Shown here: in pieces, positions 1-61,926 of the stretch
How positions within the stretch are numbered: position 1 is the stretch's first letter
Layout: the number at the start of each line of letters is the position of its first letter
From: Planctomycetota bacterium
GTDB lineage: Bacteria; Planctomycetota; Phycisphaerae; Sedimentisphaerales; Anaerobacaceae
NCBI GenBank assembly: GCA_020351025.1
Contig: CP070728.1
Coordinates: 817,099 to 879,024, forward strand
DNA length: 61,926 bases
Reading direction: 5' to 3'
Position numbers and translations under genes: made by a program
The notes under the pieces: model-generated
Database searches by the model: none
Seen by the model: only the letters and a program-made list of their open reading frames with translations
Told to the model about the DNA's origin: nothing

Positions 1-748
1 CCAGTTTTTCCTGAACCATTATGGCTTTATGTATGACCTCTAAGGCGCTGTCAACTTCTGGGTTATACGGTTGTTGTCGGGCAAACTCATCACGCCGGTT
101 CTGCGCCTCTATTAAATCCTGTTCGGCCTGGACCAAGAGGATTTCATTTTCCTCAATCTTTTTGGCGATGATATCGTACTGGAGCTTCGCTTTCTCCAAA
201 TCATAAGCAGGCACAGCATCCTTATCGCGCAATTCCTGGGCAACCTTTACTTCGAGGTCCAAGTCCTCCAACATCATGCGGTCGGTTTCAATCAGGGTTT
301 TGAGCTCAAGTATGGCAAGTCTCGCCTGCTCAATGTCGACAGAGAATCGCCTGTGCCTTGCAATCCAATCACTCTCGCGAGTGGCAGCATCCGCGAGGAG
401 GGTCTCTTGTGTTGGAACTAACTGGGCCATCAGGTGCTGTATTTCAGCTGATACAGTAGCAAGTTGTGCTTCAATCGGCTCATTGTCAAGAACGGTATCG
501 ACTATAGCAACTGTGTCACCTTTTTTTACCTCCTGAAACAATTCAACAGGGACACTCTTTAAACGTCCTGTGCAGGTGGCTGCAATCTGACGAACTTGCC
601 CCTGAGCCATACCCAAAACTTCAAAGCGTCTTGCACGATGCTGGAACAACGCAACGACACCTGCCACTGCAGCCAGCCATACGAAGACCGGCAAAACATG
701 CAAGCGGAGACGACCAAATCGATAACTGTCTAATCCTACTTTTGCCAT
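1..748 (-). CDS. HlyD-type membrane-fusion (adaptor) protein, C-terminus off the window edge
   Basis: Reading inward from ATG at 748, the frame stays open to base 1 (about 249 codons), so the gene is cut by the window edge. A basic N-terminus is followed by one hydrophobic segment (about residues 18-36) and then a beta-rich stretch containing 'GRLKSVPVELFQEVKKGD', the usual biotinyl/lipoyl-like half domain. A long, charged, heptad-like helical hairpin comes next. This is the layout of periplasmic adaptor subunits that join inner-membrane transporters to outer-membrane partners. It follows the DUF4956 gene by 7 bases and probably shares its transcript. The transporter partner is not visible and may lie beyond the edge. 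The family call is firm; the substrate is unknown. Confidence 0.75.
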   Translation of the reverse strand, partial: MAKVGLDSYRFGRLRLHVLPVFVWLAAVAGVVALFQHRARRFEVLGMAQGQVRQIAATCTGRLKSVPVELFQEVKKGDTVAIVDTVLDNEPIEAQLATVSAEIQHLMAQLVPTQETLLADAATRESDWIARHRRFSVDIEQARLAILELKTLIETDRMMLEDLDLEVKVAQELRDKDAVPAYDLEKAKLQYDIIAKKIEENEILLVQAEQDLIEAQNRRDEFARQQPYNPEVDSALEVIHKAIMVQEKL

Positions 749-755
749 AAAAGAA

Positions 756-1460
756 TTAAACCTCTAACAACTGCTCCTGCATTGTCAGGCTGACATTTGC
801 GATACCCTCGACCTTTTCGAGCTCGGTCAACATTTGTTCGTTTTTTGCGGCACTTCGTACCATCAACTGATAGGCGTACTCGACCTCGGCACTGCCGAAT
901 CCACTATCCTGGGCCGATATCAGTGTGAAGCTGCCGCAGAAGCGCTTAAGAATAGCCGGAATCGGATGCTTGGGCCCGATATGACCTGGGAAACTAAACC
1001 TCAAAAAGCCGTTATGAGGCTGATGCGTTCCGAAACCTGTCGCATACAAATATAGTGCTATCAAACAGAGAGTAATTGCGCCCAATATGGCGATGGCGTA
1101 TCGCTGAGAACCGGCGGCCATACCGACCACCAAGGCACAGAAAATGAAAACAATATCGCGTGTATCCTTAACAACGTTTCGGAACCTTATAATAGCTAAA
1201 GCACCCATCAGGCCGAAGGCACGAATAATATTGTCGCCGATGACAGCCATAACCATAGCTACAACTATGGTTACCAGGACCAGCGACTGGACATAAGTTC
1301 TTGAATAAGACAGGCCAGTGTGAGTGATGTAGTAAACCCAGGCAATAACCTGCCCGAGAACAAAGGCCAACAATAAAGACAACAGGACGTTCTCAGGTGT
1401 AAATACCCCCCCAGTCAAGGGAGTCCCCTCAATAATTTCCCAAAGGCGATGCATATTCAT
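756..1460 (-). CDS. DUF4956 family polytopic membrane protein
   Basis: About 234 residues. I chose ATG at 1460 because GAGGTG lies 8 bases upstream and because it begins 2 bases after the stop of the preceding gene. An in-frame start at 1511 would force a 49-base overlap. The N-terminal half carries about four membrane helices, with the motif 'GALAIIRFRNVVKDTRDI' in a loop, which is the signature I associate with DUF4956. The C-terminal part is soluble. DUF4956 proteins often sit beside VTC-domain proteins, as here. The biochemical role is not established; a link to polyphosphate or to surface assembly is inference from the neighbours. Confidence 0.78.
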   Translation of the reverse strand: MNMHRLWEIIEGTPLTGGVFTPENVLLSLLLAFVLGQVIAWVYYITHTGLSYSRTYVQSLVLVTIVVAMVMAVIGDNIIRAFGLMGALAIIRFRNVVKDTRDIVFIFCALVVGMAAGSQRYAIAILGAITLCLIALYLYATGFGTHQPHNGFLRFSFPGHIGPKHPIPAILKRFCGSFTLISAQDSGFGSAEVEYAYQLMVRSAAKNEQMLTELEKVEGIANVSLTMQEQLLEV

Positions 1461-1462
1461 AA

Positions 1463-2254
1463 TTAAAACACCTCTACTGGCAATTTGGGTGCGCAAAACC
1501 TCAAAGAACAAGCTTTCTTCATAGAGGTAGCATATTTGGATACAGATTGCTGACGCAATTCAAAATACCGAGCCATTCGAGACAGCCAAGCGGGGAAACG
1601 ACCAGTAAACTTAATTTCGAGAATTACGTTTCTTAAGGTTAAGGGATTATGTTGCCAGCGGTTGCCAGAAAACACAACGTGAGGCTCTGTGGTAATTTTG
1701 TATGCAAGCTGATGGTCGAAGGTCAGACGGACCCTGTTTTCCATACTGCCTTCATAGGCTTTACGCATATAACGAACCAAAACTACGGGCTTTGCGCGGA
1801 CACTTTTCATATATAACTGGAACTGCTTAATAGCATTTATATCATCTTGATAATTTTGTATCGGATGGACATACTGGCCTGAAAGTAAAGCGGGCACATC
1901 CTGAGTTTTGACCTTGGCTCTACTTTTTATAATAACTGTGTTAGAGCGGCGTTTGATTTCGAAAAAGTGTGGATAATCAGGGTCATCACTGTAACTTCTG
2001 ATACGCAACTTAAAGCGTTTTAGAACGCCTCTGAGACTCTCTGTGCAAAGCTGCAAATTATCTGAGTCGAGGTAGAGGCTGACAATCGGATAGGAGCCTT
2101 TTAGCTGCAATTTGCTGTAACGGTCGAGACTGATGTATGGCTCGATAAAGCGCTGAATGGCTGCTGCCTTGGACTGGCTGATGATATATTTAATCTCATA
2201 GCGGCACCGCATGAGACGGTCCTGGAAAGCACCATTTGCCATATTCTTCACCAC
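1463..2254 (-). CDS. VTC-domain (polyphosphate polymerase-like) protein
   Basis: 263 residues. It shows the basic strands typical of the VTC tunnel fold: 'RCRYEIKYII' near the N-terminus, 'YLDSDN', 'KLRIRSY', 'FFEIKRR', 'VLVRYMRKAY' and 'VILEIKFTG' near the C-terminus. In characterised VTC proteins such lysines and arginines line a tunnel that makes polyphosphate from nucleotide triphosphate. I take GTG at 2254 as the start: AAGAGG lies 6 bases upstream, whereas the ATG at 2242 is too far from it. The gene is first in a three-gene set with DUF4956 and HlyD. Catalytic activity is inferred from the fold and is not proven by the sequence. Confidence 0.75.
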   Translation of the reverse strand: MVKNMANGAFQDRLMRCRYEIKYIISQSKAAAIQRFIEPYISLDRYSKLQLKGSYPIVSLYLDSDNLQLCTESLRGVLKRFKLRIRSYSDDPDYPHFFEIKRRSNTVIIKSRAKVKTQDVPALLSGQYVHPIQNYQDDINAIKQFQLYMKSVRAKPVVLVRYMRKAYEGSMENRVRLTFDHQLAYKITTEPHVVFSGNRWQHNPLTLRNVILEIKFTGRFPAWLSRMARYFELRQQSVSKYATSMKKACSLRFCAPKLPVEVF

Positions 2255-2271
2255 AACACACCTCTTGTTAT

Positions 2272-2301
2272 ATTATACCCAAAAACAGGATGTTTAGTCA
2301 A
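2272..2301 (-). promoter_or_regulatory. sigma70-type promoter for the VTC-DUF4956-HlyD genes
   Basis: On the minus strand TTGACT (2301-2296) is followed by 18 bases and TATAAT (2277-2272). The -10 box matches consensus perfectly. Transcription would begin a few bases upstream of the AAGAGG ribosome site at 2266-2261, giving a very short leader. Confidence 0.7.
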
Positions 2302-2468
2302 GTATATCATAGCCTGTCAATCTATAAATAATGTCTGGACGTGGGGTGTAAGTGAAGAACAGCCCCTTCACCCCCCCGAAGCCGGTGCAATCACAATACA
2401 TATTACCGGCTGGTCGGTATTATCAGACCAACTCTACATTGGCCGGCTCGATAACACACCCAATAAGA

Positions 2469-4139
2469 CTATTGGCTGCAGTTATTCAGCCAGTACTCGA
2501 CTATTTCGGCCAAATCCCCAAAATTAACGACATCATTCGCATCAATATCACCGGCAAGACCGGAGCCGGTTAGATACCAATCATTTGCAAGTATTGAAAA
2601 ATCCACAAAGTTAACAGGGTCAATGCCATCAAGATTTACTGCATGGCAATGCGTTCGCTTTTTTATTGAAATCTCGTCAAGCCATACATTCTCGCCAGTG
2701 GTCAGAGCGATGGCATCGAACTGTATACTGAAATTGGGGTTGAAATACTGGCTGTCTGTTATTACGTCGGCGTAATTCAGCCATACATCGTCACCACCGA
2801 GAGTATCCAGGTCGGCGATGAGGTCGTAGTCGGTCCCATTGTAGTAGTAGAGCAGCAAATCATCCGTGTCTGTGTCATCTTTCTGGAACCAGAAATCTAC
2901 ACAGATGGTCTCTGCATCAGTAGTATCCAAACTGATAGAAGTGAAAGTTCCGTCATTGTCCTTGTCTGCTGATGCCGACCAAGAACCACCGTAGACCGTG
3001 GTATCATCTCTATACCAGCTGCCGCTCCAGTTGGCGTCCCAGACAGCTCCTTCAAAACCATCCTCAAGCAAGACTATACCATCAAAAGCAAAGCTGGCGG
3101 TAACGGTCTTATCGGCATCCATCTTAATAGTGGCCGGATTGTCATCACCTTCAAGGTCACCGCTCCAGCCGATAAATATATAATAAGGGTCGACTGTAAC
3201 AGTCAAAATGACATCGGGGTCGTCGCGATAATATGGTTGGTCAGGATTTATCTGGACGGAACCGCCGCTGGTTGTGTTGACCGTCAGCGTGGGCAGGTCA
3301 GGCACAACCTCGCCGATTTTGCTTGCAAAATCATCCAAGTCGTCATCTCGCATAATTCCAATACGGCTTATGTGCCAGATGTCCATCGTGCCGGTGTTTT
3401 CGACACCTCCCGATGCGTCCACGCCACCTAGATAGTTATTATCCGGGTCCTGCAGGGCTGCTAAGAGTTCAGTGGTGGACTGGCCGAATGGATAGGGATA
3501 AAAGTTCGGGTCCGGGATACCCAGCTTCGAACCTATCACGCCGCTTGCGCTTGCCTCATAGACGGGGTCGTATGTTGAGTCGGATGTAGAGTCGTGCCTT
3601 CGGCTGTGTGCTTCAACAGCCCAGCCGGCATTGTAGAGCGCTGCCACTTCCGGCCAAATCATATGCCAAGTAATCGGTTCCGGACCATTGGCATCGGTGT
3701 CCCATTCGTTGTATCTTCGGTTTGGCTCATCGTCTCCAACCCAATCTGTTATTATGTGGGCGACACCGAAAAAGCAGGGGTCATCGAATTCCTGGAATAT
3801 GGGCAGAGCATGTGTGTAGGTGTTCTGGTAAGCGTCGTCAAAGGTGAGAATGACGGGCTTTGCGGGCAGCTCCGCCACGTCCGTAATATGGTCGTACAGG
3901 TCCTCATAGTCGACTGTCTCATATCCGAGGTCGCGTAATAAAAAGAGCTGGTCCTGGAGATTATCATCGGAAACCCAATATGTCGTCGGAGTGATTTCGT
4001 CAATTTTGTGGTACATCAGGATAGGCACATCCCTGGCATCGAAGGCATATGCGTCAACAGGCAGCAACGCTGCCATCAGAGCACACAAGCCAAGCAGACC
4101 AATAACTGCTTTTCCTTTTGCTAATAACTGTTTCATCAT
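2469..4139 (-). CDS. Secreted polysaccharide deacetylase with InlB-like, jelly-roll and dockerin-like modules
   Basis: 556 residues from ATG 4139, which has GGAGG 6 bases upstream; longer in-frame starts lack this. A Sec signal peptide ends near 'DAYA'. The NodB deacetylase domain follows, with 'LTFDDAY' (metal and base aspartates) and 'HSRRH' (metal histidines). Next comes a divergent InlB-type repeat ('GGSVQINPDQPYY...GWSGDLEG...KTVTASF'), a beta-sandwich region, and a C-terminal pair resembling dockerin calcium loops ('DGIDPVNFVDF', 'DIDANDVVNFGDLAEI'). The enzyme would remove N- or O-acetyl groups from a surface or extracellular glycan, attached through its tail modules. It is a tandem paralogue of the gene at 4297-6558, but with a different C-terminus. 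The substrate is unknown. Confidence 0.82.
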   Translation of the reverse strand: MMKQLLAKGKAVIGLLGLCALMAALLPVDAYAFDARDVPILMYHKIDEITPTTYWVSDDNLQDQLFLLRDLGYETVDYEDLYDHITDVAELPAKPVILTFDDAYQNTYTHALPIFQEFDDPCFFGVAHIITDWVGDDEPNRRYNEWDTDANGPEPITWHMIWPEVAALYNAGWAVEAHSRRHDSTSDSTYDPVYEASASGVIGSKLGIPDPNFYPYPFGQSTTELLAALQDPDNNYLGGVDASGGVENTGTMDIWHISRIGIMRDDDLDDFASKIGEVVPDLPTLTVNTTSGGSVQINPDQPYYRDDPDVILTVTVDPYYIFIGWSGDLEGDDNPATIKMDADKTVTASFAFDGIVLLEDGFEGAVWDANWSGSWYRDDTTVYGGSWSASADKDNDGTFTSISLDTTDAETICVDFWFQKDDTDTDDLLLYYYNGTDYDLIADLDTLGGDDVWLNYADVITDSQYFNPNFSIQFDAIALTTGENVWLDEISIKKRTHCHAVNLDGIDPVNFVDFSILANDWYLTGSGLAGDIDANDVVNFGDLAEIVEYWLNNCSQ

Positions 4140-4159
4140 TCCTAACCTCCATAAATTCT

Positions 4160-4225
4160 GGACAAAAAAACATTTTTTCAGCCGGTCGCACCCAATGCGC
4201 AAACCTGACCTACACATCCTTGTTT
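4160..4225 (-). promoter_or_regulatory. Conserved structured leader element upstream of deacetylase 1
   Basis: Read on the minus strand, CAAGGATG (4222-4215) and GACCGGC (4187-4181) flank a small hairpin CGCA-TTGGG-TGCG. A GTTTTTTTGTC block (4171-4161) follows. The same blocks in the same order and at nearly the same spacing precede the paralogue (6579-6691), where the intervening hairpin has a different sequence, CTGC-TTAT-GCAG. Preserved pairing with changed bases argues for a structured RNA. I do not recognise a known riboswitch class. Confidence 0.4.
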
Positions 4226-4296
4226 GGAAATATGGCCGGGTTGGGCATCGTTACAGCCTATCCAGCCACTTCATCCGTGTATGTTAAAGGTTCACC

Positions 4297-6558
4297 TTAT
4301 TTGCCTGACACCTTTATCTCATCGATGTAAACATCATCTCCGTCATTGTCAGCGTCACACGTGAACCTGATTTTCATATTTTTCGGGAACGTATAATTCT
4401 CCTCATCAATATGCACAGTTTTACTGTAAAATATGTAGTTTTCGAAGTCAGTACCAGAGATATAGCTGGCCACTGTATGCCACGTTGAGCCGTCATAGTA
4501 CTGCACCCAGAAATCTTCGCCTGGGTCCATACTTCGGCAATAGAACCAGAACTCGACTTTAATTCGGGTGTACCCGGCTGTGTCAACATCAACTCCGTTA
4601 GTGTAGTAGAACGAAGATTCTATTCCTGCGTTGTCCTCGATATTTACTGCACATCTTCCCTGGCGGGCCCAAGTCCCACCGTGGTACATTCTGCAGTCGC
4701 TTCCGCCATCGGTGTAATTGCCCCATCCTGACTCAAAATCATCATAAGTCAACAGCGTCCACTTGGGCTCGTCAGCCGTGGTGGCAGAGGCAGCAACCGA
4801 GTAGTCGGTCTCATTCTTATTGGACGATTTATCGCGGGCCTTAACCCGATATGTATATCCAGTTGCCGGCTCAAGCCCTGTGTCCTCATAAGTCGTACTA
4901 TCCTGCCAGCCGCTGTCATTACCGCCGCCTTCTGTGCATTCAAAGTAGTATTCTACTGCGCTGGTATCATCGATTGCCGTAACTGCTGTCATTGAGATAG
5001 AAGTTGGGCCCGTTGCAAATGGCTTCATCTCCCACTCCATGGGGTCGGGCGTTGGCGGCGTAGTGTCAGGCACAGGTGTACCACCGCCTACCGCAGCGAT
5101 GATAACATCATCAACCCATACATTCTCGCCAGTGGTCAGAGCGATGGCATCGAACTGTATACTGAAATTGGGGTTGAAATACTGGCTGTCTGTTATTATA
5201 TCGGTGTAATTCAGCCATACATCGTCACCACCGAGAGTATCCAGGTCGGCGATAAACTCGTAGTCGGTCCCATTGTAGTAGTAGAGCAGTAAATCATCCG
5301 CTTCTGTGTCATCTTTCTGGAACCAGAAATCTACACAGATGGCCTCAACGTCATTAGTATACAAATCGCGAGAAGTGAAGGCTCCGTCGTTGTCTCTGTT
5401 CGCTGAGGCTGAATAAGAGCCGCTGTGGACAGGGTAATCATCTCTGTACCAGCTGCCGCTCCAGTTGGCGTCCCAGATGGCTCCTTCAAAACCATCTTGA
5501 AACAGGACTGTGCCCTCAAAAACAAAGTTGGCAGTAACGGTTTTATCCTCGTCCATCGTAATAATGGCCGGATTGTCATCACCTTCAAGGTCACCGCTCC
5601 AACCCGTAAATATATAATAAGGGTCGACTGTAACCGTCAAAATGACATTGGGGTCGTCGCGATAATATGGCTGGTCAGGATTTATCTGGACGGAACCGCC
5701 GCTGGTTGTGTTCACCGTCAGCGTGGGCAGGTCAGGTACAACCTCGCCGATTTTGCTTGCAAAGTCGTCAAGGTCATCATCTCGCATAATTCCAATACGC
5801 TTTATGTGCCAGAGGTCCACCGTATCAGTGTTTTCGATACCTCCCGATGCGTTCATAGCACCCAGATAATTATTCACCGGGTCCTGGAGGGCTGTTATGA
5901 GTTCGGTGGTGTACTGGCCAAACGGATAGCAATAGAAGTTCGGGTCCGGGATACCCAGCTTCTCACCTATGACGCGGCTCGAGCTTGCCTCATAAACGGC
6001 ATTATAATCCGGGGCAGAAGTAGAGTCGTGTGTTCGGCTGTGCGCTTCAATAGCCCAGCCGGCATCGTAGAGAGCAGCCACTTCCGGCCAAATCATATGC
6101 CAGGTAATTGGTTCCGGACCATTGGCATCGGTGTCCCATTCGTTGTATCTTCGGTTTGGCTCATCGTCTCCAATCCAATCTGTTGTTATGTGCGCGGCCC
6201 CGAAAAAGCAGGGGTCGCTGAATTCCTGCATCACCGGCAGAGCATGTGTGTAGATGTCCTCGTAGCCGTCGTCGAAGCTGACAATAACGGGCTTTGCAGG
6301 CAGCTCCGCCATGCCCATATAATGAGCGTACAGGTCCTCATAATCAACGGTCTCATATCCGAGGTCGTGCAGTAAAAAGAGCTGGTCCCGGAAATCACTG
6401 TCGGAAACCCAATATATCGTCGGAGTGATTTCGTCAAGTTTGTGGTACATCAGAATAGGAATGTCTCTGGGTTCGAAGACGTCCGCTCCAAGAGGCAGCG
6501 ATAGTACCACCAAAGCGCACCAGCCCATCAAGCCAACCATTATTTTCGACTGTTTCAT
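4297..6558 (-). CDS. Secreted multidomain polysaccharide deacetylase (paralogue 2)
   Basis: 753 residues, ATG at 6558 preceded by GGAGGAG. A signal peptide is followed by a NodB domain with 'VSFDDGY' and 'HSRTH', an InlB-like repeat and a beta-sandwich, all closely matching the neighbour at 2469-4139. It then diverges: a proline-rich linker ('PDTTPPTPDP'), a fibronectin III-like domain ending in 'YRVKARDKSSN', and a second beta-sandwich ending in 'DDVYIDEIKVSG'. There is no dockerin-like tail. It probably deacetylates an extracellular glycan, with the C-terminal modules binding carbohydrate or a surface. The two genes arose by tandem duplication with C-terminal module exchange. The specific substrate cannot be read. 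Confidence 0.82.
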   Translation of the reverse strand: MKQSKIMVGLMGWCALVVLSLPLGADVFEPRDIPILMYHKLDEITPTIYWVSDSDFRDQLFLLHDLGYETVDYEDLYAHYMGMAELPAKPVIVSFDDGYEDIYTHALPVMQEFSDPCFFGAAHITTDWIGDDEPNRRYNEWDTDANGPEPITWHMIWPEVAALYDAGWAIEAHSRTHDSTSAPDYNAVYEASSSRVIGEKLGIPDPNFYCYPFGQYTTELITALQDPVNNYLGAMNASGGIENTDTVDLWHIKRIGIMRDDDLDDFASKIGEVVPDLPTLTVNTTSGGSVQINPDQPYYRDDPNVILTVTVDPYYIFTGWSGDLEGDDNPAIITMDEDKTVTANFVFEGTVLFQDGFEGAIWDANWSGSWYRDDYPVHSGSYSASANRDNDGAFTSRDLYTNDVEAICVDFWFQKDDTEADDLLLYYYNGTDYEFIADLDTLGGDDVWLNYTDIITDSQYFNPNFSIQFDAIALTTGENVWVDDVIIAAVGGGTPVPDTTPPTPDPMEWEMKPFATGPTSISMTAVTAIDDTSAVEYYFECTEGGGNDSGWQDSTTYEDTGLEPATGYTYRVKARDKSSNKNETDYSVAASATTADEPKWTLLTYDDFESGWGNYTDGGSDCRMYHGGTWARQGRCAVNIEDNAGIESSFYYTNGVDVDTAGYTRIKVEFWFYCRSMDPGEDFWVQYYDGSTWHTVASYISGTDFENYIFYSKTVHIDEENYTFPKNMKIRFTCDADNDGDDVYIDEIKVSGK

Positions 6559-6578
6559 TTTTTCTCCTCCATTAATTA

Positions 6579-6691
6579 GACAAAAAAACTTTTCTTACCT
6601 CTTAATCAAATGCCTTGCAAAGCCAACATAAATAACAATTTATCTATGCCGGTCACATGCTCAGTCTGCATAAGCAGCTCATCCATCCTTG
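6579..6691 (-). promoter_or_regulatory. Conserved structured leader element upstream of deacetylase 2
   Basis: CAAGGATG (6691-6684), a CTGC-TTAT-GCAG hairpin, GACCGGC (6654-6648) and GTTTTTTTGTC (6589-6579), all read on the minus strand. This matches the element at 4160-4225, with about 28 bases between the first two blocks in both. It is a candidate cis-regulatory RNA shared by the paralogues. Confidence 0.4.
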
Positions 6692-6803
6692 CTTAGCAAA
6701 TGCGGAGTGGTGAATTTAGAAACTTAGCTCTAATTAGAGCGGGAAAGCTCAAAGGCGGTTAACCCTCCTGCCTTCTCACCACACTTCTCCTATAAATCTA
6801 AAC

Positions 6804-6833
6804 TTTATAGTAGTTTACCAAATAAGTTGTCAA
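6804..6833 (-). promoter_or_regulatory. sigma70-type promoter for deacetylase 2
   Basis: TTGACA (6833-6828), 18-base spacer, TATAAA (6809-6804) on the minus strand. The start codon is about 240 bases downstream, leaving an unusually long leader. Confidence 0.65.
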
Positions 6834-7091
6834 AAAATCAAGAAAAATAATTTACAAATTATGAACGTTTTTTTGAAATTTAAGACGTGTTTTGGCTTTT
6901 TAAGTATGGTTAACGTAATTGCTTGCAAGAACAGAGTTTAAATATTACAGAGAGGGATTTCATCACCCGTTGCAAAGGCTTTGGGCTGCATAAACGCGCC
7001 AATTTAATCAGGTTATTCTTATATCTTTACAAACTTGCCGGCTTATGAAAGCCTAACCACAGGTAAAAAATTGTATTTTAAAGAGCGTAGT

Positions 7092-8546
7092 TCAGCTGCT
7101 GCGAAGCTCTCTTAGGATATGCCAGTAAGCCCCCCGAGCTCCTTTTTTGACCGCTTCTACAAGTTCAGCATTGTCATTGTAATTGTGGTCGGTGGAGGGG
7201 TTGTCTACATCAGCTTCCGGAGTTTGTTCCTGCACTGGTCCAAAAAACCGTTTATCACCCGCAATTAAATCCTGGATGAGTGCAGCTGGTTGCTCGCCCA
7301 AGGCAGCAGATATATAGAATGTTGGTCTGAAAAAGTCGACGGTCCCAGGATACTTTCGACGGATATTAGGGTTGGTCTCGAGTGGGCCTTCAGCAGCTAC
7401 CAAGTGCGCCATTTCGGTGTTGGGGTAGATTCTGACGCCAAGGGGTGCACCTGCACAATCGGGGTTGATTTTCTTAATAAAGTCGATTGTTTCAGCAGCT
7501 GTCAGTGCTGTTTCGCCGGGCCCACCCAACAGCAGGTCTATCATAACTTTTATTCCGTTTTGACGACACAAATGAACGGCTGAAGCGAGGTCTTTCTTGA
7601 GATGTGGTTGACGATAAGTTTTTAACATTTTGGGACAGGCGGAATCACCTGTGAAGTCGATGCCGACACAGCCGGCATTACGCATAGCTTTAGCAAGCGC
7701 GGTATCGAAAGGTACCACTGCCATATAGGTATACCAACGCAATTGCTTTCCAACTGACCGGCGTTTAAACTCCTCACAAACGGCGTACGCATGATTTGGA
7801 GGGATGTTAAATTCGGAATCACATAAATGTAATACATCTATTCCTTTGGCTATTAAAGATTCAGCTTCGTCTGCGACTTCGGAGGGTTTTCTCAGTCTTA
7901 ATGTGGTACCTTTGGCAAGGGGGTCTGCACAATAGATGCACTTACGATTACAACCTCTTTTTGTCTCCAGGCCACACTGGCCTCCCTTTTGGAAGTAAGT
8001 TTGATTGTCAATCGCGTCCCTATTAGTGGGTAAAGAAAGCTGTGCGTTCCAAGCTGGTGGATTACTTGACATTTCTCCATTACGGTGCCAAATCAGGCCA
8101 TCAACTTTTTCAAAACACTTTGTTTTCTGCAACTCGTTAAAAAGCGAAACTATTGCCTGCTCGCCGTCACCGCAAATTCCAAAATCTGCACCAGTATATT
8201 CAACAATGCGCTGAGCGAAGATGGAAAAGCCAACGCCACCAACCACAATCGGAGCATCCGTCATATTTCGTATTGTACGTACGGTCTCAGCCAGGCCGGG
8301 GACAAACCACTTGGCACTGGGCCAAAAACAATCGTCAACATTGCGAAAAGAAACCCCCACTAACCCAGTGGTGTGATTAGCAAAATAGTCCTTCAAGCTA
8401 TTGATTGGGTCGTCAGACAAGCACAAATCAACAATATCGACCTTGATGCCGACTTTGCTGACAGTTTCAGCGATATAGTCCAAGCCAATAGGTGATACCG
8501 CAGGAATCATCGTGTTTGTATTGATAAGAGTTAACATATATGCCAC
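7092..8546 (-). CDS. Cobalamin-binding-domain radical SAM protein
   Basis: 484 residues. Residues about 1-150 resemble a B12-binding Rossmann domain ('VGGVGFSIFAQRIVEYTGADFGICGDGE' spans its end). Next is the radical SAM core with 'KRGCNRKCIYC', a CxxxCxxC cluster ligand set, and 'GGPGE' further on. Such enzymes cleave S-adenosylmethionine and often methylate unreactive carbons. The start is uncertain: GTG 8546 has GGAG only 4 bases away and ATG 8537 has it 13 away. The gene stands alone, followed by 250 AT-rich bases, so no pathway can be assigned. TatC lies 36 bases upstream in the same direction. Confidence 0.75.
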   Translation of the reverse strand: MAYMLTLINTNTMIPAVSPIGLDYIAETVSKVGIKVDIVDLCLSDDPINSLKDYFANHTTGLVGVSFRNVDDCFWPSAKWFVPGLAETVRTIRNMTDAPIVVGGVGFSIFAQRIVEYTGADFGICGDGEQAIVSLFNELQKTKCFEKVDGLIWHRNGEMSSNPPAWNAQLSLPTNRDAIDNQTYFQKGGQCGLETKRGCNRKCIYCADPLAKGTTLRLRKPSEVADEAESLIAKGIDVLHLCDSEFNIPPNHAYAVCEEFKRRSVGKQLRWYTYMAVVPFDTALAKAMRNAGCVGIDFTGDSACPKMLKTYRQPHLKKDLASAVHLCRQNGIKVMIDLLLGGPGETALTAAETIDFIKKINPDCAGAPLGVRIYPNTEMAHLVAAEGPLETNPNIRRKYPGTVDFFRPTFYISAALGEQPAALIQDLIAGDKRFFGPVQEQTPEADVDNPSTDHNYNDNAELVEAVKKGARGAYWHILRELRSS

Positions 8547-8581
8547 TTAGCTCCAGGCCGATATCTATCGTTTAAGAATTG

Positions 8582-9346
8582 CTATTCATTTATCCTCTTT
8601 TTACGGTTTGCGAAGTAGCTTAGCAATATCCCCAACTCAAACAATAAATACAGCGGCAGTGCGAGGGTTATCTGAGAAATTACATCGGGCGGCGTAGCCA
8701 CAGCTGCCACAACAAAAACCCCGAGGAGAACAAATTTTCTCGACCTGCGCAGCACCTGGAGGGAAACCAAGCCGGTTCTATTTAAAAAGAGAATTGCAAC
8801 CGGAGTCTGAAAAGCGATGCCAAAAACGAGCATCAAAGTGGTTACAAAAGATATGTAGTTGCGAAAGGTAAAACTGGAGCTAACACCGAGGATTTTTTCA
8901 TTGAACTTTACAAGAAAACCAAGAGTAATCGGCGCTACTACAAAGATAAAAAACAAAGCGCCTGCAACAAATAACGCTGCTGAAAAAGGTGTGGCTAAGT
9001 GTACATATCGTTTTTCATTAGGATAAAGCCCGGCGGAGATAAACATCCATAACTGATAGAAGACCCATGGACAAGAGAGTATCAAGCCTGAAATCAGTGA
9101 TATTTTCATATAGCTGACAAAGCCGTCGGCAGGGGCAAGTGTTTGCAGACGTGCTTCTGGGCCCATCACATTGATATACGGTTTTTCTATAAAGGTTATT
9201 ATTTTTGAGCCAAAGAAAAGGCAAAAGATGGAACAGACCACCACACCAGCCAGCGCGAGGATAAGCCGCATGCGCAATTCCTCGAGATGGTCGCCCAGGC
9301 TCATAGTGGAATTAAAGAGGTCGTTTTTATTATCGTTCTCGCCCAT
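8582..9346 (-). CDS. tatC: Sec-independent protein translocase TatC
   Basis: 254 residues and six membrane helices. It contains the N-terminal 'HLEELRMRL' motif conserved in TatC, the 'CPWVFYQLWMFISAGLYPNEK' region and 'FGIAFQTPVAIL'. TatC binds twin-arginine signal peptides and forms the core of the Tat translocon in the cytoplasmic membrane. I prefer ATG 9346 over a TTG at 9358; neither has a clear ribosome site, so translation may be coupled to tatA, which ends 42 bases upstream. Several Tat-type precursors are encoded nearby (10688-12163, 13420-14418, 16201-20068), so this translocon probably serves them. Confidence 0.93.
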   Translation of the reverse strand: MGENDNKNDLFNSTMSLGDHLEELRMRLILALAGVVVCSIFCLFFGSKIITFIEKPYINVMGPEARLQTLAPADGFVSYMKISLISGLILSCPWVFYQLWMFISAGLYPNEKRYVHLATPFSAALFVAGALFFIFVVAPITLGFLVKFNEKILGVSSSFTFRNYISFVTTLMLVFGIAFQTPVAILFLNRTGLVSLQVLRRSRKFVLLGVFVVAAVATPPDVISQITLALPLYLLFELGILLSYFANRKKRINE

Positions 9347-9388
9347 TTCAAACGGCAAGGTGGAATTCGGAAAGCAATTTTAAGTAAG

Positions 9389-9655
9389 TTAATCGCCCGT
9401 GTCAGATTCGTCCAGACCAGCGGCGTCTTTGGCCTCGCTTACAATGTCATCTTTGACTTTTTTGACATCCTCTACCAGCTCATCCTTGGTTTCTTCTGCT
9501 TCGTGAATCCCTTTCTTGAATGCGGTTAAGCTTTTACCGATGCTGCGAGCGATTTCAGGCAGCCGTTTGCCAAATATCAACAGGGCAACGACAAGAATAA
9601 TTAACCATTCCCACCCACCAGGGATTCCGCCCCAGCCTAAGATATATTGAGTCAT
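9389..9655 (-). CDS. tatA: Tat translocase pore subunit TatA/TatB-like
   Basis: 88 residues. One N-terminal membrane helix is followed by the amphipathic-hinge motif 'FGKRLPEIARSIGKSL' and a charged helical tail, the standard TatA layout. The 'FGK/LPE' pattern fits TatA better than TatB, but single-component TatA/B proteins cannot be excluded. AAGGAG precedes the ATG by about 6 bases. It oligomerises to open the membrane for folded cofactor-bearing proteins recognised by TatC. It is first in the tatA-tatC pair behind a promoter at 9684-9713. Confidence 0.92.
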   Translation of the reverse strand: MTQYILGWGGIPGGWEWLIILVVALLIFGKRLPEIARSIGKSLTAFKKGIHEAEETKDELVEDVKKVKDDIVSEAKDAAGLDESDTGD

Positions 9656-9683
9656 TTTAATCTCCTTACTTAACTACTGGGGT

Positions 9684-9713
9684 ATTATAGCACGATCCAA
9701 GATACTCAGTCAA
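9684..9713 (-). promoter_or_regulatory. sigma70-type promoter for tatA-tatC
   Basis: TTGACT (9713-9708), 18-base spacer and perfect TATAAT (9689-9684) on the minus strand, 29 bases upstream of the tatA start codon. Confidence 0.7.
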
Positions 9714-9783
9714 TGAGTAATGATTCATTAAAATCGTATTTGCAGCACAAACTTAACATATACTCTGATTAAACCTTAACCAA

Positions 9784-10641
9784 TTACAAACCTACGTTTA
9801 TTTCAACAATCCTTATATGCCGGTCACGATCGGCGGCAGTTGCAAGTGTTTTACCATTTTTATCTACGGCCATGCTCTGCCCGCCATATACTTGACCTTT
9901 CCATGGTCCTTTTGTTATTTCACCAACAAGGTCGGTTGCAACCACGGCTGCTCTTGTTTTGTTAGCAGCGTTCTTAACGACCTTTTGCAGCTCTTTACCG
10001 TGGTCAGGCCATTTTTCCTCCGGTGCGGCCCATCCGTATGGTATCAATAGCAAGTCCGGTTTCAGAGCGGCCATTCTTTCTAATATTTCAGCATCAAAAG
10101 TGTCGGCACAAATCAACAGACCAATTCTACCAAATTTAGTCGCCACCACATTAACTTCTTTGCCGGGTGTATAGGGCGGAGTCATCAGTTCCGGCAATAT
10201 ATTTATCTTTCGGTGCTTAAAAAGAATCCGGCCTTTGTCGTCAATGAAAAGAACTGAGTCATGCAAGTTTGTGCCATTCTTTTCCGCCAGACCAACGCAA
10301 AGATAAGTTTCATACTTTTTAGCCAGTTCACAAAGACGCTGAGAATCTTTACCCGGGATTGGATACGCCCTTTCGTGCGCATCGGAGTTTACCCAACCCA
10401 AAATAACGGTTTCCGGGAAACAGATAATATCGGCTCCGTTGTCTTTTGCCTGGCGAATTGCATTTTCAATTCGGACAAAGTTTCCGGAACGGTCACCGTC
10501 AAGTGAAAATATCTGACACATAGCAACTTGTATACTACTCATTTCTGCTGAAACGCCCTTTGTAATCCAAAACAAGGGCAATAATGCCAAAAAAATGCCA
10601 TAAAAAACAGCTTTTATTGCTATATTTTTGTGCCAAACCAT
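9784..10641 (-). CDS. Exported carbon-nitrogen (nitrilase-fold) hydrolase
   Basis: 285 residues. The catalytic triad is visible as Glu in 'ICFPET', Lys in 'HRKINI' and Cys in 'LICADTF'. The family hydrolyses amides or nitriles through a cysteine thioester. Unusually for a cytoplasmic family, the protein begins with a hydrophobic helix and an Ala-rich cleavage-like site ('KGVSAEM'), suggesting export or membrane anchoring. I take ATG 10641; an in-frame TTG at 10662 is possible and neither has a good ribosome site. It lies between tatA and the Tat-exported amidohydrolase on the same strand. The substrate is unknown. Confidence 0.78.
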   Translation of the reverse strand: MVWHKNIAIKAVFYGIFLALLPLFWITKGVSAEMSSIQVAMCQIFSLDGDRSGNFVRIENAIRQAKDNGADIICFPETVILGWVNSDAHERAYPIPGKDSQRLCELAKKYETYLCVGLAEKNGTNLHDSVLFIDDKGRILFKHRKINILPELMTPPYTPGKEVNVVATKFGRIGLLICADTFDAEILERMAALKPDLLLIPYGWAAPEEKWPDHGKELQKVVKNAANKTRAAVVATDLVGEITKGPWKGQVYGGQSMAVDKNGKTLATAADRDRHIRIVEINVGL

Positions 10642-10687
10642 CTCAAAGCTAATTATTAACAATTTAGACTAAAAGTGCTGACTTTTA

Positions 10688-12163
10688 TCACGCCCGTTTT
10701 ACCTTCTTCAATATTTTTTCTTTTTCAGCAAGATTAAAAATACGTCGGGCATTTCCATGCATTATCGGGTCGGTTAGTTCCAATGCATCATTCAAACTCA
10801 ACCACTTCTCCTCAACCAATTCTGACAAAGCCAGGGCAATACCATGCCTGGCTATTAAAGCATGACCCAAAACCGGTTCGACCGGACTATAATCACCGCC
10901 GAAAGTCAAAATTTTATTGGCAGGAACCGCGACAAGGTACTTTTTTAAAAAGTCCTTGGCTGCAACAGGATTGATTATCCATGACCAGCACATATCCACG
11001 TAGGCATTCGGGTAATGCTTGGCGATTGAGATAAGCTCCTCGTAATATGGGTAGCAGATGTGCATAAAAACAAATCTTGTCTGCGGTGACATTCTACATA
11101 AGTCCGTTGCCGCTCCCGGATTATGGATGAGTCGAGACAAAGGCATTCTGGGTTTTTTATCGCCCCAAATTGCATAATAGCCTGTATGCAATTTTACAGG
11201 AAGATTATGTTCGGTAGCTTTATCAACTGCATACCAGAACAAGTGGTCCTCAAGTGCTTTTTGCTCTTTGGCGGTTAGGGATTGGCCGCTTAGTCTTTTA
11301 CTAAAAATCACATCTACTTTTTCTGATGGCACTTTCTCATAATCGATATTACGGTCGTACGCATTTTGCGATTTAACCGCAACGGCGTATTTGCCGTATT
11401 TATCAAACCACCAGTCTATGACCTTATGCCAGTCATTGAGGCAGGTGACCTTAATACCTGTGGGTTTGCTGTAATGCTCAAGATTCGGGCCTGCCAACAT
11501 ACCTACAATACCTATATCCTGCATAAGCAGTGTCGGCATATTAGATTCATGGAAACCATCGCCGCTGTTCACTTGGCAGGATTCTATTTTTGCCAAATCG
11601 CACAAAATGCGCTTATAAAAGCCCGGGCGGCGGACCTTTTCATATCCGGCCTGTACTTTGCCTATAGTTTCTGCGGTAAGCTCTTCAACGCCATATAATT
11701 CCTTCACCGAAATACGCACTGCCTGTCCGTATCCGGTATTCTTGATAAACGGCCAAACAGGTTCAAGGAAGGCCCATTTTTTCAAGGGGTCAACACCTGG
11801 AGAAAAAAAGTTCCTGTGGTCTTTTTCGGACATACCCGCCGAACGCATATCGGATTGTAAGTAACCTCTGAAAACTATAGTCCAATCATCGCTGTTGTTT
11901 CCGTAGCTGTAGAAGGCCGGAGAAAGCCGCTTGCTTTCATCCGGCAGATGTTCATGTGTATCAATAAACGGAGTTTGGAAAACCTTCTGAAATATTTTCT
12001 TTCGGATATTGCCCAAATGAGCAGTTAAGTCAGATTCCTGTAGAGTTTTTTCCTCACCAACGGCTGTTTTCGAACTCAGGAAAGCAAGAGCACCGGCTGC
12101 CCCTATGCCTTTGAGAGTGGACCTCCTTGAAATCAAAGTTTTGCTTTTTTTATTATTCTTCAT
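10688..12163 (-). CDS. Tat-exported amidohydrolase-family metal-dependent hydrolase
   Basis: 491 residues, start supported by GAGG 8 bases upstream. A twin-arginine signal opens the protein ('SRRSTLKGIGAAGALAF'). The TIM-barrel amidohydrolase features follow: 'FIDTHEH' (HxH metal ligands), 'FMHICYPYYEE', 'TFGGDYSP' (late aspartate) and the C-terminal 'HGNARRIFNL'. It resembles Amidohydro_2 proteins and, loosely, uronate isomerases. Folded export through Tat suggests a metal-loaded enzyme acting outside the cytoplasm. It is divergent to the redox operon starting at 12399, so shared control is possible. The reaction is not assignable. Confidence 0.78.
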   Translation of the reverse strand: MKNNKKSKTLISRRSTLKGIGAAGALAFLSSKTAVGEEKTLQESDLTAHLGNIRKKIFQKVFQTPFIDTHEHLPDESKRLSPAFYSYGNNSDDWTIVFRGYLQSDMRSAGMSEKDHRNFFSPGVDPLKKWAFLEPVWPFIKNTGYGQAVRISVKELYGVEELTAETIGKVQAGYEKVRRPGFYKRILCDLAKIESCQVNSGDGFHESNMPTLLMQDIGIVGMLAGPNLEHYSKPTGIKVTCLNDWHKVIDWWFDKYGKYAVAVKSQNAYDRNIDYEKVPSEKVDVIFSKRLSGQSLTAKEQKALEDHLFWYAVDKATEHNLPVKLHTGYYAIWGDKKPRMPLSRLIHNPGAATDLCRMSPQTRFVFMHICYPYYEELISIAKHYPNAYVDMCWSWIINPVAAKDFLKKYLVAVPANKILTFGGDYSPVEPVLGHALIARHGIALALSELVEEKWLSLNDALELTDPIMHGNARRIFNLAEKEKILKKVKRA

Positions 12164-12280
12164 TTACTATTCCTCTTTACGAAATTTCAAAGTCATCGAT
12201 AGTCATTAGTCTGCTTTTGTTGGACAGTCTTTATCAGAACCCGCTACAGTTGTTTACCGGGCTTGCTGCTAAAGGCGGTA

Positions 12281-12309
12281 TTGACAAAGCCAGCAACAAA
12301 AACTATAAT
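12281..12309 (+). promoter_or_regulatory. Perfect-consensus sigma70 promoter of the redox operon
   Basis: TTGACA (12281-12286), exactly 17 bases, TATAAT (12304-12309): both boxes and the spacing are ideal. It faces the DUF6599-DUF362-polyferredoxin-AKR genes. The expected leader is about 83 bases and includes the hairpin at 12341-12368. Confidence 0.82.
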
Positions 12310-12340
12310 CCGTCCGAGTTGTGAGGTCAAGTAAACGCCG

Positions 12341-12368
12341 TTAGAAATTTCACTTTCGGGATTTCTAA
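12341..12368 (+). promoter_or_regulatory. Hairpin in the leader of the redox operon
   Basis: TTAGAAAT (12341-12348) and ATTTCTAA (12361-12368) form a perfect 8-base-pair stem with a 12-base loop. An alternative stem pairs AAGGG (12367-12371) with CCCTT (12381-12385) just before the GGGAG ribosome site. The two overlap by two bases, so they could compete. No terminator T-tract follows. Confidence 0.35.
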
Positions 12369-12398
12369 GGGAATAGAAGGCCCTTATGGGAGTTAGCT

Positions 12399-13427
12399 AT
12401 GGCTTCGGCTGGGCGACGAGCAAAAGTTCTCGAATCTGCCATTAGCATCTGTCTGTTAGCACTTCTTTTTGTTACCGGGGTCGGAATATTCATAAAGCAA
12501 TACAATTCAGATATGAGCCGATTTGGTATCGGCACAGTCACTACAGTTCAACCACTGCAAGAACTTCAAGTAATTTCAGAAGAAAAACCAGACTTAAGCT
12601 CTTTTGTACCTGCAGAATTTGAAAGCCTGTCAGAAACTGAAGTCTACCAACCCGTAACTCTTTACGAAAAGATTAACGGCAAAGCTCCTCTTTATATCGA
12701 AGCCGGCTTTGAAGAATTGTCCACCAAGCGTTTCGTTGACAAGAACGACGAGAGCCTGTGGATGGAGCTTTTTGTTTATGATATGGGGAACGTCAGAAAC
12801 GCTTTTTCCGTTTACAGCATCCAAAGGAGAGCTGACGCGGATATTCTCTCGCTCTTCCATACATCTTTCGGTTACAGGACCAGCAACGCTTTATATTTTG
12901 TTCACAGCAATTACTACGTTGAGCTGGTCGGTTCCTCTGAATCAGACGAGCTCTTTAAGGCCCTGATAGAAGTTGCTCAGAAAATTCGGTCGGATTTACC
13001 CGTTGATGATAAAACCAGGATTGCCGAACTTGGTTTTTTCCCCACAGAGAACCTGGTTTTAGAAAGTATAAAGCTTTACCTGGCAAATGCCTTTGGATTC
13101 GAAGGCCTGACCGATACTTTTACTGCGAAATATAACATCGAGGGTGAAACTGTTACGGCATTTTTGAGCAAACGGTCCGAACCAAAAGATGCAAAAATGG
13201 TCGTTGAAAATTATTATAACTTTTTGATTGATAACGGCGGCGTGGTTAAGCAGGCGGTCAATAAAGTTTTTGAAGGCAAAGTTATGGATTTCTATGGCAC
13301 GACGGAAATTGTCTTTGCCGTGGGACAGTTTGTTGCCGGTGTCCACGAGGCGGAAAACCAGCAAGCTGCCGAGAAAGCGGCAGATATACTCACTAATAAG
13401 CTAAATAATGTCATGAGTAATGAGTGA
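12399..13427 (+). CDS. DUF6599 family membrane-anchored protein
   Basis: 342 residues. One N-terminal membrane helix ('AISICLLALLFVTGVGIFI') precedes an extracytoplasmic domain with 'PLYIEAGFEEL' and 'ELFVYDMGNVRNAFSVYS', which I recognise as the DUF6599 pattern. GGGAG lies 6 bases before the ATG. It opens the operon and overlaps the DUF362 gene by 8 bases, implying translational coupling. No cofactor motif is visible. The constant company of DUF362 and a polyferredoxin suggests an accessory subunit of an extracytoplasmic redox system; its function is not known. Confidence 0.7.
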   Translation: MASAGRRAKVLESAISICLLALLFVTGVGIFIKQYNSDMSRFGIGTVTTVQPLQELQVISEEKPDLSSFVPAEFESLSETEVYQPVTLYEKINGKAPLYIEAGFEELSTKRFVDKNDESLWMELFVYDMGNVRNAFSVYSIQRRADADILSLFHTSFGYRTSNALYFVHSNYYVELVGSSESDELFKALIEVAQKIRSDLPVDDKTRIAELGFFPTENLVLESIKLYLANAFGFEGLTDTFTAKYNIEGETVTAFLSKRSEPKDAKMVVENYYNFLIDNGGVVKQAVNKVFEGKVMDFYGTTEIVFAVGQFVAGVHEAENQQAAEKAADILTNKLNNVMSNE

Positions 13428-14418
13428 AGACAACGAGAAAAAATTAGACCGAAGGAAGTTTATCGCAAGGGCCGGTAAGGCGGCAATCTCACTCGCCGCT
13501 GCGGGTACAGTCGCGTATTTGGTTTACGACAGTAAAGGTCCCGGTCCGAGTACCGGAGTTGAAGAGATAGTGACGCTTCCGGACTTCACTGTATCCCCAC
13601 AAGCCGGGCAGACAATAAGCATTGTAAAAGGACCAGACAGGGTAAAAACAGTCGATAAGGCAATAGGACTTCTCGGCGGCATAGAAAGATTTGTCAAGCC
13701 CGGTGAAACAGTTGCAATAAAACCGAATGTAGCATTTGCGTCACCGCCGATGCTTGGTGCTACAGCCAATCCTGAACTGGTTGCTGAAGTTGTGAGGCTG
13801 TGCTACAGCAGAGGCGGAGCAAAAAAGGTTTATGTCACGGACAATCCAATCAACGACCCTGCAAGCTGCTTCAGGTTGAGCGGGATAGGTAAAGCGGCAA
13901 GCGAGGCTAATGCCGAAGTGGTAATGCCAAAGGATAACCTTTTCAAACATACAACCCTGTCGGGGGGCCGGCTGATTAAGGACTGGCCTATTTTCTATGA
14001 GCCATTCAAGAACATAGACAAATTGATTGGTATCGCTCCGGTTAAAGACCATCACCGCAGCGGTGCTTCGATGTCCATGAAAAACTGGTACGGGCTTTTA
14101 GGTGGGCGCCGCAATATTTTTCATCAGGATATAAATACAATTATTGCCGAACTGGCAATGATGGTCAGGCCGACATTGGTTATACTCGACGGCACTACCG
14201 TTATGATGACCAACGGGCCAACGGGCGGCTCGGCCTCAGATTTAAAACGTGCGAACACATTAATCGCAAGCTGCGACATGGTAGCGGCTGATTCTTACGG
14301 CTGCAGCCTCTTAGGGCTGGCAGTGGCAGATTTGCCATACCTTGCAAAAGCTGAAAAAGCCGGTGCTGGAACCACCAACTATGAGACACTTAAACCAAAA
14401 TTTGCTACCGTAAGCTAA
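13420..14418 (+). CDS. Tat-exported DUF362 domain protein
   Basis: 332 residues. The twin-arginine signal 'DRRKFIARAGKAAISLAAAG' is followed by the DUF362 domain, with 'VKPGETVAIKPNVAFASPP', 'VAPVKDHH'-like and 'MSMKNWYGLLGGRR' segments. DUF362 proteins often accompany or contain ferredoxin domains; no CxxC cluster is seen in this one, so electrons would have to be handled by the polyferredoxin encoded 11 bases downstream. The start ATG overlaps the previous gene's stop by 8 bases. The enzymatic role of DUF362 is unsettled. Confidence 0.78.
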   Translation: MSEDNEKKLDRRKFIARAGKAAISLAAAGTVAYLVYDSKGPGPSTGVEEIVTLPDFTVSPQAGQTISIVKGPDRVKTVDKAIGLLGGIERFVKPGETVAIKPNVAFASPPMLGATANPELVAEVVRLCYSRGGAKKVYVTDNPINDPASCFRLSGIGKAASEANAEVVMPKDNLFKHTTLSGGRLIKDWPIFYEPFKNIDKLIGIAPVKDHHRSGASMSMKNWYGLLGGRRNIFHQDINTIIAELAMMVRPTLVILDGTTVMMTNGPTGGSASDLKRANTLIASCDMVAADSYGCSLLGLAVADLPYLAKAEKAGAGTTNYETLKPKFATVS

Positions 14419-14429
14419 AAAGCGCAATT

Positions 14430-16175
14430 ATGAAAATTGTACAGACCAGGCGAACAAGTCAGATTTTCTTTTTCACCCTCTTTGTATGGTTCTGCATTGT
14501 CAGCACTGTAGGAGAAAAGTTTTGGCAAATAAGAGGATGGCCTATTAACTGGTTTTTGCAGCTCGACCCTCTGGTGGCAATCGGCACGATATTAACAACA
14601 AAAACGCTTTACCGTGCCCTTTTGTGGGCGCTGGTGACGGTTTGCCTGACAATAATATTGGGGCGGTTTTTCTGTAGCTGGGTTTGTCCTTTCGGTTCAC
14701 TGCACCACTTTGTAGGCTATTTGGGCAGCAGGGAAAAAACGACAGCACAAAAAATCCAGCTCAACAAATACCGAAAGGCTCAGTGTATAAAATACATTAT
14801 CCTCGTGTTTTTTCTCGCTATGGCTGCGTTTCCATCGATAGCGGTGACTTTGCAAACCGGCTTACTGGACCCGATACCACTGATAACCCGCTCTTTCAAC
14901 CTGGTATTATTGCCTATAGTTGATAGGACGGTCAACGTTGCTTCAGCAATGGGACGCTTCTACGAGAGGGCATGGCTGATACTGGCGATATTTTTCACAG
15001 CGGTCTTTTTAAATTTGCTTATCCCTCGATTCTATTGCAGATTTATCTGTCCGCTCGGTGCGTTGTTCGGTATTCTCGGCCGATTTGCAATCTGGCGAAT
15101 AGGCAAGAACAAAAGCGAATGTATTAATTGCAAACTATGCGAGAAGTACTGTGAAGGCGGCTGTGAGCCCAGTGGCAATATAAGGATAAGCGAATGTGTA
15201 CTTTGCTTTAATTGCCGGGACGATTGCAAAGATGAGATAATCAGTTACCAAACCCAGATATCATCGCCGGGCGAAATCACAGACCCAGATATATCCCGCA
15301 GGGCTTTTGTCCTTTCACTGGCCAGCGGGATACTTGCGGTGCCTGCGGTCAGGTTAGGCAACAAGCTGGGGGCAAACTGGTATCACAAAGCTATTCGGCC
15401 GCCGGGCGCTCTGGCGGAAGAAGAATTCTTAAGCAGGTGTCTCAAGTGCGGCCAATGTATGCGGGTATGTCCTACAAATGTCATCCAGCCTGGCGGCATC
15501 GATGGGGGTTTGGAAAACCTGTGGACGCCCGTATTAAACAATAGAATCGGTTCGAGCGGCTGTCAGTTAAACTGCACTGCCTGCGGGCAGGTATGTCCAA
15601 CCTCGGCTATCAGGCCAATTACACTGTCAGAAAAACTCGGCACCGGTGAGTTTGCAGAGGTTGGGCCAATCAGATTGGGCACTGCCTTTGTCGACCGCAA
15701 CCGATGTCTGCCCTGGGCAATGGACAAACCCTGCATAGTCTGTCAGGAAAACTGTCCCCTTAGTCCAAAGGCAATTTATACCGAGGAAATTTTCAACACT
15801 GTAAGAGAAGGTACTTTGACAGTGAAAAAAGCTACAGAGAAAAAGATAGAGACTGTTGAAGAAACACTTGTGCTAGGGAGGTTTTCTACTGGTGACTATT
15901 ATTGCACTAGCGAAGGCGGCGAAGGCTTAAAAATTGCAGCAAATACAAAAAATTTAATCGAACTGACACCCGACAAAAAAAACGGGAAAATACCTGCTGA
16001 GGGTAGTATAATTGAGGTTAAGGTCCGGCTGCAAAGACCTCTCATTGATATTGAAAAATGTATTGGCTGTGGAGTTTGCGAACATGAATGCCCCGTCAGC
16101 GGTAAAAAAGCTATAAGAGTCTCTGCAGAAGGTGAGACAAGAAACGCCGACAGCAGACTGTTACTTAAAAGTTAA
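14430..16175 (+). CDS. Membrane polyferredoxin, NapH-like plus NapG-like fusion
   Basis: 581 residues. The N-terminal half has membrane helices with two CxxxCP motifs ('FFCSWVCPFG', 'YCRFICPLGA'), as in NapH/CcoG-type quinol-to-periplasm electron carriers, then two cysteine-rich clusters ('CINCKLCEKYC', 'CVLCFNCRDDC'). At about residue 288 a twin-arginine-like hydrophobic segment ('SRRAFVLSLASG') begins a NapG-like half with further clusters: 'CLKCGQCMRVCP', 'CTACGQVCP', 'CIVCQENCP' and 'CIGCGVCEHECP'. It would draw electrons from the quinone pool and pass them along about eight iron-sulfur sites to extracytoplasmic partners, plausibly DUF362 and the reductases that follow. Confidence 0.82.
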   Translation: MKIVQTRRTSQIFFFTLFVWFCIVSTVGEKFWQIRGWPINWFLQLDPLVAIGTILTTKTLYRALLWALVTVCLTIILGRFFCSWVCPFGSLHHFVGYLGSREKTTAQKIQLNKYRKAQCIKYIILVFFLAMAAFPSIAVTLQTGLLDPIPLITRSFNLVLLPIVDRTVNVASAMGRFYERAWLILAIFFTAVFLNLLIPRFYCRFICPLGALFGILGRFAIWRIGKNKSECINCKLCEKYCEGGCEPSGNIRISECVLCFNCRDDCKDEIISYQTQISSPGEITDPDISRRAFVLSLASGILAVPAVRLGNKLGANWYHKAIRPPGALAEEEFLSRCLKCGQCMRVCPTNVIQPGGIDGGLENLWTPVLNNRIGSSGCQLNCTACGQVCPTSAIRPITLSEKLGTGEFAEVGPIRLGTAFVDRNRCLPWAMDKPCIVCQENCPLSPKAIYTEEIFNTVREGTLTVKKATEKKIETVEETLVLGRFSTGDYYCTSEGGEGLKIAANTKNLIELTPDKKNGKIPAEGSIIEVKVRLQRPLIDIEKCIGCGVCEHECPVSGKKAIRVSAEGETRNADSRLLLKS

Positions 16176-16200
16176 AGCATTTTATTTGGAGTTAAATGTG

Positions 16201-17481
16201 ATGAACGAAAAACAGAATAAAATCGATAGAAGAAATTTCCTGAAGACAGTGGGGGCTGCAGGGTTCGGTTCCATTCTTACTTCGGCACAAACTAAAGCAG
16301 GCCCAAACGAGCCAAATGCTATTGAACCTAATGAACCTGAAAAAGAACAAGAACCTAAAATGCCGCAGGTCCCAAGGCGGAAACTCGGCAAAACAGATAT
16401 TGAGGTCCCCTGCTTGGCTTTAGGGGCAACGTTCAACACTATTGAGAACCAAGTTGTACTAAGAAAAGCTCTTGAATGGGGCGTTACCTACTGGGACACA
16501 GCCGACACATACGCCGGAGGCAACAGCGAGGCTGGAATAGGTAAGTTCCTCGAGAAAAACCCACAGATGCGAGAGAAGATATTTATTGTCACCAAGGCGT
16601 TCGGCACAAAAACCATTGAAGAGACGGAAGTGCATCTTCATACGTCACTTAGAAAACTGCATACCAGATACGTTGATTTGTACCTGATTATGGACCGGGA
16701 AAAGGATGAGCATGGCTTATCCGACCCCGACCAGCTAACGAATGATAAAGGCAGATTAGAACGCTGGGTCAAATTTGCCAAGAGGCGGAAGATGATACGA
16801 TGTTTTGGTTTCAGTACGCACAAAAATATGGCCAAGTGTCTTACTGCCGCCAGCAAGCTATACTGGATTGATGCAATAATGACAAGCTACAGTTTCCGAT
16901 TGATGCAGGATGCTGAAATGCAGGATGCTGTTGCTGCATGCCAAGAAGCAGGTGTCGGCCTTATTGCTATGAAGACACAGGCCTTCGGTCAAAAAGTCGA
17001 AACAGATGAGGACAAAAAACTCCTTGAACATTTTCTCCAGCGCGGCTTTACCGAGGGTCAAGCAAAGATAAAGGCAGTATTGCAAGACAAGAGGATTAGC
17101 TCAGTATGCTCGAAGATGGACAACATCGGAACTTTAACTTCAAACGTTGCTGCTGTACTGGATAAAACCGAACTTACCCGGGAGGATTTGGATGTTTTCA
17201 AGAGATACGCAGCAGCGACATGCAGCGGTTATTGTGCCGGTTGCGCACACATCTGCGACCGAGCCCTGCCGGAGGCTCCATATGTCAGTGAGATTATGCG
17301 CTATTTGATGTACTACAACAGCTACGGGGAAAAAGACAGAGCAAGAGAACTCTTCGCCAAGATTCCAAGCCAGGTAAGAAACAATCTGCTCGGAACCGAC
17401 TACAGCGTTGCAGAGCTTCGCTGTCCGCAGCAGCTGCCGATAGGCAAACTTGTCGCCGAAGCAGTGAGCAAATTAGCATAA
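16201..17481 (+). CDS. Tat-exported aldo/keto reductase with C-terminal Cys cluster (copy 1)
   Basis: 426 residues from ATG 16201 (GGAG 9 bases upstream; a longer frame from 16132 would overlap the previous gene). Signal: 'DRRNFLKTVGAAGFGS'. The AKR barrel shows 'YWDTADTYAGGNSE' (Asp, Tyr) and 'FIVTKAFG' (Lys). The position of the usual catalytic His reads 'LYLIMD', so it is missing. The C-terminus has 'CSGYCAGCAHIC' (Cx3Cx2Cx3C), likely one [4Fe-4S] cluster, as in ferredoxin-fused AKRs. First of three tandem copies. It probably takes electrons from the polyferredoxin rather than NADPH; the substrate is unknown. Confidence 0.8.
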   Translation: MNEKQNKIDRRNFLKTVGAAGFGSILTSAQTKAGPNEPNAIEPNEPEKEQEPKMPQVPRRKLGKTDIEVPCLALGATFNTIENQVVLRKALEWGVTYWDTADTYAGGNSEAGIGKFLEKNPQMREKIFIVTKAFGTKTIEETEVHLHTSLRKLHTRYVDLYLIMDREKDEHGLSDPDQLTNDKGRLERWVKFAKRRKMIRCFGFSTHKNMAKCLTAASKLYWIDAIMTSYSFRLMQDAEMQDAVAACQEAGVGLIAMKTQAFGQKVETDEDKKLLEHFLQRGFTEGQAKIKAVLQDKRISSVCSKMDNIGTLTSNVAAVLDKTELTREDLDVFKRYAAATCSGYCAGCAHICDRALPEAPYVSEIMRYLMYYNSYGEKDRARELFAKIPSQVRNNLLGTDYSVAELRCPQQLPIGKLVAEAVSKLA

Positions 17482-17525
17482 CGAAAATTTATTTATTGAA
17501 CGTTAATCATTTGGGAGCTGGTGCG

Positions 17526-18782
17526 ATGAAGAAAAAACAGAATAAAATGGATAGAAGAGATTTTCTAAAGACGATTGGCGCCGTAGGTGTGGGCTCTGTT
17601 TTACCCTCGTGCGATGCAAAAGCCGAACCAAATGACCCAAATGCTGTAGCAAAAATGCCCGGGCCGGCACTACCACAAGTGCCTAAGAGAAAACTGGGCA
17701 GAACCAGTATTGAAGTTCCGTGCCTATCACTTGGCTTAATGTATGACCTTATCGAGAAGCAAATCATATTAAGAAAGAGTGTTGAGCTGGGTATTAGTTT
17801 CTGGGATACGGCTCCAGCCTATGCGGGCGGAAACAGTGAGCTGGGAATAGGTAAATTCCTTGCTAAGAATCCGGAGGTTCGAAAGGATGTTTTCCTTGCC
17901 ACCAAGGCATCTGGGGCGAGAACAGTAAATGACGTGGAAAAGTGTCTCCAGGCCTCGCTGAAGAGACTCAATACGAGCTATATTGATCTATATCACGGCG
18001 TTCACGCATTAACCGACCCTGAGCAGCTGACGGACGAATTAAAGCAGTGGGTAAAAGATGCGAAGAAGCGTAAACTAATACGATCTTTTGGATTTAGCAT
18101 GCACACAAACATAGCGGAAAACCTTGCGGCTGTGGCCAAGCTTGACTGGATTGACGCTATAATGACAAGCTATAATTTCCGACTGATGCAGGATGCTAAA
18201 ATCCCGGAGGCTATTGATGCGTGCTACAATAAAGGGATTGGCCTTATTGCTATGAAGACAACCGGCAAAACAATCGTTAGCTGGGCACGCCAGGACATTG
18301 AAACCAAAGAGGACAAAAAACTGATTGACCATTTCCTCCAGCGAGGCTTCGGCGAGGAGCAGGCAACTATAAAACTTGTACTGGATGATAAAAGGATAAG
18401 CTCAGCTTGTGTGGGTATGGAAAATGTTGCTATTTTAAGCTCGAACCAGGCGGCAGTACTCGATAAGACCGAACTCACCAAGGAGCATTTTGAGGTATTC
18501 AGGGAATATGCAAAAGCTACCTGCAGCGGCTACTGCGCCGGCTGTGCAAACATCTGTAACCCAGTTTTGCCGGATATGCCATATGTCAGTGACATTATGC
18601 GTTATCTGATGTATTACAATACATACGGCGACAAGGATAGGGCAAGAGGACTCTTCGCTCGAATACCACGTGAGGTAAGAAACAAATTGCTTAGGACCGA
18701 CTACAGTGTTGCAGAGGCACGCTGTCCGCAGCAGCTGCCGATAGGCAAACTTATCGCTGAGGCAATAAGCAAATTAGCATAA
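17526..18782 (+). CDS. Tat-exported aldo/keto reductase with C-terminal Cys cluster (copy 2)
   Basis: 418 residues from ATG 17526 (GGGAG 8 bases upstream). The Tat signal 'DRRDFLKTIGAVGVGS' is followed by a stretch with a possible lipobox-like 'LPSCDA'. The barrel motifs are 'FWDTAPAYAGGNSE' and 'FLATKASG'. At the catalytic His region it reads 'LYHGVHALTD', with histidines displaced by two residues before and one after the usual position. The C-terminal 'CSGYCAGCANIC' cluster is kept. 44 bases separate it from copy 1. Likely the same system as its neighbours, with changed active-site chemistry. Confidence 0.8.
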   Translation: MKKKQNKMDRRDFLKTIGAVGVGSVLPSCDAKAEPNDPNAVAKMPGPALPQVPKRKLGRTSIEVPCLSLGLMYDLIEKQIILRKSVELGISFWDTAPAYAGGNSELGIGKFLAKNPEVRKDVFLATKASGARTVNDVEKCLQASLKRLNTSYIDLYHGVHALTDPEQLTDELKQWVKDAKKRKLIRSFGFSMHTNIAENLAAVAKLDWIDAIMTSYNFRLMQDAKIPEAIDACYNKGIGLIAMKTTGKTIVSWARQDIETKEDKKLIDHFLQRGFGEEQATIKLVLDDKRISSACVGMENVAILSSNQAAVLDKTELTKEHFEVFREYAKATCSGYCAGCANICNPVLPDMPYVSDIMRYLMYYNTYGDKDRARGLFARIPREVRNKLLRTDYSVAEARCPQQLPIGKLIAEAISKLA

Positions 18783-18835
18783 AGCAAATGTAATTGGCTG
18801 GACGTTAATCATTAAGTATTTTAGGAATTAAGGCG

Positions 18836-20068
18836 ATGAAAAAAAAATATAATAAAATAGACAGAAGGAATTTTTTAAAGACGATAGGTGCTGCGGGGCT
18901 GGGTTCAGTTTTAACTTCGCCCAATGCAAAAGCCGACTCTAATGAACCCAACGCGCCGCTGGAAAAAAAAGAACCGGCGTTCCCAAAAGCACCTAAAAGA
19001 AAACTGGGCAAAACCGGCATGGAGGTTTCCTCTATAGCTTTGGGGATGATTTTTGATGTTCTTGAGCAGCAGGTTGTACTAAGAAAGGCGCTTGAATGGG
19101 GTATCACATACTGGGATACCGCTGACTGCTATGTTGGTGGAAACAGCGAATTAGGAATAGGTAAGTTCCTTGAAGCAAATCCGACAATTCGCAAGGACCT
19201 CTTTATCGTCAGCAAGTCTGATGAAAGAGACCCGGAAGGTATGCAGAAGCTTCTGGAGCGCTCGCTTGAAAGAATGAAAACAGACTACATTGACATGTAT
19301 TTTATCCACGGTACAAGCGAACCGACAGAACTCAGCGAAGAAGTGAAGAGCTGGGTCGCTAATGCGAAAAAGTCAAAAAAGATTCGATTTTTCGGATTCA
19401 GCACACATAAGAATATGGACCAGTGCCTTACTGCGGCAGCTAAACTGGGCTGGATTGATGCGATAATGACAAGCTATAATTTTCGAGTGATGCAGGACCC
19501 AAAAATGCAAGCTGCTGTTGACGCGTGCTATAAAGCAGGGGTTGGCTTGGTTGCGATGAAGACCCAGGCGCGAGGCCAGGAAATTGAAACCGAAGAGGAC
19601 AAAAAATTAGTCGAACACTTCCAGCAGAAAGGTTTTACTGAGGGACAGGCAAAGCTAAAGGTTGTACTGCAAGACGAAAGGATAAGCTCGGCCTGCACAG
19701 GCAGGGGCAACCTTAGTGATTTATTAGCAAATGTAGCAGCTGCGCTGGATAAGACCAAACTTACCAAGGCTGATATCGATATCTTCAAGGAATATGCCAT
19801 AGCTACGTGCAGCGGTTATTGCGCCGGCTGCGCGCGCATATGTGACTCTGCCCTGCCGACCGCATCTTATGTCAGTGAGATTATGCGGTATTTAATGTAC
19901 TACAAAAGTTACGGCGAGCAACAAGAAGCAAAAGACCTTTTCGCCAAGATTCCCGGCAGTGCAAGGCGCAGATTGCTTAGTACCGATTACAGTCTCGCTG
20001 AAGCCCGCTGTCCGCAGCATCTGCCGATTGGCAAACTTATCGCCGAAGCAGTCACCAAGTTAGCCTAA
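18836..20068 (+). CDS. Tat-exported aldo/keto reductase with C-terminal Cys cluster (copy 3)
   Basis: 410 residues. Tat signal 'DRRNFLKTIGAAGLGS'. This copy keeps the full AKR tetrad: Asp and Tyr in 'YWDTADCYVGGNSE', Lys in 'FIVSKSD' and His in 'MYFIHGTSEP'. The C-terminus again carries 'CSGYCAGCARIC' and the family-wide ending 'RCPQHLPIGKLIAEAVTKLA'. It is the last gene of the operon, 53 bases after copy 2. It is the copy most likely to retain conventional carbonyl chemistry; copies 1 and 2 may have drifted to another use. Confidence 0.82.
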   Translation: MKKKYNKIDRRNFLKTIGAAGLGSVLTSPNAKADSNEPNAPLEKKEPAFPKAPKRKLGKTGMEVSSIALGMIFDVLEQQVVLRKALEWGITYWDTADCYVGGNSELGIGKFLEANPTIRKDLFIVSKSDERDPEGMQKLLERSLERMKTDYIDMYFIHGTSEPTELSEEVKSWVANAKKSKKIRFFGFSTHKNMDQCLTAAAKLGWIDAIMTSYNFRVMQDPKMQAAVDACYKAGVGLVAMKTQARGQEIETEEDKKLVEHFQQKGFTEGQAKLKVVLQDERISSACTGRGNLSDLLANVAAALDKTKLTKADIDIFKEYAIATCSGYCAGCARICDSALPTASYVSEIMRYLMYYKSYGEQQEAKDLFAKIPGSARRRLLSTDYSLAEARCPQHLPIGKLIAEAVTKLA

Positions 20069-20261
20069 TAGATACTGCGAATATAAAGTTTAAGCTGATT
20101 TTGGGACATGAGCTTTGAAAACAATCAGCTCAGCAGCTTCGTTACTTTTGTGCCATGTTTCTACAATCTATCAACACTAATCATATGTAAAAAAACGGCA
20201 GCTCTACGCACTATAAGCTCCTTATCTGCAAATAGTTACACTCTTTAATCGAGGATTTAAC
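20069..20261. other. Gap after the redox operon with a long inverted repeat
   Basis: AGCTGATT (20093-20100) and AATCAGCT (20123-20130) form a perfect 8-base inverted repeat around a 22-base loop. No T-tract follows, so it is not a textbook terminator. Nothing else was recognised before the small unit that starts at 20262. Confidence 0.35.
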
Positions 20262-20291
20262 TTGACTTTAGCCACCCTTTTTGGTTACAAT
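20262..20291 (+). promoter_or_regulatory. Promoter of a small independent transcript
   Basis: TTGACT (20262-20267), 18 bases, TACAAT (20286-20291). It lies 38 bases upstream of a 31-codon ORF and about 170 bases upstream of an intrinsic terminator. Confidence 0.65.
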
Positions 20292-20328
20292 AGCATCATA
20301 ATAAAAAAGCGATAATTTGAGATAAGCG

Positions 20329-20424
20329 ATGAAAAAATTTTATTACGAATTCTGGCTTCCGTTTACTATTACAAAGAAACGGATATTGATTCTTGCAATT
20401 GCAAGCTATCTTGCAATGTGTTAA
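20329..20424 (+). CDS. Putative 31-residue membrane micropeptide (or RNA-encoded structure)
   Basis: ATG at 20329 to TAA at 20424. The peptide has an aromatic, basic N-terminus ('MKKFYYEFW') and a hydrophobic stretch ('ILILAIASYLAMC'), which could sit in the membrane. The upstream GAGATAAG is only a weak ribosome site. The same bases fold: CCGTTT (20359-20364) with AAACGG (20377-20382), and ATTGCAAG-CTAT-CTTGCAAT (20398-20417). The unit may therefore be a small RNA rather than, or as well as, a peptide gene. No family was recognised. Confidence 0.4.
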   Translation: MKKFYYEFWLPFTITKKRILILAIASYLAMC

Positions 20425-20452
20425 AAATATGCTGGCCTCTTCTACTTTTCAT

Positions 20453-20481
20453 AAACCGCCTATCTTTGGGCGGTTTTTTTT
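20453..20481 (+). terminator. Intrinsic terminator of the small transcript
   Basis: AAACCGCC (20453-20460) pairs perfectly with GGCGGTTT (20469-20476) across an 8-base loop and runs into eight T residues (20474-20481). Confidence 0.85.
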
Positions 20482-20570
20482 ATGCGCGCAAAACCCATTA
20501 AATATTTGACACCGAAAAAACAGCAAATTAAGCTTACTGAAACTAATCCGTAAAACGAAGGGATAAACAG

Positions 20571-21545
20571 ATGATAATAGTTACCGGCGGTGCCGGTTTT
20601 ATCGGCTCAGCAATAATAAGCGGATTAAACAAACGACAGATTGCAGATATTCTGGTTGTTGATGAGCACGGTAAAGATAAGTGTAAAAATCTTGCAAATC
20701 TATCCTTTGCCGACTATGCAGAGAAAAACGACTTTATGGAAAAGGTCGTTGACAAAAATATCAGCACAGACATCACAGCAGTTTTTCATATGGGAGCCTG
20801 TTCCGATACAACTGAGACAGACACTGAATATCTTAGAAGAAATAACTACGAATATACTAAGGTTTTAGCTCAATGGGCAACCGATACAAACATTCGCTTC
20901 ATTTATGCATCCAGTGCCGCTACCTATGGTGACGGCTCTGCCGGCTTTAGTGACAATGAACAAAAAATAGAAAGCTTAAGGCCCTTGAATCTGTATGGCC
21001 AATCCAAGCAGATGTTTGACCTGTGGGCACACAAGACCGCCCTGTTGAAAAAAATCGCAGGACTTAAATACTTTAACGTCTTTGGGCCCAACGAATATCA
21101 CAAGGGCGAGATGAGAAGCTTTGTTGTAAAGGCCTTTGAGCAGATAAATGCAAACGGGAAAGTACGCCTGTTCAAATCATACAAGGCTGAATATGCTGAC
21201 GGCGAGCAGTTGCGAGATTTTCTCTACATACAAGATGCAGTGGATATGACTTTATTTTTTTTGGATAATCCCAAGTTAAGCGGGCTCTTTAATATCGGGG
21301 CAGGTAAAGCTCGGACCTGGAACGACCTTGTAGCCGCAGTTTTTGCAGCGATGGGCAAAACACCTAAGATTAAGTATATCGATATGCCCGATTCAATCCG
21401 CAATCAGTATCAGTATTTCACCGAAGCCGACATATCGAAATTGCGCCAGGCTGGCTATGATAAAAAAATAACATCCCTTGAAGATGCTATTACCGACTAC
21501 GTTCAAAACTATCTGCAAAAAGGTGACTACTTGACCGGCATTTAA
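20571..21545 (+). CDS. hldD: ADP-L-glycero-D-manno-heptose 6-epimerase
   Basis: 324 residues, AAGGG 7 bases before the ATG. It is an extended SDR fold: 'VTGGAGFIGSAI' binds NADP at the N-terminus, 'HMGACSDTTETD' is characteristic of HldD, and 'NLYGQSK' carries the catalytic Tyr-x3-Lys. Late motifs include 'VFGPNEYHKGEMRS' and 'QLRDFLYI'. It interconverts the two epimers of ADP-heptose at C6, the last step before heptose enters lipopolysaccharide core. This supports a lipopolysaccharide-bearing outer membrane. No other heptose gene is adjacent. Confidence 0.92.
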   Translation: MIIVTGGAGFIGSAIISGLNKRQIADILVVDEHGKDKCKNLANLSFADYAEKNDFMEKVVDKNISTDITAVFHMGACSDTTETDTEYLRRNNYEYTKVLAQWATDTNIRFIYASSAATYGDGSAGFSDNEQKIESLRPLNLYGQSKQMFDLWAHKTALLKKIAGLKYFNVFGPNEYHKGEMRSFVVKAFEQINANGKVRLFKSYKAEYADGEQLRDFLYIQDAVDMTLFFLDNPKLSGLFNIGAGKARTWNDLVAAVFAAMGKTPKIKYIDMPDSIRNQYQYFTEADISKLRQAGYDKKITSLEDAITDYVQNYLQKGDYLTGI

Positions 21546-21575
21546 GTTTTATTATTCCCTTCAAGCGAGGTGCAT

Positions 21576-22079
21576 GTGCCTTTTACAGCGTATCATTTTG
21601 GGCCGAGTGGACTAATCGGCCTGGGCCTTAGAAAATATATCGATATACCCGTCTTTGTGCTCGCTAACGTCATCGTCGACTTTGAGGTTTTGGTCATAAA
21701 TCTGTTTGGACTCGGCTGGCCGGTGCATCGATATTGCCATACTCTTTTAATTGGGGCGGCAGTGGGTGTTGTCTGGGGCCTGGTAGCGTATCCGCTCCGG
21801 CACCTGTTTAAAAAGATAATGCATATACTTCGGATACCTTATCAAACCGGCTTCTGGAAAATGGTCGTATCGGGCATTCTTGGCGTGTGGCTTCACGTAG
21901 CCCTTGACGCAACTTACCGTGGGGATGTCCAAATATTCTGGCCAAGCAAAGCAAAACCATTGGGGGCCCTCTTAACCCGCCAGCACGTATTACTCATATC
22001 CATCGCCTGCTTTGTGGCGGCACTTATTCTATATGGCCTTATCATCAGAGCATACAAATCAAAAAACACTCAAAAATAA
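21576..22079 (+). CDS. Small polytopic membrane protein, 'PFTAYHFGPSG' family
   Basis: 167 residues from GTG 21576, which has GAGG at ideal spacing (5 bases); the earlier GTG at 21570 overlaps that site. It begins 'VPFTAYHFGPSGLIGLG' and has about four helices with conserved histidines ('HFGPS', 'HRYCHTLL', 'WLHVALDA'). Histidines spread this way suggest metal binding in or near the membrane, as in YdjM-like membrane hydrolases. I cannot place it firmly in a family. It follows hldD by 30 bases and could be co-transcribed. Confidence 0.6.
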   Translation: MPFTAYHFGPSGLIGLGLRKYIDIPVFVLANVIVDFEVLVINLFGLGWPVHRYCHTLLIGAAVGVVWGLVAYPLRHLFKKIMHILRIPYQTGFWKMVVSGILGVWLHVALDATYRGDVQIFWPSKAKPLGALLTRQHVLLISIACFVAALILYGLIIRAYKSKNTQK

Positions 22080-22124
22080 ACTAATGCCACATTAATAGCT
22101 ATCTCTTACATTTACCGATGATTG

Positions 22125-22153
22125 TTGACCATTTTTCAGTTATCATCTATAAT
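22125..22153 (+). promoter_or_regulatory. sigma70-type promoter for tyrS
   Basis: TTGACC (22125-22130), 17 bases, TATAAT (22148-22153). Its position excludes the longer upstream reading of tyrS and supports ATG 22191 as the start. Confidence 0.75.
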
Positions 22154-22190
22154 CTTTACTCCTTGGAAACCTTTATTGTCTGAGAAAAAT

Positions 22191-23399
22191 ATGACTAAGA
22201 AAATTACCGAACAGATTAAATTAATAAAACGTGGGACGATTGAGATACTCACCGAAGAAGAGCTGGCTGAGAAATTAGCTGAGTCGGCTAAAACGGACAG
22301 GCAGCTGCGAATCAAGCTCGGTCTTGACCCGACCAGCCCCGACATTCATCTCGGCCATACGGTAGTACTGCGAAAGATGCGGCAGTTCCAGGACCTCGGC
22401 CACAAGGCGGTTCTTATAATCGGTGACTACACCGCCCGAATCGGCGACCCCAGCGGACAGGATAAGACCCGCCCGATGCTCAACCAAAAGCAAATCGAAG
22501 AAAACGCAAAGACTTACTTTGAGCAGGCAGGTAAAATACTCGAAACATCCGAAGAGAAACTTGAGGTACGTTACAACAGCGAATGGCTCTCAGACTTGAA
22601 GTTAGTCGATATTATTAAGTTAACAAGCAATATGACAGTGGCTCGCATGCTCGAAAGAGATATTTTTGAATTGCGGTATAAAAAAGGAGACCCTATCGGC
22701 ATCCATGAGTTTCTGTACCCGCTTATGCAGGGCTATGACTCGGTTATTATAAAAAGCGATGTTGAGTTAGGAGGGACCGACCAGACTTTCAATAATTTAG
22801 TCGGCAGAGACCTGCAAAGAATTAACGGTCAAAAGCCCCAAGTCGTAATTACTACGCCGATACTCGTCGGGCTGGACGGCCAGGAGAAAATGAGCAAGTC
22901 CAAAGGTAATTACATCGGCGTAACTGATGAGCCGAATGATATGTTCGGCAAGATTATGAGTATCTCCGACGAGATGATGGAAAACTACTTTACGCTTCTA
23001 ACCGACCTGCCAACCGAAAAAATAACAGAACTTGTCAACCCTGATAAAACACACCCGAAAAAAGCAAAAGTTCTATTAGCCAAAGCGATTGTAACAGATT
23101 TCTATGATGAGAAAATCGCTGAGCTTGCCTCAGCTCAATTTGACAAGATCTTTGCACAAGGTCAACTGCCCGATGATATACCAGAAGTAATCATCGCTGA
23201 CCCAAAAATCTCAATTAAACAATTGCTGATATCGAGCAAACTTGTCGAAAGTGGCGGGGAAGCTAAACGCATGGTTGTACAGGAAGCAGTAAGCATTAAC
23301 GGCGAAAAAATCAACGACCCAAATATGGAAATTACGCCAAAGACCGGCATGGTGATTCAGGTTGGCAAACGAAAATTTGCACGTCTGAGGATTAAATAA
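22191..23399 (+). CDS. tyrS: Tyrosyl-tRNA synthetase
   Basis: 402 residues. The class I signatures are present as '[12 protein letters not shown]' (HIGH) and '[11 protein letters not shown]' (KMSKS). The tyrosine-binding loop '[11 protein letters not shown]' and the C-terminal S4-like RNA-binding domain ('[23 protein letters not shown]') are also visible. It resembles the TyrZ-like subgroup more than the E. coli type, judged by length and by the HLGHT variant. It charges tRNA-Tyr. The start at 22191 follows a promoter 38 bases upstream; the ribosome site is weak (GAGAAAAAT). Confidence 0.94.
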
Positions 23400-23405
23400 A
23401 AGATT

Positions 23406-23987
23406 ATGGAATTGCCTAAATTACATCAACCAGATAGATATGTTGGCCTGTATGTCTTCGACTTTGGCGAGCATACAGGCGTCGGCTTTACCGCTGAAGA
23501 GGTAGCTGAACTTTTCGAAAGCCAGAAATACAAAAACTGTAAGGCATATAAAATACACAAAGCATACCCTGACGGCAGAGTTGAACTAAAAGGTGTGCGA
23601 GCGGAAATCTTCCAGCTTGAGGCGGGGATGTTCTTTTACTCAAGCGATATTAAAACAGCGAAGAGAGATTTCAAGGGTCTTGTTAACATGGCAGTTAAGA
23701 CCAGCCCTCCCTGCCGGGCCAAGGTGCACCTCGCTAAATACGATGATAATAAATATGTTGTTGCTCTAATTTACCCTGCTGAATATGACGACGAATTGAG
23801 CTTGTGGCTTTTGGAAGGTGATTACAAGACCGGTGGTGCTGCAGAAGGCGGCATCGATGCTGTACAGCAATATTATGATGCTAAACCACAGCTTTTAGAC
23901 AAGCATCAACTATTTGGCAAAATCGTATTTGAAAACAGAACCGGTGAAAAACTATTGGCCTCCATAAAATTAGCTGTGCAACGGTAA
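23406..23987 (+). CDS. Uncharacterised soluble protein downstream of tyrS
   Basis: 193 residues. It begins only 6 bases after tyrS and is probably translated from the same message. The sequence is mixed alpha/beta with no signal peptide or membrane segment. Notable parts are 'RYVGLYVFDFGEHTGVGFTAEEVAELF' (spanning the N-terminal third) and a Cys in 'SPPCRAKVHLAKY'. I do not recognise the family. Codon use and the clean open frame argue that it is real. Its link to tyrS is positional only. Confidence 0.6.
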   Translation: MELPKLHQPDRYVGLYVFDFGEHTGVGFTAEEVAELFESQKYKNCKAYKIHKAYPDGRVELKGVRAEIFQLEAGMFFYSSDIKTAKRDFKGLVNMAVKTSPPCRAKVHLAKYDDNKYVVALIYPAEYDDELSLWLLEGDYKTGGAAEGGIDAVQQYYDAKPQLLDKHQLFGKIVFENRTGEKLLASIKLAVQR

Positions 23988-24043
23988 TTTATAGCTATAG
24001 TGGCTTGTGACCCGAAGCACGGGCGACGAGGCACGAAACAGAA

Positions 24044-24244
24044 ATGTCTGCTCGGACCAAAATAGGCTCGATTCTGGGGTTCTTTGCGGGTGCACTATCG
24101 TCAATATTCGGCAAATCACCTGCTGAACCTACTGCAAGCGATTTAAAACAAGCTGAGTTTAAGACAAGCACACAACGTCTTGGAGTTCGATTTACCGAAC
24201 GGATTCGCCGGGTATTCAGATTCAAATGGCTAAGGAAGTCTTGA
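24044..24244 (+). CDS. Small basic protein, possible conserved hypothetical
   Basis: 66 residues. The N-terminus has a short hydrophobic, glycine-rich segment ('IGSILGFFAGALSSIFG') and the C-terminus is strongly basic ('STQRLGVRFTERIRRVFRFKWLRKS'), as in small membrane-surface or RNA-binding proteins. The ribosome site is poor. It lies between the tyrS pair and nrdJ, all on the plus strand. I favour a real gene because its composition is biased and it sits in an otherwise unexplained 330-base gap, but this is not secure. Confidence 0.5.
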   Translation: MSARTKIGSILGFFAGALSSIFGKSPAEPTASDLKQAEFKTSTQRLGVRFTERIRRVFRFKWLRKS

Positions 24245-24315
24245 GTTTTGAATTTTTGAGTTAAACTAAAACTCAACGCTGAAAGATTAAAACTGATAAA
24301 CGGTAGTGGCATTTT

Positions 24316-26166
24316 ATGGCTGAGTTCAATACACAACCTCCGCCCGGTGAGCCCCCTGTGCTTACTGAAAATGCAATAACCATTTTGCAAAGCAGATATC
24401 TAATCAAAGATGAGCAGGGTAACTGCATTGAGACACCGGCACAAATGCTCAGCAGGCTCGCATCGCTGGTAGCCAAAGCGGAAATTAAATACGGGGCAAC
24501 CGAAAGCGAGGTCAAAACATGGTATAGAAAATTTTATGACTTGATGGCCTCGCTGAAATTTCTGCCTAACTCCCCTGCCCTTATGAATGCCAACCGGCCC
24601 AGCGGCATGCTCAGCGCCTGCTTTGTGCTCCCCATCGAAGACAGCATTGAAGGGATATTCGAGACGATTAAACAAACTGCTTTGATCCAAAAGGCGGGCG
24701 GAGGCACCGGATTTTCACTCGATAGATTAAGACCGACAGGCGACCGGGTCGCATCCAGCGGCGGGACAACATCAGGGCCAATAAGTTTCTGGCGGGTCTT
24801 CTCCGAGACAACCGACGCAATTCAGCAAGGCGCATTTCGTCGCGGTGCAAATATGGGTATGATGAGCGTCGAACATCCCGACATATTAAAGTTCCTGCAC
24901 GCCAAACAGAACTTAAAGGCCTTTACGAATTTCAATATCTCCGTCAAAATCAACGATGATTGGATGGAAAAGCTGCTCGAAGCCGGCAATTCCTCCCACA
25001 TTGTGATAAATCCACGCACCGGTCACCGATATCTACTGCCGCGACGAATTGATATCGGGCGTTATGCAATAAACGACTTGCACAAGCTAACCGACGAACC
25101 TCTGCAAAGCAGCAGGCAGGCAAACCAATTCTACACCGTCAGTGACATTTGGAAAATGATTGTCAAGTGTGCTCATAGAACCGGTGAGCCTGGTGTAGCT
25201 TTTATTGACCGAATCAACCATGACAATCCAACGCCATCACTCGGCAAAATAGAAGCAACCAACCCCTGTGGGGAGCAGCCGTTACTGCCCTACGAAGCCT
25301 GCACACTCGGCAGTATCAACCTTACAAAATTTGTGAAATCCGACAACGGAAAAAAAGATTTGGATTGGCCAGCACTGGCTGAAACCATCAAATTAGCGGC
25401 GCGAACTCTTGATAACATAATCGATGTTTGCAATTTTCCAGTCACAGATACGATACGCTTGTCCCAAGCTAACCGCAAAATTGGTTTGGGCGTTATGGGT
25501 TTCGCTGATTGCTTGTTTTTGCTCGGCATAGCCTATGACTCACAACAGGGCATTGAATTCGGAGAAAGCGTTATGAGATTTATTAACAAGAGCGCTCGCG
25601 ATGCCAGCCATGAACTTGCAAACCTTCGCGGACCATTTCCGAACTGGAATGACAGCATCTGGAGAACTGAAAGAAACAGAAAGGTTCGCAACGCCTCGAT
25701 TACCTGCATAGCCCCGACCGGAACGATAAGCATTATTGCAAACTGCTCCTGCGGAATCGAGCCGGCTTATTCGCTCGTGTTTATCCGCCGGATACTGGAT
25801 GATTTGAAAATGCTTCAAATAAACCCCGTCTTCAAACAAGTTGCTAAAAAAAGAGGCTTTTATAACAAAAAACTGGAGGAAAAGATTCTAAGAGCCGGCA
25901 GTATACAGAAAATCCCACATCTCCCAGGTAGAATCCGGAAAATCTTCAAATGTGCATATGATATTAAGCCGGAATGGCACGTCCAGATGCAGGCGGCTTT
26001 TCAGCAGCACTGTGATGCAGCGGTCAGCAAGACCATAAATTTCAGTGAAAAGGCCACGGTTGCTGCTGTGGACAAGGCCTACAAATTAGCCTACCACCTT
26101 GGCTGTAAAGGCATTACGATTTACCGCCGACACAGCCGCCAGAGCGAGCCTATGACACTTTATTAG
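24316..26166 (+). CDS. nrdJ: Adenosylcobalamin-dependent ribonucleotide reductase (class II), short C-terminus
   Basis: 616 residues. Typical parts are 'LSACFVLPIEDS' (first active-site Cys, C102), 'GGTGFSLDRLRP', the thiyl-radical motif 'NPCGEQPLLPYEACTLGSINL' split by its Cys, and 'CIAPTGTISIIANCSCGIEP'. The enzyme reduces ribonucleotides to deoxyribonucleotides using B12 and needs no oxygen. The protein ends abruptly after 'GCKGITIYRRHSRQSEP', without the usual tail containing a CxxC pair that shuttles reducing power, so regeneration must be done by an external thiol or another subunit. ATG 24316 follows a weak ribosome site. Confidence 0.9.
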   Translation: MAEFNTQPPPGEPPVLTENAITILQSRYLIKDEQGNCIETPAQMLSRLASLVAKAEIKYGATESEVKTWYRKFYDLMASLKFLPNSPALMNANRPSGMLSACFVLPIEDSIEGIFETIKQTALIQKAGGGTGFSLDRLRPTGDRVASSGGTTSGPISFWRVFSETTDAIQQGAFRRGANMGMMSVEHPDILKFLHAKQNLKAFTNFNISVKINDDWMEKLLEAGNSSHIVINPRTGHRYLLPRRIDIGRYAINDLHKLTDEPLQSSRQANQFYTVSDIWKMIVKCAHRTGEPGVAFIDRINHDNPTPSLGKIEATNPCGEQPLLPYEACTLGSINLTKFVKSDNGKKDLDWPALAETIKLAARTLDNIIDVCNFPVTDTIRLSQANRKIGLGVMGFADCLFLLGIAYDSQQGIEFGESVMRFINKSARDASHELANLRGPFPNWNDSIWRTERNRKVRNASITCIAPTGTISIIANCSCGIEPAYSLVFIRRILDDLKMLQINPVFKQVAKKRGFYNKKLEEKILRAGSIQKIPHLPGRIRKIFKCAYDIKPEWHVQMQAAFQQHCDAAVSKTINFSEKATVAAVDKAYKLAYHLGCKGITIYRRHSRQSEPMTLY

Positions 26167-26377
26167 CGCGTGCCGTTTCCCGATTTTGTCCAAAATGGGG
26201 CCCTTAGCCACAAATCTACAAGCAAATCTATAATCCCATGAGAAATACAGAACCTCCACGCATTTATAGCGTAAAAGTTTATAGAAGCAGTTAGAAACGC
26301 AATTTTTCGGTTAAAGTAGCCCCTATAAGGTCGCCGATAACAAATGTAGCAAGACAAGAGTTTTTTCTCCCCTCCGG

Positions 26378-26417
26378 AAAACATCGAGTAGCGAGGCGTT
26401 GCTCGATGTTTTCTTTT
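26378..26417 (+). terminator. Strong hairpin terminator between nrdJ and secA
   Basis: AAAACATCGAG (26378-26388) and CTCGATGTTTT (26402-26412) make a perfect 11-base-pair stem with a 13-base loop, followed by TTCTTTTTC on the plus strand. It sits between convergent nrdJ and secA and may act in both directions, though the minus-strand T run is only four bases. Confidence 0.75.
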
Positions 26418-26459
26418 TCAATTAATAGGCGACATAAAAGCCAGACCTTCGACGTTATT

Positions 26460-29400
26460 TTATGTGGTCTTTCCGCAGCATTTCTTGTACTTTTTACCGC
26501 TGCCGCAGGGGCACGGCTCGTTTCTGCCGACCTTGGGCTGCTGCAGCCGAATTTGCTTTACTCTCCGCTCACCCTGGGGGGCCTGGGCAGCAGCTCGCTG
26601 GCGCTCAGCCATCGCAAACTGACCCACTTCATCGTGCACCGTTTGGCTTACTCGCCAAACGCTTCTCGCTCTGGCGCCGGCCTCCAGTCGAACCTTGAAG
26701 ATAATATCTGAAACACGGTCCTCAATAGTATCGAGCATCTCGTTGAACATTCGGAAACCTTCACGTTTATATTCGGTCTTAGGGTCCCTTTCTGCCCAGG
26801 ACCGCATCCAAATACTGTCCTTCATATGGTCCATTGAATACAAATGGTCCTTCCACGTACTGTCGTAAACCTGGAGCAAAACATATTTCTCTAATTCGCT
26901 GAGCTCGGCCCGCAAAAACTCCCTTGCCACTTCACAGAGCACTTCTCTGCGTTGCGGTCCTTCACCCATGGACTCGGCACTCAAGGAAGCTCCAAATCTT
27001 TCATTAGCCCAATTTGCTAACTCACCGGTATCTAATCGAGCAATCCTATCCGAGAGTTCCTGCTCTAATTGTCCATTGTTGAAACTTTTACTTAATTCGA
27101 GAAGTTGCTTGTACAAAGCTGCGGGTTTGACGTTCTGTATTTGCTCGACTGAAAGGCCGGCGTTATATTTCTTATTCGCCCACTCTGCTAGCGCCTCAAA
27201 CGCATAAACGTTGGCACCTTCGGGTCCGTAAACCATACTCATCGCAAATTCAACAGGATACTCAATTTCCCTTTGTTTGTATTTGGCTGCAGTTTTTTCG
27301 CTAAGAAGCTGACAAACCTGGGAGGCGTTTAGCCCCGCCAGTTCGCTAATGTCTAACCTCACATCAAATTTGGCTCGGGCCCGTTCGGTAAATGTGCGGA
27401 CAGCAAAATCTACGGCTAAAAACTCTATTAATTTTGAACAATCTTTTTTGTCGATTTGCTCGGCAGATGCTGAAATTAGTTGCTCTTCAATCTCCTCAGG
27501 CTTTTGTGCCTTGACTTTCGCTGGACTTAAATTGACACGAAAGGCACTCATCGCCCATTTGCATAAGCCTGCAATATCCCAGCTTTGTGCATCTGAGTAA
27601 TCTTCCAGATACTCTCCCATAGAAAGCGATATCTCGTTAGCGGTATTGTCCTTTGCGAGCTGTTTAATTATTTTTTCAATATCTGTTGCTTTAACATCTG
27701 CAATGTCAGCAAGTTTTAACTCAACGCCAAAATTGCCTCTGGCCCATTCGACAATACATTTAAGCGCGTAATCAGAACCAAGAATAGTGTCGCAGCTCTT
27801 CGCAATGGCATTCTCAATCATCTCTTCGATAATGCCTTTGAGCCCTTTTCCACTCAGTATCTTACGCCTTCGCGAATAGAAGATTCTTCGCTGGTAGTCC
27901 ATTACCTCATCATATTCGAGCAGGCTCTTTCGAATCTCGTAGTTCCTCTCTTCGACCTTCTTCTGTGCCTTTTCAATACCCTTACTTATCCGCCCGTGAT
28001 AGATTGGTTGTCCTTCCTCCCACCCAATCCAGGACAGCGCCTTGACGGTCCAATCCGGCGCAAAAATTCGCATCAAGTCATCATCGAAACTCAGGAAAAA
28101 CTGGCTGGAGCCAGCGTCACCTTGTCTGCCTGACCGACCGCGAAGCTGGTTATCTATCCTTCTTGCTTCGTGGCGCTCCGTGCCCAGTACATGCAGTCCG
28201 CCAAGTTCAGCTACGCCGGGCCCTAAAACAATATCCGTGCCTCTGCCTGCCATGTTTGTTGCGATGGTGATATTGCCTCGCATACTACCATCTCGGCCTT
28301 TATGCTGCTGGCCTGCCTTGGCAACTATCGAAGCTTCTCGTTCGTGGTGCTTGGCATTTAAGACCTCGTGTTCATACTCTTTGCCGTATCGCTGCTTAAG
28401 GGCATTGGACAGCGCCTCATTCTTTTCAATACTCACCGTCCCGACAAGCAACGGCCGACCGGAAGCACTAATGTTGTTTATCTCCTCCACTATTGCAGTA
28501 AATTTCTCGCGCATCGTTTTATAGATTACATCATCAAGGTTCTCTCTGATGCAGGCTTCGTTGGTTGGTATCACGACAACCTCAAGACTATAAATCTTCA
28601 TAAACTCTTCTGACTCTGTTGCAGCAGTACCTGTCATCCCTGCTATCTGGTCGTATAGTTTGAAAAAATTTTGAAGCGTAATGGTAGCAAGTGTTTGACT
28701 TTCTTCTTTTACCGTGACATTTTCTTTTGCCTCGACCGCCTGGTGCAGCCCATCCGACCACTGCCTGCCATGCATCAATCGGCCGGTAAATTCATCAACG
28801 ATTACGACCTTCCCCTCCGTAACAACATAATCTTTTTCTTTTTCGAAAGTAACGTGTGCTCGCAGGCTTTGTTCCAAAAGATGAGGCCATTCCATATTCG
28901 AGCCGGTAAAGAACGAGCCTACCCCTGCAGCTTCCTGGGCAGCTCCAACTCCTTCGTGTGTAAGATGCACCTGTTTTCGGTCGTATTCAACTTCATAGTA
29001 TTGTATGGCATGTGCCAAATTCGCTTGTGCAATCTCAAGGTCGGATTGTGCCTTTTCGATTACCTTCTGGGCATCTCCTGCTCGCTTGTTATCGCCAGCT
29101 TTTTTCGCTTCTGCTAATTCACCTTCGGCGCTTGCTTGGCTTCGCTGGGCAGAATCAATCTGTCTTTTGATGCGGTCGTACTTACCTTGCAAGCCGAGTA
29201 GCTTCCTTGAAACTTCATCTGCTTTCTTATATCTGCTGACATCATCAAAGGCCGGGCCGGATATAATCAGAGGTGTCCTCGCTTCATCGATTAAAATCGA
29301 ATCGACTTCGTCAACTATGGCATATTCCAAAGGGCTTTGAACCATTTGCTCGAGCGAAATTTTCATATTGTCGCGAAGATAATCGAAACCAAACTCGTTG

Positions 29401-29954
29401 TTTGTGCCATAAGTTATATCGCAGGCATATTGACTCTTCCGCTCATCGCCACTGGTATCCATATCCGCCTGAATTGCTCCAACAGTCAATCCGAGAGCTT
29501 TATAAATAGGCCCCATCCATTCTGCATCTCGCTTGGCCAAATAATCGTTGACGGTAACTATATGAACCTTTCGGCCGGTCAGATGAACAAGATAAGCAGC
29601 CAATGTTGCCACCAATGTTTTACCTTCGCCGGTTACCATCTCCGCTATCTTGCCCTCGTAGAGAACATTACCTCCTATAAGCTGGACGTCGAAATGCCGC
29701 ATACCGACATTTCGTTTTGCAACCTCGCGAACAACAGCGAAGGCCTCGGGCAAAATATCCTCCGGCTTGGCTCCGGCTCTTAAAGCGGCCTTGAACTCGG
29801 CGGTTTTCGCTTTTAAGCCCCCATCATCGAGCTTTGCTATTTGCTCTTCAAACTCCCCCGCTTGCTGAGCGATTACAGAATATGCCTTTATTAACCGCTC
29901 ATTGCGGGAACCGAAAACTTTCAGAAGAATTTGACTAACTTTTTCAAACGACAT
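26460..29954 (-). CDS. secA: Preprotein translocase ATPase SecA, greatly enlarged
   Basis: 1164 residues; typical SecA is about 850-950. Walker A is 'MVTGEGKT' (106-113), Walker B region 'YAIVDEVDSILIDEART' (211-227), 'GMTGTA' at 439 and 'TNMAGRGTDI' at 566. The C-terminal zinc motif is 'CPCGSGKKYKKCC' (1148-1160), which binds SecB or ribosomes. Two expansions stand out: a charged coiled-coil of about 65 residues (255-320), and about 280 residues (733-1012) of five degenerate repeats with a W-A core inserted into the helical scaffold region. It drives Sec export. It follows efp by 45 bases in the same transcript. Confidence 0.93.
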   Translation of the reverse strand: MSFEKVSQILLKVFGSRNERLIKAYSVIAQQAGEFEEQIAKLDDGGLKAKTAEFKAALRAGAKPEDILPEAFAVVREVAKRNVGMRHFDVQLIGGNVLYEGKIAEMVTGEGKTLVATLAAYLVHLTGRKVHIVTVNDYLAKRDAEWMGPIYKALGLTVGAIQADMDTSGDERKSQYACDITYGTNNEFGFDYLRDNMKISLEQMVQSPLEYAIVDEVDSILIDEARTPLIISGPAFDDVSRYKKADEVSRKLLGLQGKYDRIKRQIDSAQRSQASAEGELAEAKKAGDNKRAGDAQKVIEKAQSDLEIAQANLAHAIQYYEVEYDRKQVHLTHEGVGAAQEAAGVGSFFTGSNMEWPHLLEQSLRAHVTFEKEKDYVVTEGKVVIVDEFTGRLMHGRQWSDGLHQAVEAKENVTVKEESQTLATITLQNFFKLYDQIAGMTGTAATESEEFMKIYSLEVVVIPTNEACIRENLDDVIYKTMREKFTAIVEEINNISASGRPLLVGTVSIEKNEALSNALKQRYGKEYEHEVLNAKHHEREASIVAKAGQQHKGRDGSMRGNITIATNMAGRGTDIVLGPGVAELGGLHVLGTERHEARRIDNQLRGRSGRQGDAGSSQFFLSFDDDLMRIFAPDWTVKALSWIGWEEGQPIYHGRISKGIEKAQKKVEERNYEIRKSLLEYDEVMDYQRRIFYSRRRKILSGKGLKGIIEEMIENAIAKSCDTILGSDYALKCIVEWARGNFGVELKLADIADVKATDIEKIIKQLAKDNTANEISLSMGEYLEDYSDAQSWDIAGLCKWAMSAFRVNLSPAKVKAQKPEEIEEQLISASAEQIDKKDCSKLIEFLAVDFAVRTFTERARAKFDVRLDISELAGLNASQVCQLLSEKTAAKYKQREIEYPVEFAMSMVYGPEGANVYAFEALAEWANKKYNAGLSVEQIQNVKPAALYKQLLELSKSFNNGQLEQELSDRIARLDTGELANWANERFGASLSAESMGEGPQRREVLCEVAREFLRAELSELEKYVLLQVYDSTWKDHLYSMDHMKDSIWMRSWAERDPKTEYKREGFRMFNEMLDTIEDRVSDIIFKVRLEAGARARSVWRVSQTVHDEVGQFAMAERQRAAAQAPQGERRVKQIRLQQPKVGRNEPCPCGSGKKYKKCCGKTT
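26919..27758 (-). repeat. Five degenerate 'WA' repeats within SecA
   Basis: Protein-level repeats starting near residues 733, 797, 854, 921 and 978. Shared core: an aromatic/Ala helix followed by a basic-aromatic pair and a small-Leu turn ('EWARGNFGVEL', 'KWAMSAFRVNL', 'ERARAKFDVRL', 'EWANKKYNAGL', 'NWANERFGASL'), then a second short helix. Spacing is irregular, 43 to 67 residues. Confidence 0.7.
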
Positions 29955-29999
29955 AGAGTTTTTAGTCTCTAATCTGCCAACATAGTAAACACAATATTG

Positions 30000-30560
30000 C
30001 TATTCTTTGACTCTTGTTACGTACTCGCCGCTGCGCGTATCAATACGTAAAATGTCGCCGATTTTAATAAAAGGCGGAACTTGCACGACAAGACCAGTTT
30101 CCAGCGTTGCGGGCTTGTTCTGGTTTGTCGCCGTGGCACCTCTGATTTCCGGCGCAGTCTCAGAAACCTCCAAATCAACCGTGTTAGGCAGCGTAACAAT
30201 AACAGGCCTTCCTTCATACACGCTCACCTGCAGTTGAGTATTGGCTTTTAGGTATTTTGCCCCATTACCAAATGCATCATCATCCAGAGTAATCTGGTCG
30301 TAAGTTTCGGTATCCATCAGAACATGTTCGCTTCCGCTTGAATATAAGTACTCATATACACGCTTATCCAGATACGCCTCTTCAACAGTTTCTTCCGACC
30401 GCAGGCGAACATTCTGTATTGAACCATCAGTTAAGCTTTTTAGCTTTGTCTGATAGACGGCACCTCCTTTGCCAAGCTTAACGTGTTGATAATCTACGAT
30501 TACGTACAGCTTGCCGTCAATCTTCACCGTCTGCCCTTTCCTCATCTCGGATGCCTTCAT
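30000..30560 (-). CDS. efp: Translation elongation factor P
   Basis: 186 residues, GGAG 6 bases before the ATG. Three beta-barrel domains are evident: the KOW-like N-terminus, 'VKLGKGGAVYQTK' with the tip lysine K31 that is post-translationally modified in many bacteria, and a C-terminal OB region ending 'GDILRIDTRSGEYVTRVKE'. EF-P rescues ribosomes stalled at consecutive prolines. The residue before the GKGGA tip is Leu where Pro is common. The modification enzymes are not in this window. It leads the efp-secA pair. Confidence 0.94.
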   Translation of the reverse strand: MKASEMRKGQTVKIDGKLYVIVDYQHVKLGKGGAVYQTKLKSLTDGSIQNVRLRSEETVEEAYLDKRVYEYLYSSGSEHVLMDTETYDQITLDDDAFGNGAKYLKANTQLQVSVYEGRPVIVTLPNTVDLEVSETAPEIRGATATNQNKPATLETGLVVQVPPFIKIGDILRIDTRSGEYVTRVKE

Positions 30561-30604
30561 CTTCTACTCCAAAAAATAAATTAAACAGCAATACTTTCGC
30601 AGCC

Positions 30605-30633
30605 AGTATGGCAAACCTAAAGCTGAATGTCAA
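30605..30633 (-). promoter_or_regulatory. sigma70-type promoter for efp-secA
   Basis: Perfect TTGACA (30633-30628), 17 bases, CATACT (30610-30605) on the minus strand, 45 bases upstream of the efp start. Confidence 0.6.
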
Positions 30634-30790
30634 GATATCAGTTATCTCACAGTGTAATGCTCCCTTGACGTACCACTAAGATATGTAATTTACACTGGTA
30701 ATTACAAAAGCTTTCGTGGAGAATAAGCCGATAATATTTAATGAATATTAACTGTCTTAATAAACTAAATGGGAGATATATAAGAAGATT

Positions 30791-31645
30791 ATGAAAAAAT
30801 TTTCTATTATCCATATCCCCCTTCTGTCATTTTTTTCGAAAGACTTGTATCAAGATGTAGGCTTGTACTGGAAAGGACTGAACTTTACTTATTTGTTGTT
30901 ACTTCTGGCTGTTTGCCTAATCCCAACAATGATTAAGGCACACATAGCCTTTTCGAATTTTATCGATAATGATGCACCCAAGGTTGTCGAACAGGTACCC
31001 GAGATTACAATTACCGATGGTGAAGTCTCAATAAAAGAACCTCAGCCATACTACATCACTAACCCTGAAAACGGCCATATCCTGGCTATCCTTGATACTA
31101 CCGATACAATCAACTCGCTTGAAGACACAGACGCTCTCTGTTTAGTGACAAAGAACTCGGTGATTTACCGAAAAGACAAGTTCCAGACTCAAACAATAGA
31201 CCTGACTAAAGTGGAAAATTTCGCTTTGGACAGCGCCCGTATAACAGGGTGGTTAAACACCACAAAAAAATTCTTCGTTATAACAATATACCCCTTTGCG
31301 CTTCTGGGCTCTTACTGCTACAGAATTGTTCAGGCATTGATTTATGCTGCGATAGGCCTGCTCTTTGCCTACTGGTGCAAGGCAACACTCTCATATAAGA
31401 CTTTGATTCGTCTGGCAATAGTAGCTGTGACACCGTGCATAATAGTCGGCACAGTTCTCGGTTTGGTCGGAGTCTATCTGCCGCCGCTGGTATATCTATT
31501 GGTTGCGCTGGCGTATCTGTTTTTCGCAGTGAAAGCAAACTCTCAAACAATGCCTCCGCAAGAACAAATTCAGGCTGAGGTGAGAGATGAAAGCTCAGTA
31601 TCTAAAGTGCGTGATTTTAAAGAATTCCAAAATCTCTGTCTTTAA
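30791..31645 (+). CDS. DUF1189-like membrane protein
   Basis: 284 residues. An N-terminal helix ('YLLLLLAVCLIPTMI') precedes a large outside domain of about 110 residues ('NPENGHILAILDTTDT' and 'VTKNSVIYRKDK'), then three or four C-terminal helices. This matches the DUF1189 pattern (a family of poorly known membrane proteins). A short AAGAAG lies 3 bases before the ATG; GGGAG is 20 bases upstream. It is divergent to efp. No function can be assigned from sequence. Confidence 0.65.
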   Translation: MKKFSIIHIPLLSFFSKDLYQDVGLYWKGLNFTYLLLLLAVCLIPTMIKAHIAFSNFIDNDAPKVVEQVPEITITDGEVSIKEPQPYYITNPENGHILAILDTTDTINSLEDTDALCLVTKNSVIYRKDKFQTQTIDLTKVENFALDSARITGWLNTTKKFFVITIYPFALLGSYCYRIVQALIYAAIGLLFAYWCKATLSYKTLIRLAIVAVTPCIIVGTVLGLVGVYLPPLVYLLVALAYLFFAVKANSQTMPPQEQIQAEVRDESSVSKVRDFKEFQNLCL

Positions 31646-31709
31646 TAACTCAAAAAGTTATTGAGCGCTTTACCGTAACCCCATCCTGAGCATGCCATCG
31701 GCTCACATT

Positions 31710-33926
31710 CTATCTCTTCCTTTTCCTGACTTTGCCTTTCGACCGCTTTACCACAGGTTCCTTCTTATATCTCTTTGGAGCTTTCTTTTTCCCTGCTGGT
31801 TCAGATATATTAACCAATGGCTCTGCGGGACAGACGTCCAACTGACGGGCGCCGACATTGACAGACACTATACGAACTTTCATAGCCCGTCCAAGGTGAA
31901 TGGTACAGCCTGAATGCTGCCCAATTATACACTGTGATTTTTGGTTGAACTTCCATCTGTCCGGGCCCAGGTTATCGAGTGAGATAAGCCCTTCAATGCC
32001 GTATTTCTTCGACTGCACAAATACACCAAAACCGGCAAGGCCGGTAACAACACAATCGAGCTCCTCGCCGATTTTCTTGCTCAGCATTTGCAGAATCAGA
32101 ACAGTTTGCAGCTCTTTTTCAGCATCCTCTGCCCGCTGCTCGGTAAAGGTAATGTGCTTTCCAATCTCGGTCAAATCCTGCTCATGAACTGATGAATCCA
32201 GTTTATTTTGCAGGTAACTTTCAAGAACGCGATGGACAAGTAAATCCGCATAACGCCGTATCGGGCTGGTAAAATGGCAATAGTGCGTCGAAGCCAGCGC
32301 ATAATGGCCGATTTGCAATGGGGCATACTGGGCCTTTTCAAAGCTACGCAAAACCACTAAATTCACCGCTAACGAACTGTCACTGCCTTTTACAGCAGCT
32401 AACAAATCCTGCAGCGAAGAACGGTCCGGCGTCCGCGGCAAAGCAAACCCCAAAGTACGCACTAACAGGGAAAGATTTTTCATACTTAATATGTCAGGCT
32501 CCGGATGAATCCGACGCATAAAGCCAACATTCTTCCTGTCAATCAGTGAGGCAACTGCCTCGTTAGCCTCGACCATAAACATTTCGATTATCGTGTGCGG
32601 ATAGCTGTCATCTGCTGGATGAGCATCCACAACCCGCCCCGATTTGTCCATAACTAACGCCATCTCCGGCAAATCCAGGTGGAGCATCCCGTTTCTCATT
32701 CGCCGTTTCTCAATCGCCCGGCTCAGTACCTCCATATTTTTCAGCAGTTCAACAACCTGCGGCTTAATCCCCTTCGTCCGCCCTTTCAAAGCCTTATCCG
32801 CCTGCCGGTAAGTCAAACGCTGCGCCGAACAGCTCACAGAATTGGCAAATCTACGCGATAAAACATTGCCGTCATTATCATAAGTCAAATACACACTTTT
32901 ACAAAAACGCTTCTGCTCCGGCTGAAGACTGCATATCCCATTACTTAAAACCTCCGGCAGCATTGGAATAGTTTTACCGGGCAGATAAACGCTGTTGCCG
33001 CGGGCCTTCGCCTCGACATCCAACGGTGAATCAAACGTCACAAAGAAACTCACATCGGCAATGTGAACTCCCAGAACCCGGTTGCCGTCAGCGTCCTTTT
33101 CAAGGCTTATCGCATCGTCAAAATCTTTTGCATCAGGTGGGTCAATCGTAATAATGACTTTTTCCGTTATATCTTCTCTGCCGTTAACCTGCTCCGGATT
33201 AAATTCGGCAGCCGCCCCTCGGGCATGTTCCAGACAGCCGTCATCAAACTCGCCCGGCAAATGATATTGACGAATTATTGACTGTGTCTCGCTTTCGTAA
33301 GCCCCTGCCCTGCCGAGCACCTCGACAATTACACCGCGAGCAAGATGCTTTTCACTCGGCCAGGTAACTATCTCGACCACAACTTTGTCTTTTTGCCTGC
33401 CGCCTTTTACCGTGACATCGCCAACACTAATCGGCTCTAAAAAGCCCTTACCATCCGGCTGAACAACCCATCCTTCAGCCCCTTTTATGAGAGTCCCAAC
33501 AAATCTATTTTGTCCTCGCTGGAGAACCTCGACCACTTTGCCGCTAAAGCGCATTTGTCCGCCGCGGCGACCTTTTTTTACTACTTTGGCGGCAACAACA
33601 TCGCCCGTCATCGCTTCTTTTGTTGCATCCGGAGGTATAAATAAATCGCCGTGTGCTGTGGGCTCAAGAGGCGTCACGAAGCCGAACCCCCTCGGATTCG
33701 CTCGAAATGTCCCTATGATTTGACCGGCCATAGACGGCAAACTAACCACGTTCCTCTCACCAATCACCACGTGACCGGCCTGACGAAGCTGCTCAAATGC
33801 CGTTTTGAACTGCGGATAATCTCCCGAGTTTACACCCAGCGCCTTCGCTAATTGCGCAAGTTTTACCGGCGCATAATCCGGATGCTTCAATAGTTTAATT
33901 ATCCGCTTCTTAAAAACTTCAGCCAC
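31710..33926 (-). CDS. rnr: Ribonuclease R (RNB-family 3'-5' exoribonuclease)
   Basis: 738 residues, GTG start at 33926 with a weak ribosome site. Order: winged-helix-like N-terminus, cold-shock OB domain ('IIGTFRANPRGFGFVTP'), RNB catalytic domain with the metal-binding aspartates in 'IDPPDAKDFDDAIS', the 'HYCHFTSPIRRYADLLVHR' motif near its end, and a C-terminal S1 domain followed by a lysine-rich tail. It degrades structured RNA, including defective mRNA and rRNA. It is downstream of rpsT on the same strand, across 276 repeat-rich bases. Confidence 0.93.
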   Translation of the reverse strand: MAEVFKKRIIKLLKHPDYAPVKLAQLAKALGVNSGDYPQFKTAFEQLRQAGHVVIGERNVVSLPSMAGQIIGTFRANPRGFGFVTPLEPTAHGDLFIPPDATKEAMTGDVVAAKVVKKGRRGGQMRFSGKVVEVLQRGQNRFVGTLIKGAEGWVVQPDGKGFLEPISVGDVTVKGGRQKDKVVVEIVTWPSEKHLARGVIVEVLGRAGAYESETQSIIRQYHLPGEFDDGCLEHARGAAAEFNPEQVNGREDITEKVIITIDPPDAKDFDDAISLEKDADGNRVLGVHIADVSFFVTFDSPLDVEAKARGNSVYLPGKTIPMLPEVLSNGICSLQPEQKRFCKSVYLTYDNDGNVLSRRFANSVSCSAQRLTYRQADKALKGRTKGIKPQVVELLKNMEVLSRAIEKRRMRNGMLHLDLPEMALVMDKSGRVVDAHPADDSYPHTIIEMFMVEANEAVASLIDRKNVGFMRRIHPEPDILSMKNLSLLVRTLGFALPRTPDRSSLQDLLAAVKGSDSSLAVNLVVLRSFEKAQYAPLQIGHYALASTHYCHFTSPIRRYADLLVHRVLESYLQNKLDSSVHEQDLTEIGKHITFTEQRAEDAEKELQTVLILQMLSKKIGEELDCVVTGLAGFGVFVQSKKYGIEGLISLDNLGPDRWKFNQKSQCIIGQHSGCTIHLGRAMKVRIVSVNVGARQLDVCPAEPLVNISEPAGKKKAPKRYKKEPVVKRSKGKVRKRKR

Positions 33927-34202
33927 CTGACCAACCTGCCCAAAAAAAATCGTCCAATCAATTCTAATATCGACTGGACGCTGTGTTTACTTTCATAATA
34001 AACGCCGAAGCTCACCGCCCTCACCAGTTCGCTTCAACAATCCGTTTTGAGTTTTTTATTTTGGTAATTCGAATTTGTTTCTACCGTAAGGTGTCCTGTG
34101 GAGTATTTCGCTTGCCCCTGCATGCCTTAGGCAGGGGTGCTTCGCATTTCGGATTTACCTTACTATCCGCTCTACGCTACACGCTAAACCCTATCCGCTA
34201 TT
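33927..34202. repeat. Repeat-rich spacer between rpsT and rnr
   Basis: CCCCTGC (34115-34121) and GCAGGGG (34131-34137) form a 7-base-pair hairpin with a nested TGCC/GGCA option. Near it are short variants of TTCGAATTTG and TTCGGATTT, and a run built from CTATCCGCT, CTACGCTA and CACGCTAAA (about 34163-34202). This looks like decayed dispersed repeat material, not a gene. Confidence 0.45.
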
Positions 34203-34478
34203 TTATCCCTTTTTCGGCTTAAGCTTATTAAGTTCTCTGGCAAGACGCGATTTCTTTCTCGCAGCGGTTTTTTTGTGCATCGTGCTTGTAGCAGTGGTCT
34301 TATCTAATTTTTTCGCAACAAGCCGGTACTGCTCGCTCGCAGCTTCAACATCACCACTGTCCAATGCAGCCTTGAAATACTTAATCTGCGTCTTTATCTG
34401 GCTCTTACGGCCGCGATTAATTGTCTTTCTTTTCGCATTCTGCCTTATTCTCTTCTTAGCTGATAACGAATGTGCCAC
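34203..34478 (-). CDS. rpsT: 30S ribosomal protein S20
   Basis: 91 residues starting at GTG 34478, which has AGGAGA 5 bases upstream and gives the canonical opening 'AHSLSAKKRIRQNAKRK'. A longer in-frame reading from 34580 would overlap the TPR gene and lacks support. The protein is highly basic and helical, as expected for S20, which binds 16S rRNA. It is 67 bases downstream of the TPR gene. The rare start codon may limit its synthesis, as known for S20 in some bacteria. Confidence 0.93.
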   Translation of the reverse strand: MAHSLSAKKRIRQNAKRKTINRGRKSQIKTQIKYFKAALDSGDVEAASEQYRLVAKKLDKTTATSTMHKKTAARKKSRLARELNKLKPKKG

Positions 34479-34545
34479 TATAATCTCCTGAAAAAAACCA
34501 CTTATTCTACAAATACTCGTCGTAAACACTCGCTGTGAAACGAGC

Positions 34546-35946
34546 TCAGTTTTCCTTTTTGCTGGTTCCTCGCAACTCATCTATTCGCTGGCGGACATCT
34601 TTGTATGCAAAATCAAGCTGGGCAATTTTGCGGTAAACCTCCAGCGCTCTTTCAGCATCGCCCTGCTCCTGATATGCCCGGCCAAGGTTATAGCGTAAGT
34701 CCTTGGCGACATCATCATCTTTTATCTCATAGGAGTCTATCGCATGAGTAAAGATATCGATTGCATCCGGGTACCAGCCCTTCATAAAAAAGCACAAGCC
34801 TATTTTACCCATCGCAGAAATCTTATGACGCGGGTCCCTCTGAGCGTCCTGGAATAAAGGTATCGCCTCGTCATATCGTGCGTTCTCGACCAGACGAATT
34901 GCATACTCGTACTTTGCACGCAGGTCCGTCGGGTAGTTTTCCACACAGATTCGATAATGTTCTAATTCGGTACTGCTTAGTTGCGACGACAATTCAGACA
35001 GGCGGCTCCTGTTCTGCTCGTCATCGGGCTTAGCCTTAACAGCAGCTTTGGCTTCTGCTATCTTGCGTTTTATTTGTTTTATTCTTATCTGTCCCGCTCG
35101 CTGTTCATAGCTAAAATCGCTCTTAGCTTTATAGGCGTTTTCAAGTAGCTCTATTGCCTCGTTCTCAGCCTGGTCATTTCGCAAATCTGCGAGAGCGTCG
35201 GCCAAATTAAAAATGTTTTTTGGAATGTCCGGCTCAGCCGCAAAGGCTTTTTTGGCTTCTTCAACCGCTGCGATGCGGTAATCCTCGCTCTTGATAACTG
35301 CCTGTTGGGCCTGGAGCTTCTCCTGCCCCTCGCGGTCCTTAATCGACTGGCGGAAATCCCCCTCCTGGTCATACTTGCCTCTGGCAACTGTCAGTTCAGC
35401 TGTAAGGTTCTGATACTCATCCGTTAATTCTTCGTCATCAGGCTTAACCTTAATTGCCCACTGGCAGGCCGCAAGTGCTTTGTCGAATTCACCGAGGGCC
35501 ATATAGCAATCTTTTAGCAACAGATATGTTTGTAAAGATGGTTTCTCTGCAGCATTATTTGCCTGAAAGATAAAATTTGCAATCCAACCGGCGGTTTTTT
35601 TATAACCGCCTTCCACCGCAGCTCTCAGCATCGACTCAGCATAGGGCAAATGCTCAGTGTTTTTGACGAAAAGGTATTCGGCATTGAGCATTTTCGCAAG
35701 AGCTGTTTTGCCACGCAGGTGCTTTACCTTTTCCATCACAGACGCTTTCTTCCCGCCTTTTCCTTGGCGACGTATCCCCAATTCACACAGCGGTATATGC
35801 CCTTCCTCAACCGCATCCGGGACGCACCGCAACCCTTCAAGGTACAGGTCGATAGCGTATTCAAAATTGTCCGTCTCTGCTACCTTCTGGGCTCTTTGAA
35901 AAAAAACCCTCGCCTTGGCCAACATCTGTTCATCTGTATCCGGCAT
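34546..35946 (-). CDS. Tetratricopeptide-repeat protein
   Basis: 466 residues, no signal peptide or membrane helix. TPR-like helical pairs are spread through it: 'NFEYAIDLYLEGLRCVPD', 'GEFDKALAACQWAIKVKPDD', 'ARYDEAIPLFQDAQRDPR', 'GWYPDAIDIFTHAIDSYE' and 'GDAERALEVYRKIAQLD'. The middle (about 160-320) is charged and probably coiled-coil. TPR proteins mediate protein contacts; the partner is unknown. AAGG lies close to the ATG. It is upstream of rpsT and may be co-transcribed with it. Confidence 0.75.
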   Translation of the reverse strand: MPDTDEQMLAKARVFFQRAQKVAETDNFEYAIDLYLEGLRCVPDAVEEGHIPLCELGIRRQGKGGKKASVMEKVKHLRGKTALAKMLNAEYLFVKNTEHLPYAESMLRAAVEGGYKKTAGWIANFIFQANNAAEKPSLQTYLLLKDCYMALGEFDKALAACQWAIKVKPDDEELTDEYQNLTAELTVARGKYDQEGDFRQSIKDREGQEKLQAQQAVIKSEDYRIAAVEEAKKAFAAEPDIPKNIFNLADALADLRNDQAENEAIELLENAYKAKSDFSYEQRAGQIRIKQIKRKIAEAKAAVKAKPDDEQNRSRLSELSSQLSSTELEHYRICVENYPTDLRAKYEYAIRLVENARYDEAIPLFQDAQRDPRHKISAMGKIGLCFFMKGWYPDAIDIFTHAIDSYEIKDDDVAKDLRYNLGRAYQEQGDAERALEVYRKIAQLDFAYKDVRQRIDELRGTSKKEN

Positions 35947-36027
35947 AACCTTGACTGTACCTTTTTAGGACCATTCGTTAACTCGTTTATCCTAATCTGA
36001 ACGCCAATTTTGTCAACAAATAAATAC

Positions 36028-36056
36028 TTGTACATAAACTAATGGTGTGCTATAAA
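36028..36056 (+). promoter_or_regulatory. sigma70-type promoter for glyA
   Basis: TTGTAC (36028-36033), 17 bases, TATAAA (36051-36056). The leader to the glyA ATG would be about 90 bases; no known riboswitch fold was recognised in it. Confidence 0.6.
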
Positions 36057-36155
36057 ACATGCCTGAAAAAAACTCGAACACCACGGTAAGACAAAAAATG
36101 ACTATAGAACTGGAGCACTTGTGAGCTGTACATTATAATCAAAGGAGGAACCAAT

Positions 36156-37466
36156 ATGATAAGTGCCCTTGAGCAGTATGACCCGCAGATTTACGAGCTG
36201 ATAAGACAGGAAAAAGCAAGACAAAGTGGCTCGATTCGACTTATACCTTCGGAGAACTACGTATCCAGAGCCGTCATGGAAGCCAGTGGAAGCTGCCTTA
36301 CGAACAAATACTCTGAAGGTTATCCCGGCAGACGATACTACGAAGGCCAGCAGGTAACCGACCTTATCGAAAGAATGGCTCAGGAGCGGGCAAAAAAACT
36401 ATTCAAAGCCGACTACGCAAACGTCCAGCCTTATTCCGGCTCCGTTGCAAATTGGGCCGCATATCTGGCCCTCGCAAAACCCGGTGATACCATTATGGGC
36501 CTGTCACTTCCACACGGCGGACACCTCACACACGGCTGGAAAGTCAGCGTTACAAGCAAAATTTTTAAGTCCGTTCAGTACACCGTCAGCCCCGATACCG
36601 GCAGGTTCGACTATGACCAGATTGAAGACCTCGCTAAAAAGCACAAACCAAAAATCATCATCTCCGGTGCCACCGCATATCCCAGAGAGATTGATTTTGA
36701 AATCTTCGGCCAAATCGCTCAAAAAGTAGGTGCCTACCACGTCAGCGACATCGCCCACATCGCAGGTCTTGTTGTAGCAGGCATACATAAAAGCCCCGTC
36801 CCATACGCCGACATCGTCTCCAGCACTACGCACAAGACACTGCGAGGCCCTCGCGGCGGTATCCTCCTCTGCAAAGCTGAGCACGCTGATAATGTCGACC
36901 GTGCCGTATTCCCCGGACTGCAGGGTGGTCCCCATATGCACACACTGACCGCCGTCGCCGTGGCTCTCGCAGAGGCCGACACCCCTGAGTTTATCGCTTA
37001 TGCAAAACAAATCGTCAAAAATGCAAAAGCCCTTGCTGAAAAGCTCCTCGAACACGGCTTCAACCTCTCCTCCGGCGGAACAGACAACCATTTAATCTTA
37101 ATCGACCTGCAAAATAAAAACGTACCCGGCAAAAAATTAGCGAAGGCATTGGACAGGGCAAGAATCGTTACTAATTACAACACCACACCTTTACACCCTG
37201 CCCATCCGGCTAATCCTACCGGCCTGCGCATCGGTACGCCCGCAATCACTACGCGTGGAATGAAAGAAGAGCAGGCCAGGCAAATTGCCTCACTCTTAAA
37301 CAAAGTCGTTGAAAACGTCGATAACGAGTCGGCTATCGAAGAGGTCGCAAAAGACGTCTTGCTCTTGTCCTCCCACTTCCCCGTGCCGGAGCACTTCATC
37401 ATACCCAACAAGAATAATCCCCAGATGCCGCAGGTCGCAGACCATCTGACACCATGGCTGTTCTAA
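36156..37466 (+). CDS. glyA: Serine hydroxymethyltransferase
   Basis: 436 residues, start marked by AAAGGAGG 7 bases upstream. Pyridoxal phosphate enzyme: 'IRLIPSENYVSRAV' at the N-terminus, 'YANVQPYSGSVANWAAYLAL', and the cofactor lysine in 'SSTTHKTLRGPRGG'. It converts serine and tetrahydrofolate to glycine and methylene-tetrahydrofolate, the main one-carbon source. The family normally has 410-430 residues, so it is full length. The Nudix gene follows 15 bases later. Confidence 0.95.
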   Translation: MISALEQYDPQIYELIRQEKARQSGSIRLIPSENYVSRAVMEASGSCLTNKYSEGYPGRRYYEGQQVTDLIERMAQERAKKLFKADYANVQPYSGSVANWAAYLALAKPGDTIMGLSLPHGGHLTHGWKVSVTSKIFKSVQYTVSPDTGRFDYDQIEDLAKKHKPKIIISGATAYPREIDFEIFGQIAQKVGAYHVSDIAHIAGLVVAGIHKSPVPYADIVSSTTHKTLRGPRGGILLCKAEHADNVDRAVFPGLQGGPHMHTLTAVAVALAEADTPEFIAYAKQIVKNAKALAEKLLEHGFNLSSGGTDNHLILIDLQNKNVPGKKLAKALDRARIVTNYNTTPLHPAHPANPTGLRIGTPAITTRGMKEEQARQIASLLNKVVENVDNESAIEEVAKDVLLLSSHFPVPEHFIIPNKNNPQMPQVADHLTPWLF

Positions 37467-37481
37467 ATCCAGGAAACCATC

Positions 37482-38090
37482 ATGCAAGAGCAAGTACTCG
37501 TTGTCGAGCGAAAGGTCCTTGAGCAGGTAGGAATGTTCCAGGGCCTTACATTGGATGTCGAGCACTATCTCGACAAGCTGTTCGCTCCCGGCGTTCCCAG
37601 CTTTATGCCACGCCCAAAGGCAGAAGCCGACCCCGCTTATAAGCAGCTCATTCCCTACGTCATTATGAGTCACGCCGGCAGGTACCTCACCTACGTCCGC
37701 GGCAAGCGCGCCGGCGAAGAGCGCCTTGTCAACCTCAGGTCAATTGGCATAGGTGGCCATATAAACCCCAGCGATGATTTATATAACGCGCCACTTTTCG
37801 TCAATTTCCGCGAGATGTACGAGGCTGCCGTTGAGCGCGAAGTCGCAGAGGAAGTCTCCGTAGAAGCCAACCACACTGACCAGATTGTCGCCCTGTTGAA
37901 CGATGATTCCAACGAGGTCGGAAGTGTCCATCTCGGCCTCGTCCACTTTTGGCTCCTCGATGCACCAAACGTCAATAAGCGGGAGCAGATGATTACCCAG
38001 ATGTCCTTTATGACACCTGCCGAGCTGCACGGCCTGCGCGATACTATGGAAACCTGGTCACAATTGTGCCTTGAGCTACTTGAGAAGTAG
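37482..38090 (+). CDS. Nudix-like phosphohydrolase (COG4112 type)
   Basis: 202 residues, AGGAA 8 bases before the ATG. It contains a split Nudix box: 'GIGGHINP' followed, after an insert of about 19 residues, by 'AAVEREVAEEVSV' (R-E-x-x-E-E core). The glutamates would bind the metal for pyrophosphate cleavage. The layout resembles the 'predicted phosphoesterase, MutT family' group. The C-terminus is helical ('LRDTMETWSQLCLELLEK'). The substrate is unknown. It is downstream of glyA, probably in one transcript. Confidence 0.75.
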   Translation: MQEQVLVVERKVLEQVGMFQGLTLDVEHYLDKLFAPGVPSFMPRPKAEADPAYKQLIPYVIMSHAGRYLTYVRGKRAGEERLVNLRSIGIGGHINPSDDLYNAPLFVNFREMYEAAVEREVAEEVSVEANHTDQIVALLNDDSNEVGSVHLGLVHFWLLDAPNVNKREQMITQMSFMTPAELHGLRDTMETWSQLCLELLEK

Positions 38091-38142
38091 CCAGGCAGCA
38101 TTATATGTATGTTCTGCAGTTATAGAAAAAAGAGGTACGAGT

Positions 38143-38388
38143 ATGGAGACGATTGAGAAGCTCACGATTCGATGTTTTTTAATTGGGATGCTGTTCATGC
38201 TGCTCTGGTTTTTCATGTTCTTAGGGGCAGGTGACTGGATGTACGGCATTCATTCGCAGTGGTTCGCTCTGTCGAAACATGAGTTCACGGTTGTCCATTA
38301 CTGCGGCATGGCGTTTCTGAAGATTTGTATCTTCCTGTTCTTCCTCGTCCCTTATATCGCCTGTAAGCTGTGCGCAAAGCGCACGTGA
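38143..38388 (+). CDS. DUF6868-like small membrane protein
   Basis: 81 residues from ATG 38143, which has GAGG 8 bases upstream; an earlier start would run into the Nudix gene. Two membrane helices flank the motif 'GDWMYGIHSQWFALS' and the second helix begins 'HYCGMAFLKICIFLF'. This matches my recollection of DUF6868, a widespread small membrane family of unknown role. It ends with a cysteine-containing basic tail ('CKLCAKRT'). Confidence 0.68.
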   Translation: METIEKLTIRCFLIGMLFMLLWFFMFLGAGDWMYGIHSQWFALSKHEFTVVHYCGMAFLKICIFLFFLVPYIACKLCAKRT

Positions 38389-38655
38389 CTCAGGTACGAG
38401 CAACAAAATTGCTTGACGCCAATTTTACTTTCCGCTATTCCATCTGGCCAAAGGCGGAAACACCAAAGGGAGGTAATTCCCATCGAATCGCCTGTTGGTT
38501 TATTACGAGCGACGAAACTTGTCCTGAGTAACATCGAAGGATTGTTTGCCGGGAATCGCGGCTTCGGCCTCATTCTCGAACCGGCCAGACTTCCAATGCC
38601 CTCGCCGCAAATTCTTTCTTGATTTTTATTTGAAAATCTGTTAAAATACCTCCAT

Positions 38656-38693
38656 GTTTACCAGCAGGTAAACGATAACCCGCCAGCAGGCGG
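38656..38693. repeat. Twin hairpins with the same CCAGCAGG core
   Basis: GTTTACC-AGCA-GGTAAAC (38656-38673) and CCGCC-AGCA-GGCGG (38680-38693), 6 bases apart. The arms differ but loop and closing pairs are identical, so they look like two members of a small palindrome family. No T-tract follows. Confidence 0.5.
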
Positions 38694-38879
38694 AAGTATA
38701 CAGCCACGTCTGTAAGCTGCAGCGCACCAAGCCCTTCGGCCCGCAATAGCCCAAGTCAAATTTAATTGTGCCGTCAGGCATCTTGAGGATTAGCAAATGG
38801 TAAATAACCAATTACTAACTTGTGCCCTTGTGCTCTTTGCTTTCCGAGCAATGCCGAGGAAAACTCCGAACCCCGAACT

Positions 38880-39050
38880 AAGAACTAATTTATGCAAAAC
38901 AAACCCAATTCCCGAAAGGCTTAAATGAACATAAGCTCAGCTATAACAAAGGATTATGAAAATATTTCGCCCGTCAGTACAATGAAAAAACAAACCCAAT
39001 CAAACCCAATTTCAAAAAGGGCTCCCTTACCATTGAAATTCAGGCAAGGT
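38880..39050 (+). repeat. Dispersed 'TKDYEN / QTQSNPI' repeat fragment
   Basis: CAAACCCAAT occurs at 38900-38909, 38991-39000 and 39001-39010. The frame from ATG 38925 to TAA 39104 (59 residues) reads 'MNISSAITKDYENISP' then 'KKQTQSNPISKRAP'. A preceding short frame encodes 'MQNKPNSRKA'. I recall such strings in many predicted planctomycete proteins, where they mark repeated DNA rather than real genes; this is memory, not a search. Confidence 0.5.
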
Positions 39051-39107
39051 GCTGTAAAATTAAGGAAACAGAAGGCCAGTTTAGCGCATCTTATAAATGG
39101 TTAAAGT

Positions 39108-40160
39108 ATGAGCGAGAATAAATTAAAAACTGCGGTGCTCGGCTTGAAGGACAAAGGCCGGCTTTTGCTCGAGGCTGCGGCTGGTATCGAACAGTTTGAA
39201 ATCGCCGCCGTTGCCGACAAGGACACCAAGCTTGCTGAAAAAACAGCTCTTAAATACAGCTGCAGAGCCTATGACGATTATCGACAGCTCATAATTCAAA
39301 ATCAGTTCGATTGTTTGTTGGTCGCAGCCGGCATGCACACCTGCGAACAATATTTAAGGGCGGCGATGAAAAAGAAATTCAATATACTCAAGCTCGCCCC
39401 CCCGGCAAGGAACTTCGAAGAAGCTGTCGAATTCGTCCAGTTGGCTGAAGATGAAAATATAAAATTTGCCGTTGGCAATCCCAGCCGCTTTGCGCAAAGC
39501 TTTACCGCCCTGCAGCAGTACTTGCAGGAAGGTAAGATTGAGCAAATCTTTCTGGTAACGGCCTTTTGTACGTTCGGCAACGAGCAGCAGCCAAGCTGGC
39601 AAACCGACCCGAAATTAGCCGGTGGAGGTGTGCTGCTGCACAACTGTTACGATATAATCGACCAGATACTTTGCAATTTCGCCGCACCACAACAGGTCTA
39701 CTCTCTAAGCACAAACACAGTCAGCGATAGAGGCCAGCGCTCTTATTTGACGGAAGACACCGCCGTTATAACAATGAAATTCTCCGATTCTTACTTCGGA
39801 AATCTAATCGCAAGCAAGGTCTTCGGCCAGGAACAAAAACTTTTGAAGCTCTACGGAAAGGATAAGATTCTAACGGTCAGCAACTCTCGATTAACCATCA
39901 GCGATTGTCTCGGTCAGCTCAGTGAGCAGCTGAAATACGACGACGACGAAATTCGCTGCATGACCAAGCAATTGAAAAATTTTGCTTTTAGTATCCTATC
40001 ACCCGATAAAAACAAGCTTCGCAGCAGCGGCAGAGAGAATTTAAAGGACATGGCGGTTATTGAATCAGCATATCTTTCGGCAAGAACTGCAATGCCGGAA
40101 GAACCCGCCAGAATTTTGGAGATGGCGTCACGGCAGGCCGGCAAGGCCATAAATACTTAG
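39108..40160 (+). CDS. Gfo/Idh/MocA-family protein with a degenerate active site
   Basis: 350 residues. The N-terminal Rossmann part is recognisable ('KTAVLGLKDKGRLLLEAAA', 'AAVADKD'), as is the family layout ('FNILKLAPPARNFEEAVEF', 'GGGVLLHNCYDIIDQI'). The usual nucleotide glycine motif GxGxxG reads G-L-K-D-K-G. The hallmark E-K-P motif is replaced by L-A-P-P, so the catalytic lysine is lost. The usual Gly-x-His-x2-Asp site reads 'NCYDIIDQ'. It may bind a nucleotide or sugar without oxidoreductase activity. It starts 3 bases after a repeat-encoded frame; the ribosome site is weak. Confidence 0.7.
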   Translation: MSENKLKTAVLGLKDKGRLLLEAAAGIEQFEIAAVADKDTKLAEKTALKYSCRAYDDYRQLIIQNQFDCLLVAAGMHTCEQYLRAAMKKKFNILKLAPPARNFEEAVEFVQLAEDENIKFAVGNPSRFAQSFTALQQYLQEGKIEQIFLVTAFCTFGNEQQPSWQTDPKLAGGGVLLHNCYDIIDQILCNFAAPQQVYSLSTNTVSDRGQRSYLTEDTAVITMKFSDSYFGNLIASKVFGQEQKLLKLYGKDKILTVSNSRLTISDCLGQLSEQLKYDDDEIRCMTKQLKNFAFSILSPDKNKLRSSGRENLKDMAVIESAYLSARTAMPEEPARILEMASRQAGKAINT

Positions 40161-40268
40161 TCAGTCCACAAATAATAAAAAAATAAGAATTTGACAAATA
40201 ATGTAATAACTAATAACCTATCGTTCTAAGTCACTAACTTATTGTTTTTTGTTATGGGAGATTATAGT

Positions 40269-40691
40269 ATGGAAGATAAGAGAAAGCCGATTATGATCGC
40301 AATAATTGTGGTGTGCTTTGTTTTAGCCATCGCAATAACTATTATGACCCGAACCTCTGAAGAAGAAGAGATTCTCGATGCCATTGACCCCACCGAAATG
40401 ACTTGGGTCAAGTGCCGCAATCCTAACTGTGAAGCCCTTTATGAAATCAGCATAAAAGAGCACGCCATATTTGCCAGAGAAAACCGGGACCCCGAGACAG
40501 GGATAGTACCAGGCATGGTTTGCAAAGAGTGTGGAGATGAAACTGTCTACGGAACCGAAAAATGCGACAAGTGCGGAGCAGCCTTCGAGCGGGGCTCTGT
40601 GCCAGAAGACTTCACAGACCGTTGTCCGGAATGCGGCTATAGTGCAGAAGAGGAAAAAAGGAAAGCCTCGAGGAGGAGGCGCAGCAGATAA
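40269..40691 (+). CDS. Membrane-anchored zinc-ribbon protein
   Basis: 140 residues from ATG 40269 (GGGAG 8 bases upstream). One N-terminal helix ('IMIAIIVVCFVLAIAITIM') is followed by an acidic linker and cysteine pairs: 'KCRNPNC', 'VCKECGDE', 'KCDKCGAAF' and 'RCPECGY'. These form at least two zinc ribbons. The C-terminus is very basic ('KRKASRRRRSR'). It probably binds zinc, and perhaps nucleic acid or protein, at the membrane face. No family name was recognised. Confidence 0.6.
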   Translation: MEDKRKPIMIAIIVVCFVLAIAITIMTRTSEEEEILDAIDPTEMTWVKCRNPNCEALYEISIKEHAIFARENRDPETGIVPGMVCKECGDETVYGTEKCDKCGAAFERGSVPEDFTDRCPECGYSAEEEKRKASRRRRSR

Positions 40692-40903
40692 ATAACTGCC
40701 AACTCGACAGACAATATTGAGCGAAGCATTTAGCTTTCTTTAGTTAGACGAAAGATACAGGAGACGTTACGACGCCGTCCTGAGTGCAATTATAAAGATA
40801 CCAATAAGTTAGTTTACTGAGGCCATTTCGTTAATGAGGTTTTATTCCGCGCGTGGTTAATCTCCGCAAATTTGTGGTATTTGCTGCTTAGGATTAGTCC
40901 TAC

Positions 40904-41707
40904 TTAATCGGCCAACTGCTCCAGAACAATGTTGCGATAATCCTCTTCTCCGACTTTTAAATCTTCAAGCCTATAATAATCTGTTTGAATCTTTTGGGTC
41001 AGATATTCTACACGGTTTTGGGGAGATGGGTGCGTCGAAAGAAATTCTATGGGCCTGATTCTCTGCTGGTCTTGCAGCATCTGCATAACTTCGACCGCCC
41101 CGTAAGGATTATAGCCTGCTCGAACCATATAATCCAAACCACCGAAATCGGCGACCTCCTCCTGCTCTCTGCTATACTTAAGGTCTAAAATTTGCCGTGT
41201 CAGGTCCGCTATTAACAGCACACTCTCGGGGGTTTTTTCTGAAGTCACTGCAGAGAGTAAGATATTTATGCCAATCTGCCTGCTGATAGCGGCAGAACTG
41301 TCCCGTGCAACAATATGGGTCATCTCATGAGCTAATATCGCTGCCAACTGGGCTTCTGTTTTCATCTTTTGAAGCATCCCCCTCGTTACAAAAACGTACC
41401 CACCGGGCAGTGCAACAGCATTGACTGATTTATCTTCCACCGCAACAAAGTGATATTCCCAATCCGGCCTATGACCAATGCGGGCAATCTGCCGGCCGAC
41501 ACTATCAATATAATTCTGCAAGCTTTCATTGGCAATCCTGCCACCCAATTGCTTTTCAACTTCAGGAGAATATTCCCGACCTATTGTGATATCTTGCTGT
41601 TCGGGAATTAACATAAACTGTTCCTGGCCGGTTATTGGATTGACCGCGCAGCCGGTACACAGACAAAAGATAAGACCTAACGTCAGCAGGGTTAATTTCT
41701 TAGTCAT
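40904..41707 (-). CDS. M48-family metalloprotease lipoprotein
   Basis: 267 residues. A lipoprotein signal ends in 'CLCTGC', so the mature protein is lipid-anchored. The zinc motif 'ILAHEMTHIVARDSS' (HExxH) and the downstream ligand region 'YSREQEEVADFGGLDYM' are typical of M48 peptidases of the BepA/LoiP type, which degrade misassembled outer-membrane proteins. 'STHPSPQNRVEYL' near the end is also conserved in the family. It is divergent to the small CxxC membrane protein upstream of rnf. Confidence 0.88.
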   Translation of the reverse strand: MTKKLTLLTLGLIFCLCTGCAVNPITGQEQFMLIPEQQDITIGREYSPEVEKQLGGRIANESLQNYIDSVGRQIARIGHRPDWEYHFVAVEDKSVNAVALPGGYVFVTRGMLQKMKTEAQLAAILAHEMTHIVARDSSAAISRQIGINILLSAVTSEKTPESVLLIADLTRQILDLKYSREQEEVADFGGLDYMVRAGYNPYGAVEVMQMLQDQQRIRPIEFLSTHPSPQNRVEYLTQKIQTDYYRLEDLKVGEEDYRNIVLEQLAD

Positions 41708-41737
41708 AATAATGCCCCCTACCTATAAAGTTTCTAT

Positions 41738-41765
41738 TTGAAAACCTGACTTATATATCTATTAT
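41738..41765 (+). promoter_or_regulatory. Possible promoter for the CxxC membrane protein
   Basis: TTGAAA (41738-41743), 16 bases, TATTAT (41760-41765). It faces the gene at 41800; weaker than the other promoters in the window. Confidence 0.4.
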
Positions 41766-41799
41766 AAGTGTGGTTTATTTTATCGGATAGTGAAAAAGT

Positions 41800-42075
41800 A
41801 TGGACCAGCCAAAATTTTGTGAGGATTGCGGCCAAAAGCACGATTGCAGCGAGGTTTATCGACAGTTAGGCAAAAAAGAAGGCCAATCAGTTACCTTCAA
41901 AGTTGTTGTGGCATTTTTGATACCGATATTGGTTTTTATCGCATCGTTGGTTGTTTTTGAGCACATTTTGGCCGGAATGATAGAGACCAAAGAGCTGCGA
42001 ATAGCCGTTGACTTTCTGTTGGCTGTGGCGGTAACTTCTGCAGTAGTATCGGTTATAAAGAGAACAAAAGCATAA
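41800..42075 (+). CDS. Small CxxC membrane protein upstream of rnf
   Basis: 91 residues. The N-terminus carries 'FCEDCGQKHDC' (CxxC plus a third Cys), followed by two membrane helices ('FKVVVAFLIPILVFIASLVVF' region and 'FLLAVAVTSAVVSVI'). The arrangement recalls the cysteine and membrane part of RseC-like proteins, which often accompany rnf genes, but the soluble RseC domain is absent. It is 252-288 bases upstream of rnfC, across a terminator. It could help assemble or tune Rnf; this is inference from position. Confidence 0.6.
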   Translation: MDQPKFCEDCGQKHDCSEVYRQLGKKEGQSVTFKVVVAFLIPILVFIASLVVFEHILAGMIETKELRIAVDFLLAVAVTSAVVSVIKRTKA

Positions 42076-42105
42076 CTCAAAAGGTCACAAATCACAAGGT
42101 ATAAA

Positions 42106-42157
42106 GGGGGTCTTGTAGTAGATATTGCCACGGCCTGTCGGCCTCGCCATGACCCCC
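42106..42157. repeat. Large imperfect palindrome upstream of rnf
   Basis: GGGGGTC (42106-42112) pairs with GACCCCC (42151-42157), with GGCC-TGTC-GGCC (42132-42143) nested inside. The inner part resembles the 'ATTGCCACG...CGCAATGAC' dispersed palindromes seen in many environmental genomes. I treat it as a dispersed element rather than a riboswitch. Confidence 0.45.
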
Positions 42158-42191
42158 ACCGCGGAGCTGAGGGCTAAACGATAAGGAAAAA

Positions 42192-42210
42192 CCCCAAAAT
42201 AAATTTGGGG
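42192..42210. repeat. Hairpin flanked by a short direct repeat, upstream of rnf
   Basis: CCCCAAA (42192-42198) pairs with TTTGGGG (42204-42210). GGGCTAAAC occurs just before it (42171-42179) and again at its end (42209-42217), each copy followed by an A-rich GGAA stretch. Confidence 0.4.
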
Positions 42211-42225
42211 GCTAAACAACAAAGG

Positions 42226-42259
42226 AAGACTTGCGGTAAGAAGCTGCAAGTCTTTTTTT
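42226..42259 (+). terminator. Intrinsic terminator upstream of rnfC
   Basis: AAGACTTGC (42226-42234) pairs with GCAAGTCTT (42246-42254), followed by a T run to 42259. It either ends the CxxC membrane-protein transcript or works as an attenuator ahead of rnf. No alternative antiterminator pairing is obvious. Confidence 0.75.
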
Positions 42260-42363
42260 ATGGGGGATTTGGGATAAAAGGGCGTGCATTAAAAATCGAA
42301 TTTGATATTATAGCAGGCTGTTAAATCGTGTATATGGGAAATCCCGCTTCAAATATATTGAGT

Positions 42364-43740
42364 ATGAAGATTGCAACTAAAGGCATATTTACTTTTGCCG
42401 GCGGGACACATCCGCCTCAAAGCAAAGAGCTTACCGCAGAAAGCGAGATACAGCGTGGCCCAGCCGTCAAACAAGCTGCAGTGATGCTCAGCCAGCATTT
42501 AGGCGCCGCCTGCCAACCTCTTTTAAGAAAAGGGAACATGGTGCAGGCGGGGCAAAAAATCGGTGACAGTGACGCATTCGTTTCCGCACCTGTCCATTCA
42601 CCCATCAGCGGGAAGGTCAAGGATATCGCCCTGCAATCGCACACGGTCTTAGGCAGAAGTCCGGCGATAATTATAGAGGCATACGAGCACAATCCAACAA
42701 AACGACCGGTTGCAGATAAATTTACAGAAGAATTCGATGAGAATAAATACTCAGCAGAGCAGATATGCGATGCAGTCCGTCAGGCGGGCATCGTCGGGAT
42801 GGGCGGTGCCGGCTTTCCGACAAGGGTAAAAATCGAGCCAAATCCGCAATTTCCAAAGGAGACAATGATTATCAACGGATGCGAATGCGAGCCGTATATT
42901 ACGTGCGACTATCGGATTATGCTCGAGTGGACGAACCAGATTATGGCAGGAATCAAACTTGCCCGAAAGGCAAGCGGCTGTTCGCAGGTACTGATAGGAA
43001 TCGAAGATAATAAGCCCGAAGCTATAGAGGTTATGAGTACAGTGATTGAAAAGTCCCCGAACAGGGATGGTATCAAAGTTGTCCCGGTCAAAACAAAATA
43101 TCCACAAGGCGGTGAGAGGCAGCTAATACAAGCGATTCTGAACAAGAATGTACCTACGGGCGGTATTCCACCAATGATAGGGATTGTAGTATTGAATGTC
43201 GCCACTGCAGCGGCAATAGCTGAAGCAGTGGTTGACAATACCCCCCTAACCCACAGGGTGGTAACTGTTACCGGAGAGGCAATTGACGAGCCGGGTAATT
43301 ACTATGTTCCAATAGGGACATCGGTTGAAGAGCTTATAGAGTTCTGCGGAGGAGTTACCCAAAAAAGTGCAAAGGTTATTGTCGGCGGGCCGATGATGGG
43401 TATAGCAATCGCAGACCTGACAACACCTATTACCAAAACTACCGGCGCGATAACGGTATTAACAAAAGAGCAGATTGGAAAAGCCAAATTTGAAAGACAA
43501 CAAACGCCCTGTATTCGCTGTGGCAGATGTCTGGAGGTCTGCCCCGAACATTTGAACCCGACGAAAATCGCGCATGCTGTCAAAAACAATCTGTTAGATG
43601 TAGCAGAGAGCTATTATATAAGCGGGTGCATGGAATGCGGCTGCTGCAGTTATGTTTGCCCTGCCAATATCGAGCTGACGGGGTACATTAGAACAGGCAA
43701 GATTTTTCTGGCCAGACAAAAGAAAAAGATACCGGAATAG
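42364..43740 (+). CDS. rnfC: Rnf complex subunit C
   Basis: 458 residues from ATG 42364, giving 'MKIATKGIFTFAGGTHPP', close to the usual RnfC start; starts at 42328 and 42334 are also open and none has a clear ribosome site. It has a glycine-rich NADH/FMN-binding region ('GIVGMGGAGFPTRVK', 'NGCECEPYITCDY') and two C-terminal [4Fe-4S] sets ('CIRCGRCLEVCP', 'CMECGCCSYVCP'). RnfC exchanges electrons with NADH in the ferredoxin:NAD oxidoreductase. It opens the rnfCDGEAB order known from acetogens. Confidence 0.93.
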   Translation: MKIATKGIFTFAGGTHPPQSKELTAESEIQRGPAVKQAAVMLSQHLGAACQPLLRKGNMVQAGQKIGDSDAFVSAPVHSPISGKVKDIALQSHTVLGRSPAIIIEAYEHNPTKRPVADKFTEEFDENKYSAEQICDAVRQAGIVGMGGAGFPTRVKIEPNPQFPKETMIINGCECEPYITCDYRIMLEWTNQIMAGIKLARKASGCSQVLIGIEDNKPEAIEVMSTVIEKSPNRDGIKVVPVKTKYPQGGERQLIQAILNKNVPTGGIPPMIGIVVLNVATAAAIAEAVVDNTPLTHRVVTVTGEAIDEPGNYYVPIGTSVEELIEFCGGVTQKSAKVIVGGPMMGIAIADLTTPITKTTGAITVLTKEQIGKAKFERQQTPCIRCGRCLEVCPEHLNPTKIAHAVKNNLLDVAESYYISGCMECGCCSYVCPANIELTGYIRTGKIFLARQKKKIPE

Positions 43741-43751
43741 GAAAAGGACGG

Positions 43752-44762
43752 ATGCTGACGGATTTGAGAGTTTCGTGTGCGCCGCATATTAGTAAGCCGC
43801 TTTCGACGCGCAGCGTAATGATAGACGTCATAATCGGTCTTGTCCCTGCAGTAGTAGCAGCGGGCTATTACTTCCGTATCTACGCACTTATTCTTACCTC
43901 GACCTGCGTCATCTCGGCAGTCGTCACCGAATGGCTATGCAATAAAATCCTCAAAAAACCAAATTCTCTCGATGATTTCAGTGCAGTGGTCACCGGTATA
44001 ATCCTCGCGTTGTCACTGCCGCCGAGCCTGCCCATCTGGGCGGCGATAATTGGCAGCGTCTTTTCTATAGCAATAGGGAAAATGGTATTTGGCGGACTCG
44101 GCAGTAATATCTTTAACCCCGCCATGGCCGGCAGAGCCTTTCTGACAGCCTGTTTCGGTATGCTTATGACAAGCTGGACAGTACCTGCAACAATTGATAC
44201 CACGATGCCAAAAATATCAGCAGAAAATACAATTCACGCACGAACACAGGCAACGCCACTTGCCTGGAGCAAACAGGCGATAAAAACGAAAACCGGCGCA
44301 GAAGTTGTTAACGAGCAGTTCAAAGACACCTTCACAGGAGAGGTAGGCGGATGCCTCGGCGAAACAAGTGCGGTTGCACTTTTGCTCGGAGGTCTTTATT
44401 TACTGATTAGGCAAACCATCGCCTGGCGTATTCCTCTGGCCGTCTTAGCTTCAGCCTTCGTTTTCAGTGCAATAGGATATTTGACGGATAATACCGCTTA
44501 TGCTTCACCACTGACCCATTTGACGAGTGGAGGAATGCTTTTGTGCGCATTTTTTATAGCGACAGACCCGGTTACCGCTCCTTTGACAGGAAGGGGTATG
44601 TGGATTTTCGGAATCGGAGTAGGTGCGATAACAATGCTGATAAGAATTGTCGGAGAATATCCGGAAGGCATAATGTATGCTGTTCTTTTAATGAACGCCG
44701 TGACACCCTTGATTGACAGGTTATGCAAGCGGATACCTGCAGGAGGTAAGCCGAGTGCCTAA
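43752..44762 (+). CDS. rnfD: Rnf complex subunit D
   Basis: 336 residues, nine or so membrane helices. AAGGACGG precedes ATG 43752 closely. 'FNPAMAGRAFLTACF' and 'FFIATDPVTAPLTGRGMWIFG' are conserved in RnfD/NqrB. The family carries a covalently bound FMN on a Thr in an S/T-G-A-T-like motif; the stretch 'ARTQATPLAW' is the likely site here. It forms part of the ion-translocating core. Its last 8 bases overlap the rnfG start. Confidence 0.92.
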   Translation: MLTDLRVSCAPHISKPLSTRSVMIDVIIGLVPAVVAAGYYFRIYALILTSTCVISAVVTEWLCNKILKKPNSLDDFSAVVTGIILALSLPPSLPIWAAIIGSVFSIAIGKMVFGGLGSNIFNPAMAGRAFLTACFGMLMTSWTVPATIDTTMPKISAENTIHARTQATPLAWSKQAIKTKTGAEVVNEQFKDTFTGEVGGCLGETSAVALLLGGLYLLIRQTIAWRIPLAVLASAFVFSAIGYLTDNTAYASPLTHLTSGGMLLCAFFIATDPVTAPLTGRGMWIFGIGVGAITMLIRIVGEYPEGIMYAVLLMNAVTPLIDRLCKRIPAGGKPSA

Positions 44763-45372
44763 AATAAAATACTTTTTCCAACAAAGCTGGCTGTTGATTA
44801 TTTCATCATTTTGCTTCGGCCTTTTGATTGCGATAACAAATGCCGCCTGGTCACCGAGAATCGTGCAGAATAAAATCGATAAGCTCAACCGGCTAATGGG
44901 CGGTCTGCTGCCAAAGGCTCATAACTTCCAATTACAAACAGAACTCGAAATCGAGTCAGCCAAAGGTAAAAAGGTAAAAAGCACAATTTACAAGGCACTT
45001 TCCGATGCAGGCGAATGTGTTGGCTTGGCCTTTAATACCTCCGGCCCGGGTTTTGCCGACAGGATTGAATTAGTCGTCGCCGTCGATGACAATTTTCAAA
45101 ACTTTGCCGGCTATGCGGTTCTGGCAAGCAATGAAACCCCCGGCTTTGGAGACCAGATAAAACTGCCCTACTATCGCAATCAATTTATAGCAGCTCCGGC
45201 AGCAAAACTGGAGCTTGTCAAAACCGGCAATGCTGAAAAAATCGATCCTGAAATTGTCGCCATAACAGGAGCTACCGTAAGCAGTGAAGCGGTCCTAGAG
45301 ATAATAAACAACTCCATAACACAAATTAAAGACCAAATGCTAAAGAAGGGCTTAATCAGCAATGACAAATGA
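44755..45372 (+). CDS. rnfG: Rnf complex subunit G
   Basis: 205 residues from GTG 44755, preceded by AGGAGG at 8 bases; this start overlaps the rnfD stop by 8 bases. One N-terminal helix and an outside FMN-binding domain. The flavin attachment motif is 'ITGATVSSEAV' with the Thr in G-A-T as acceptor. FMN is attached by ApbE, encoded at 47527-48600. 'GFADRIELVVAVD' and 'TPGFGDQIK' are also family features. It passes electrons across the membrane. Confidence 0.9.
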   Translation: MPKIKYFFQQSWLLIISSFCFGLLIAITNAAWSPRIVQNKIDKLNRLMGGLLPKAHNFQLQTELEIESAKGKKVKSTIYKALSDAGECVGLAFNTSGPGFADRIELVVAVDDNFQNFAGYAVLASNETPGFGDQIKLPYYRNQFIAAPAAKLELVKTGNAEKIDPEIVAITGATVSSEAVLEIINNSITQIKDQMLKKGLISNDK

Positions 45373-45982
45373 ACCACAAGCAACAAGTGTTCTTTATAAA
45401 CAAACGCTCATAGCCGGGCTGTGGCGTGAGAATCCGGTCTTTCGGCTGCTTTTGGGAATGTGTCCGACACTGGCGGTTACTGCCGCGGTCAAGCCGGCTT
45501 TAACTATGGGACTCAGTGTTATCTTCGTGCTTTTCTGCAGTAATATCGTGGTCAGCCTGATGCGAAATCTCCTCAAACCTCACCTGCGAATCCTGATGTT
45601 TACACTGACAATATCAACCTTTGTTACCATTGCTGATTTGTTCCTCAAAGCGTTTCAGCCGAGAATGAGCGAGATACTTGGGCCATATGTCCCGCTGATT
45701 ATTGTCAACTGCATTATCATCTGCAGAGCCGAAGCCTGTGCCAGTAAGAACCCACTGCTGACAAGTATTATCGATGCGATTGGGATGGGCATCGGATTTA
45801 CATTAACATTGTGCGTTCTGGCTGGCATAAGAGAGATACTGTCAACCGGTGCAGTTTGGGAAATCCCGATTTTACCCGCCGCTTTTGTGCCGTGGACAGC
45901 TATGAGAATGCCGGTAGGAGCGTTTCTAACATTGGGGCTTCTTCTGGGCCTGGTTAACGCAATAACAAAAAGAAAGGCTTAA
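45362..45982 (+). CDS. rnfE: Rnf complex subunit E
   Basis: 206 residues, six membrane helices, related to RnfA. 'NPVFRLLLGMCPTLAVT' at the N-terminus and 'IIVNCIIICRAEACASKNP' mid-way are conserved; the cysteines in these positions hold a [2Fe-2S] centre between RnfA and RnfE in solved structures. It overlaps rnfG by 11 bases. It forms the transmembrane electron and ion path with RnfA. Confidence 0.92.
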   Translation: MTNEPQATSVLYKQTLIAGLWRENPVFRLLLGMCPTLAVTAAVKPALTMGLSVIFVLFCSNIVVSLMRNLLKPHLRILMFTLTISTFVTIADLFLKAFQPRMSEILGPYVPLIIVNCIIICRAEACASKNPLLTSIIDAIGMGIGFTLTLCVLAGIREILSTGAVWEIPILPAAFVPWTAMRMPVGAFLTLGLLLGLVNAITKRKA

Positions 45983-45994
45983 TAGGGGAAATTT

Positions 45995-46585
45995 ATGGAT
46001 ACCCTTAACATTTTACTTACGGGTTTTATATCCATCGTCATAATCAACAATCTTGTCTTTACCAAGTTTCTCGGCATCTGCCCATACCTCGGCGTCTCAG
46101 GTCGAATTGATATGGCCTTTGGTATGGGCATGGCGGTAACGTTCGTGGTAACACTCAGCGGCACGCTGACCTGGCTGATTGACCATTTAATACTGCTGGG
46201 TACACCATTAGAGGTTACGCGATACGTCTGTTTCATTCTGGTTATTGCCGGTGCAGTACAGCTTGTGGAAATGTATCTTAGAAAATTCTTTCCCTCATTA
46301 TACGAGAGCTTTGGAATATTTTTGCCGCTGATTACCACCAATTGCGCAATACTGGGGCTGTGCCTGTTTATTAACCTTTGGGGCATCGACAATTTAATAG
46401 AAGCGGTGGTTCTTAGCTTTGGTGCGGGCATCGGTTTTACTATGGCCATTTGTATAATGGCCGGCATCCGCGAGAGTCTAAATCTGGCTGATGTGCCGGA
46501 ATGCCTTAAAGGCGCACCAATAACATTAATTACTGCAGGACTGCTTACGCTGGCGTTTATGGGTTTTGCAGGAATGATAAGATGA
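45995..46585 (+). CDS. rnfA: Rnf complex subunit A
   Basis: 196 residues, six membrane helices. 'NNLVFTKFLGICPYLGVS' and 'ITTNCAILGLCLF' carry the conserved cysteines equivalent to those of RnfE. GGGGAAA lies 6-7 bases before ATG 45995. The stop overlaps the rnfB start by 4 bases (ATGA), so the two are coupled. It sits in the membrane core with RnfE. Confidence 0.93.
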   Translation: MDTLNILLTGFISIVIINNLVFTKFLGICPYLGVSGRIDMAFGMGMAVTFVVTLSGTLTWLIDHLILLGTPLEVTRYVCFILVIAGAVQLVEMYLRKFFPSLYESFGIFLPLITTNCAILGLCLFINLWGIDNLIEAVVLSFGAGIGFTMAICIMAGIRESLNLADVPECLKGAPITLITAGLLTLAFMGFAGMIR

Positions 46586-47463
46586 TTTTAGCTGATATTT
46601 TTCAACTATGGAATAGTTCCTGGCCGGCAGGGATGACAATGCTGGCGCTGGGCACCGGCTTTGCCATAGTACTTTTAATCGCAAGTGAGAAGCTCAAGGT
46701 TAAGATTGATCCGAAGATTGAGCAAATCCATCAGGCACTGCCGAAGGTTGATTGCGGCGCCTGCGGTTTTGCCGGCTGCGGTTCATACGCTAAAGCTGTG
46801 GCGGAAAAGCCGGCCCTTATCGGCAAATGTGCCCCCGGAGGACCGGAAACCGCAGGTAAAATCGCCGAAATATTAAGTCTGCACATAAGCGATTCAGGCC
46901 CTGCAAGAAAACCGATGGTCCACTGTCGTGCCCAAACAGATGATAAAACATATTTTGCAACATATCAGGGCATACGAACCTGTATTGCTGCAAACGCTTT
47001 AGCTAACGTGCAGGCCTGCAAATTCGGGTGTCTCGGTTTCAGCGATTGTGTAAGTGCCTGCAAGTTCAATGCGCTCCATGTCATTGATGGTTTAGCTGTT
47101 GTTGATTACGAAAAATGCACGGGTTGCGGTGCCTGCTCGAAGGCCTGCCCGCGGAACCTAATAGAGATGGTGCCGTTTTCACAGGAAAATATGATGACAG
47201 TCGCCTGCAGAAGTTATGAGAACGGCAAGACCACTCGTTCAATGTGCAAGGTCGGGTGTATCGGCTGTGGCCTCTGTGCCAAACAAACTGAAATATTTGC
47301 GGTTGAAGACAACTTAGCCCGACTGGATTACGACAAATACCAGCTAACCGGGCAGACTAAAACCGCCTTTGACAAATGCCCGACCGGTGTAATAGTCTTA
47401 TGCGGTCCAACAGCCCCGGCTCCTCGCCAGCCCAGCAGAAAACCGGCTTCTGCAACCGCTTGA
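46582..47463 (+). CDS. rnfB: Rnf complex subunit B (ferredoxin entry)
   Basis: 293 residues. An N-terminal helix is followed by the Fe-S domain 'VDCGACGFAGCGSYA', with a fourth Cys in 'GKCAPGG', and later ferredoxin sets ('CKFGCLGFSDCVSAC', 'CTGCGACSKACP', 'CKVGCIGCGLC'). It accepts electrons from reduced ferredoxin. The C-terminal tail is short and proline-rich. Last gene of rnfCDGEAB. Together the complex couples ferredoxin oxidation by NAD to H+ or Na+ export; which ion cannot be read here. Confidence 0.93.
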   Translation: MILADIFQLWNSSWPAGMTMLALGTGFAIVLLIASEKLKVKIDPKIEQIHQALPKVDCGACGFAGCGSYAKAVAEKPALIGKCAPGGPETAGKIAEILSLHISDSGPARKPMVHCRAQTDDKTYFATYQGIRTCIAANALANVQACKFGCLGFSDCVSACKFNALHVIDGLAVVDYEKCTGCGACSKACPRNLIEMVPFSQENMMTVACRSYENGKTTRSMCKVGCIGCGLCAKQTEIFAVEDNLARLDYDKYQLTGQTKTAFDKCPTGVIVLCGPTAPAPRQPSRKPASATA

Positions 47464-47526
47464 CGAACGACAAACTGCTTTCCTCAATCCATCGCCTGTC
47501 TATGGCCTTTAGCTAACATTAGCAAA

Positions 47527-48600
47527 CTACTCTATATATTTTTCTGCGCTGCTGGTTTTGATAAACTTATACTCAGGATGTGAGGTTATCAAAATCGCCT
47601 CGGCTTGCGGTGTTTTTTCGATTAAGGCAAGGCCTTTTTCAGCCCCCATTACGTTAACCGCCGTTGCCAGAACATCCGCCCCAACAGCACTTTCGAAAAT
47701 AACGGTTACGCTTGACAGCTCATCACAGGTGTTACCTGTTTTAGCATCAAGAATATGACTGTACATTTGGCCTTCTATGACGGCAAACCGCTGATAATTA
47801 CCACTTGTGGCTGTTGCAGCATCTCCCAATTCCAAAACTAACAAAATCTTACCTATACTGACATCATCGTCCACACCTGTTTTTCGGGAGTCCTGCAGTC
47901 CGATTCGCCAGCCTTTTTCACCAAGCGGTGGCGCACCAAAGCAGCGAATATCACCGCCAATTTCGACCATTCCCCCAAGACCGCCTCTTTTTTGCATAAC
48001 CTCAACCGCCCTATCAATTGCATATCCTTTCGCCACGCCGCCCAAGTCCAATCTCATACCCTCCACCGCGAACCGCACGCTTACATCGCTGGCATCGAGC
48101 ATAAGCTTATCATAGCCGACTTTAGAAAGAGCTTGCTGCAACTCTGCCTCGGCAGGAAGGGTATCGGTCGTCTCTGCCATACGCCAAAGGTCGACCAAAG
48201 GCCCAATAGTAATATCAAAAGCTCCGTCGGTGAGTTTGCTGAACTCGATGCTTCTTTGCAGAACATCATACGTTAATTTGCCAACCTTGACGGGCCGCTT
48301 AAATGCGTCCCGGTTAACTTCGCTTATCTCGGAATCCTCCTTGTAGTCGCTCATTAATTTATCAACGTTCTTAATCTGCTCAAAAGCAATCTCAATGCAG
48401 GCCTTAGCTGTATCTACATCTGCTGCAACAGCAATAACGCGTGCAAATGTCCCCATAACCTCACGCCGGCCACTGTCGATATCAAGCCTTTCCGAAGGCC
48501 ACGTCGATTCTTTCTGAGGGTTTATGAAGAAATAAACGGCTGCCGTGATTAAAATAAGCCCAATAATGACTTCTAAAAAAATGCGATCCTTCTTACTCAT
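47527..48600 (-). CDS. apbE: FAD:protein FMN transferase
   Basis: 357 residues from ATG 48600 (AAGGA 6 bases upstream). One N-terminal helix anchors it facing outward. ApbE motifs are 'MSDYKEDSEISEVNR', 'RLDLGGVAKGYAIDRAVE', 'EIGGDIRCFG' and 'SHILDAKTGN'. It attaches FMN from FAD to a threonine of target proteins. It is convergent with and 63 bases from rnfB, so RnfG and RnfD are the obvious targets. Confidence 0.92.
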   Translation of the reverse strand: MSKKDRIFLEVIIGLILITAAVYFFINPQKESTWPSERLDIDSGRREVMGTFARVIAVAADVDTAKACIEIAFEQIKNVDKLMSDYKEDSEISEVNRDAFKRPVKVGKLTYDVLQRSIEFSKLTDGAFDITIGPLVDLWRMAETTDTLPAEAELQQALSKVGYDKLMLDASDVSVRFAVEGMRLDLGGVAKGYAIDRAVEVMQKRGGLGGMVEIGGDIRCFGAPPLGEKGWRIGLQDSRKTGVDDDVSIGKILLVLELGDAATATSGNYQRFAVIEGQMYSHILDAKTGNTCDELSSVTVIFESAVGADVLATAVNVMGAEKGLALIEKTPQAEAILITSHPEYKFIKTSSAEKYIE

Positions 48601-48682
48601 AAAAGGTCCTTTGTTATTGATTGTCGTTAAGTTAGCAACCGAACCTACCAATTATCGATTATTAATTTTCGATTATCAACTG

Positions 48683-48688
48683 TATAAT
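48683..48688 (+). promoter_or_regulatory. -10 box placed for a leaderless transcript
   Basis: A perfect TATAAT ends 6 bases before the ATG at 48695, and there is no ribosome site. Transcription from it would begin at or next to the start codon. No convincing -35 box was found. Confidence 0.35.
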
Positions 48689-48694
48689 GCTGCT

Positions 48695-50503
48695 ATGAAT
48701 AAAAAAGAGCTAACAATATTGGCTGAGCGCGTTGACCGAGAGTTCTTACCGTTTGTTCGCAAGCCAAGCAGATATATCGGCGGTGAAATAAACCAAATCA
48801 AAAAAGACCTCTGGCAATGTGACCTGACGGTTGCCCTGTGTTTTCCGGATATTTACGAAGTGGGAATGAGCTATCCTGGTCTGTCAATTATTTACGATTT
48901 TCTAAATAAAATTGAAGATGTAGCCGCAGAGCGAGTCTTCGCACCGTGGGTCGATGCCGAAAAGGTCCTGCGCAACAAAGAAATACCATTATTCAGTTTG
49001 GAATCCAGAGCACCTTTGAAAAGCTTTGATATCGTCGGCTTTAGCCTAACCAACGAACTTTGCTACACTAATGTGCTCAATATGCTCGACCTCGGCGGCC
49101 TGGATGTCAGAAGCAGCCGACGCAGCGAAAATGAGCCTTTGATAATAGCCGGCGGTGGTATGACCAATTGTTGTGAACCTATGGCTGAATTTATGGACAT
49201 GTTCGTGCTTGGCGAAGGTGAAGAAACTGCCGTAGAGTTGATAAAATTGATTAGACACGAAAAACAATCCGGCGCTACGAAAAAAGAAATCCTTTACAGC
49301 ACCGCCAAACGATTTAGCTGGGTCTATGTACCTGCTTTTTATAAGTTCAAATACAACGGAGTAAAAATAAAAAGCTTTGAGCCGGATTCGCCTGATTTGC
49401 CAACGAAGTTCGAAAATGCTGTAGTCAAGGATTTTGAGAACACGCCTGCTCCGCTTGCCCCGGTAGTTCCTTTCACAGAGGTTATTCACGAACGAGTCAA
49501 TGTCGAGATTATGCGGGGCTGTCCCGGCCGATGCAGATTTTGTCAGGCCAGCTTTTGCAGAAGGCCTATTCGTTACCGAAGCATTGAAAAAATCACTGAA
49601 ATTGCAAAGGCCTGTTACAACTCAACAGGATTTGACACGGTTTGCCTATCAAGCTTATCAACTGCTGATTATCCAAAACTCGAAGAACTGGTATTACAAC
49701 TAACCAAATATTTTCAAGACAAACATGTCGGATTATCTGTGCCGAGCTTGCGTGTCGACCAACAGTTGAAACTTTTGCCTACACTGCTAAGCAGTGTAAG
49801 AAAAAGCGGTCTGACGATTGCTATTGAAGCTGCCAATGAAAAATTAAGAGAAATTATCAACAAACCTTTAAAAGACAAAGACCTTTTTGCCGCTGTTGAG
49901 GCAGCCTACAAGGCCGGCTGGCAAAAACTAAAGCTATACTTTATTGTGGGCTTGCCCGGCGAAACCAAAGAAGATATAAAACAGATTGTGCATCTGTCTT
50001 ATGAACTTGCCAGACTCCGTAAGGCGATTGATGGAAAGACAGCACAAATCAATATTACCATAAGCTGGCTTGTGCCAAAGCCGCATACGCCTTTCGGCTG
50101 GCTCGTCCAAAAACCACTGAACTATTTCGAACAGGCAAAACGCCTAATACTCGATGAGAAGAAGAAACTTGGAGCGAGATTCCTGCACTTCAAGTTCCAC
50201 GACATAAACCGCAGCATTTTGGAATCGGCGATAGGCCAAGGTGACAGACGATTATGCGACGTCATCGAAGCGACCTGGCAGGCCGGTGCAAGATTCGACT
50301 TATGGGATGAATGCTTCGATTACCGACTCTGGGAAAAGGCCTTTGAAAAATTCGATATGGATATTGAAACTGCCGCACAAAGAAAGTTTTCCCCCGACGA
50401 AATTCTGCCTTGGGAACATCTCGCCGGGCCGGATAAAAACTACCTGCTTGGCGATTTAAAGAAAGCAATAGAGGCAATTAAAAACTTAAACCAAAAAATG
50501 TAA
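48695..50503 (+). CDS. B12-binding-domain radical SAM protein, TIGR03960 type
   Basis: 602 residues from ATG 48695; the frame is open further upstream but that part overlaps apbE. The N-terminal third resembles a B12-binding domain ('LCFPDIYEVGMSYPGLSIIYDFL'). The radical SAM core has 'IMRGCPGRCRFCQASFC' (CxxxCxxC). The length and 'FPDIYEVGMS' opening match the group named TIGR03960. Many relatives continue into a DUF2344 domain; this one does not. The function of the group is unknown; a tRNA or ribosome modification role has been proposed by others only from genome context. Confidence 0.82.
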   Translation: MNKKELTILAERVDREFLPFVRKPSRYIGGEINQIKKDLWQCDLTVALCFPDIYEVGMSYPGLSIIYDFLNKIEDVAAERVFAPWVDAEKVLRNKEIPLFSLESRAPLKSFDIVGFSLTNELCYTNVLNMLDLGGLDVRSSRRSENEPLIIAGGGMTNCCEPMAEFMDMFVLGEGEETAVELIKLIRHEKQSGATKKEILYSTAKRFSWVYVPAFYKFKYNGVKIKSFEPDSPDLPTKFENAVVKDFENTPAPLAPVVPFTEVIHERVNVEIMRGCPGRCRFCQASFCRRPIRYRSIEKITEIAKACYNSTGFDTVCLSSLSTADYPKLEELVLQLTKYFQDKHVGLSVPSLRVDQQLKLLPTLLSSVRKSGLTIAIEAANEKLREIINKPLKDKDLFAAVEAAYKAGWQKLKLYFIVGLPGETKEDIKQIVHLSYELARLRKAIDGKTAQINITISWLVPKPHTPFGWLVQKPLNYFEQAKRLILDEKKKLGARFLHFKFHDINRSILESAIGQGDRRLCDVIEATWQAGARFDLWDECFDYRLWEKAFEKFDMDIETAAQRKFSPDEILPWEHLAGPDKNYLLGDLKKAIEAIKNLNQKM

Positions 50504-50541
50504 AACCACAGGCGTGAAATTCAAAAGTTTTGAATCTTCAA

Positions 50542-51258
50542 TTATGGTATCGCTCCCGGCTTTTGGTCCCACGCTTTTCTCATACCCGGTGGCAGCTCTA
50601 ATCCTCCCCGGCCTTTTGCCTCGCGGAAATCTACGATAATTTTAACGGCCTCTTCCGGTTTATCTACGAGGGTAAAGACATCCATATCATCCGGTGAGAT
50701 ATGGTGGTATTCCTCAAGCATTGTCTTGCGCATCCAGTCGATTAAGCCGGCCCAGTATTCGCTGCCCATCAAAATCACAGGGAAATACGCCTGTCTTAAA
50801 GTCTGAATCAACACCAATGCTTCGGTAAACTCATCCATAGTTCCGTAGCCGCCTGGAAAGACTATAAAACCATGGGCATATTTCAGGAACATCACCTTAC
50901 GACAGAAAAAATACCGAAAGTGCAGTGAAAGGTTCTGGAATTTGTTCGGAACCTGCTCCAAAGGTAACTCGATATTCAGCCCGATACTTTTGCCGCCCGC
51001 TTCAGCGGCCCCTTTATTTGCTGCCTCCATAATTCCGCTGCCGCCGCCGGTTATCACTGCAAAGCCGGCCTTTGCTATCTGTGAAGCCGTCTCCTGAGCA
51101 AGTTCATAATACTTCTGTTTCGGCTTTGCACGGGATGAACCAAAAAACGATACTGCAGGGCCTATAGTAGCAAGTTCATCGAATCCCTCGACAAACTCAG
51201 CCATTACCCTGAATATCCGCCAGAGGTCCTTAACCGGCTTATCAATAATATCTATCAT
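50542..51258 (-). CDS. LOG-family nucleotide 5'-monophosphate phosphoribohydrolase
   Basis: 238 residues from ATG 51258, which has AGGAGA 8 bases upstream; a TTG at 51324 is also open but unsupported. Motifs: 'VSFFGSSRAKP', 'VITGGGSGIMEAANKGA' and the hallmark 'FPGGYGTMDEFTEAL' (PGGxGTxxE). The family releases the base from nucleoside monophosphates, as in cytokinin activation, and in bacteria may act in nucleotide salvage. It is downstream of nth on the same strand. Confidence 0.88.
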   Translation of the reverse strand: MIDIIDKPVKDLWRIFRVMAEFVEGFDELATIGPAVSFFGSSRAKPKQKYYELAQETASQIAKAGFAVITGGGSGIMEAANKGAAEAGGKSIGLNIELPLEQVPNKFQNLSLHFRYFFCRKVMFLKYAHGFIVFPGGYGTMDEFTEALVLIQTLRQAYFPVILMGSEYWAGLIDWMRKTMLEEYHHISPDDMDVFTLVDKPEEAVKIIVDFREAKGRGGLELPPGMRKAWDQKPGAIP

Positions 51259-51336
51259 AGAAAAAATCTCCTTTAGAACGCGCCTCCTGTGGTTCGAGGC
51301 TTGCTCCAATATTTCAGGACTCAAAAAATATTAAAC

Positions 51337-52029
51337 TTACCACAGAGCCGGGCCATTTGCAGCAGGACAAAATTCGGCAATTTGGCAATTTTGACAATCG
51401 GGCTTACGGGCCTTACAAACATTTCGGCCATGAAATATCAACATATGGCTAAAGAGCGTCCAATCCTTCTTTGGTACTATTTCGGCCAAATCAAATTCCA
51501 ACTTTACCGCATCACTATTGCCGGAAAGCTGCAAACGACGGGAAAGCCGAATAACGTGCGTATCGCAGGCTATCGCCGGCACCCCAAATGCGTTGCCCAG
51601 TACAACGTTTGCCGTTTTTCTGCCCACACCCGGAAGCTTAACAAGCTCATCCATAGTATCAGGGATGTTGCCGCCCAACCGCTCAATTACCTCTGTACAG
51701 ACACCCTTGATACTAATTGCCTTATTGCGGTAAAAGCCTGTGCTTTTTATATCCGACTCAATTTCTTTCAAATCCGCTTTCGCCCAGTCCTTAGCTGTTC
51801 TATACTTTCTAAAGACTTCCTTAGTCACCATATTGACCCGTGCATCTGTGCACTGGGCTGATAAAATAGTTGCGATTAAAAGTTCCAGCGGATTCGTAAA
51901 CCTAAGTGCGGTTTTTGCCTGCGGGTATATCTTTTTCAAAAGGGGCAAAATTTTCCTGATTCTTTCGGCAGCTTCGGCCTTATCAACTTTTATTTTCGCT
52001 TTTTTGACTTTCGCTTTCTTCTTACCCAT
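51337..52029 (-). CDS. nth: Endonuclease III (DNA glycosylase/AP lyase)
   Basis: 230 residues. The helix-hairpin-helix 'LPGVGRKTANVVLGNAFG' includes the catalytic Lys, followed by the Asp in 'ACDTHVIRLS'. The C-terminal [4Fe-4S] ligands are arranged Cx6Cx2Cx5C in 'CKARKPDCQNCQIAEFC'. It removes oxidised pyrimidines and nicks the strand. The N-terminus has an extra lysine-rich tail of about 15 residues. It starts 5 bases after the DsbD-like gene, implying one transcript. Confidence 0.93.
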   Translation of the reverse strand: MGKKKAKVKKAKIKVDKAEAAERIRKILPLLKKIYPQAKTALRFTNPLELLIATILSAQCTDARVNMVTKEVFRKYRTAKDWAKADLKEIESDIKSTGFYRNKAISIKGVCTEVIERLGGNIPDTMDELVKLPGVGRKTANVVLGNAFGVPAIACDTHVIRLSRRLQLSGNSDAVKLEFDLAEIVPKKDWTLFSHMLIFHGRNVCKARKPDCQNCQIAEFCPAANGPALW

Positions 52030-52034
52030 AGCCT

Positions 52035-53810
52035 CTATTGGGAAGGCAGCTCTTCAAGAAGCGCTTTTAATTCATCACCAAATCTCTTATCACGCCATCT
52101 TAACGGCTCTGTCTCACCAGGCGTAAAATACATACTCACCGGAACACCAGGCTCTTTATAAATATTTTTCAATGCCTGCGTTGCCGGATAATCCTTAGCT
52201 GTGGTATCTGCCTTAATTGCCAATACACCTTTTTTCTTAATTAAACTCGCAATATCCTTTCGCGAATAAACCCATTTATCAACCGTCTTGCAACTAAGGC
52301 ACCAATCCGCTGTGAATTTAACCAATACCGGTCTATTTTGACTAAGAGCAGAATCTATTAAAGCACCATCGTAACCCTGCCAGTCGATGAGCTTCTCCGC
52401 CGGCTTTAACAGTCCCCAGCCGGCAACTACCGCTAAGGCAACGGCAATAAGCCGCACAAACCACTTCCTAAGTGCCTTTGTATTGTAGCTGACCCACCCA
52501 CCCCACATCCATACACAAAAGGCAAGCACCACAGCAAAATATAATACTTCCGCCCTTTTGGCCTGAGGGACAACCGTAATCATCCAGGCAGCAATGCCCA
52601 GCAGGATAAATCCAACTGTCTGCTTAAACAATTCCATCCACCGGCCGGGTCTCGGCAGCTTCTCAAGCAAGCCCGGTATCAAGGTAAGTATTAAATACGG
52701 CACAGACATACCGACACCAATGAACATTATCGCAACAGTTGCCGGCAATAGCGGCTGACCCTGTGCCCATGCAAAAGCCGCAGCCAAAATACCAAAGCTA
52801 CACGGTGTACTTAATATCGCCGCGAGAAAACCCATCCCAACAGTCCCAACATACCCTTGGCCCGAACTTTTACCTGTCACCGATGCCGGCAGTGTAATCG
52901 TAAAAACATCGAACATAAAAAGCGCCAAGACCACCATCAAAAGGGCCATAATCGTAACAAAGACAGGATTGCGGAACTGGTCCCCCCACTGAAGAGCTGT
53001 CCCATAAAGCAATTGCAAAACTATATTTGCGGCCGCAAGAGACGCAAAGAAAAGCAATATCCCAACACAAAAGGCAAGGCCCATTGTTATAGTCTTACCT
53101 TTTCCTTTTTTCGCCTGCCCAACAAGCCGCAATACGACGAGTGGCAGCACCGGCCAAACGCACGGCATAATATTCAAAGACAGCCCCGCTATAAGCGCCA
53201 AACCAAGTGCAAACCATATCGGATAGCTTAACCGCTCATCCAAGAAAAGCCGCCCACCAGCCGCCCCCGTTTCTACCGCCTCCGGCAGTACAAATTTAGG
53301 TTCGCCCATTATTGCATTTTTATCAATTTTTAACTCTACGCTCAGATAACCAAAATTCGGCATACGACACTGAATATCCGAACACACAGCCCCTTCGATA
53401 CCAATCTTAGCCGTTACCTTTGTATCAGCAGACTGCCCAACGCTAAACGGCAAATACACTATAAACCTGTCGCTGAATACCTCAAGTTTCTTGTTTAAGG
53501 ACTTGTCGAAATACAAATGAGACGGTGGAAATATCGGTTCAGAAAAATTTACCGGCTTTTCGGCCGGAGGTTTGATTTTAAGATTCATCCCACCGGGTGC
53601 GGTCTCCGCGGATGCGTAAAAATGCCAATCCTTTTCCAACTCGAAATGAATTGCCAAAGCGGATTCACCGCCAGGCAGAACAGCTTCATATTGCTGCTCA
53701 ACTGAGATGGTTACAACACCGGTTTTAATGACACTGTTAGGTGGTGCAGCAGAGCCATCAAAGGCGGAAATCAAAACTAAGCATAAAATAACAGCAGCTT
53801 TATCCCGCAT
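52035..53810 (-). CDS. DsbD-type thiol:disulfide interchange protein
   Basis: 591 residues from ATG 53810 (GTG 53816 also possible). Signal peptide, an N-terminal DsbD-alpha-like outside domain (about 25-175), then eight or so membrane helices holding the paired cysteines in 'NIMPCVWPVLPLV' and 'STPCSFGILAAAF'. The C-terminal thioredoxin domain has 'ADWCLSCKTVDKW'. It moves reducing equivalents from cytoplasmic thioredoxin across the membrane to outside thiols, as needed for cytochrome maturation or disulfide repair. It is upstream of nth. Confidence 0.88.
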   Translation of the reverse strand: MRDKAAVILCLVLISAFDGSAAPPNSVIKTGVVTISVEQQYEAVLPGGESALAIHFELEKDWHFYASAETAPGGMNLKIKPPAEKPVNFSEPIFPPSHLYFDKSLNKKLEVFSDRFIVYLPFSVGQSADTKVTAKIGIEGAVCSDIQCRMPNFGYLSVELKIDKNAIMGEPKFVLPEAVETGAAGGRLFLDERLSYPIWFALGLALIAGLSLNIMPCVWPVLPLVVLRLVGQAKKGKGKTITMGLAFCVGILLFFASLAAANIVLQLLYGTALQWGDQFRNPVFVTIMALLMVVLALFMFDVFTITLPASVTGKSSGQGYVGTVGMGFLAAILSTPCSFGILAAAFAWAQGQPLLPATVAIMFIGVGMSVPYLILTLIPGLLEKLPRPGRWMELFKQTVGFILLGIAAWMITVVPQAKRAEVLYFAVVLAFCVWMWGGWVSYNTKALRKWFVRLIAVALAVVAGWGLLKPAEKLIDWQGYDGALIDSALSQNRPVLVKFTADWCLSCKTVDKWVYSRKDIASLIKKKGVLAIKADTTAKDYPATQALKNIYKEPGVPVSMYFTPGETEPLRWRDKRFGDELKALLEELPSQ

Positions 53811-53873
53811 AGACACACTGCAAGAAATTAAAAACTAAAGAGTAAAAGGTAAAACTAGCTGCATGTCTACCTT

Positions 53874-55880
53874 TTATCCTCTTTCACGACTGTCTTTTTG
53901 TTCCTTTTCCTCCGGCTTTGCCTGCTCGCCTTTTGCTTGCTCGGCAGCTAACAAATCGGAAACTGTAGGTTTATCTAACTCGCCGCCCTCCAAAATCACC
54001 TTCACATCATCAGCATCGAGAGTTTCATATTTCAACAGCGCCTTTGCAATCCGCTCAAGTTTATCCTTGTTGCCTTCTATCAATTCTTTTGCCTTTTTGT
54101 ATGCCTCGTCGGAAATCTTTTTCACCTCGCTATCAATTGCCTCAGCTGTCTTTTCCGAATATTCTTTCTCTCCCGGCATAAGGTATACCGGTTCCTTGAC
54201 CCTAAAATCAGGCCCATAGCTGATTAGCCCAAGCTCGTCGCTCATGCCCCAGGTCAAAATCATCTGCCTTGCAATGTTGGTAGCCTGCTGAATATCCGAC
54301 TGGGCACCACTGGAGATGTCATCGCAAAACATCTCTTCTGCAATTCGACCTCCGAAACAAACCTGCAAAAGTGCTATACAATATCTCTTCGTAAATAGGG
54401 TTCTATCCTTCTCCGGCAGAGCAAAAGTTGCTCCGCCCATTGGTCCGCGAGGGATGATGCTTACCTTATGGAGCGGGTCTGCATCTTTAAGCAGGGATTG
54501 AACAAGTGTATGGCCAGCCTCGTGATAAGCAGTAATTTCCTTCTCATGCTGGTCGATTACCCTGCTTTTCCTGGCTCTTCCCCACCGCACTTTATCCCGC
54601 GCTTCCTCCATGTCGGCCATCTCAACGCAGTCTTTATTCGCCATAGTTGCCGCAAGAGCAGCTTCGTTAATAATAGCTGCCAGGTCTGCACCGCTGAACA
54701 TAGGTGTGCCCCGCGCGAGTCTCTCCAGATTGGTGTCAGGTCCCAACTTTACCTTCTTTGCGTGCACTTTCAAGATATCAACTCGACCTTTCAAATCCGG
54801 AAATGGCACAAAAATCTGCCTGTCAAACCTTCCCGGCCGCGTCAACGCATGGTCTAAAATATCGCCGCGGTTCGTCGCCGCAATCACAATTACTTGGTCG
54901 TTTGTATCAAAGCCGTCCATCTCAACCAAAATGGCATTTAGGGTTTGCTCCCGTTCATCATGTCCGCCACCAACATAGCCGGGACCACGCTTTCGACCGA
55001 TAGCATCAACTTCATCAAGAAAGATGATACAGGGAGAATTGTCCTTAGCCTGCTTGAACAGATCGCGCACCCTCGATGCCCCCACACCGACAAACATCTC
55101 TACGAAATCGCTGCCGGATATACTTAAGAACGGCACATCCGCCTCACCGGCTATGGCCTTTGCAAGTAATGTCTTTCCGCAGCCGGGTGGACCAACAAGT
55201 AAAACACCGCGAGGAATTCGCCCGCCCAGCCGCTGAAACTTCTTCGGGTTCTTCAAAAACTCGATTATCTCCGCCACTTCCTCCTTTGCCTCCTCAACAC
55301 CGGCAACATCCTTAAATGTAACCTTCACCCGGTCCTTGCTTTGTAATCGATGTCTGCTTCGACCGAACGACATCAGCATCCCGCCGGCCCCGCTGCGAAG
55401 ATTCCGCGCAAAAACAAAATAGAAAATACCCACCAGCAAAAGCACCGGCAATATCATGCCAACCAGATTATAGAGCCACGTTCTCGGCGGTGCGATATCA
55501 TTCTTTACGCCGTTTTCCTCCAACAAGCTTTCAAGCCTCTCTCCATGTACTTCCGGCTTATAATAAACGACAAAAGAAACCTTGCTCCTCTCTCCCCTGC
55601 TGGCAAGACCCTCTTCATTAAAGTCACCTACTATCTCAGTATCTTTAATGGTAACACTGTCGATGTGCTTGTTCTCAATATGCGCGACAAACTCATCCCA
55701 CCTAATCTCATCGACGCTTTGCCACTGTTGCAGCAGCATCCAACCTGTCAACAGCAAAGCTAAAATGACCAACAGGTTAAATGGCCCGCTCCTGTAGGCT
55801 GGCAACGGTGACTTCTTGCCCGGCCTTTTCGGCGGGCCGGAACGCGATTGAAACGATTTTTTATTTCGATTAGCACTCAT
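53874..55880 (-). CDS. ftsH: ATP-dependent zinc metalloprotease FtsH
   Basis: 668 residues. Two N-terminal membrane helices flank an outside domain. AAA motifs: '[16 protein letters not shown]' (Walker A), '[16 protein letters not shown]' (Walker B) and '[18 protein letters not shown]'. The protease site is '[11 protein letters not shown]' (HExxH-type), with a later Asp ligand in the 'SDIQQATN' region. It degrades misassembled membrane proteins and selected regulators. The ribosome site is weak. The C-terminus is charged and Lys/Glu-rich. Confidence 0.95.
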
Positions 55881-55924
55881 ATCTCGACATTCGCGGTTCG
55901 ATTCTTAGACCACAATTCAAGATT

Positions 55925-56491
55925 CTACCATTCCTTCTCCATCAACTCCACGATTCTCCGTGCCAAATTGTTCGCAGCAAGGCTGGCCGCATAGCCAAAA
56001 TCTTGATTTTGCCACTCTGAGAAGCTCGCTGAAGCGGCGACCTCCTGGTTGTCTATCAGCAATCCTCCTGTTTTCAGATTTTTCCAGTTGACCACCGCCC
56101 GCAGTTCCACTTCTTTTTCCAGTGCTCGCCCAATCTCTCGCTCGCTGCTGAGCACTGACTCACTAACCTGTACTATCTGACCGCTCACTACAGTATCGGC
56201 GCGGTCTCTGCTCGAGATTACCTTATACGGCGTCTCCACTTCGATTCGCTTGGCCAGAGCATCCGTCAATTCGTATTCAACTCCCCGCCTAAAGCTGCGG
56301 TTATCAAACATCTCCACGTAAACGCTGCTCACCTCTTCCGGAAACAGCGATTCGTTGGAATAGCTGCTCATCTCGCTGCATCCGCATAAACCTAAAATAA
56401 AGTGCACAAGTGCATAAGTGCATAAGTGCACGAGTATCTTGCTACCTGCACATCTGAGTCGGCTTGTTTTCTTCATTTCCTTACTTTTCAC
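55925..56491 (-). CDS. LptE-like outer-membrane lipoprotein
   Basis: 188 residues, GTG 56491, overlapping the upstream gene by 11 bases; ATG 56476 is an alternative. A lipoprotein signal ends 'ILGLCGC'. The mature part ('VYVEMFDNRSFRRGVEYELTDALAKRIE' region and 'VVSGQIVQVSE') fits the LptE pattern: a small alpha/beta lipoprotein that plugs LptD during lipopolysaccharide insertion. The hydrophobic core of the signal peptide is encoded by four 8-base tandem repeats (56401-56432). It is paired with a BamD-like gene, so both serve outer-membrane assembly. Confidence 0.72.
   Translation of the reverse strand: MKSKEMKKTSRLRCAGSKILVHLCTYALVHFILGLCGCSEMSSYSNESLFPEEVSSVYVEMFDNRSFRRGVEYELTDALAKRIEVETPYKVISSRDRADTVVSGQIVQVSESVLSSEREIGRALEKEVELRAVVNWKNLKTGGLLIDNQEVAASASFSEWQNQDFGYAASLAANNLARRIVELMEKEW
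56401..56432. repeat. 8-base tandem repeat, four copies, in coding sequence
   Basis: Plus-strand units are AGTGCACA, AGTGCATA, AGTGCATA and AGTGCACG, head to tail. They lie in the signal-peptide codons of the LptE-like gene. Because 8 is not a multiple of 3, gain or loss of one unit would shift the frame. Confidence 0.85.
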
Positions 56492-57446
56492 TACCTAAAT
56501 TCCATTCCATCTTTGCTTTTGCAATCTGCGCTGCAGAACTGCCGGGCCAATTATCTATGACCATTTGGTAATAAAGATTGGCCGACTGTTTGTTGCCGGT
56601 TCTTTGATAATATTCGCCGATATTTAATTGCTTACGAGCCTGTTGTTCCTCTATCAGCTTAAGTTTTCCATCAACATCAAGCTCTTTGGCATCCTCGGGA
56701 TACCGTAACCTGAAATTCTCATAATAGCTTTTTGCGCTTATAAGGTTCGAAGCATCATAGCCTGGTCCTCTATATGCAGCGTGTTTACATCGAGCCATAG
56801 CAAGCAATACATCCTTACCGACCTGGCCCGTTGGCCACTGCGTTGATATCTCTTGCCATTCTATATATGCATCTTCGAATTTTCCTCTACTTTCAAAACT
56901 CTCTGCTACAGCCATAGCTGCTCTTAGACCGATTGGTGAACCAAGGCCCACTCGGTCGATAATCCTTTCCATTATCTTCTTGCCGTAAGTGTATCCTCTT
57001 ATCTTGAATACGCGAAGTACCCTCCTTGTTTGCCCGCTTAAAAAGGCCTTACCTATGCCAAATTGCCTGTCTAAAGCCGCTTCGAAAAGTGCACTTTCGG
57101 GGAATTTATCCAAAAAATTATCATAGCTCCTCATTGCCCTGCTTAATTCCCCTTTACAAAAGAGCATCTCAGCATCAACAAAGGCATCAAAATCAGGACC
57201 TGCAATCTCCGGATATTCTTTCTTAAGCTGTTCCAGCGCCTCACTGACAGCATCAGCCTGGCCGGTGATGACTAATTGCTTTATTTCTGCCACTGCAAGC
57301 AGAAATTTATCCTCACCTTCAGCAGACATACTCTGCAAATCCTGGCCTTGCCCCAGCCGCCAGGTTTCCGCTGAATATAGCGGCAACACTGACAGAAGCA
57401 CAAGTACGGCTGACACTACTATAAATCGCACTTTACATTTATACAT
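56481..57446 (-). CDS. BamD-like TPR protein of the envelope
   Basis: 321 residues. A Sec signal ends 'LPLYSAE' (no lipobox Cys, unlike classical BamD). TPR-like pairs follow: 'GELSRAMRSYDNFLDKFPES', 'GKFEDAYIEWQEISTQWPTG' and, at the C-terminus, 'ANLYYQMVIDNWPGSSAAQIA', the BamD/YbgF-type signature. It probably scaffolds outer-membrane protein assembly or another envelope complex. It is directly upstream of, and overlaps, the LptE-like gene. Confidence 0.7.
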   Translation of the reverse strand: MYKCKVRFIVVSAVLVLLSVLPLYSAETWRLGQGQDLQSMSAEGEDKFLLAVAEIKQLVITGQADAVSEALEQLKKEYPEIAGPDFDAFVDAEMLFCKGELSRAMRSYDNFLDKFPESALFEAALDRQFGIGKAFLSGQTRRVLRVFKIRGYTYGKKIMERIIDRVGLGSPIGLRAAMAVAESFESRGKFEDAYIEWQEISTQWPTGQVGKDVLLAMARCKHAAYRGPGYDASNLISAKSYYENFRLRYPEDAKELDVDGKLKLIEEQQARKQLNIGEYYQRTGNKQSANLYYQMVIDNWPGSSAAQIAKAKMEWNLGSEK

Positions 57447-57593
57447 TACAGCACATTCCTAACCGACCTCAATTCTCAATAAGTATTATACCCGCTATTA
57501 CAACCATTGCAAAGCCACAAACTTAAAACTAAAAAAAACAATGACTAACAAATTCACTTTTACCATCTTCTCTCTTAGCTTACAATTTAGGAT

Positions 57594-58109
57594 ATGCTTT
57601 ATCTCTGGTTAATAGCCCTGATTCTGCTCAATGCCGTTTGGCTTGCATTGGTCGCTTTTGCGCTGCCTGGTAACTGGCTAATCGTCACAACTACAGCTCT
57701 GTTTGCCTGGTGGCAGGCAGACAATAAAATTTTCTCCGTCTACACGTTAATGGTCATAGCAGTCTTGGCGCTCGCTGGTGAGTTAATTGAATTGCTTGGC
57801 GGGGCCGGCGGTGCCAAAAGAGCCGGCGCTCGCCTGCTTGGCTCACTTGGAGCCATCTTCGGAGCCCTTACAGGGGCCGTGCTCGGAACCTTCCTGATTC
57901 CCATACCATTGCTTGGCACAATTTTCGGCTCCTGTGCCGGTGCTGCCGTTGGGGCCTGTGTCTTTGAACTTTTAGCTGGACGAAAACCGCAGGATTTCTT
58001 TCGTCTGGGATTTGGAGCAGGCTTCGGTCAGTTCCTCGGCATAACCACAAAAATCATCATCGGCTCGCTGATTTGGCTCACCGTCGCAATTGCCGCCTTC
58101 TGGCCATAA
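57594..58109 (+). CDS. DUF456 family membrane protein
   Basis: 171 residues, about five membrane helices and glycine-rich helical hairpins ('GAIFGALTGAVLGTFLIPIPLLG', 'GTIFGSCAGAAVGACVFELL'). The N-terminal 'LPGNWLIV' and the repeated small-residue pattern are typical of DUF456. The role is unknown; glycine-zipper helices suggest close packing or oligomers. No good ribosome site. It is divergent to the BamD-like gene. Confidence 0.8.
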   Translation: MLYLWLIALILLNAVWLALVAFALPGNWLIVTTTALFAWWQADNKIFSVYTLMVIAVLALAGELIELLGGAGGAKRAGARLLGSLGAIFGALTGAVLGTFLIPIPLLGTIFGSCAGAAVGACVFELLAGRKPQDFFRLGFGAGFGQFLGITTKIIIGSLIWLTVAIAAFWP

Positions 58110-58184
58110 CAAACCAAACACCAACAACACTATCATCACAGACGCTAAGAAATCAAAGAGACAACAGACGCAATACAAGAAATA

Positions 58185-58586
58185 TTACGCTCCCAGCGCA
58201 GCTGCAGCAGCGTCACCATCGGCGGCATCTACTACAACAAGCATCTGGTATTGACCATTACAAACCATCGCTGAACCTGCAATACCATTAATGCCGACAT
58301 TTGCAAGGGCCCTCAGTGACTCCGCAGCAGCTCCCACTTTGTCTTCACCCCTGACGATAAAGCCGGCAGCAGGCGTCACTTCAATCCCCGCATCTTTTGC
58401 GCAAGTTTCACAAGCTTGGGGGTCTTTGGCGCCTATATACACTTGTCCTCTGCCGCCACCTGCTGAAAATGCCGCAAAACATTGCAAATCAACATTTGCC
58501 GAAGCCACCTGCGCTAAAAGTCCCTGAAGACTTCCCGGCTTATCCTCAATTTCAACACAGTGAACAGTAATCTTTTTAACTGCCAT
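58185..58586 (-). CDS. ACT-domain-like small protein
   Basis: 133 residues. The first half reads as an ACT fold ('EIEDKPGSLQGLLAQVASANVDLQCFAAF'), a ligand-sensing module usually found on amino-acid enzymes, and the second half looks like another ('GEDKVGAAAESLRALANVGINGIAG'). A stand-alone double ACT protein probably binds an amino acid or other small ligand and regulates a partner. The C-terminus is very alanine-rich ('DAADGDAAAAALGA'). It begins 1 base after the small membrane gene ends. Confidence 0.7.
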   Translation of the reverse strand: MAVKKITVHCVEIEDKPGSLQGLLAQVASANVDLQCFAAFSAGGGRGQVYIGAKDPQACETCAKDAGIEVTPAAGFIVRGEDKVGAAAESLRALANVGINGIAGSAMVCNGQYQMLVVVDAADGDAAAAALGA

Positions 58587-58587
58587 T

Positions 58588-58824
58588 TTACTCCCCTTTC
58601 ACATTCTTATTTTCTTTCCCCTTACGTTCAAGGGCTCTCTTTTCCTCAAACTCCTTCATCCTCTCCATGTATTCTTCAAACGATTTCCTTGATTGTACCA
58701 GACGTTCCGACTTTGGTCTTGGTTTGTTTTTTTCTTCACGATAAACTCTGTAAGACCATATCCCGTATGCTATCCATCCGATTGCCACTATTATTGCTAT
58801 AACAATGAGTATCATATAAAACAT
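58588..58824 (-). CDS. Single-helix membrane protein with charged tail
   Basis: 78 residues from ATG 58824, which has AGGAG about 7 bases upstream; a longer reading from 58866 is unsupported. An N-terminal helix ('MILIVIAIIVAIGWIAYGIW') is followed by a highly charged, probably coiled helix ('SRKSFEEYMERMKEFEEKRALERKGKE'). Such proteins act as membrane scaffolds or accessory subunits; no family was recognised. It is probably co-transcribed with the ACT-domain gene. Confidence 0.6.
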   Translation of the reverse strand: MFYMILIVIAIIVAIGWIAYGIWSYRVYREEKNKPRPKSERLVQSRKSFEEYMERMKEFEEKRALERKGKENKNVKGE

Positions 58825-59136
58825 AATGTTTCTCCTGATAATCTCTTGGAAAGCATCCTTGAACAATCCAACTGTAGAATAATCAATGCCTCGAACTTCG
58901 TCAAACTACAATCCGGCGATTATTAATCGAAATAACCAGTAAAGCAAAAGCCTCTAAAAGACAATATTCGACATACACAACGATAATACCTGCCAAATTG
59001 GCACAACAGATATAAGACCGGCAACTGTAAATTGCGGATTTCAAAGAAGTTGCAAATTTAGGTTGTCCGGGCACGCTGTTTGCTAATAAAATAATTGGTG
59101 CATGTACGGTATTTTGGTATGTGAAGGAAATCAGTT
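58825..59136. other. 312-base divergent region upstream of clpB with two small palindromes
   Basis: CGATTA-T-TAATCG (58917-58929) and TGCCAA-A-TTGGCA (58991-59003), each with 6-base arms and a single central base, are possible operators. No CIRCE element was found. AAGGA lies 8 bases before the clpB ATG. No clear sigma70 promoter was seen on the clpB side. Confidence 0.4.
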
Positions 59137-61722
59137 ATGAAATTTGACAAATTCACATTAAAGGCTCAGGAAGCGTTAGCCACCGCTCAGCAAATCGCAA
59201 TGGCTAAATCGCATACGGTCTTGTCTGCCCTGCATCTACTAAGTGCTATTTGCAGCGATGATACCGGTGTTGTGGTAATGCTCCTGAAAAAGATTGGTGC
59301 TAATATTTCGCGCATAAAAGAGATGACCGACAGCGAACTTGGCCGATTGCCGCAAGGCCAAAGCTCCACACAAATGATGCCTGACCCTGCTCTTAATCAA
59401 ATCGTCCTCGACGCCCAAAACCGGGCAGATGCAATGGGCGATGAATACCTAAGTGTCGAGCATCTGCTGCTTGCTCTTGCTTCAATACAAAGTGATGCGA
59501 AAGAAATTCTAAAGCTAAATTCAATCACACCTAAACAAATTGAAGATGCTTTGAAAGAAATTCGCGGTGGCGAAAAAATAACCGACCAAACTCCCGAAGC
59601 TAAATACAGGGCCCTGGAACGCTATGGAATTGACCTTTTAGAGATGGCACAAAAGGGAAAGCTCGACCCCGTCATCGGCAGAGACGAAGAAATCCGGCGC
59701 TGTATGCAGGTCCTTAATCGACGGACAAAGAACAATCCCGTGCTAATCGGCGAGCCGGGCGTCGGCAAAACCGCAATTGTCGAAGGCCTTGCCCAGCGCA
59801 TAATCGCAGGTGATGTCCCTACTGGTCTTAAGACTAAAAGAATTATTGCTTTAGATATGGGGGCATTGATAGCAGGTACCAAATTCAGAGGTGAATTTGA
59901 GGAGCGGCTAAAGGCCGTACTTAAGGAAGTCATCGTAGCACAGGTCCAGATAGTACTTTTTATCGATGAATTGCACACCGTAGTTGGGGCAGGCAAAGCC
60001 GAAGGCGCAGTCGATGCCGGCAATTTGCTCAAACCCTCGCTTGCACGGGGGGATTTGCGATTTATTGGTGCAACCACAATCGACGACTATCGAAAATATG
60101 TCGAGAAAGATGCGGCACTTGAGAGACGCTTTCAACCGATTCTGATAGACCCGCCGAGCGTTGAGGAAACCATAGCCATCCTTCGTGGTCTGAAAGACCG
60201 CTACGACACTCATCACAGCGTCCGCATCACTGATTCTGCGCTCGTTGCAGCTGCAACTTTGTCCAATCGCTACATTCACGACCGATGGCTACCGGATAAA
60301 GCAATAGATTTAATAGATGAAGCAGCCTCGAAACTAAGGATTGAGAACGATTCGCTGCCCGCTGAACTGGATAGTATCCGCAGAAAAATCGTTCAATTAC
60401 AAATCGAGCGTGAGGCACTTAAAAAAGAAAGCGACAAAGCGAGCAAAGAACGATTAAAAAAGATGGAAAAAGAGCTGGCTGAACTGCAAAAGAAGGACAA
60501 AAACCTCTCAGAACAGTGGGAAAGTGAAAAGGGACACATTGACCGGATAAAACAAATAAAACAACAAATAGAACAGGCCCACACAGAATTTGAAAACGCC
60601 CAGCGCAAGGGCGAATTGGAGACTGCTGCCCGTTTGAAATACGGCACTATTGCGGATTTGAAAAAGCAGCTCGAAGAAAAAGAGACACAACTTTCCAAAT
60701 CCGACAGAGGCATAATCCAAAACGAAGTAGCCGAAGAACATATCGCTGAGGTTGTAGCGAAATGGTCTGGAATACCGGTATCGAGATTATTGACTGGCGA
60801 GCGAGAACGACTGATGAAGATGGAGGACGAGATACGGACACGGGTAGTCGGCCAGGATGAGGCCGTTACTGCCCTTTGCAATGCGGTTCGCAGAAATCGG
60901 GCTGGGCTGGGCGACCCGAATCGGCCGATTGGCTCATTCTTATTCCTTGGCCCCACAGGAGTTGGCAAAACAGAGCTTTCCAAGGCACTTGCCGATTTTC
61001 TTTTCAATGACCCGAACGCTATGATTCGGATTGATATGAGCGAGTTTATGGAGCAGCATTCTGTTGCGAGACTTATCGGCTCGCCGCCAGGATATGTCGG
61101 CTATGAAGAAGGAGGACGATTGACCGAGGCGGTACGGCGTAAGCCATATTCGGTTATTTTGCTCGATGAGATTTAAAAGGCGCATCTGGATGTCTTCAAT
61201 ATACTGCTGCAGGTCTTTGATGATGGGAGACTTACCGATGGCAAAGGCAGAACCGTAGATTTCAAGAACACCGTTGTTATTATGACCAGCAACATTGCAA
61301 GCCAGCAGATTCAGCAGCTAACCGAGGAATCCGGTACAGACTGGGAAATCGAGGCACATGTCAAGGATGCACTGAAGAAGGTCTTTAAGCCGGAGTTTTT
61401 GAACCGAATAGACGAGATAATCGTCTTTAAGATGCTGACAAAAGAGGATTTAAGAAAGATTGTCGATATCCAGCTTGGTTACTTAGCGGAGCGTATGCGA
61501 GGGCGCAAGATTGAGCTTAAGTTCAGCGAAAATGCCCGAAAACAGCTGATGGATGAGGGTTATGACCCTGCGTTTGGTGCAAGGCCATTGAAGCGGACGA
61601 TTCAGCAGCGACTGGAGAATCCGCTGGCGGGACAGCTTTTAGCAGGTAAATTCAGCGATGGTGATAGAATAAAAGTCGATGCTGATATGCACAAATTCAG
61701 GTTTGAGAAAGAGCATAAGTAA
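59137..61722 (+). pseudogene. clpB: Disaggregase ClpB interrupted by one in-frame TAA
   Basis: The frame runs from ATG 59137 to TAA 61174-61176 (679 residues) and then continues unbroken to TAA 61720-61722 (181 more). Without the stop the protein would have about 861 residues, the usual ClpB length. Part 1 holds the N-domain, NBD1 ('[15 protein letters not shown]', '[14 protein letters not shown]'), the coiled middle domain and NBD2 Walker A ('[10 protein letters not shown]') and B ('VILLDEI'). The next residue is normally Glu in 'DEIEKAH'; here GAA appears to have become TAA, followed by 'KAHLDVFNILLQVFDDGRLT'. It is either a recent nonsense mutation, an assembly error or read-through. A truncated product would lack the NBD2 sensor and arginine finger. 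Confidence 0.88.
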
Positions 61723-61926
61723 CGGCTGCACAAGAACTTACGAGGGGGAAACGGGAAAAGCAAGTTTCTGTGATTTTCAGTGTGATTAATGGGGGTTTTG
61801 GGTACCCAAATGGTGCAGACTACCCAAGTTAACGGGGCATGTAAATTTGGGTAAGTTCTTTGGTAATCAAAGGCATTAGTTTTTAGTGGTGTGAAGGGGA
61901 AAAGTAGCCAAAAGTTGCCAAATGTT
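61723..61926. other. Downstream of clpB: clustered TTGGGTA/TACCCAA motifs
   Basis: A perfect 14-base palindrome TTTGGGTACCCAAA (61797-61810) is followed by TACCCAA (61821-61827) and TTTGGGTA (61846-61853). No gene was seen. The window ends here. Confidence 0.45.

Follow-up and report, generated by a model that had tools for sequence, protein, structure and literature searches.

A conserved operon of DUF6599, DUF362, polyferredoxin and Tat-type aldo-keto reductase genes, a candidate extracytoplasmic redox module

The closest described relatives of the locus reported here come from several separate systems. The NapGH quinol dehydrogenase of periplasmic nitrate reductase combines Fer4 domains with a membrane topology, and in characterised NapGH-type modules, according to the discussion in PMC5449189, electrons flow outward from quinol. 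A NapH-NapG fusion is represented by the Sec/Tat dual-targeted polytopic polyferredoxin of MLMS-1 (Q1NSB0), which carries a twin arginine before TM5 and about seven clusters, three inside and four outside; its Tat-dependent membrane insertion/export has been demonstrated, and the passages on Q1NSB0 make no mention of aldo-keto reductase (AKR), DUF362 or DUF6599 partners (PMC5449189). Quinol-fed periplasmic reductases such as MsrPQ consist of a Tat-exported enzyme that is supplied by a partner in the membrane. Members of the AKR superfamily (PF00248) share a barrel and an Asp-Tyr-Lys-His tetrad, and DUF362 is placed together with the LarA lactate racemase family (PF09861) in one Pfam clan, CL0471 (PMC11770544).

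We analysed a window of 61,926 nucleotides from a Planctomycetota genome (contig CP070728.1), and found that positions 12399-20068 encode, all on the + strand, DUF6599, a Tat-DUF362 protein, a polyferredoxin (PolyFd) and three Tat-AKRs (Table 1). The coordinates give an operon-like spacing, with an 8 bp overlap followed by gaps of 11, 25, 44 and about 50 bp. The six genes in one direction behind a perfect-consensus promoter, which had been read from the sequence in the initial annotation, were borne out, as all the ORFs are present and the candidate promoter agrees with the consensus throughout; among 57 related loci, 24 also have promoter-like TTGAC-TA pairs 5′ of DUF6599, and many of these are perfect. 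The single-helix anchor protein is DUF6599, and the four twin-arginine proteins are DUF362 and the three AKRs, to which PolyFd adds an internal motif at residue 290. In 15 loci, a tatC-like family is encoded on the opposite strand about 5.5 kb upstream.

Table 1 Features of the operon and its flanks in the window
Feature	Position	Strand	Evidence
TatC translocase gene (context, outside the operon)	8582..9358	-	Pfam PF00902, 8.1e-65
Candidate sigma-70 consensus promoter	12281..12309	+	TTGACA-17-TATAAT; 12/12 consensus positions, 17-nt spacer
DUF6599 protein	12399..13427	+	PF20244, 1.8e-45; N-terminal membrane helix and two PsbP/Mog1-like domains
Tat-DUF362 protein, LarA N-domain fold	13420..14418	+	Pfam PF04015, 5.7e-44
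PolyFd, NapH-NapG-like fusion polyferredoxin	14430..16175	+	Multiple Fer4 domains (Pfam)
AKR1, Tat and Fe-S aldo-keto reductase	16201..17481	+	PF00248, 2.5e-23
AKR2, Tat and Fe-S aldo-keto reductase	17526..18782	+	PF00248, 9.3e-26
AKR3, Tat and Fe-S aldo-keto reductase	18836..20068	+	PF00248, 8.4e-26
Terminator-like hairpin then T run, 3′ of the last AKR	20453..20476	+	1 found against 0.3 expected (shuffles)

PolyFd shares the Fer4 arrangement and membrane topology of NapGH. Hydropathy and the cysteine sets predict four TM helices with cytoplasmic clusters, then the RRAF Tat motif before TM5 and four periplasmic [4Fe-4S] motifs. Eight cysteine motifs are present, as had been noticed at first, while the number of clusters is better put at about seven, because two CxxxCP pairs probably share one. 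Across 67 homologues, every one of these cysteine positions is kept in 99% or more, and the Tat motif is conserved as well. The NCBIfam E-values are 7.5e-22 for NapH and 3.2e-20 for NapG, but the scores fall far below the curated cut-offs (78.1 bits against 213.05 for the NapH/MauN subfamily, 74.2 against 234, and 72.4 against 269 for NapG), so membership of NapH/NapG was rejected. PolyFd further differs from NapGH in that the two parts are fused into a single protein, which has an additional cluster region at its C terminus, and in that its operon lacks Nap reductase genes. In architecture it is the same as the MLMS-1 polyferredoxin. A PDB sequence search with PolyFd, DUF362 and DUF6599 returned no useful match.

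The shared-system idea had been made to depend on co-occurrence elsewhere, and the genes do co-occur and adjoin across phyla. The same-strand order DUF6599-DUF362-PolyFd-AKR was found in Planctomycetota, Desulfobacterota, Verrucomicrobiota and Sumerlaeota. Carriers of the core genes include the cultured sulfate reducers Desulfoferrobacter suflitae DRH4 and Desulforhabdus sp. TSK. Mere local synteny was rejected as the cause of this adjacency, since the order holds across phyla with differing outer neighbours. Among 56 loci with full flanks, the complete four-gene set is present in 44, DUF6599 and DUF362 in 50 each, and an AKR directly downstream in 48; of the 8 loci without an adjacent AKR, 5 have a full-length AKR elsewhere and 1 a fragment, and no close AKR was found in two core-carrying genomes (G352 and G353). 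In a comparison of 60 related genomes, PolyFd and AKR presence agrees in 57 (27 with both, 30 with neither, 1 and 2 with a single one), though members of one family are not independent and the Fisher p-values therefore overstate significance. DUF6599 never occurs without PolyFd in these genomes (26 both, 2 PolyFd only, 0 DUF6599 only, 32 neither); the AKR of G018, present without PolyFd, comes from a 74%-complete genome. The inter-protein distances of the four families are also correlated (Mantel r 0.47-0.80, largest null 0.20). Each genome usually has one PolyFd and several AKRs.

The AKRs score above the PF00248 gathering threshold and keep the tetrad, which is near-invariant in the family (D94 77/77, Y99 76/77, K127 77/77, H158 76/77). 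Loss of the catalytic His in AKR1 was considered and rejected, since the tetrad is intact with the His displaced by a short insertion. What sets them apart from the superfamily is a Tat motif, present in nearly all of them and pointing to export, a putative C-terminal [4Fe-4S] site, and apparently altered NADP(H)-contact residues. The C-terminal site first read on each reductase is more than a plain Cx3Cx2Cx3C cluster: the first Cys of that pattern occurs in only 38 of 77 relatives, while the putative site is formed by C329, C332, C336 and the distant Cys-Pro C392, near-invariant among these relatives. Sequence alignment with the cytosolic AKR encoded in the source genome and with the solved AKR u104132 (6kik) indicates that, of the canonical Ser-Asn, Gln, stacking Tyr and phosphate-loop Arg/Lys set, the Ser of Ser-Asn is kept, while Asn is replaced by Thr190, Gln by Met, Tyr by Met241 and Ser by Lys242, and the basic residues of the phosphate loop are lost. 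The pocket check proposed at the outset thus suggests that the canonical NADP(H) site is not kept, though the altered His/Lys motif is common to related AKRs outside the operon, e.g. P0001, and therefore does not by itself imply that NADP(H) is lost.

These features bear on whether the AKRs could be ordinary periplasmic oxidoreductases that leave the cytoplasm by Tat with NADP(H) already tightly bound, the operon providing shared export and expression only. The fully conserved tetrad agrees with such pre-loading, as does the presence of AKRs away from the core (L170-L173), whereas the near-invariant Fe-S cysteines, the apparently altered NADP(H) contacts and the tight co-occurrence with PolyFd speak against it, and we consider it unlikely. 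We favour instead, with a probability of roughly 0.6, the reading that the six genes specify a single extracytoplasmic redox module of hub-and-spoke form, with several exported AKRs sharing a common membrane Fe-S wire. PolyFd would carry electrons one at a time, either across the membrane or at it, and so link the periplasm with the quinone pool (or with a donor in the cytoplasm), and each Tat-exported AKR, with a [4Fe-4S] cluster beside its barrel, would exchange them with a carbonyl/hydroxyl substrate, so that a single-copy core of DUF6599, DUF362 and PolyFd may serve multiple AKR paralogues. The likeness to MsrPQ would be functional, as the proteins and cofactors differ and homology is not claimed. 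From the above we infer the export of the AKRs and DUF362, the Fe-S content, and the electron wiring between PolyFd and the AKRs. The extracytoplasmic location is supported by the conserved Tat motifs of AKR and DUF362, together with the Tat-dependence reported for the PolyFd architecture in PMC5449189. The original proposal is partly supported, namely in its shared system, in the apparent lack of a canonical NADP(H) site and in the extracytoplasmic location; the remainder, in which electrons would run from quinol to the AKRs for a reduction free of pyridine nucleotide, is a reading.

The direction of electron flow in such a module can be argued both ways. Alcohol/carbonyl couples lie at about -190 to -250 mV and menaquinone at about -75 mV; because the former are below the latter, oxidation is downhill, and reduction of ordinary aldehydes and ketones by menaquinol is uphill. 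Typical potentials thus favour AKRs that act as periplasmic alcohol, polyol or sugar dehydrogenases, passing electrons through the Fe-S site and PolyFd to menaquinone. The tetrad is compatible with either direction, and some planctomycete copies (few loci) have secreted sugar-type genes inserted, DUF4832/GH42-like and ThuA, which fits oxidation of this kind. The outward flow in the characterised NapGH-type modules, as discussed in PMC5449189, counts against it, and we regard the oxidative direction as a tentative possibility. In the opposite direction, quinol, or a low-potential cytoplasmic donor acting through the cytoplasmic clusters of PolyFd, would drive NADPH-free carbonyl reduction outside the cytoplasm. 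Such a reductive role would accord with the homology of PolyFd to NapH and NapG and with the apparent replacement of the AKR NADP(H) contacts, while the uphill step from menaquinol and the shared His/Lys motif of non-operon AKRs such as P0001 make it rather doubtful. The NADPH-independent reductase first proposed stays plausible, but an oxidation linked to quinone agrees no less well with typical potentials. The AKR substrate is probably a sugar or sugar derivative.

The DUF362 protein (332 aa) has its Tat motif in 50 of 50 aligned proteins. Its AlphaFold model (pLDDT 91) suggests the N-domain fold of LarA: VIA-align matches it to structures of LarA/malate racemase at Z 15-17 over 205-211 residues, and the next unrelated structure reaches 5.4. 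The part that aligns is limited to residues 70-301 and corresponds to the LarA N-domain, and the C-terminal substrate domain is absent. H211, K221 and D141 are invariant and enzyme-like; H211 aligns with His174 of LarA, K221 with the motif Lys, and D141 takes the place of His108 (weak profile match, P 0.003). In contrast to LarA, DUF362 is predicted to be Tat-exported and is not LarC-dependent. A nickel-pincer (NPN) cofactor, considered from the LarA fold and H211/K221, was set aside because LarC (PF01969) does not track the operon: it is present in the source genome, yet in only 10 of 28 PolyFd genomes, with no association, and is missing from several genomes at least 95% complete. For DUF6599, which scores 155.2 against the PF20244 gathering cut-off of 27 bits, the AlphaFold model (pLDDT 90) predicts one N-terminal membrane helix and two tandem PsbP/Mog1-like sandwich domains, with VIA-align Z 11.8 to 1vr8 (residues 208-342) and Z 11.4 to 4esq (residues 61-203). 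No papers on DUF6599 were found in the open-access literature.

DUF6599 and DUF362 lack redox motifs but match PolyFd in operon conservation, and this, with the PsbP/Mog1-like domains of DUF6599, would suit a core that mainly assembles or repairs exported Fe-S AKRs, DUF362 being a maturation or chaperone factor, rather than one that supplies electrons for catalysis. Six or seven invariant Fe-S sites in PolyFd seem excessive for a repair factor, however, and the invariant DUF362 residues look enzyme-like, so we find such a role improbable. Within the redox module that we prefer, DUF6599 is probably a membrane-tethered docking or assembly subunit, and DUF362 probably a cofactor-binding partner or relay. 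Fe-S chains deliver single electrons while AKR chemistry transfers hydride, and none of the four families showed a flavin-like hydride-to-electron converter. It is conceivable, though very unlikely, that periplasmic DUF362, on a LarA-like scaffold that would do without nickel-pincer synthesis, holds a tethered nucleotide-type hydride cofactor and serves as the one-to-two electron relay between PolyFd and pyridine-nucleotide-free AKRs; if true, this would be a new extracytoplasmic hydride chemistry.

Open-access literature yielded nothing relevant on AKRs with DUF362, Tat or polyferredoxin beyond PMC5449189. Many anaerobic bacteria, drawn from at least four phyla, appear to possess a membrane Fe-S wire that is coupled to exported enzymes acting on sugars or carbonyls, an electron pathway of which no description was found in that literature. 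If true, it would be a widespread route by which anaerobes of sediments and groundwater join the membrane electron pool to extracytoplasmic carbonyl/hydroxyl chemistry, and the AKRs there may dispense with NADPH. Three families of which little is understood, DUF6599, DUF362 and the Fe-S AKRs, would also gain a concrete setting.

We confirmed the six genes of the operon by reading both strands of the region, and Pfam together with NCBIfam assigned their products as DUF6599, DUF362, a membrane protein rich in Fer4 domains whose two halves resemble NapH and NapG (PolyFd), and three aldo-keto reductases (AKRs). The operon is flanked by promoter-like and terminator-like features, and the genome that holds it is a single contig of 2.27 Mb. 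A Tat-type amidohydrolase gene diverges from the operon, with its start near the operon promoter and a promoter-like site, weaker than that of the operon, facing it; a nitrilase-like hydrolase gene comes after it. A tatC gene is found about 3 kb upstream of the operon, and in 15 of the related loci a tatC-like family recurs some 5.5 kb upstream, encoded on the other strand.

The initial annotation had proposed that these genes form a shared extracytoplasmic redox system and named their co-occurrence as the test. A PolyFd scan found 148 related stretches, of which 80 were kept, the phyla represented being Planctomycetota, Desulfobacterota, Verrucomicrobiota and Sumerlaeota, and the nearest relatives of the window operon are Phycisphaerae and Sedimentisphaerales MAGs. 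When genes were counted with profile HMMs in six frames at the 56 loci with complete flanks, DUF6599 was present in 50, DUF362 in 50 and an AKR directly downstream in 48, with all four genes together in 44. Among the eight loci without a neighbouring AKR, a full-length relative was found elsewhere in the genome for five and a fragment for one. Contingency counts across 60 related genomes showed that PolyFd, AKR and DUF6599 are jointly present or absent, the presence thresholds being our own choice and genomes of one family not being independent. Protein distances are correlated among all four genes, and in distant planctomycetes, where PolyFd identity is about 45%, the core (DUF6599, DUF362 and PolyFd) is still present, often with the AKR too. 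Several of the Desulfobacterota loci (e.g. L088, L101, L103 and L106) have upstream genes resembling thiamine-pathway genes, named from reading their sequences.

On the N-terminal side of the Tat motif (residue 290), the conserved cysteines of PolyFd make up two CxxxCP pairs and two four-Cys motifs; on its C-terminal side they make up four four-Cys motifs. PolyFd did not reach the curated NCBIfam cut-offs for NapH or NapG proper. Its layout is that of an experimentally tested deltaproteobacterial polyferredoxin with seven clusters and a dual Sec/Tat architecture (PMC5449189). In the DUF6599 model (pLDDT 90), a single helix at the N-terminus is followed by two sandwich domains in tandem, which resemble 1vr8 and the soluble domains of PknH and TiME, and more weakly PsbP; the protein may act in docking or assembly.

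The AlphaFold model of DUF362 (pLDDT 91) matched the N-domains of LarA and malate racemase with Z scores of 15-17, the next unrelated fold scoring 5.4, and DUF362 and LarA belong to a common Pfam clan (PMC11770544). In a profile alignment that is weak but consistent in its positions, the invariant H211, K221 and D141 of DUF362 pair with LarA His174, the conserved lysine and His108, respectively, whose roles, including the linkage of the lysine to the cofactor, are given in PMC12393405. A nickel-pincer cofactor might be expected from this likeness. In 18 of the 28 genomes with the operon, several of which are 95% complete or more, LarC was not found. Given that LarC is required for the nickel cofactor, use of this cofactor by DUF362 is unlikely. 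The Tat motif of DUF362 suggests that a cofactor may be inserted before export.

The AKR tetrad (D94, Y99, K127 and H158) is essentially invariant. Set against a cytosolic AKR from this genome and against AKRs of known structure, the enzymes show replacements at the positions that normally contact NADP(H). Since the same altered His/Lys pattern at the cofactor site occurs in P0001, a Tat-type AKR without the Fe-S motif elsewhere in the genome, these replacements are a lead on cofactor use rather than proof. The likeliest Fe-S ligands are C329, C332, C336 and C392, rather than the Cys with which the CSGYC motif opens.

As to direction, the NapGH precedent points to electrons leaving quinol towards the outside; by redox potentials, alcohol or sugar oxidation with inward flow is the favoured course. 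In every version of the model, the missing piece is the step joining the single-electron Fe-S centres to hydride chemistry. In some planctomycete copies, either a secreted DUF4832/GH42-like protein or a member of the ThuA family is encoded within the operon, a mild hint of a link to carbohydrates.

Coordinates of features in the window and in related loci (L) and genomes (G)
Feature	Location	Strand	Remark
Radical SAM protein with B12-binding domain	window 7092-8546	-	
tatC	window 8582-9358	-	
Nitrilase-like hydrolase	window 9784-10662	-	
Tat-type amidohydrolase	window 10688-12163	-	
Promoter-like site	window 12330-12302		
P0001	L006:1492-2475		
DUF4832/GH42-like gene	L044:8542-9954		between DUF362 and PolyFd, as in several planctomycete loci; Pfam on L044
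DUF4832/GH42-like gene	L046:7565-8977		between DUF362 and PolyFd
DUF4832/GH42-like gene	L048:8555-9967		between DUF362 and PolyFd
DUF4832/GH42-like gene	L051:8397-9809		between DUF362 and PolyFd
ThuA-family gene	L041:5173-6051		between tandem AKRs
ThuA-family gene	L046:13570-14445		between tandem AKRs
AKR array, L171	G001:C1:2040001-2060000		four or five genes or fragments, away from core operon
Extra AKR copy, L173	G000:C1:1525335-1526294		matches residues 1-310 only, without Fe-S end

The L171 array adjoins an epimerase-like gene, and the window operon is likewise followed by such a gene. The extra copy at L173 is perhaps truncated. AKR paralogues were found also outside the core operon, and their position away from the core suggests that several AKR enzymes share one core.
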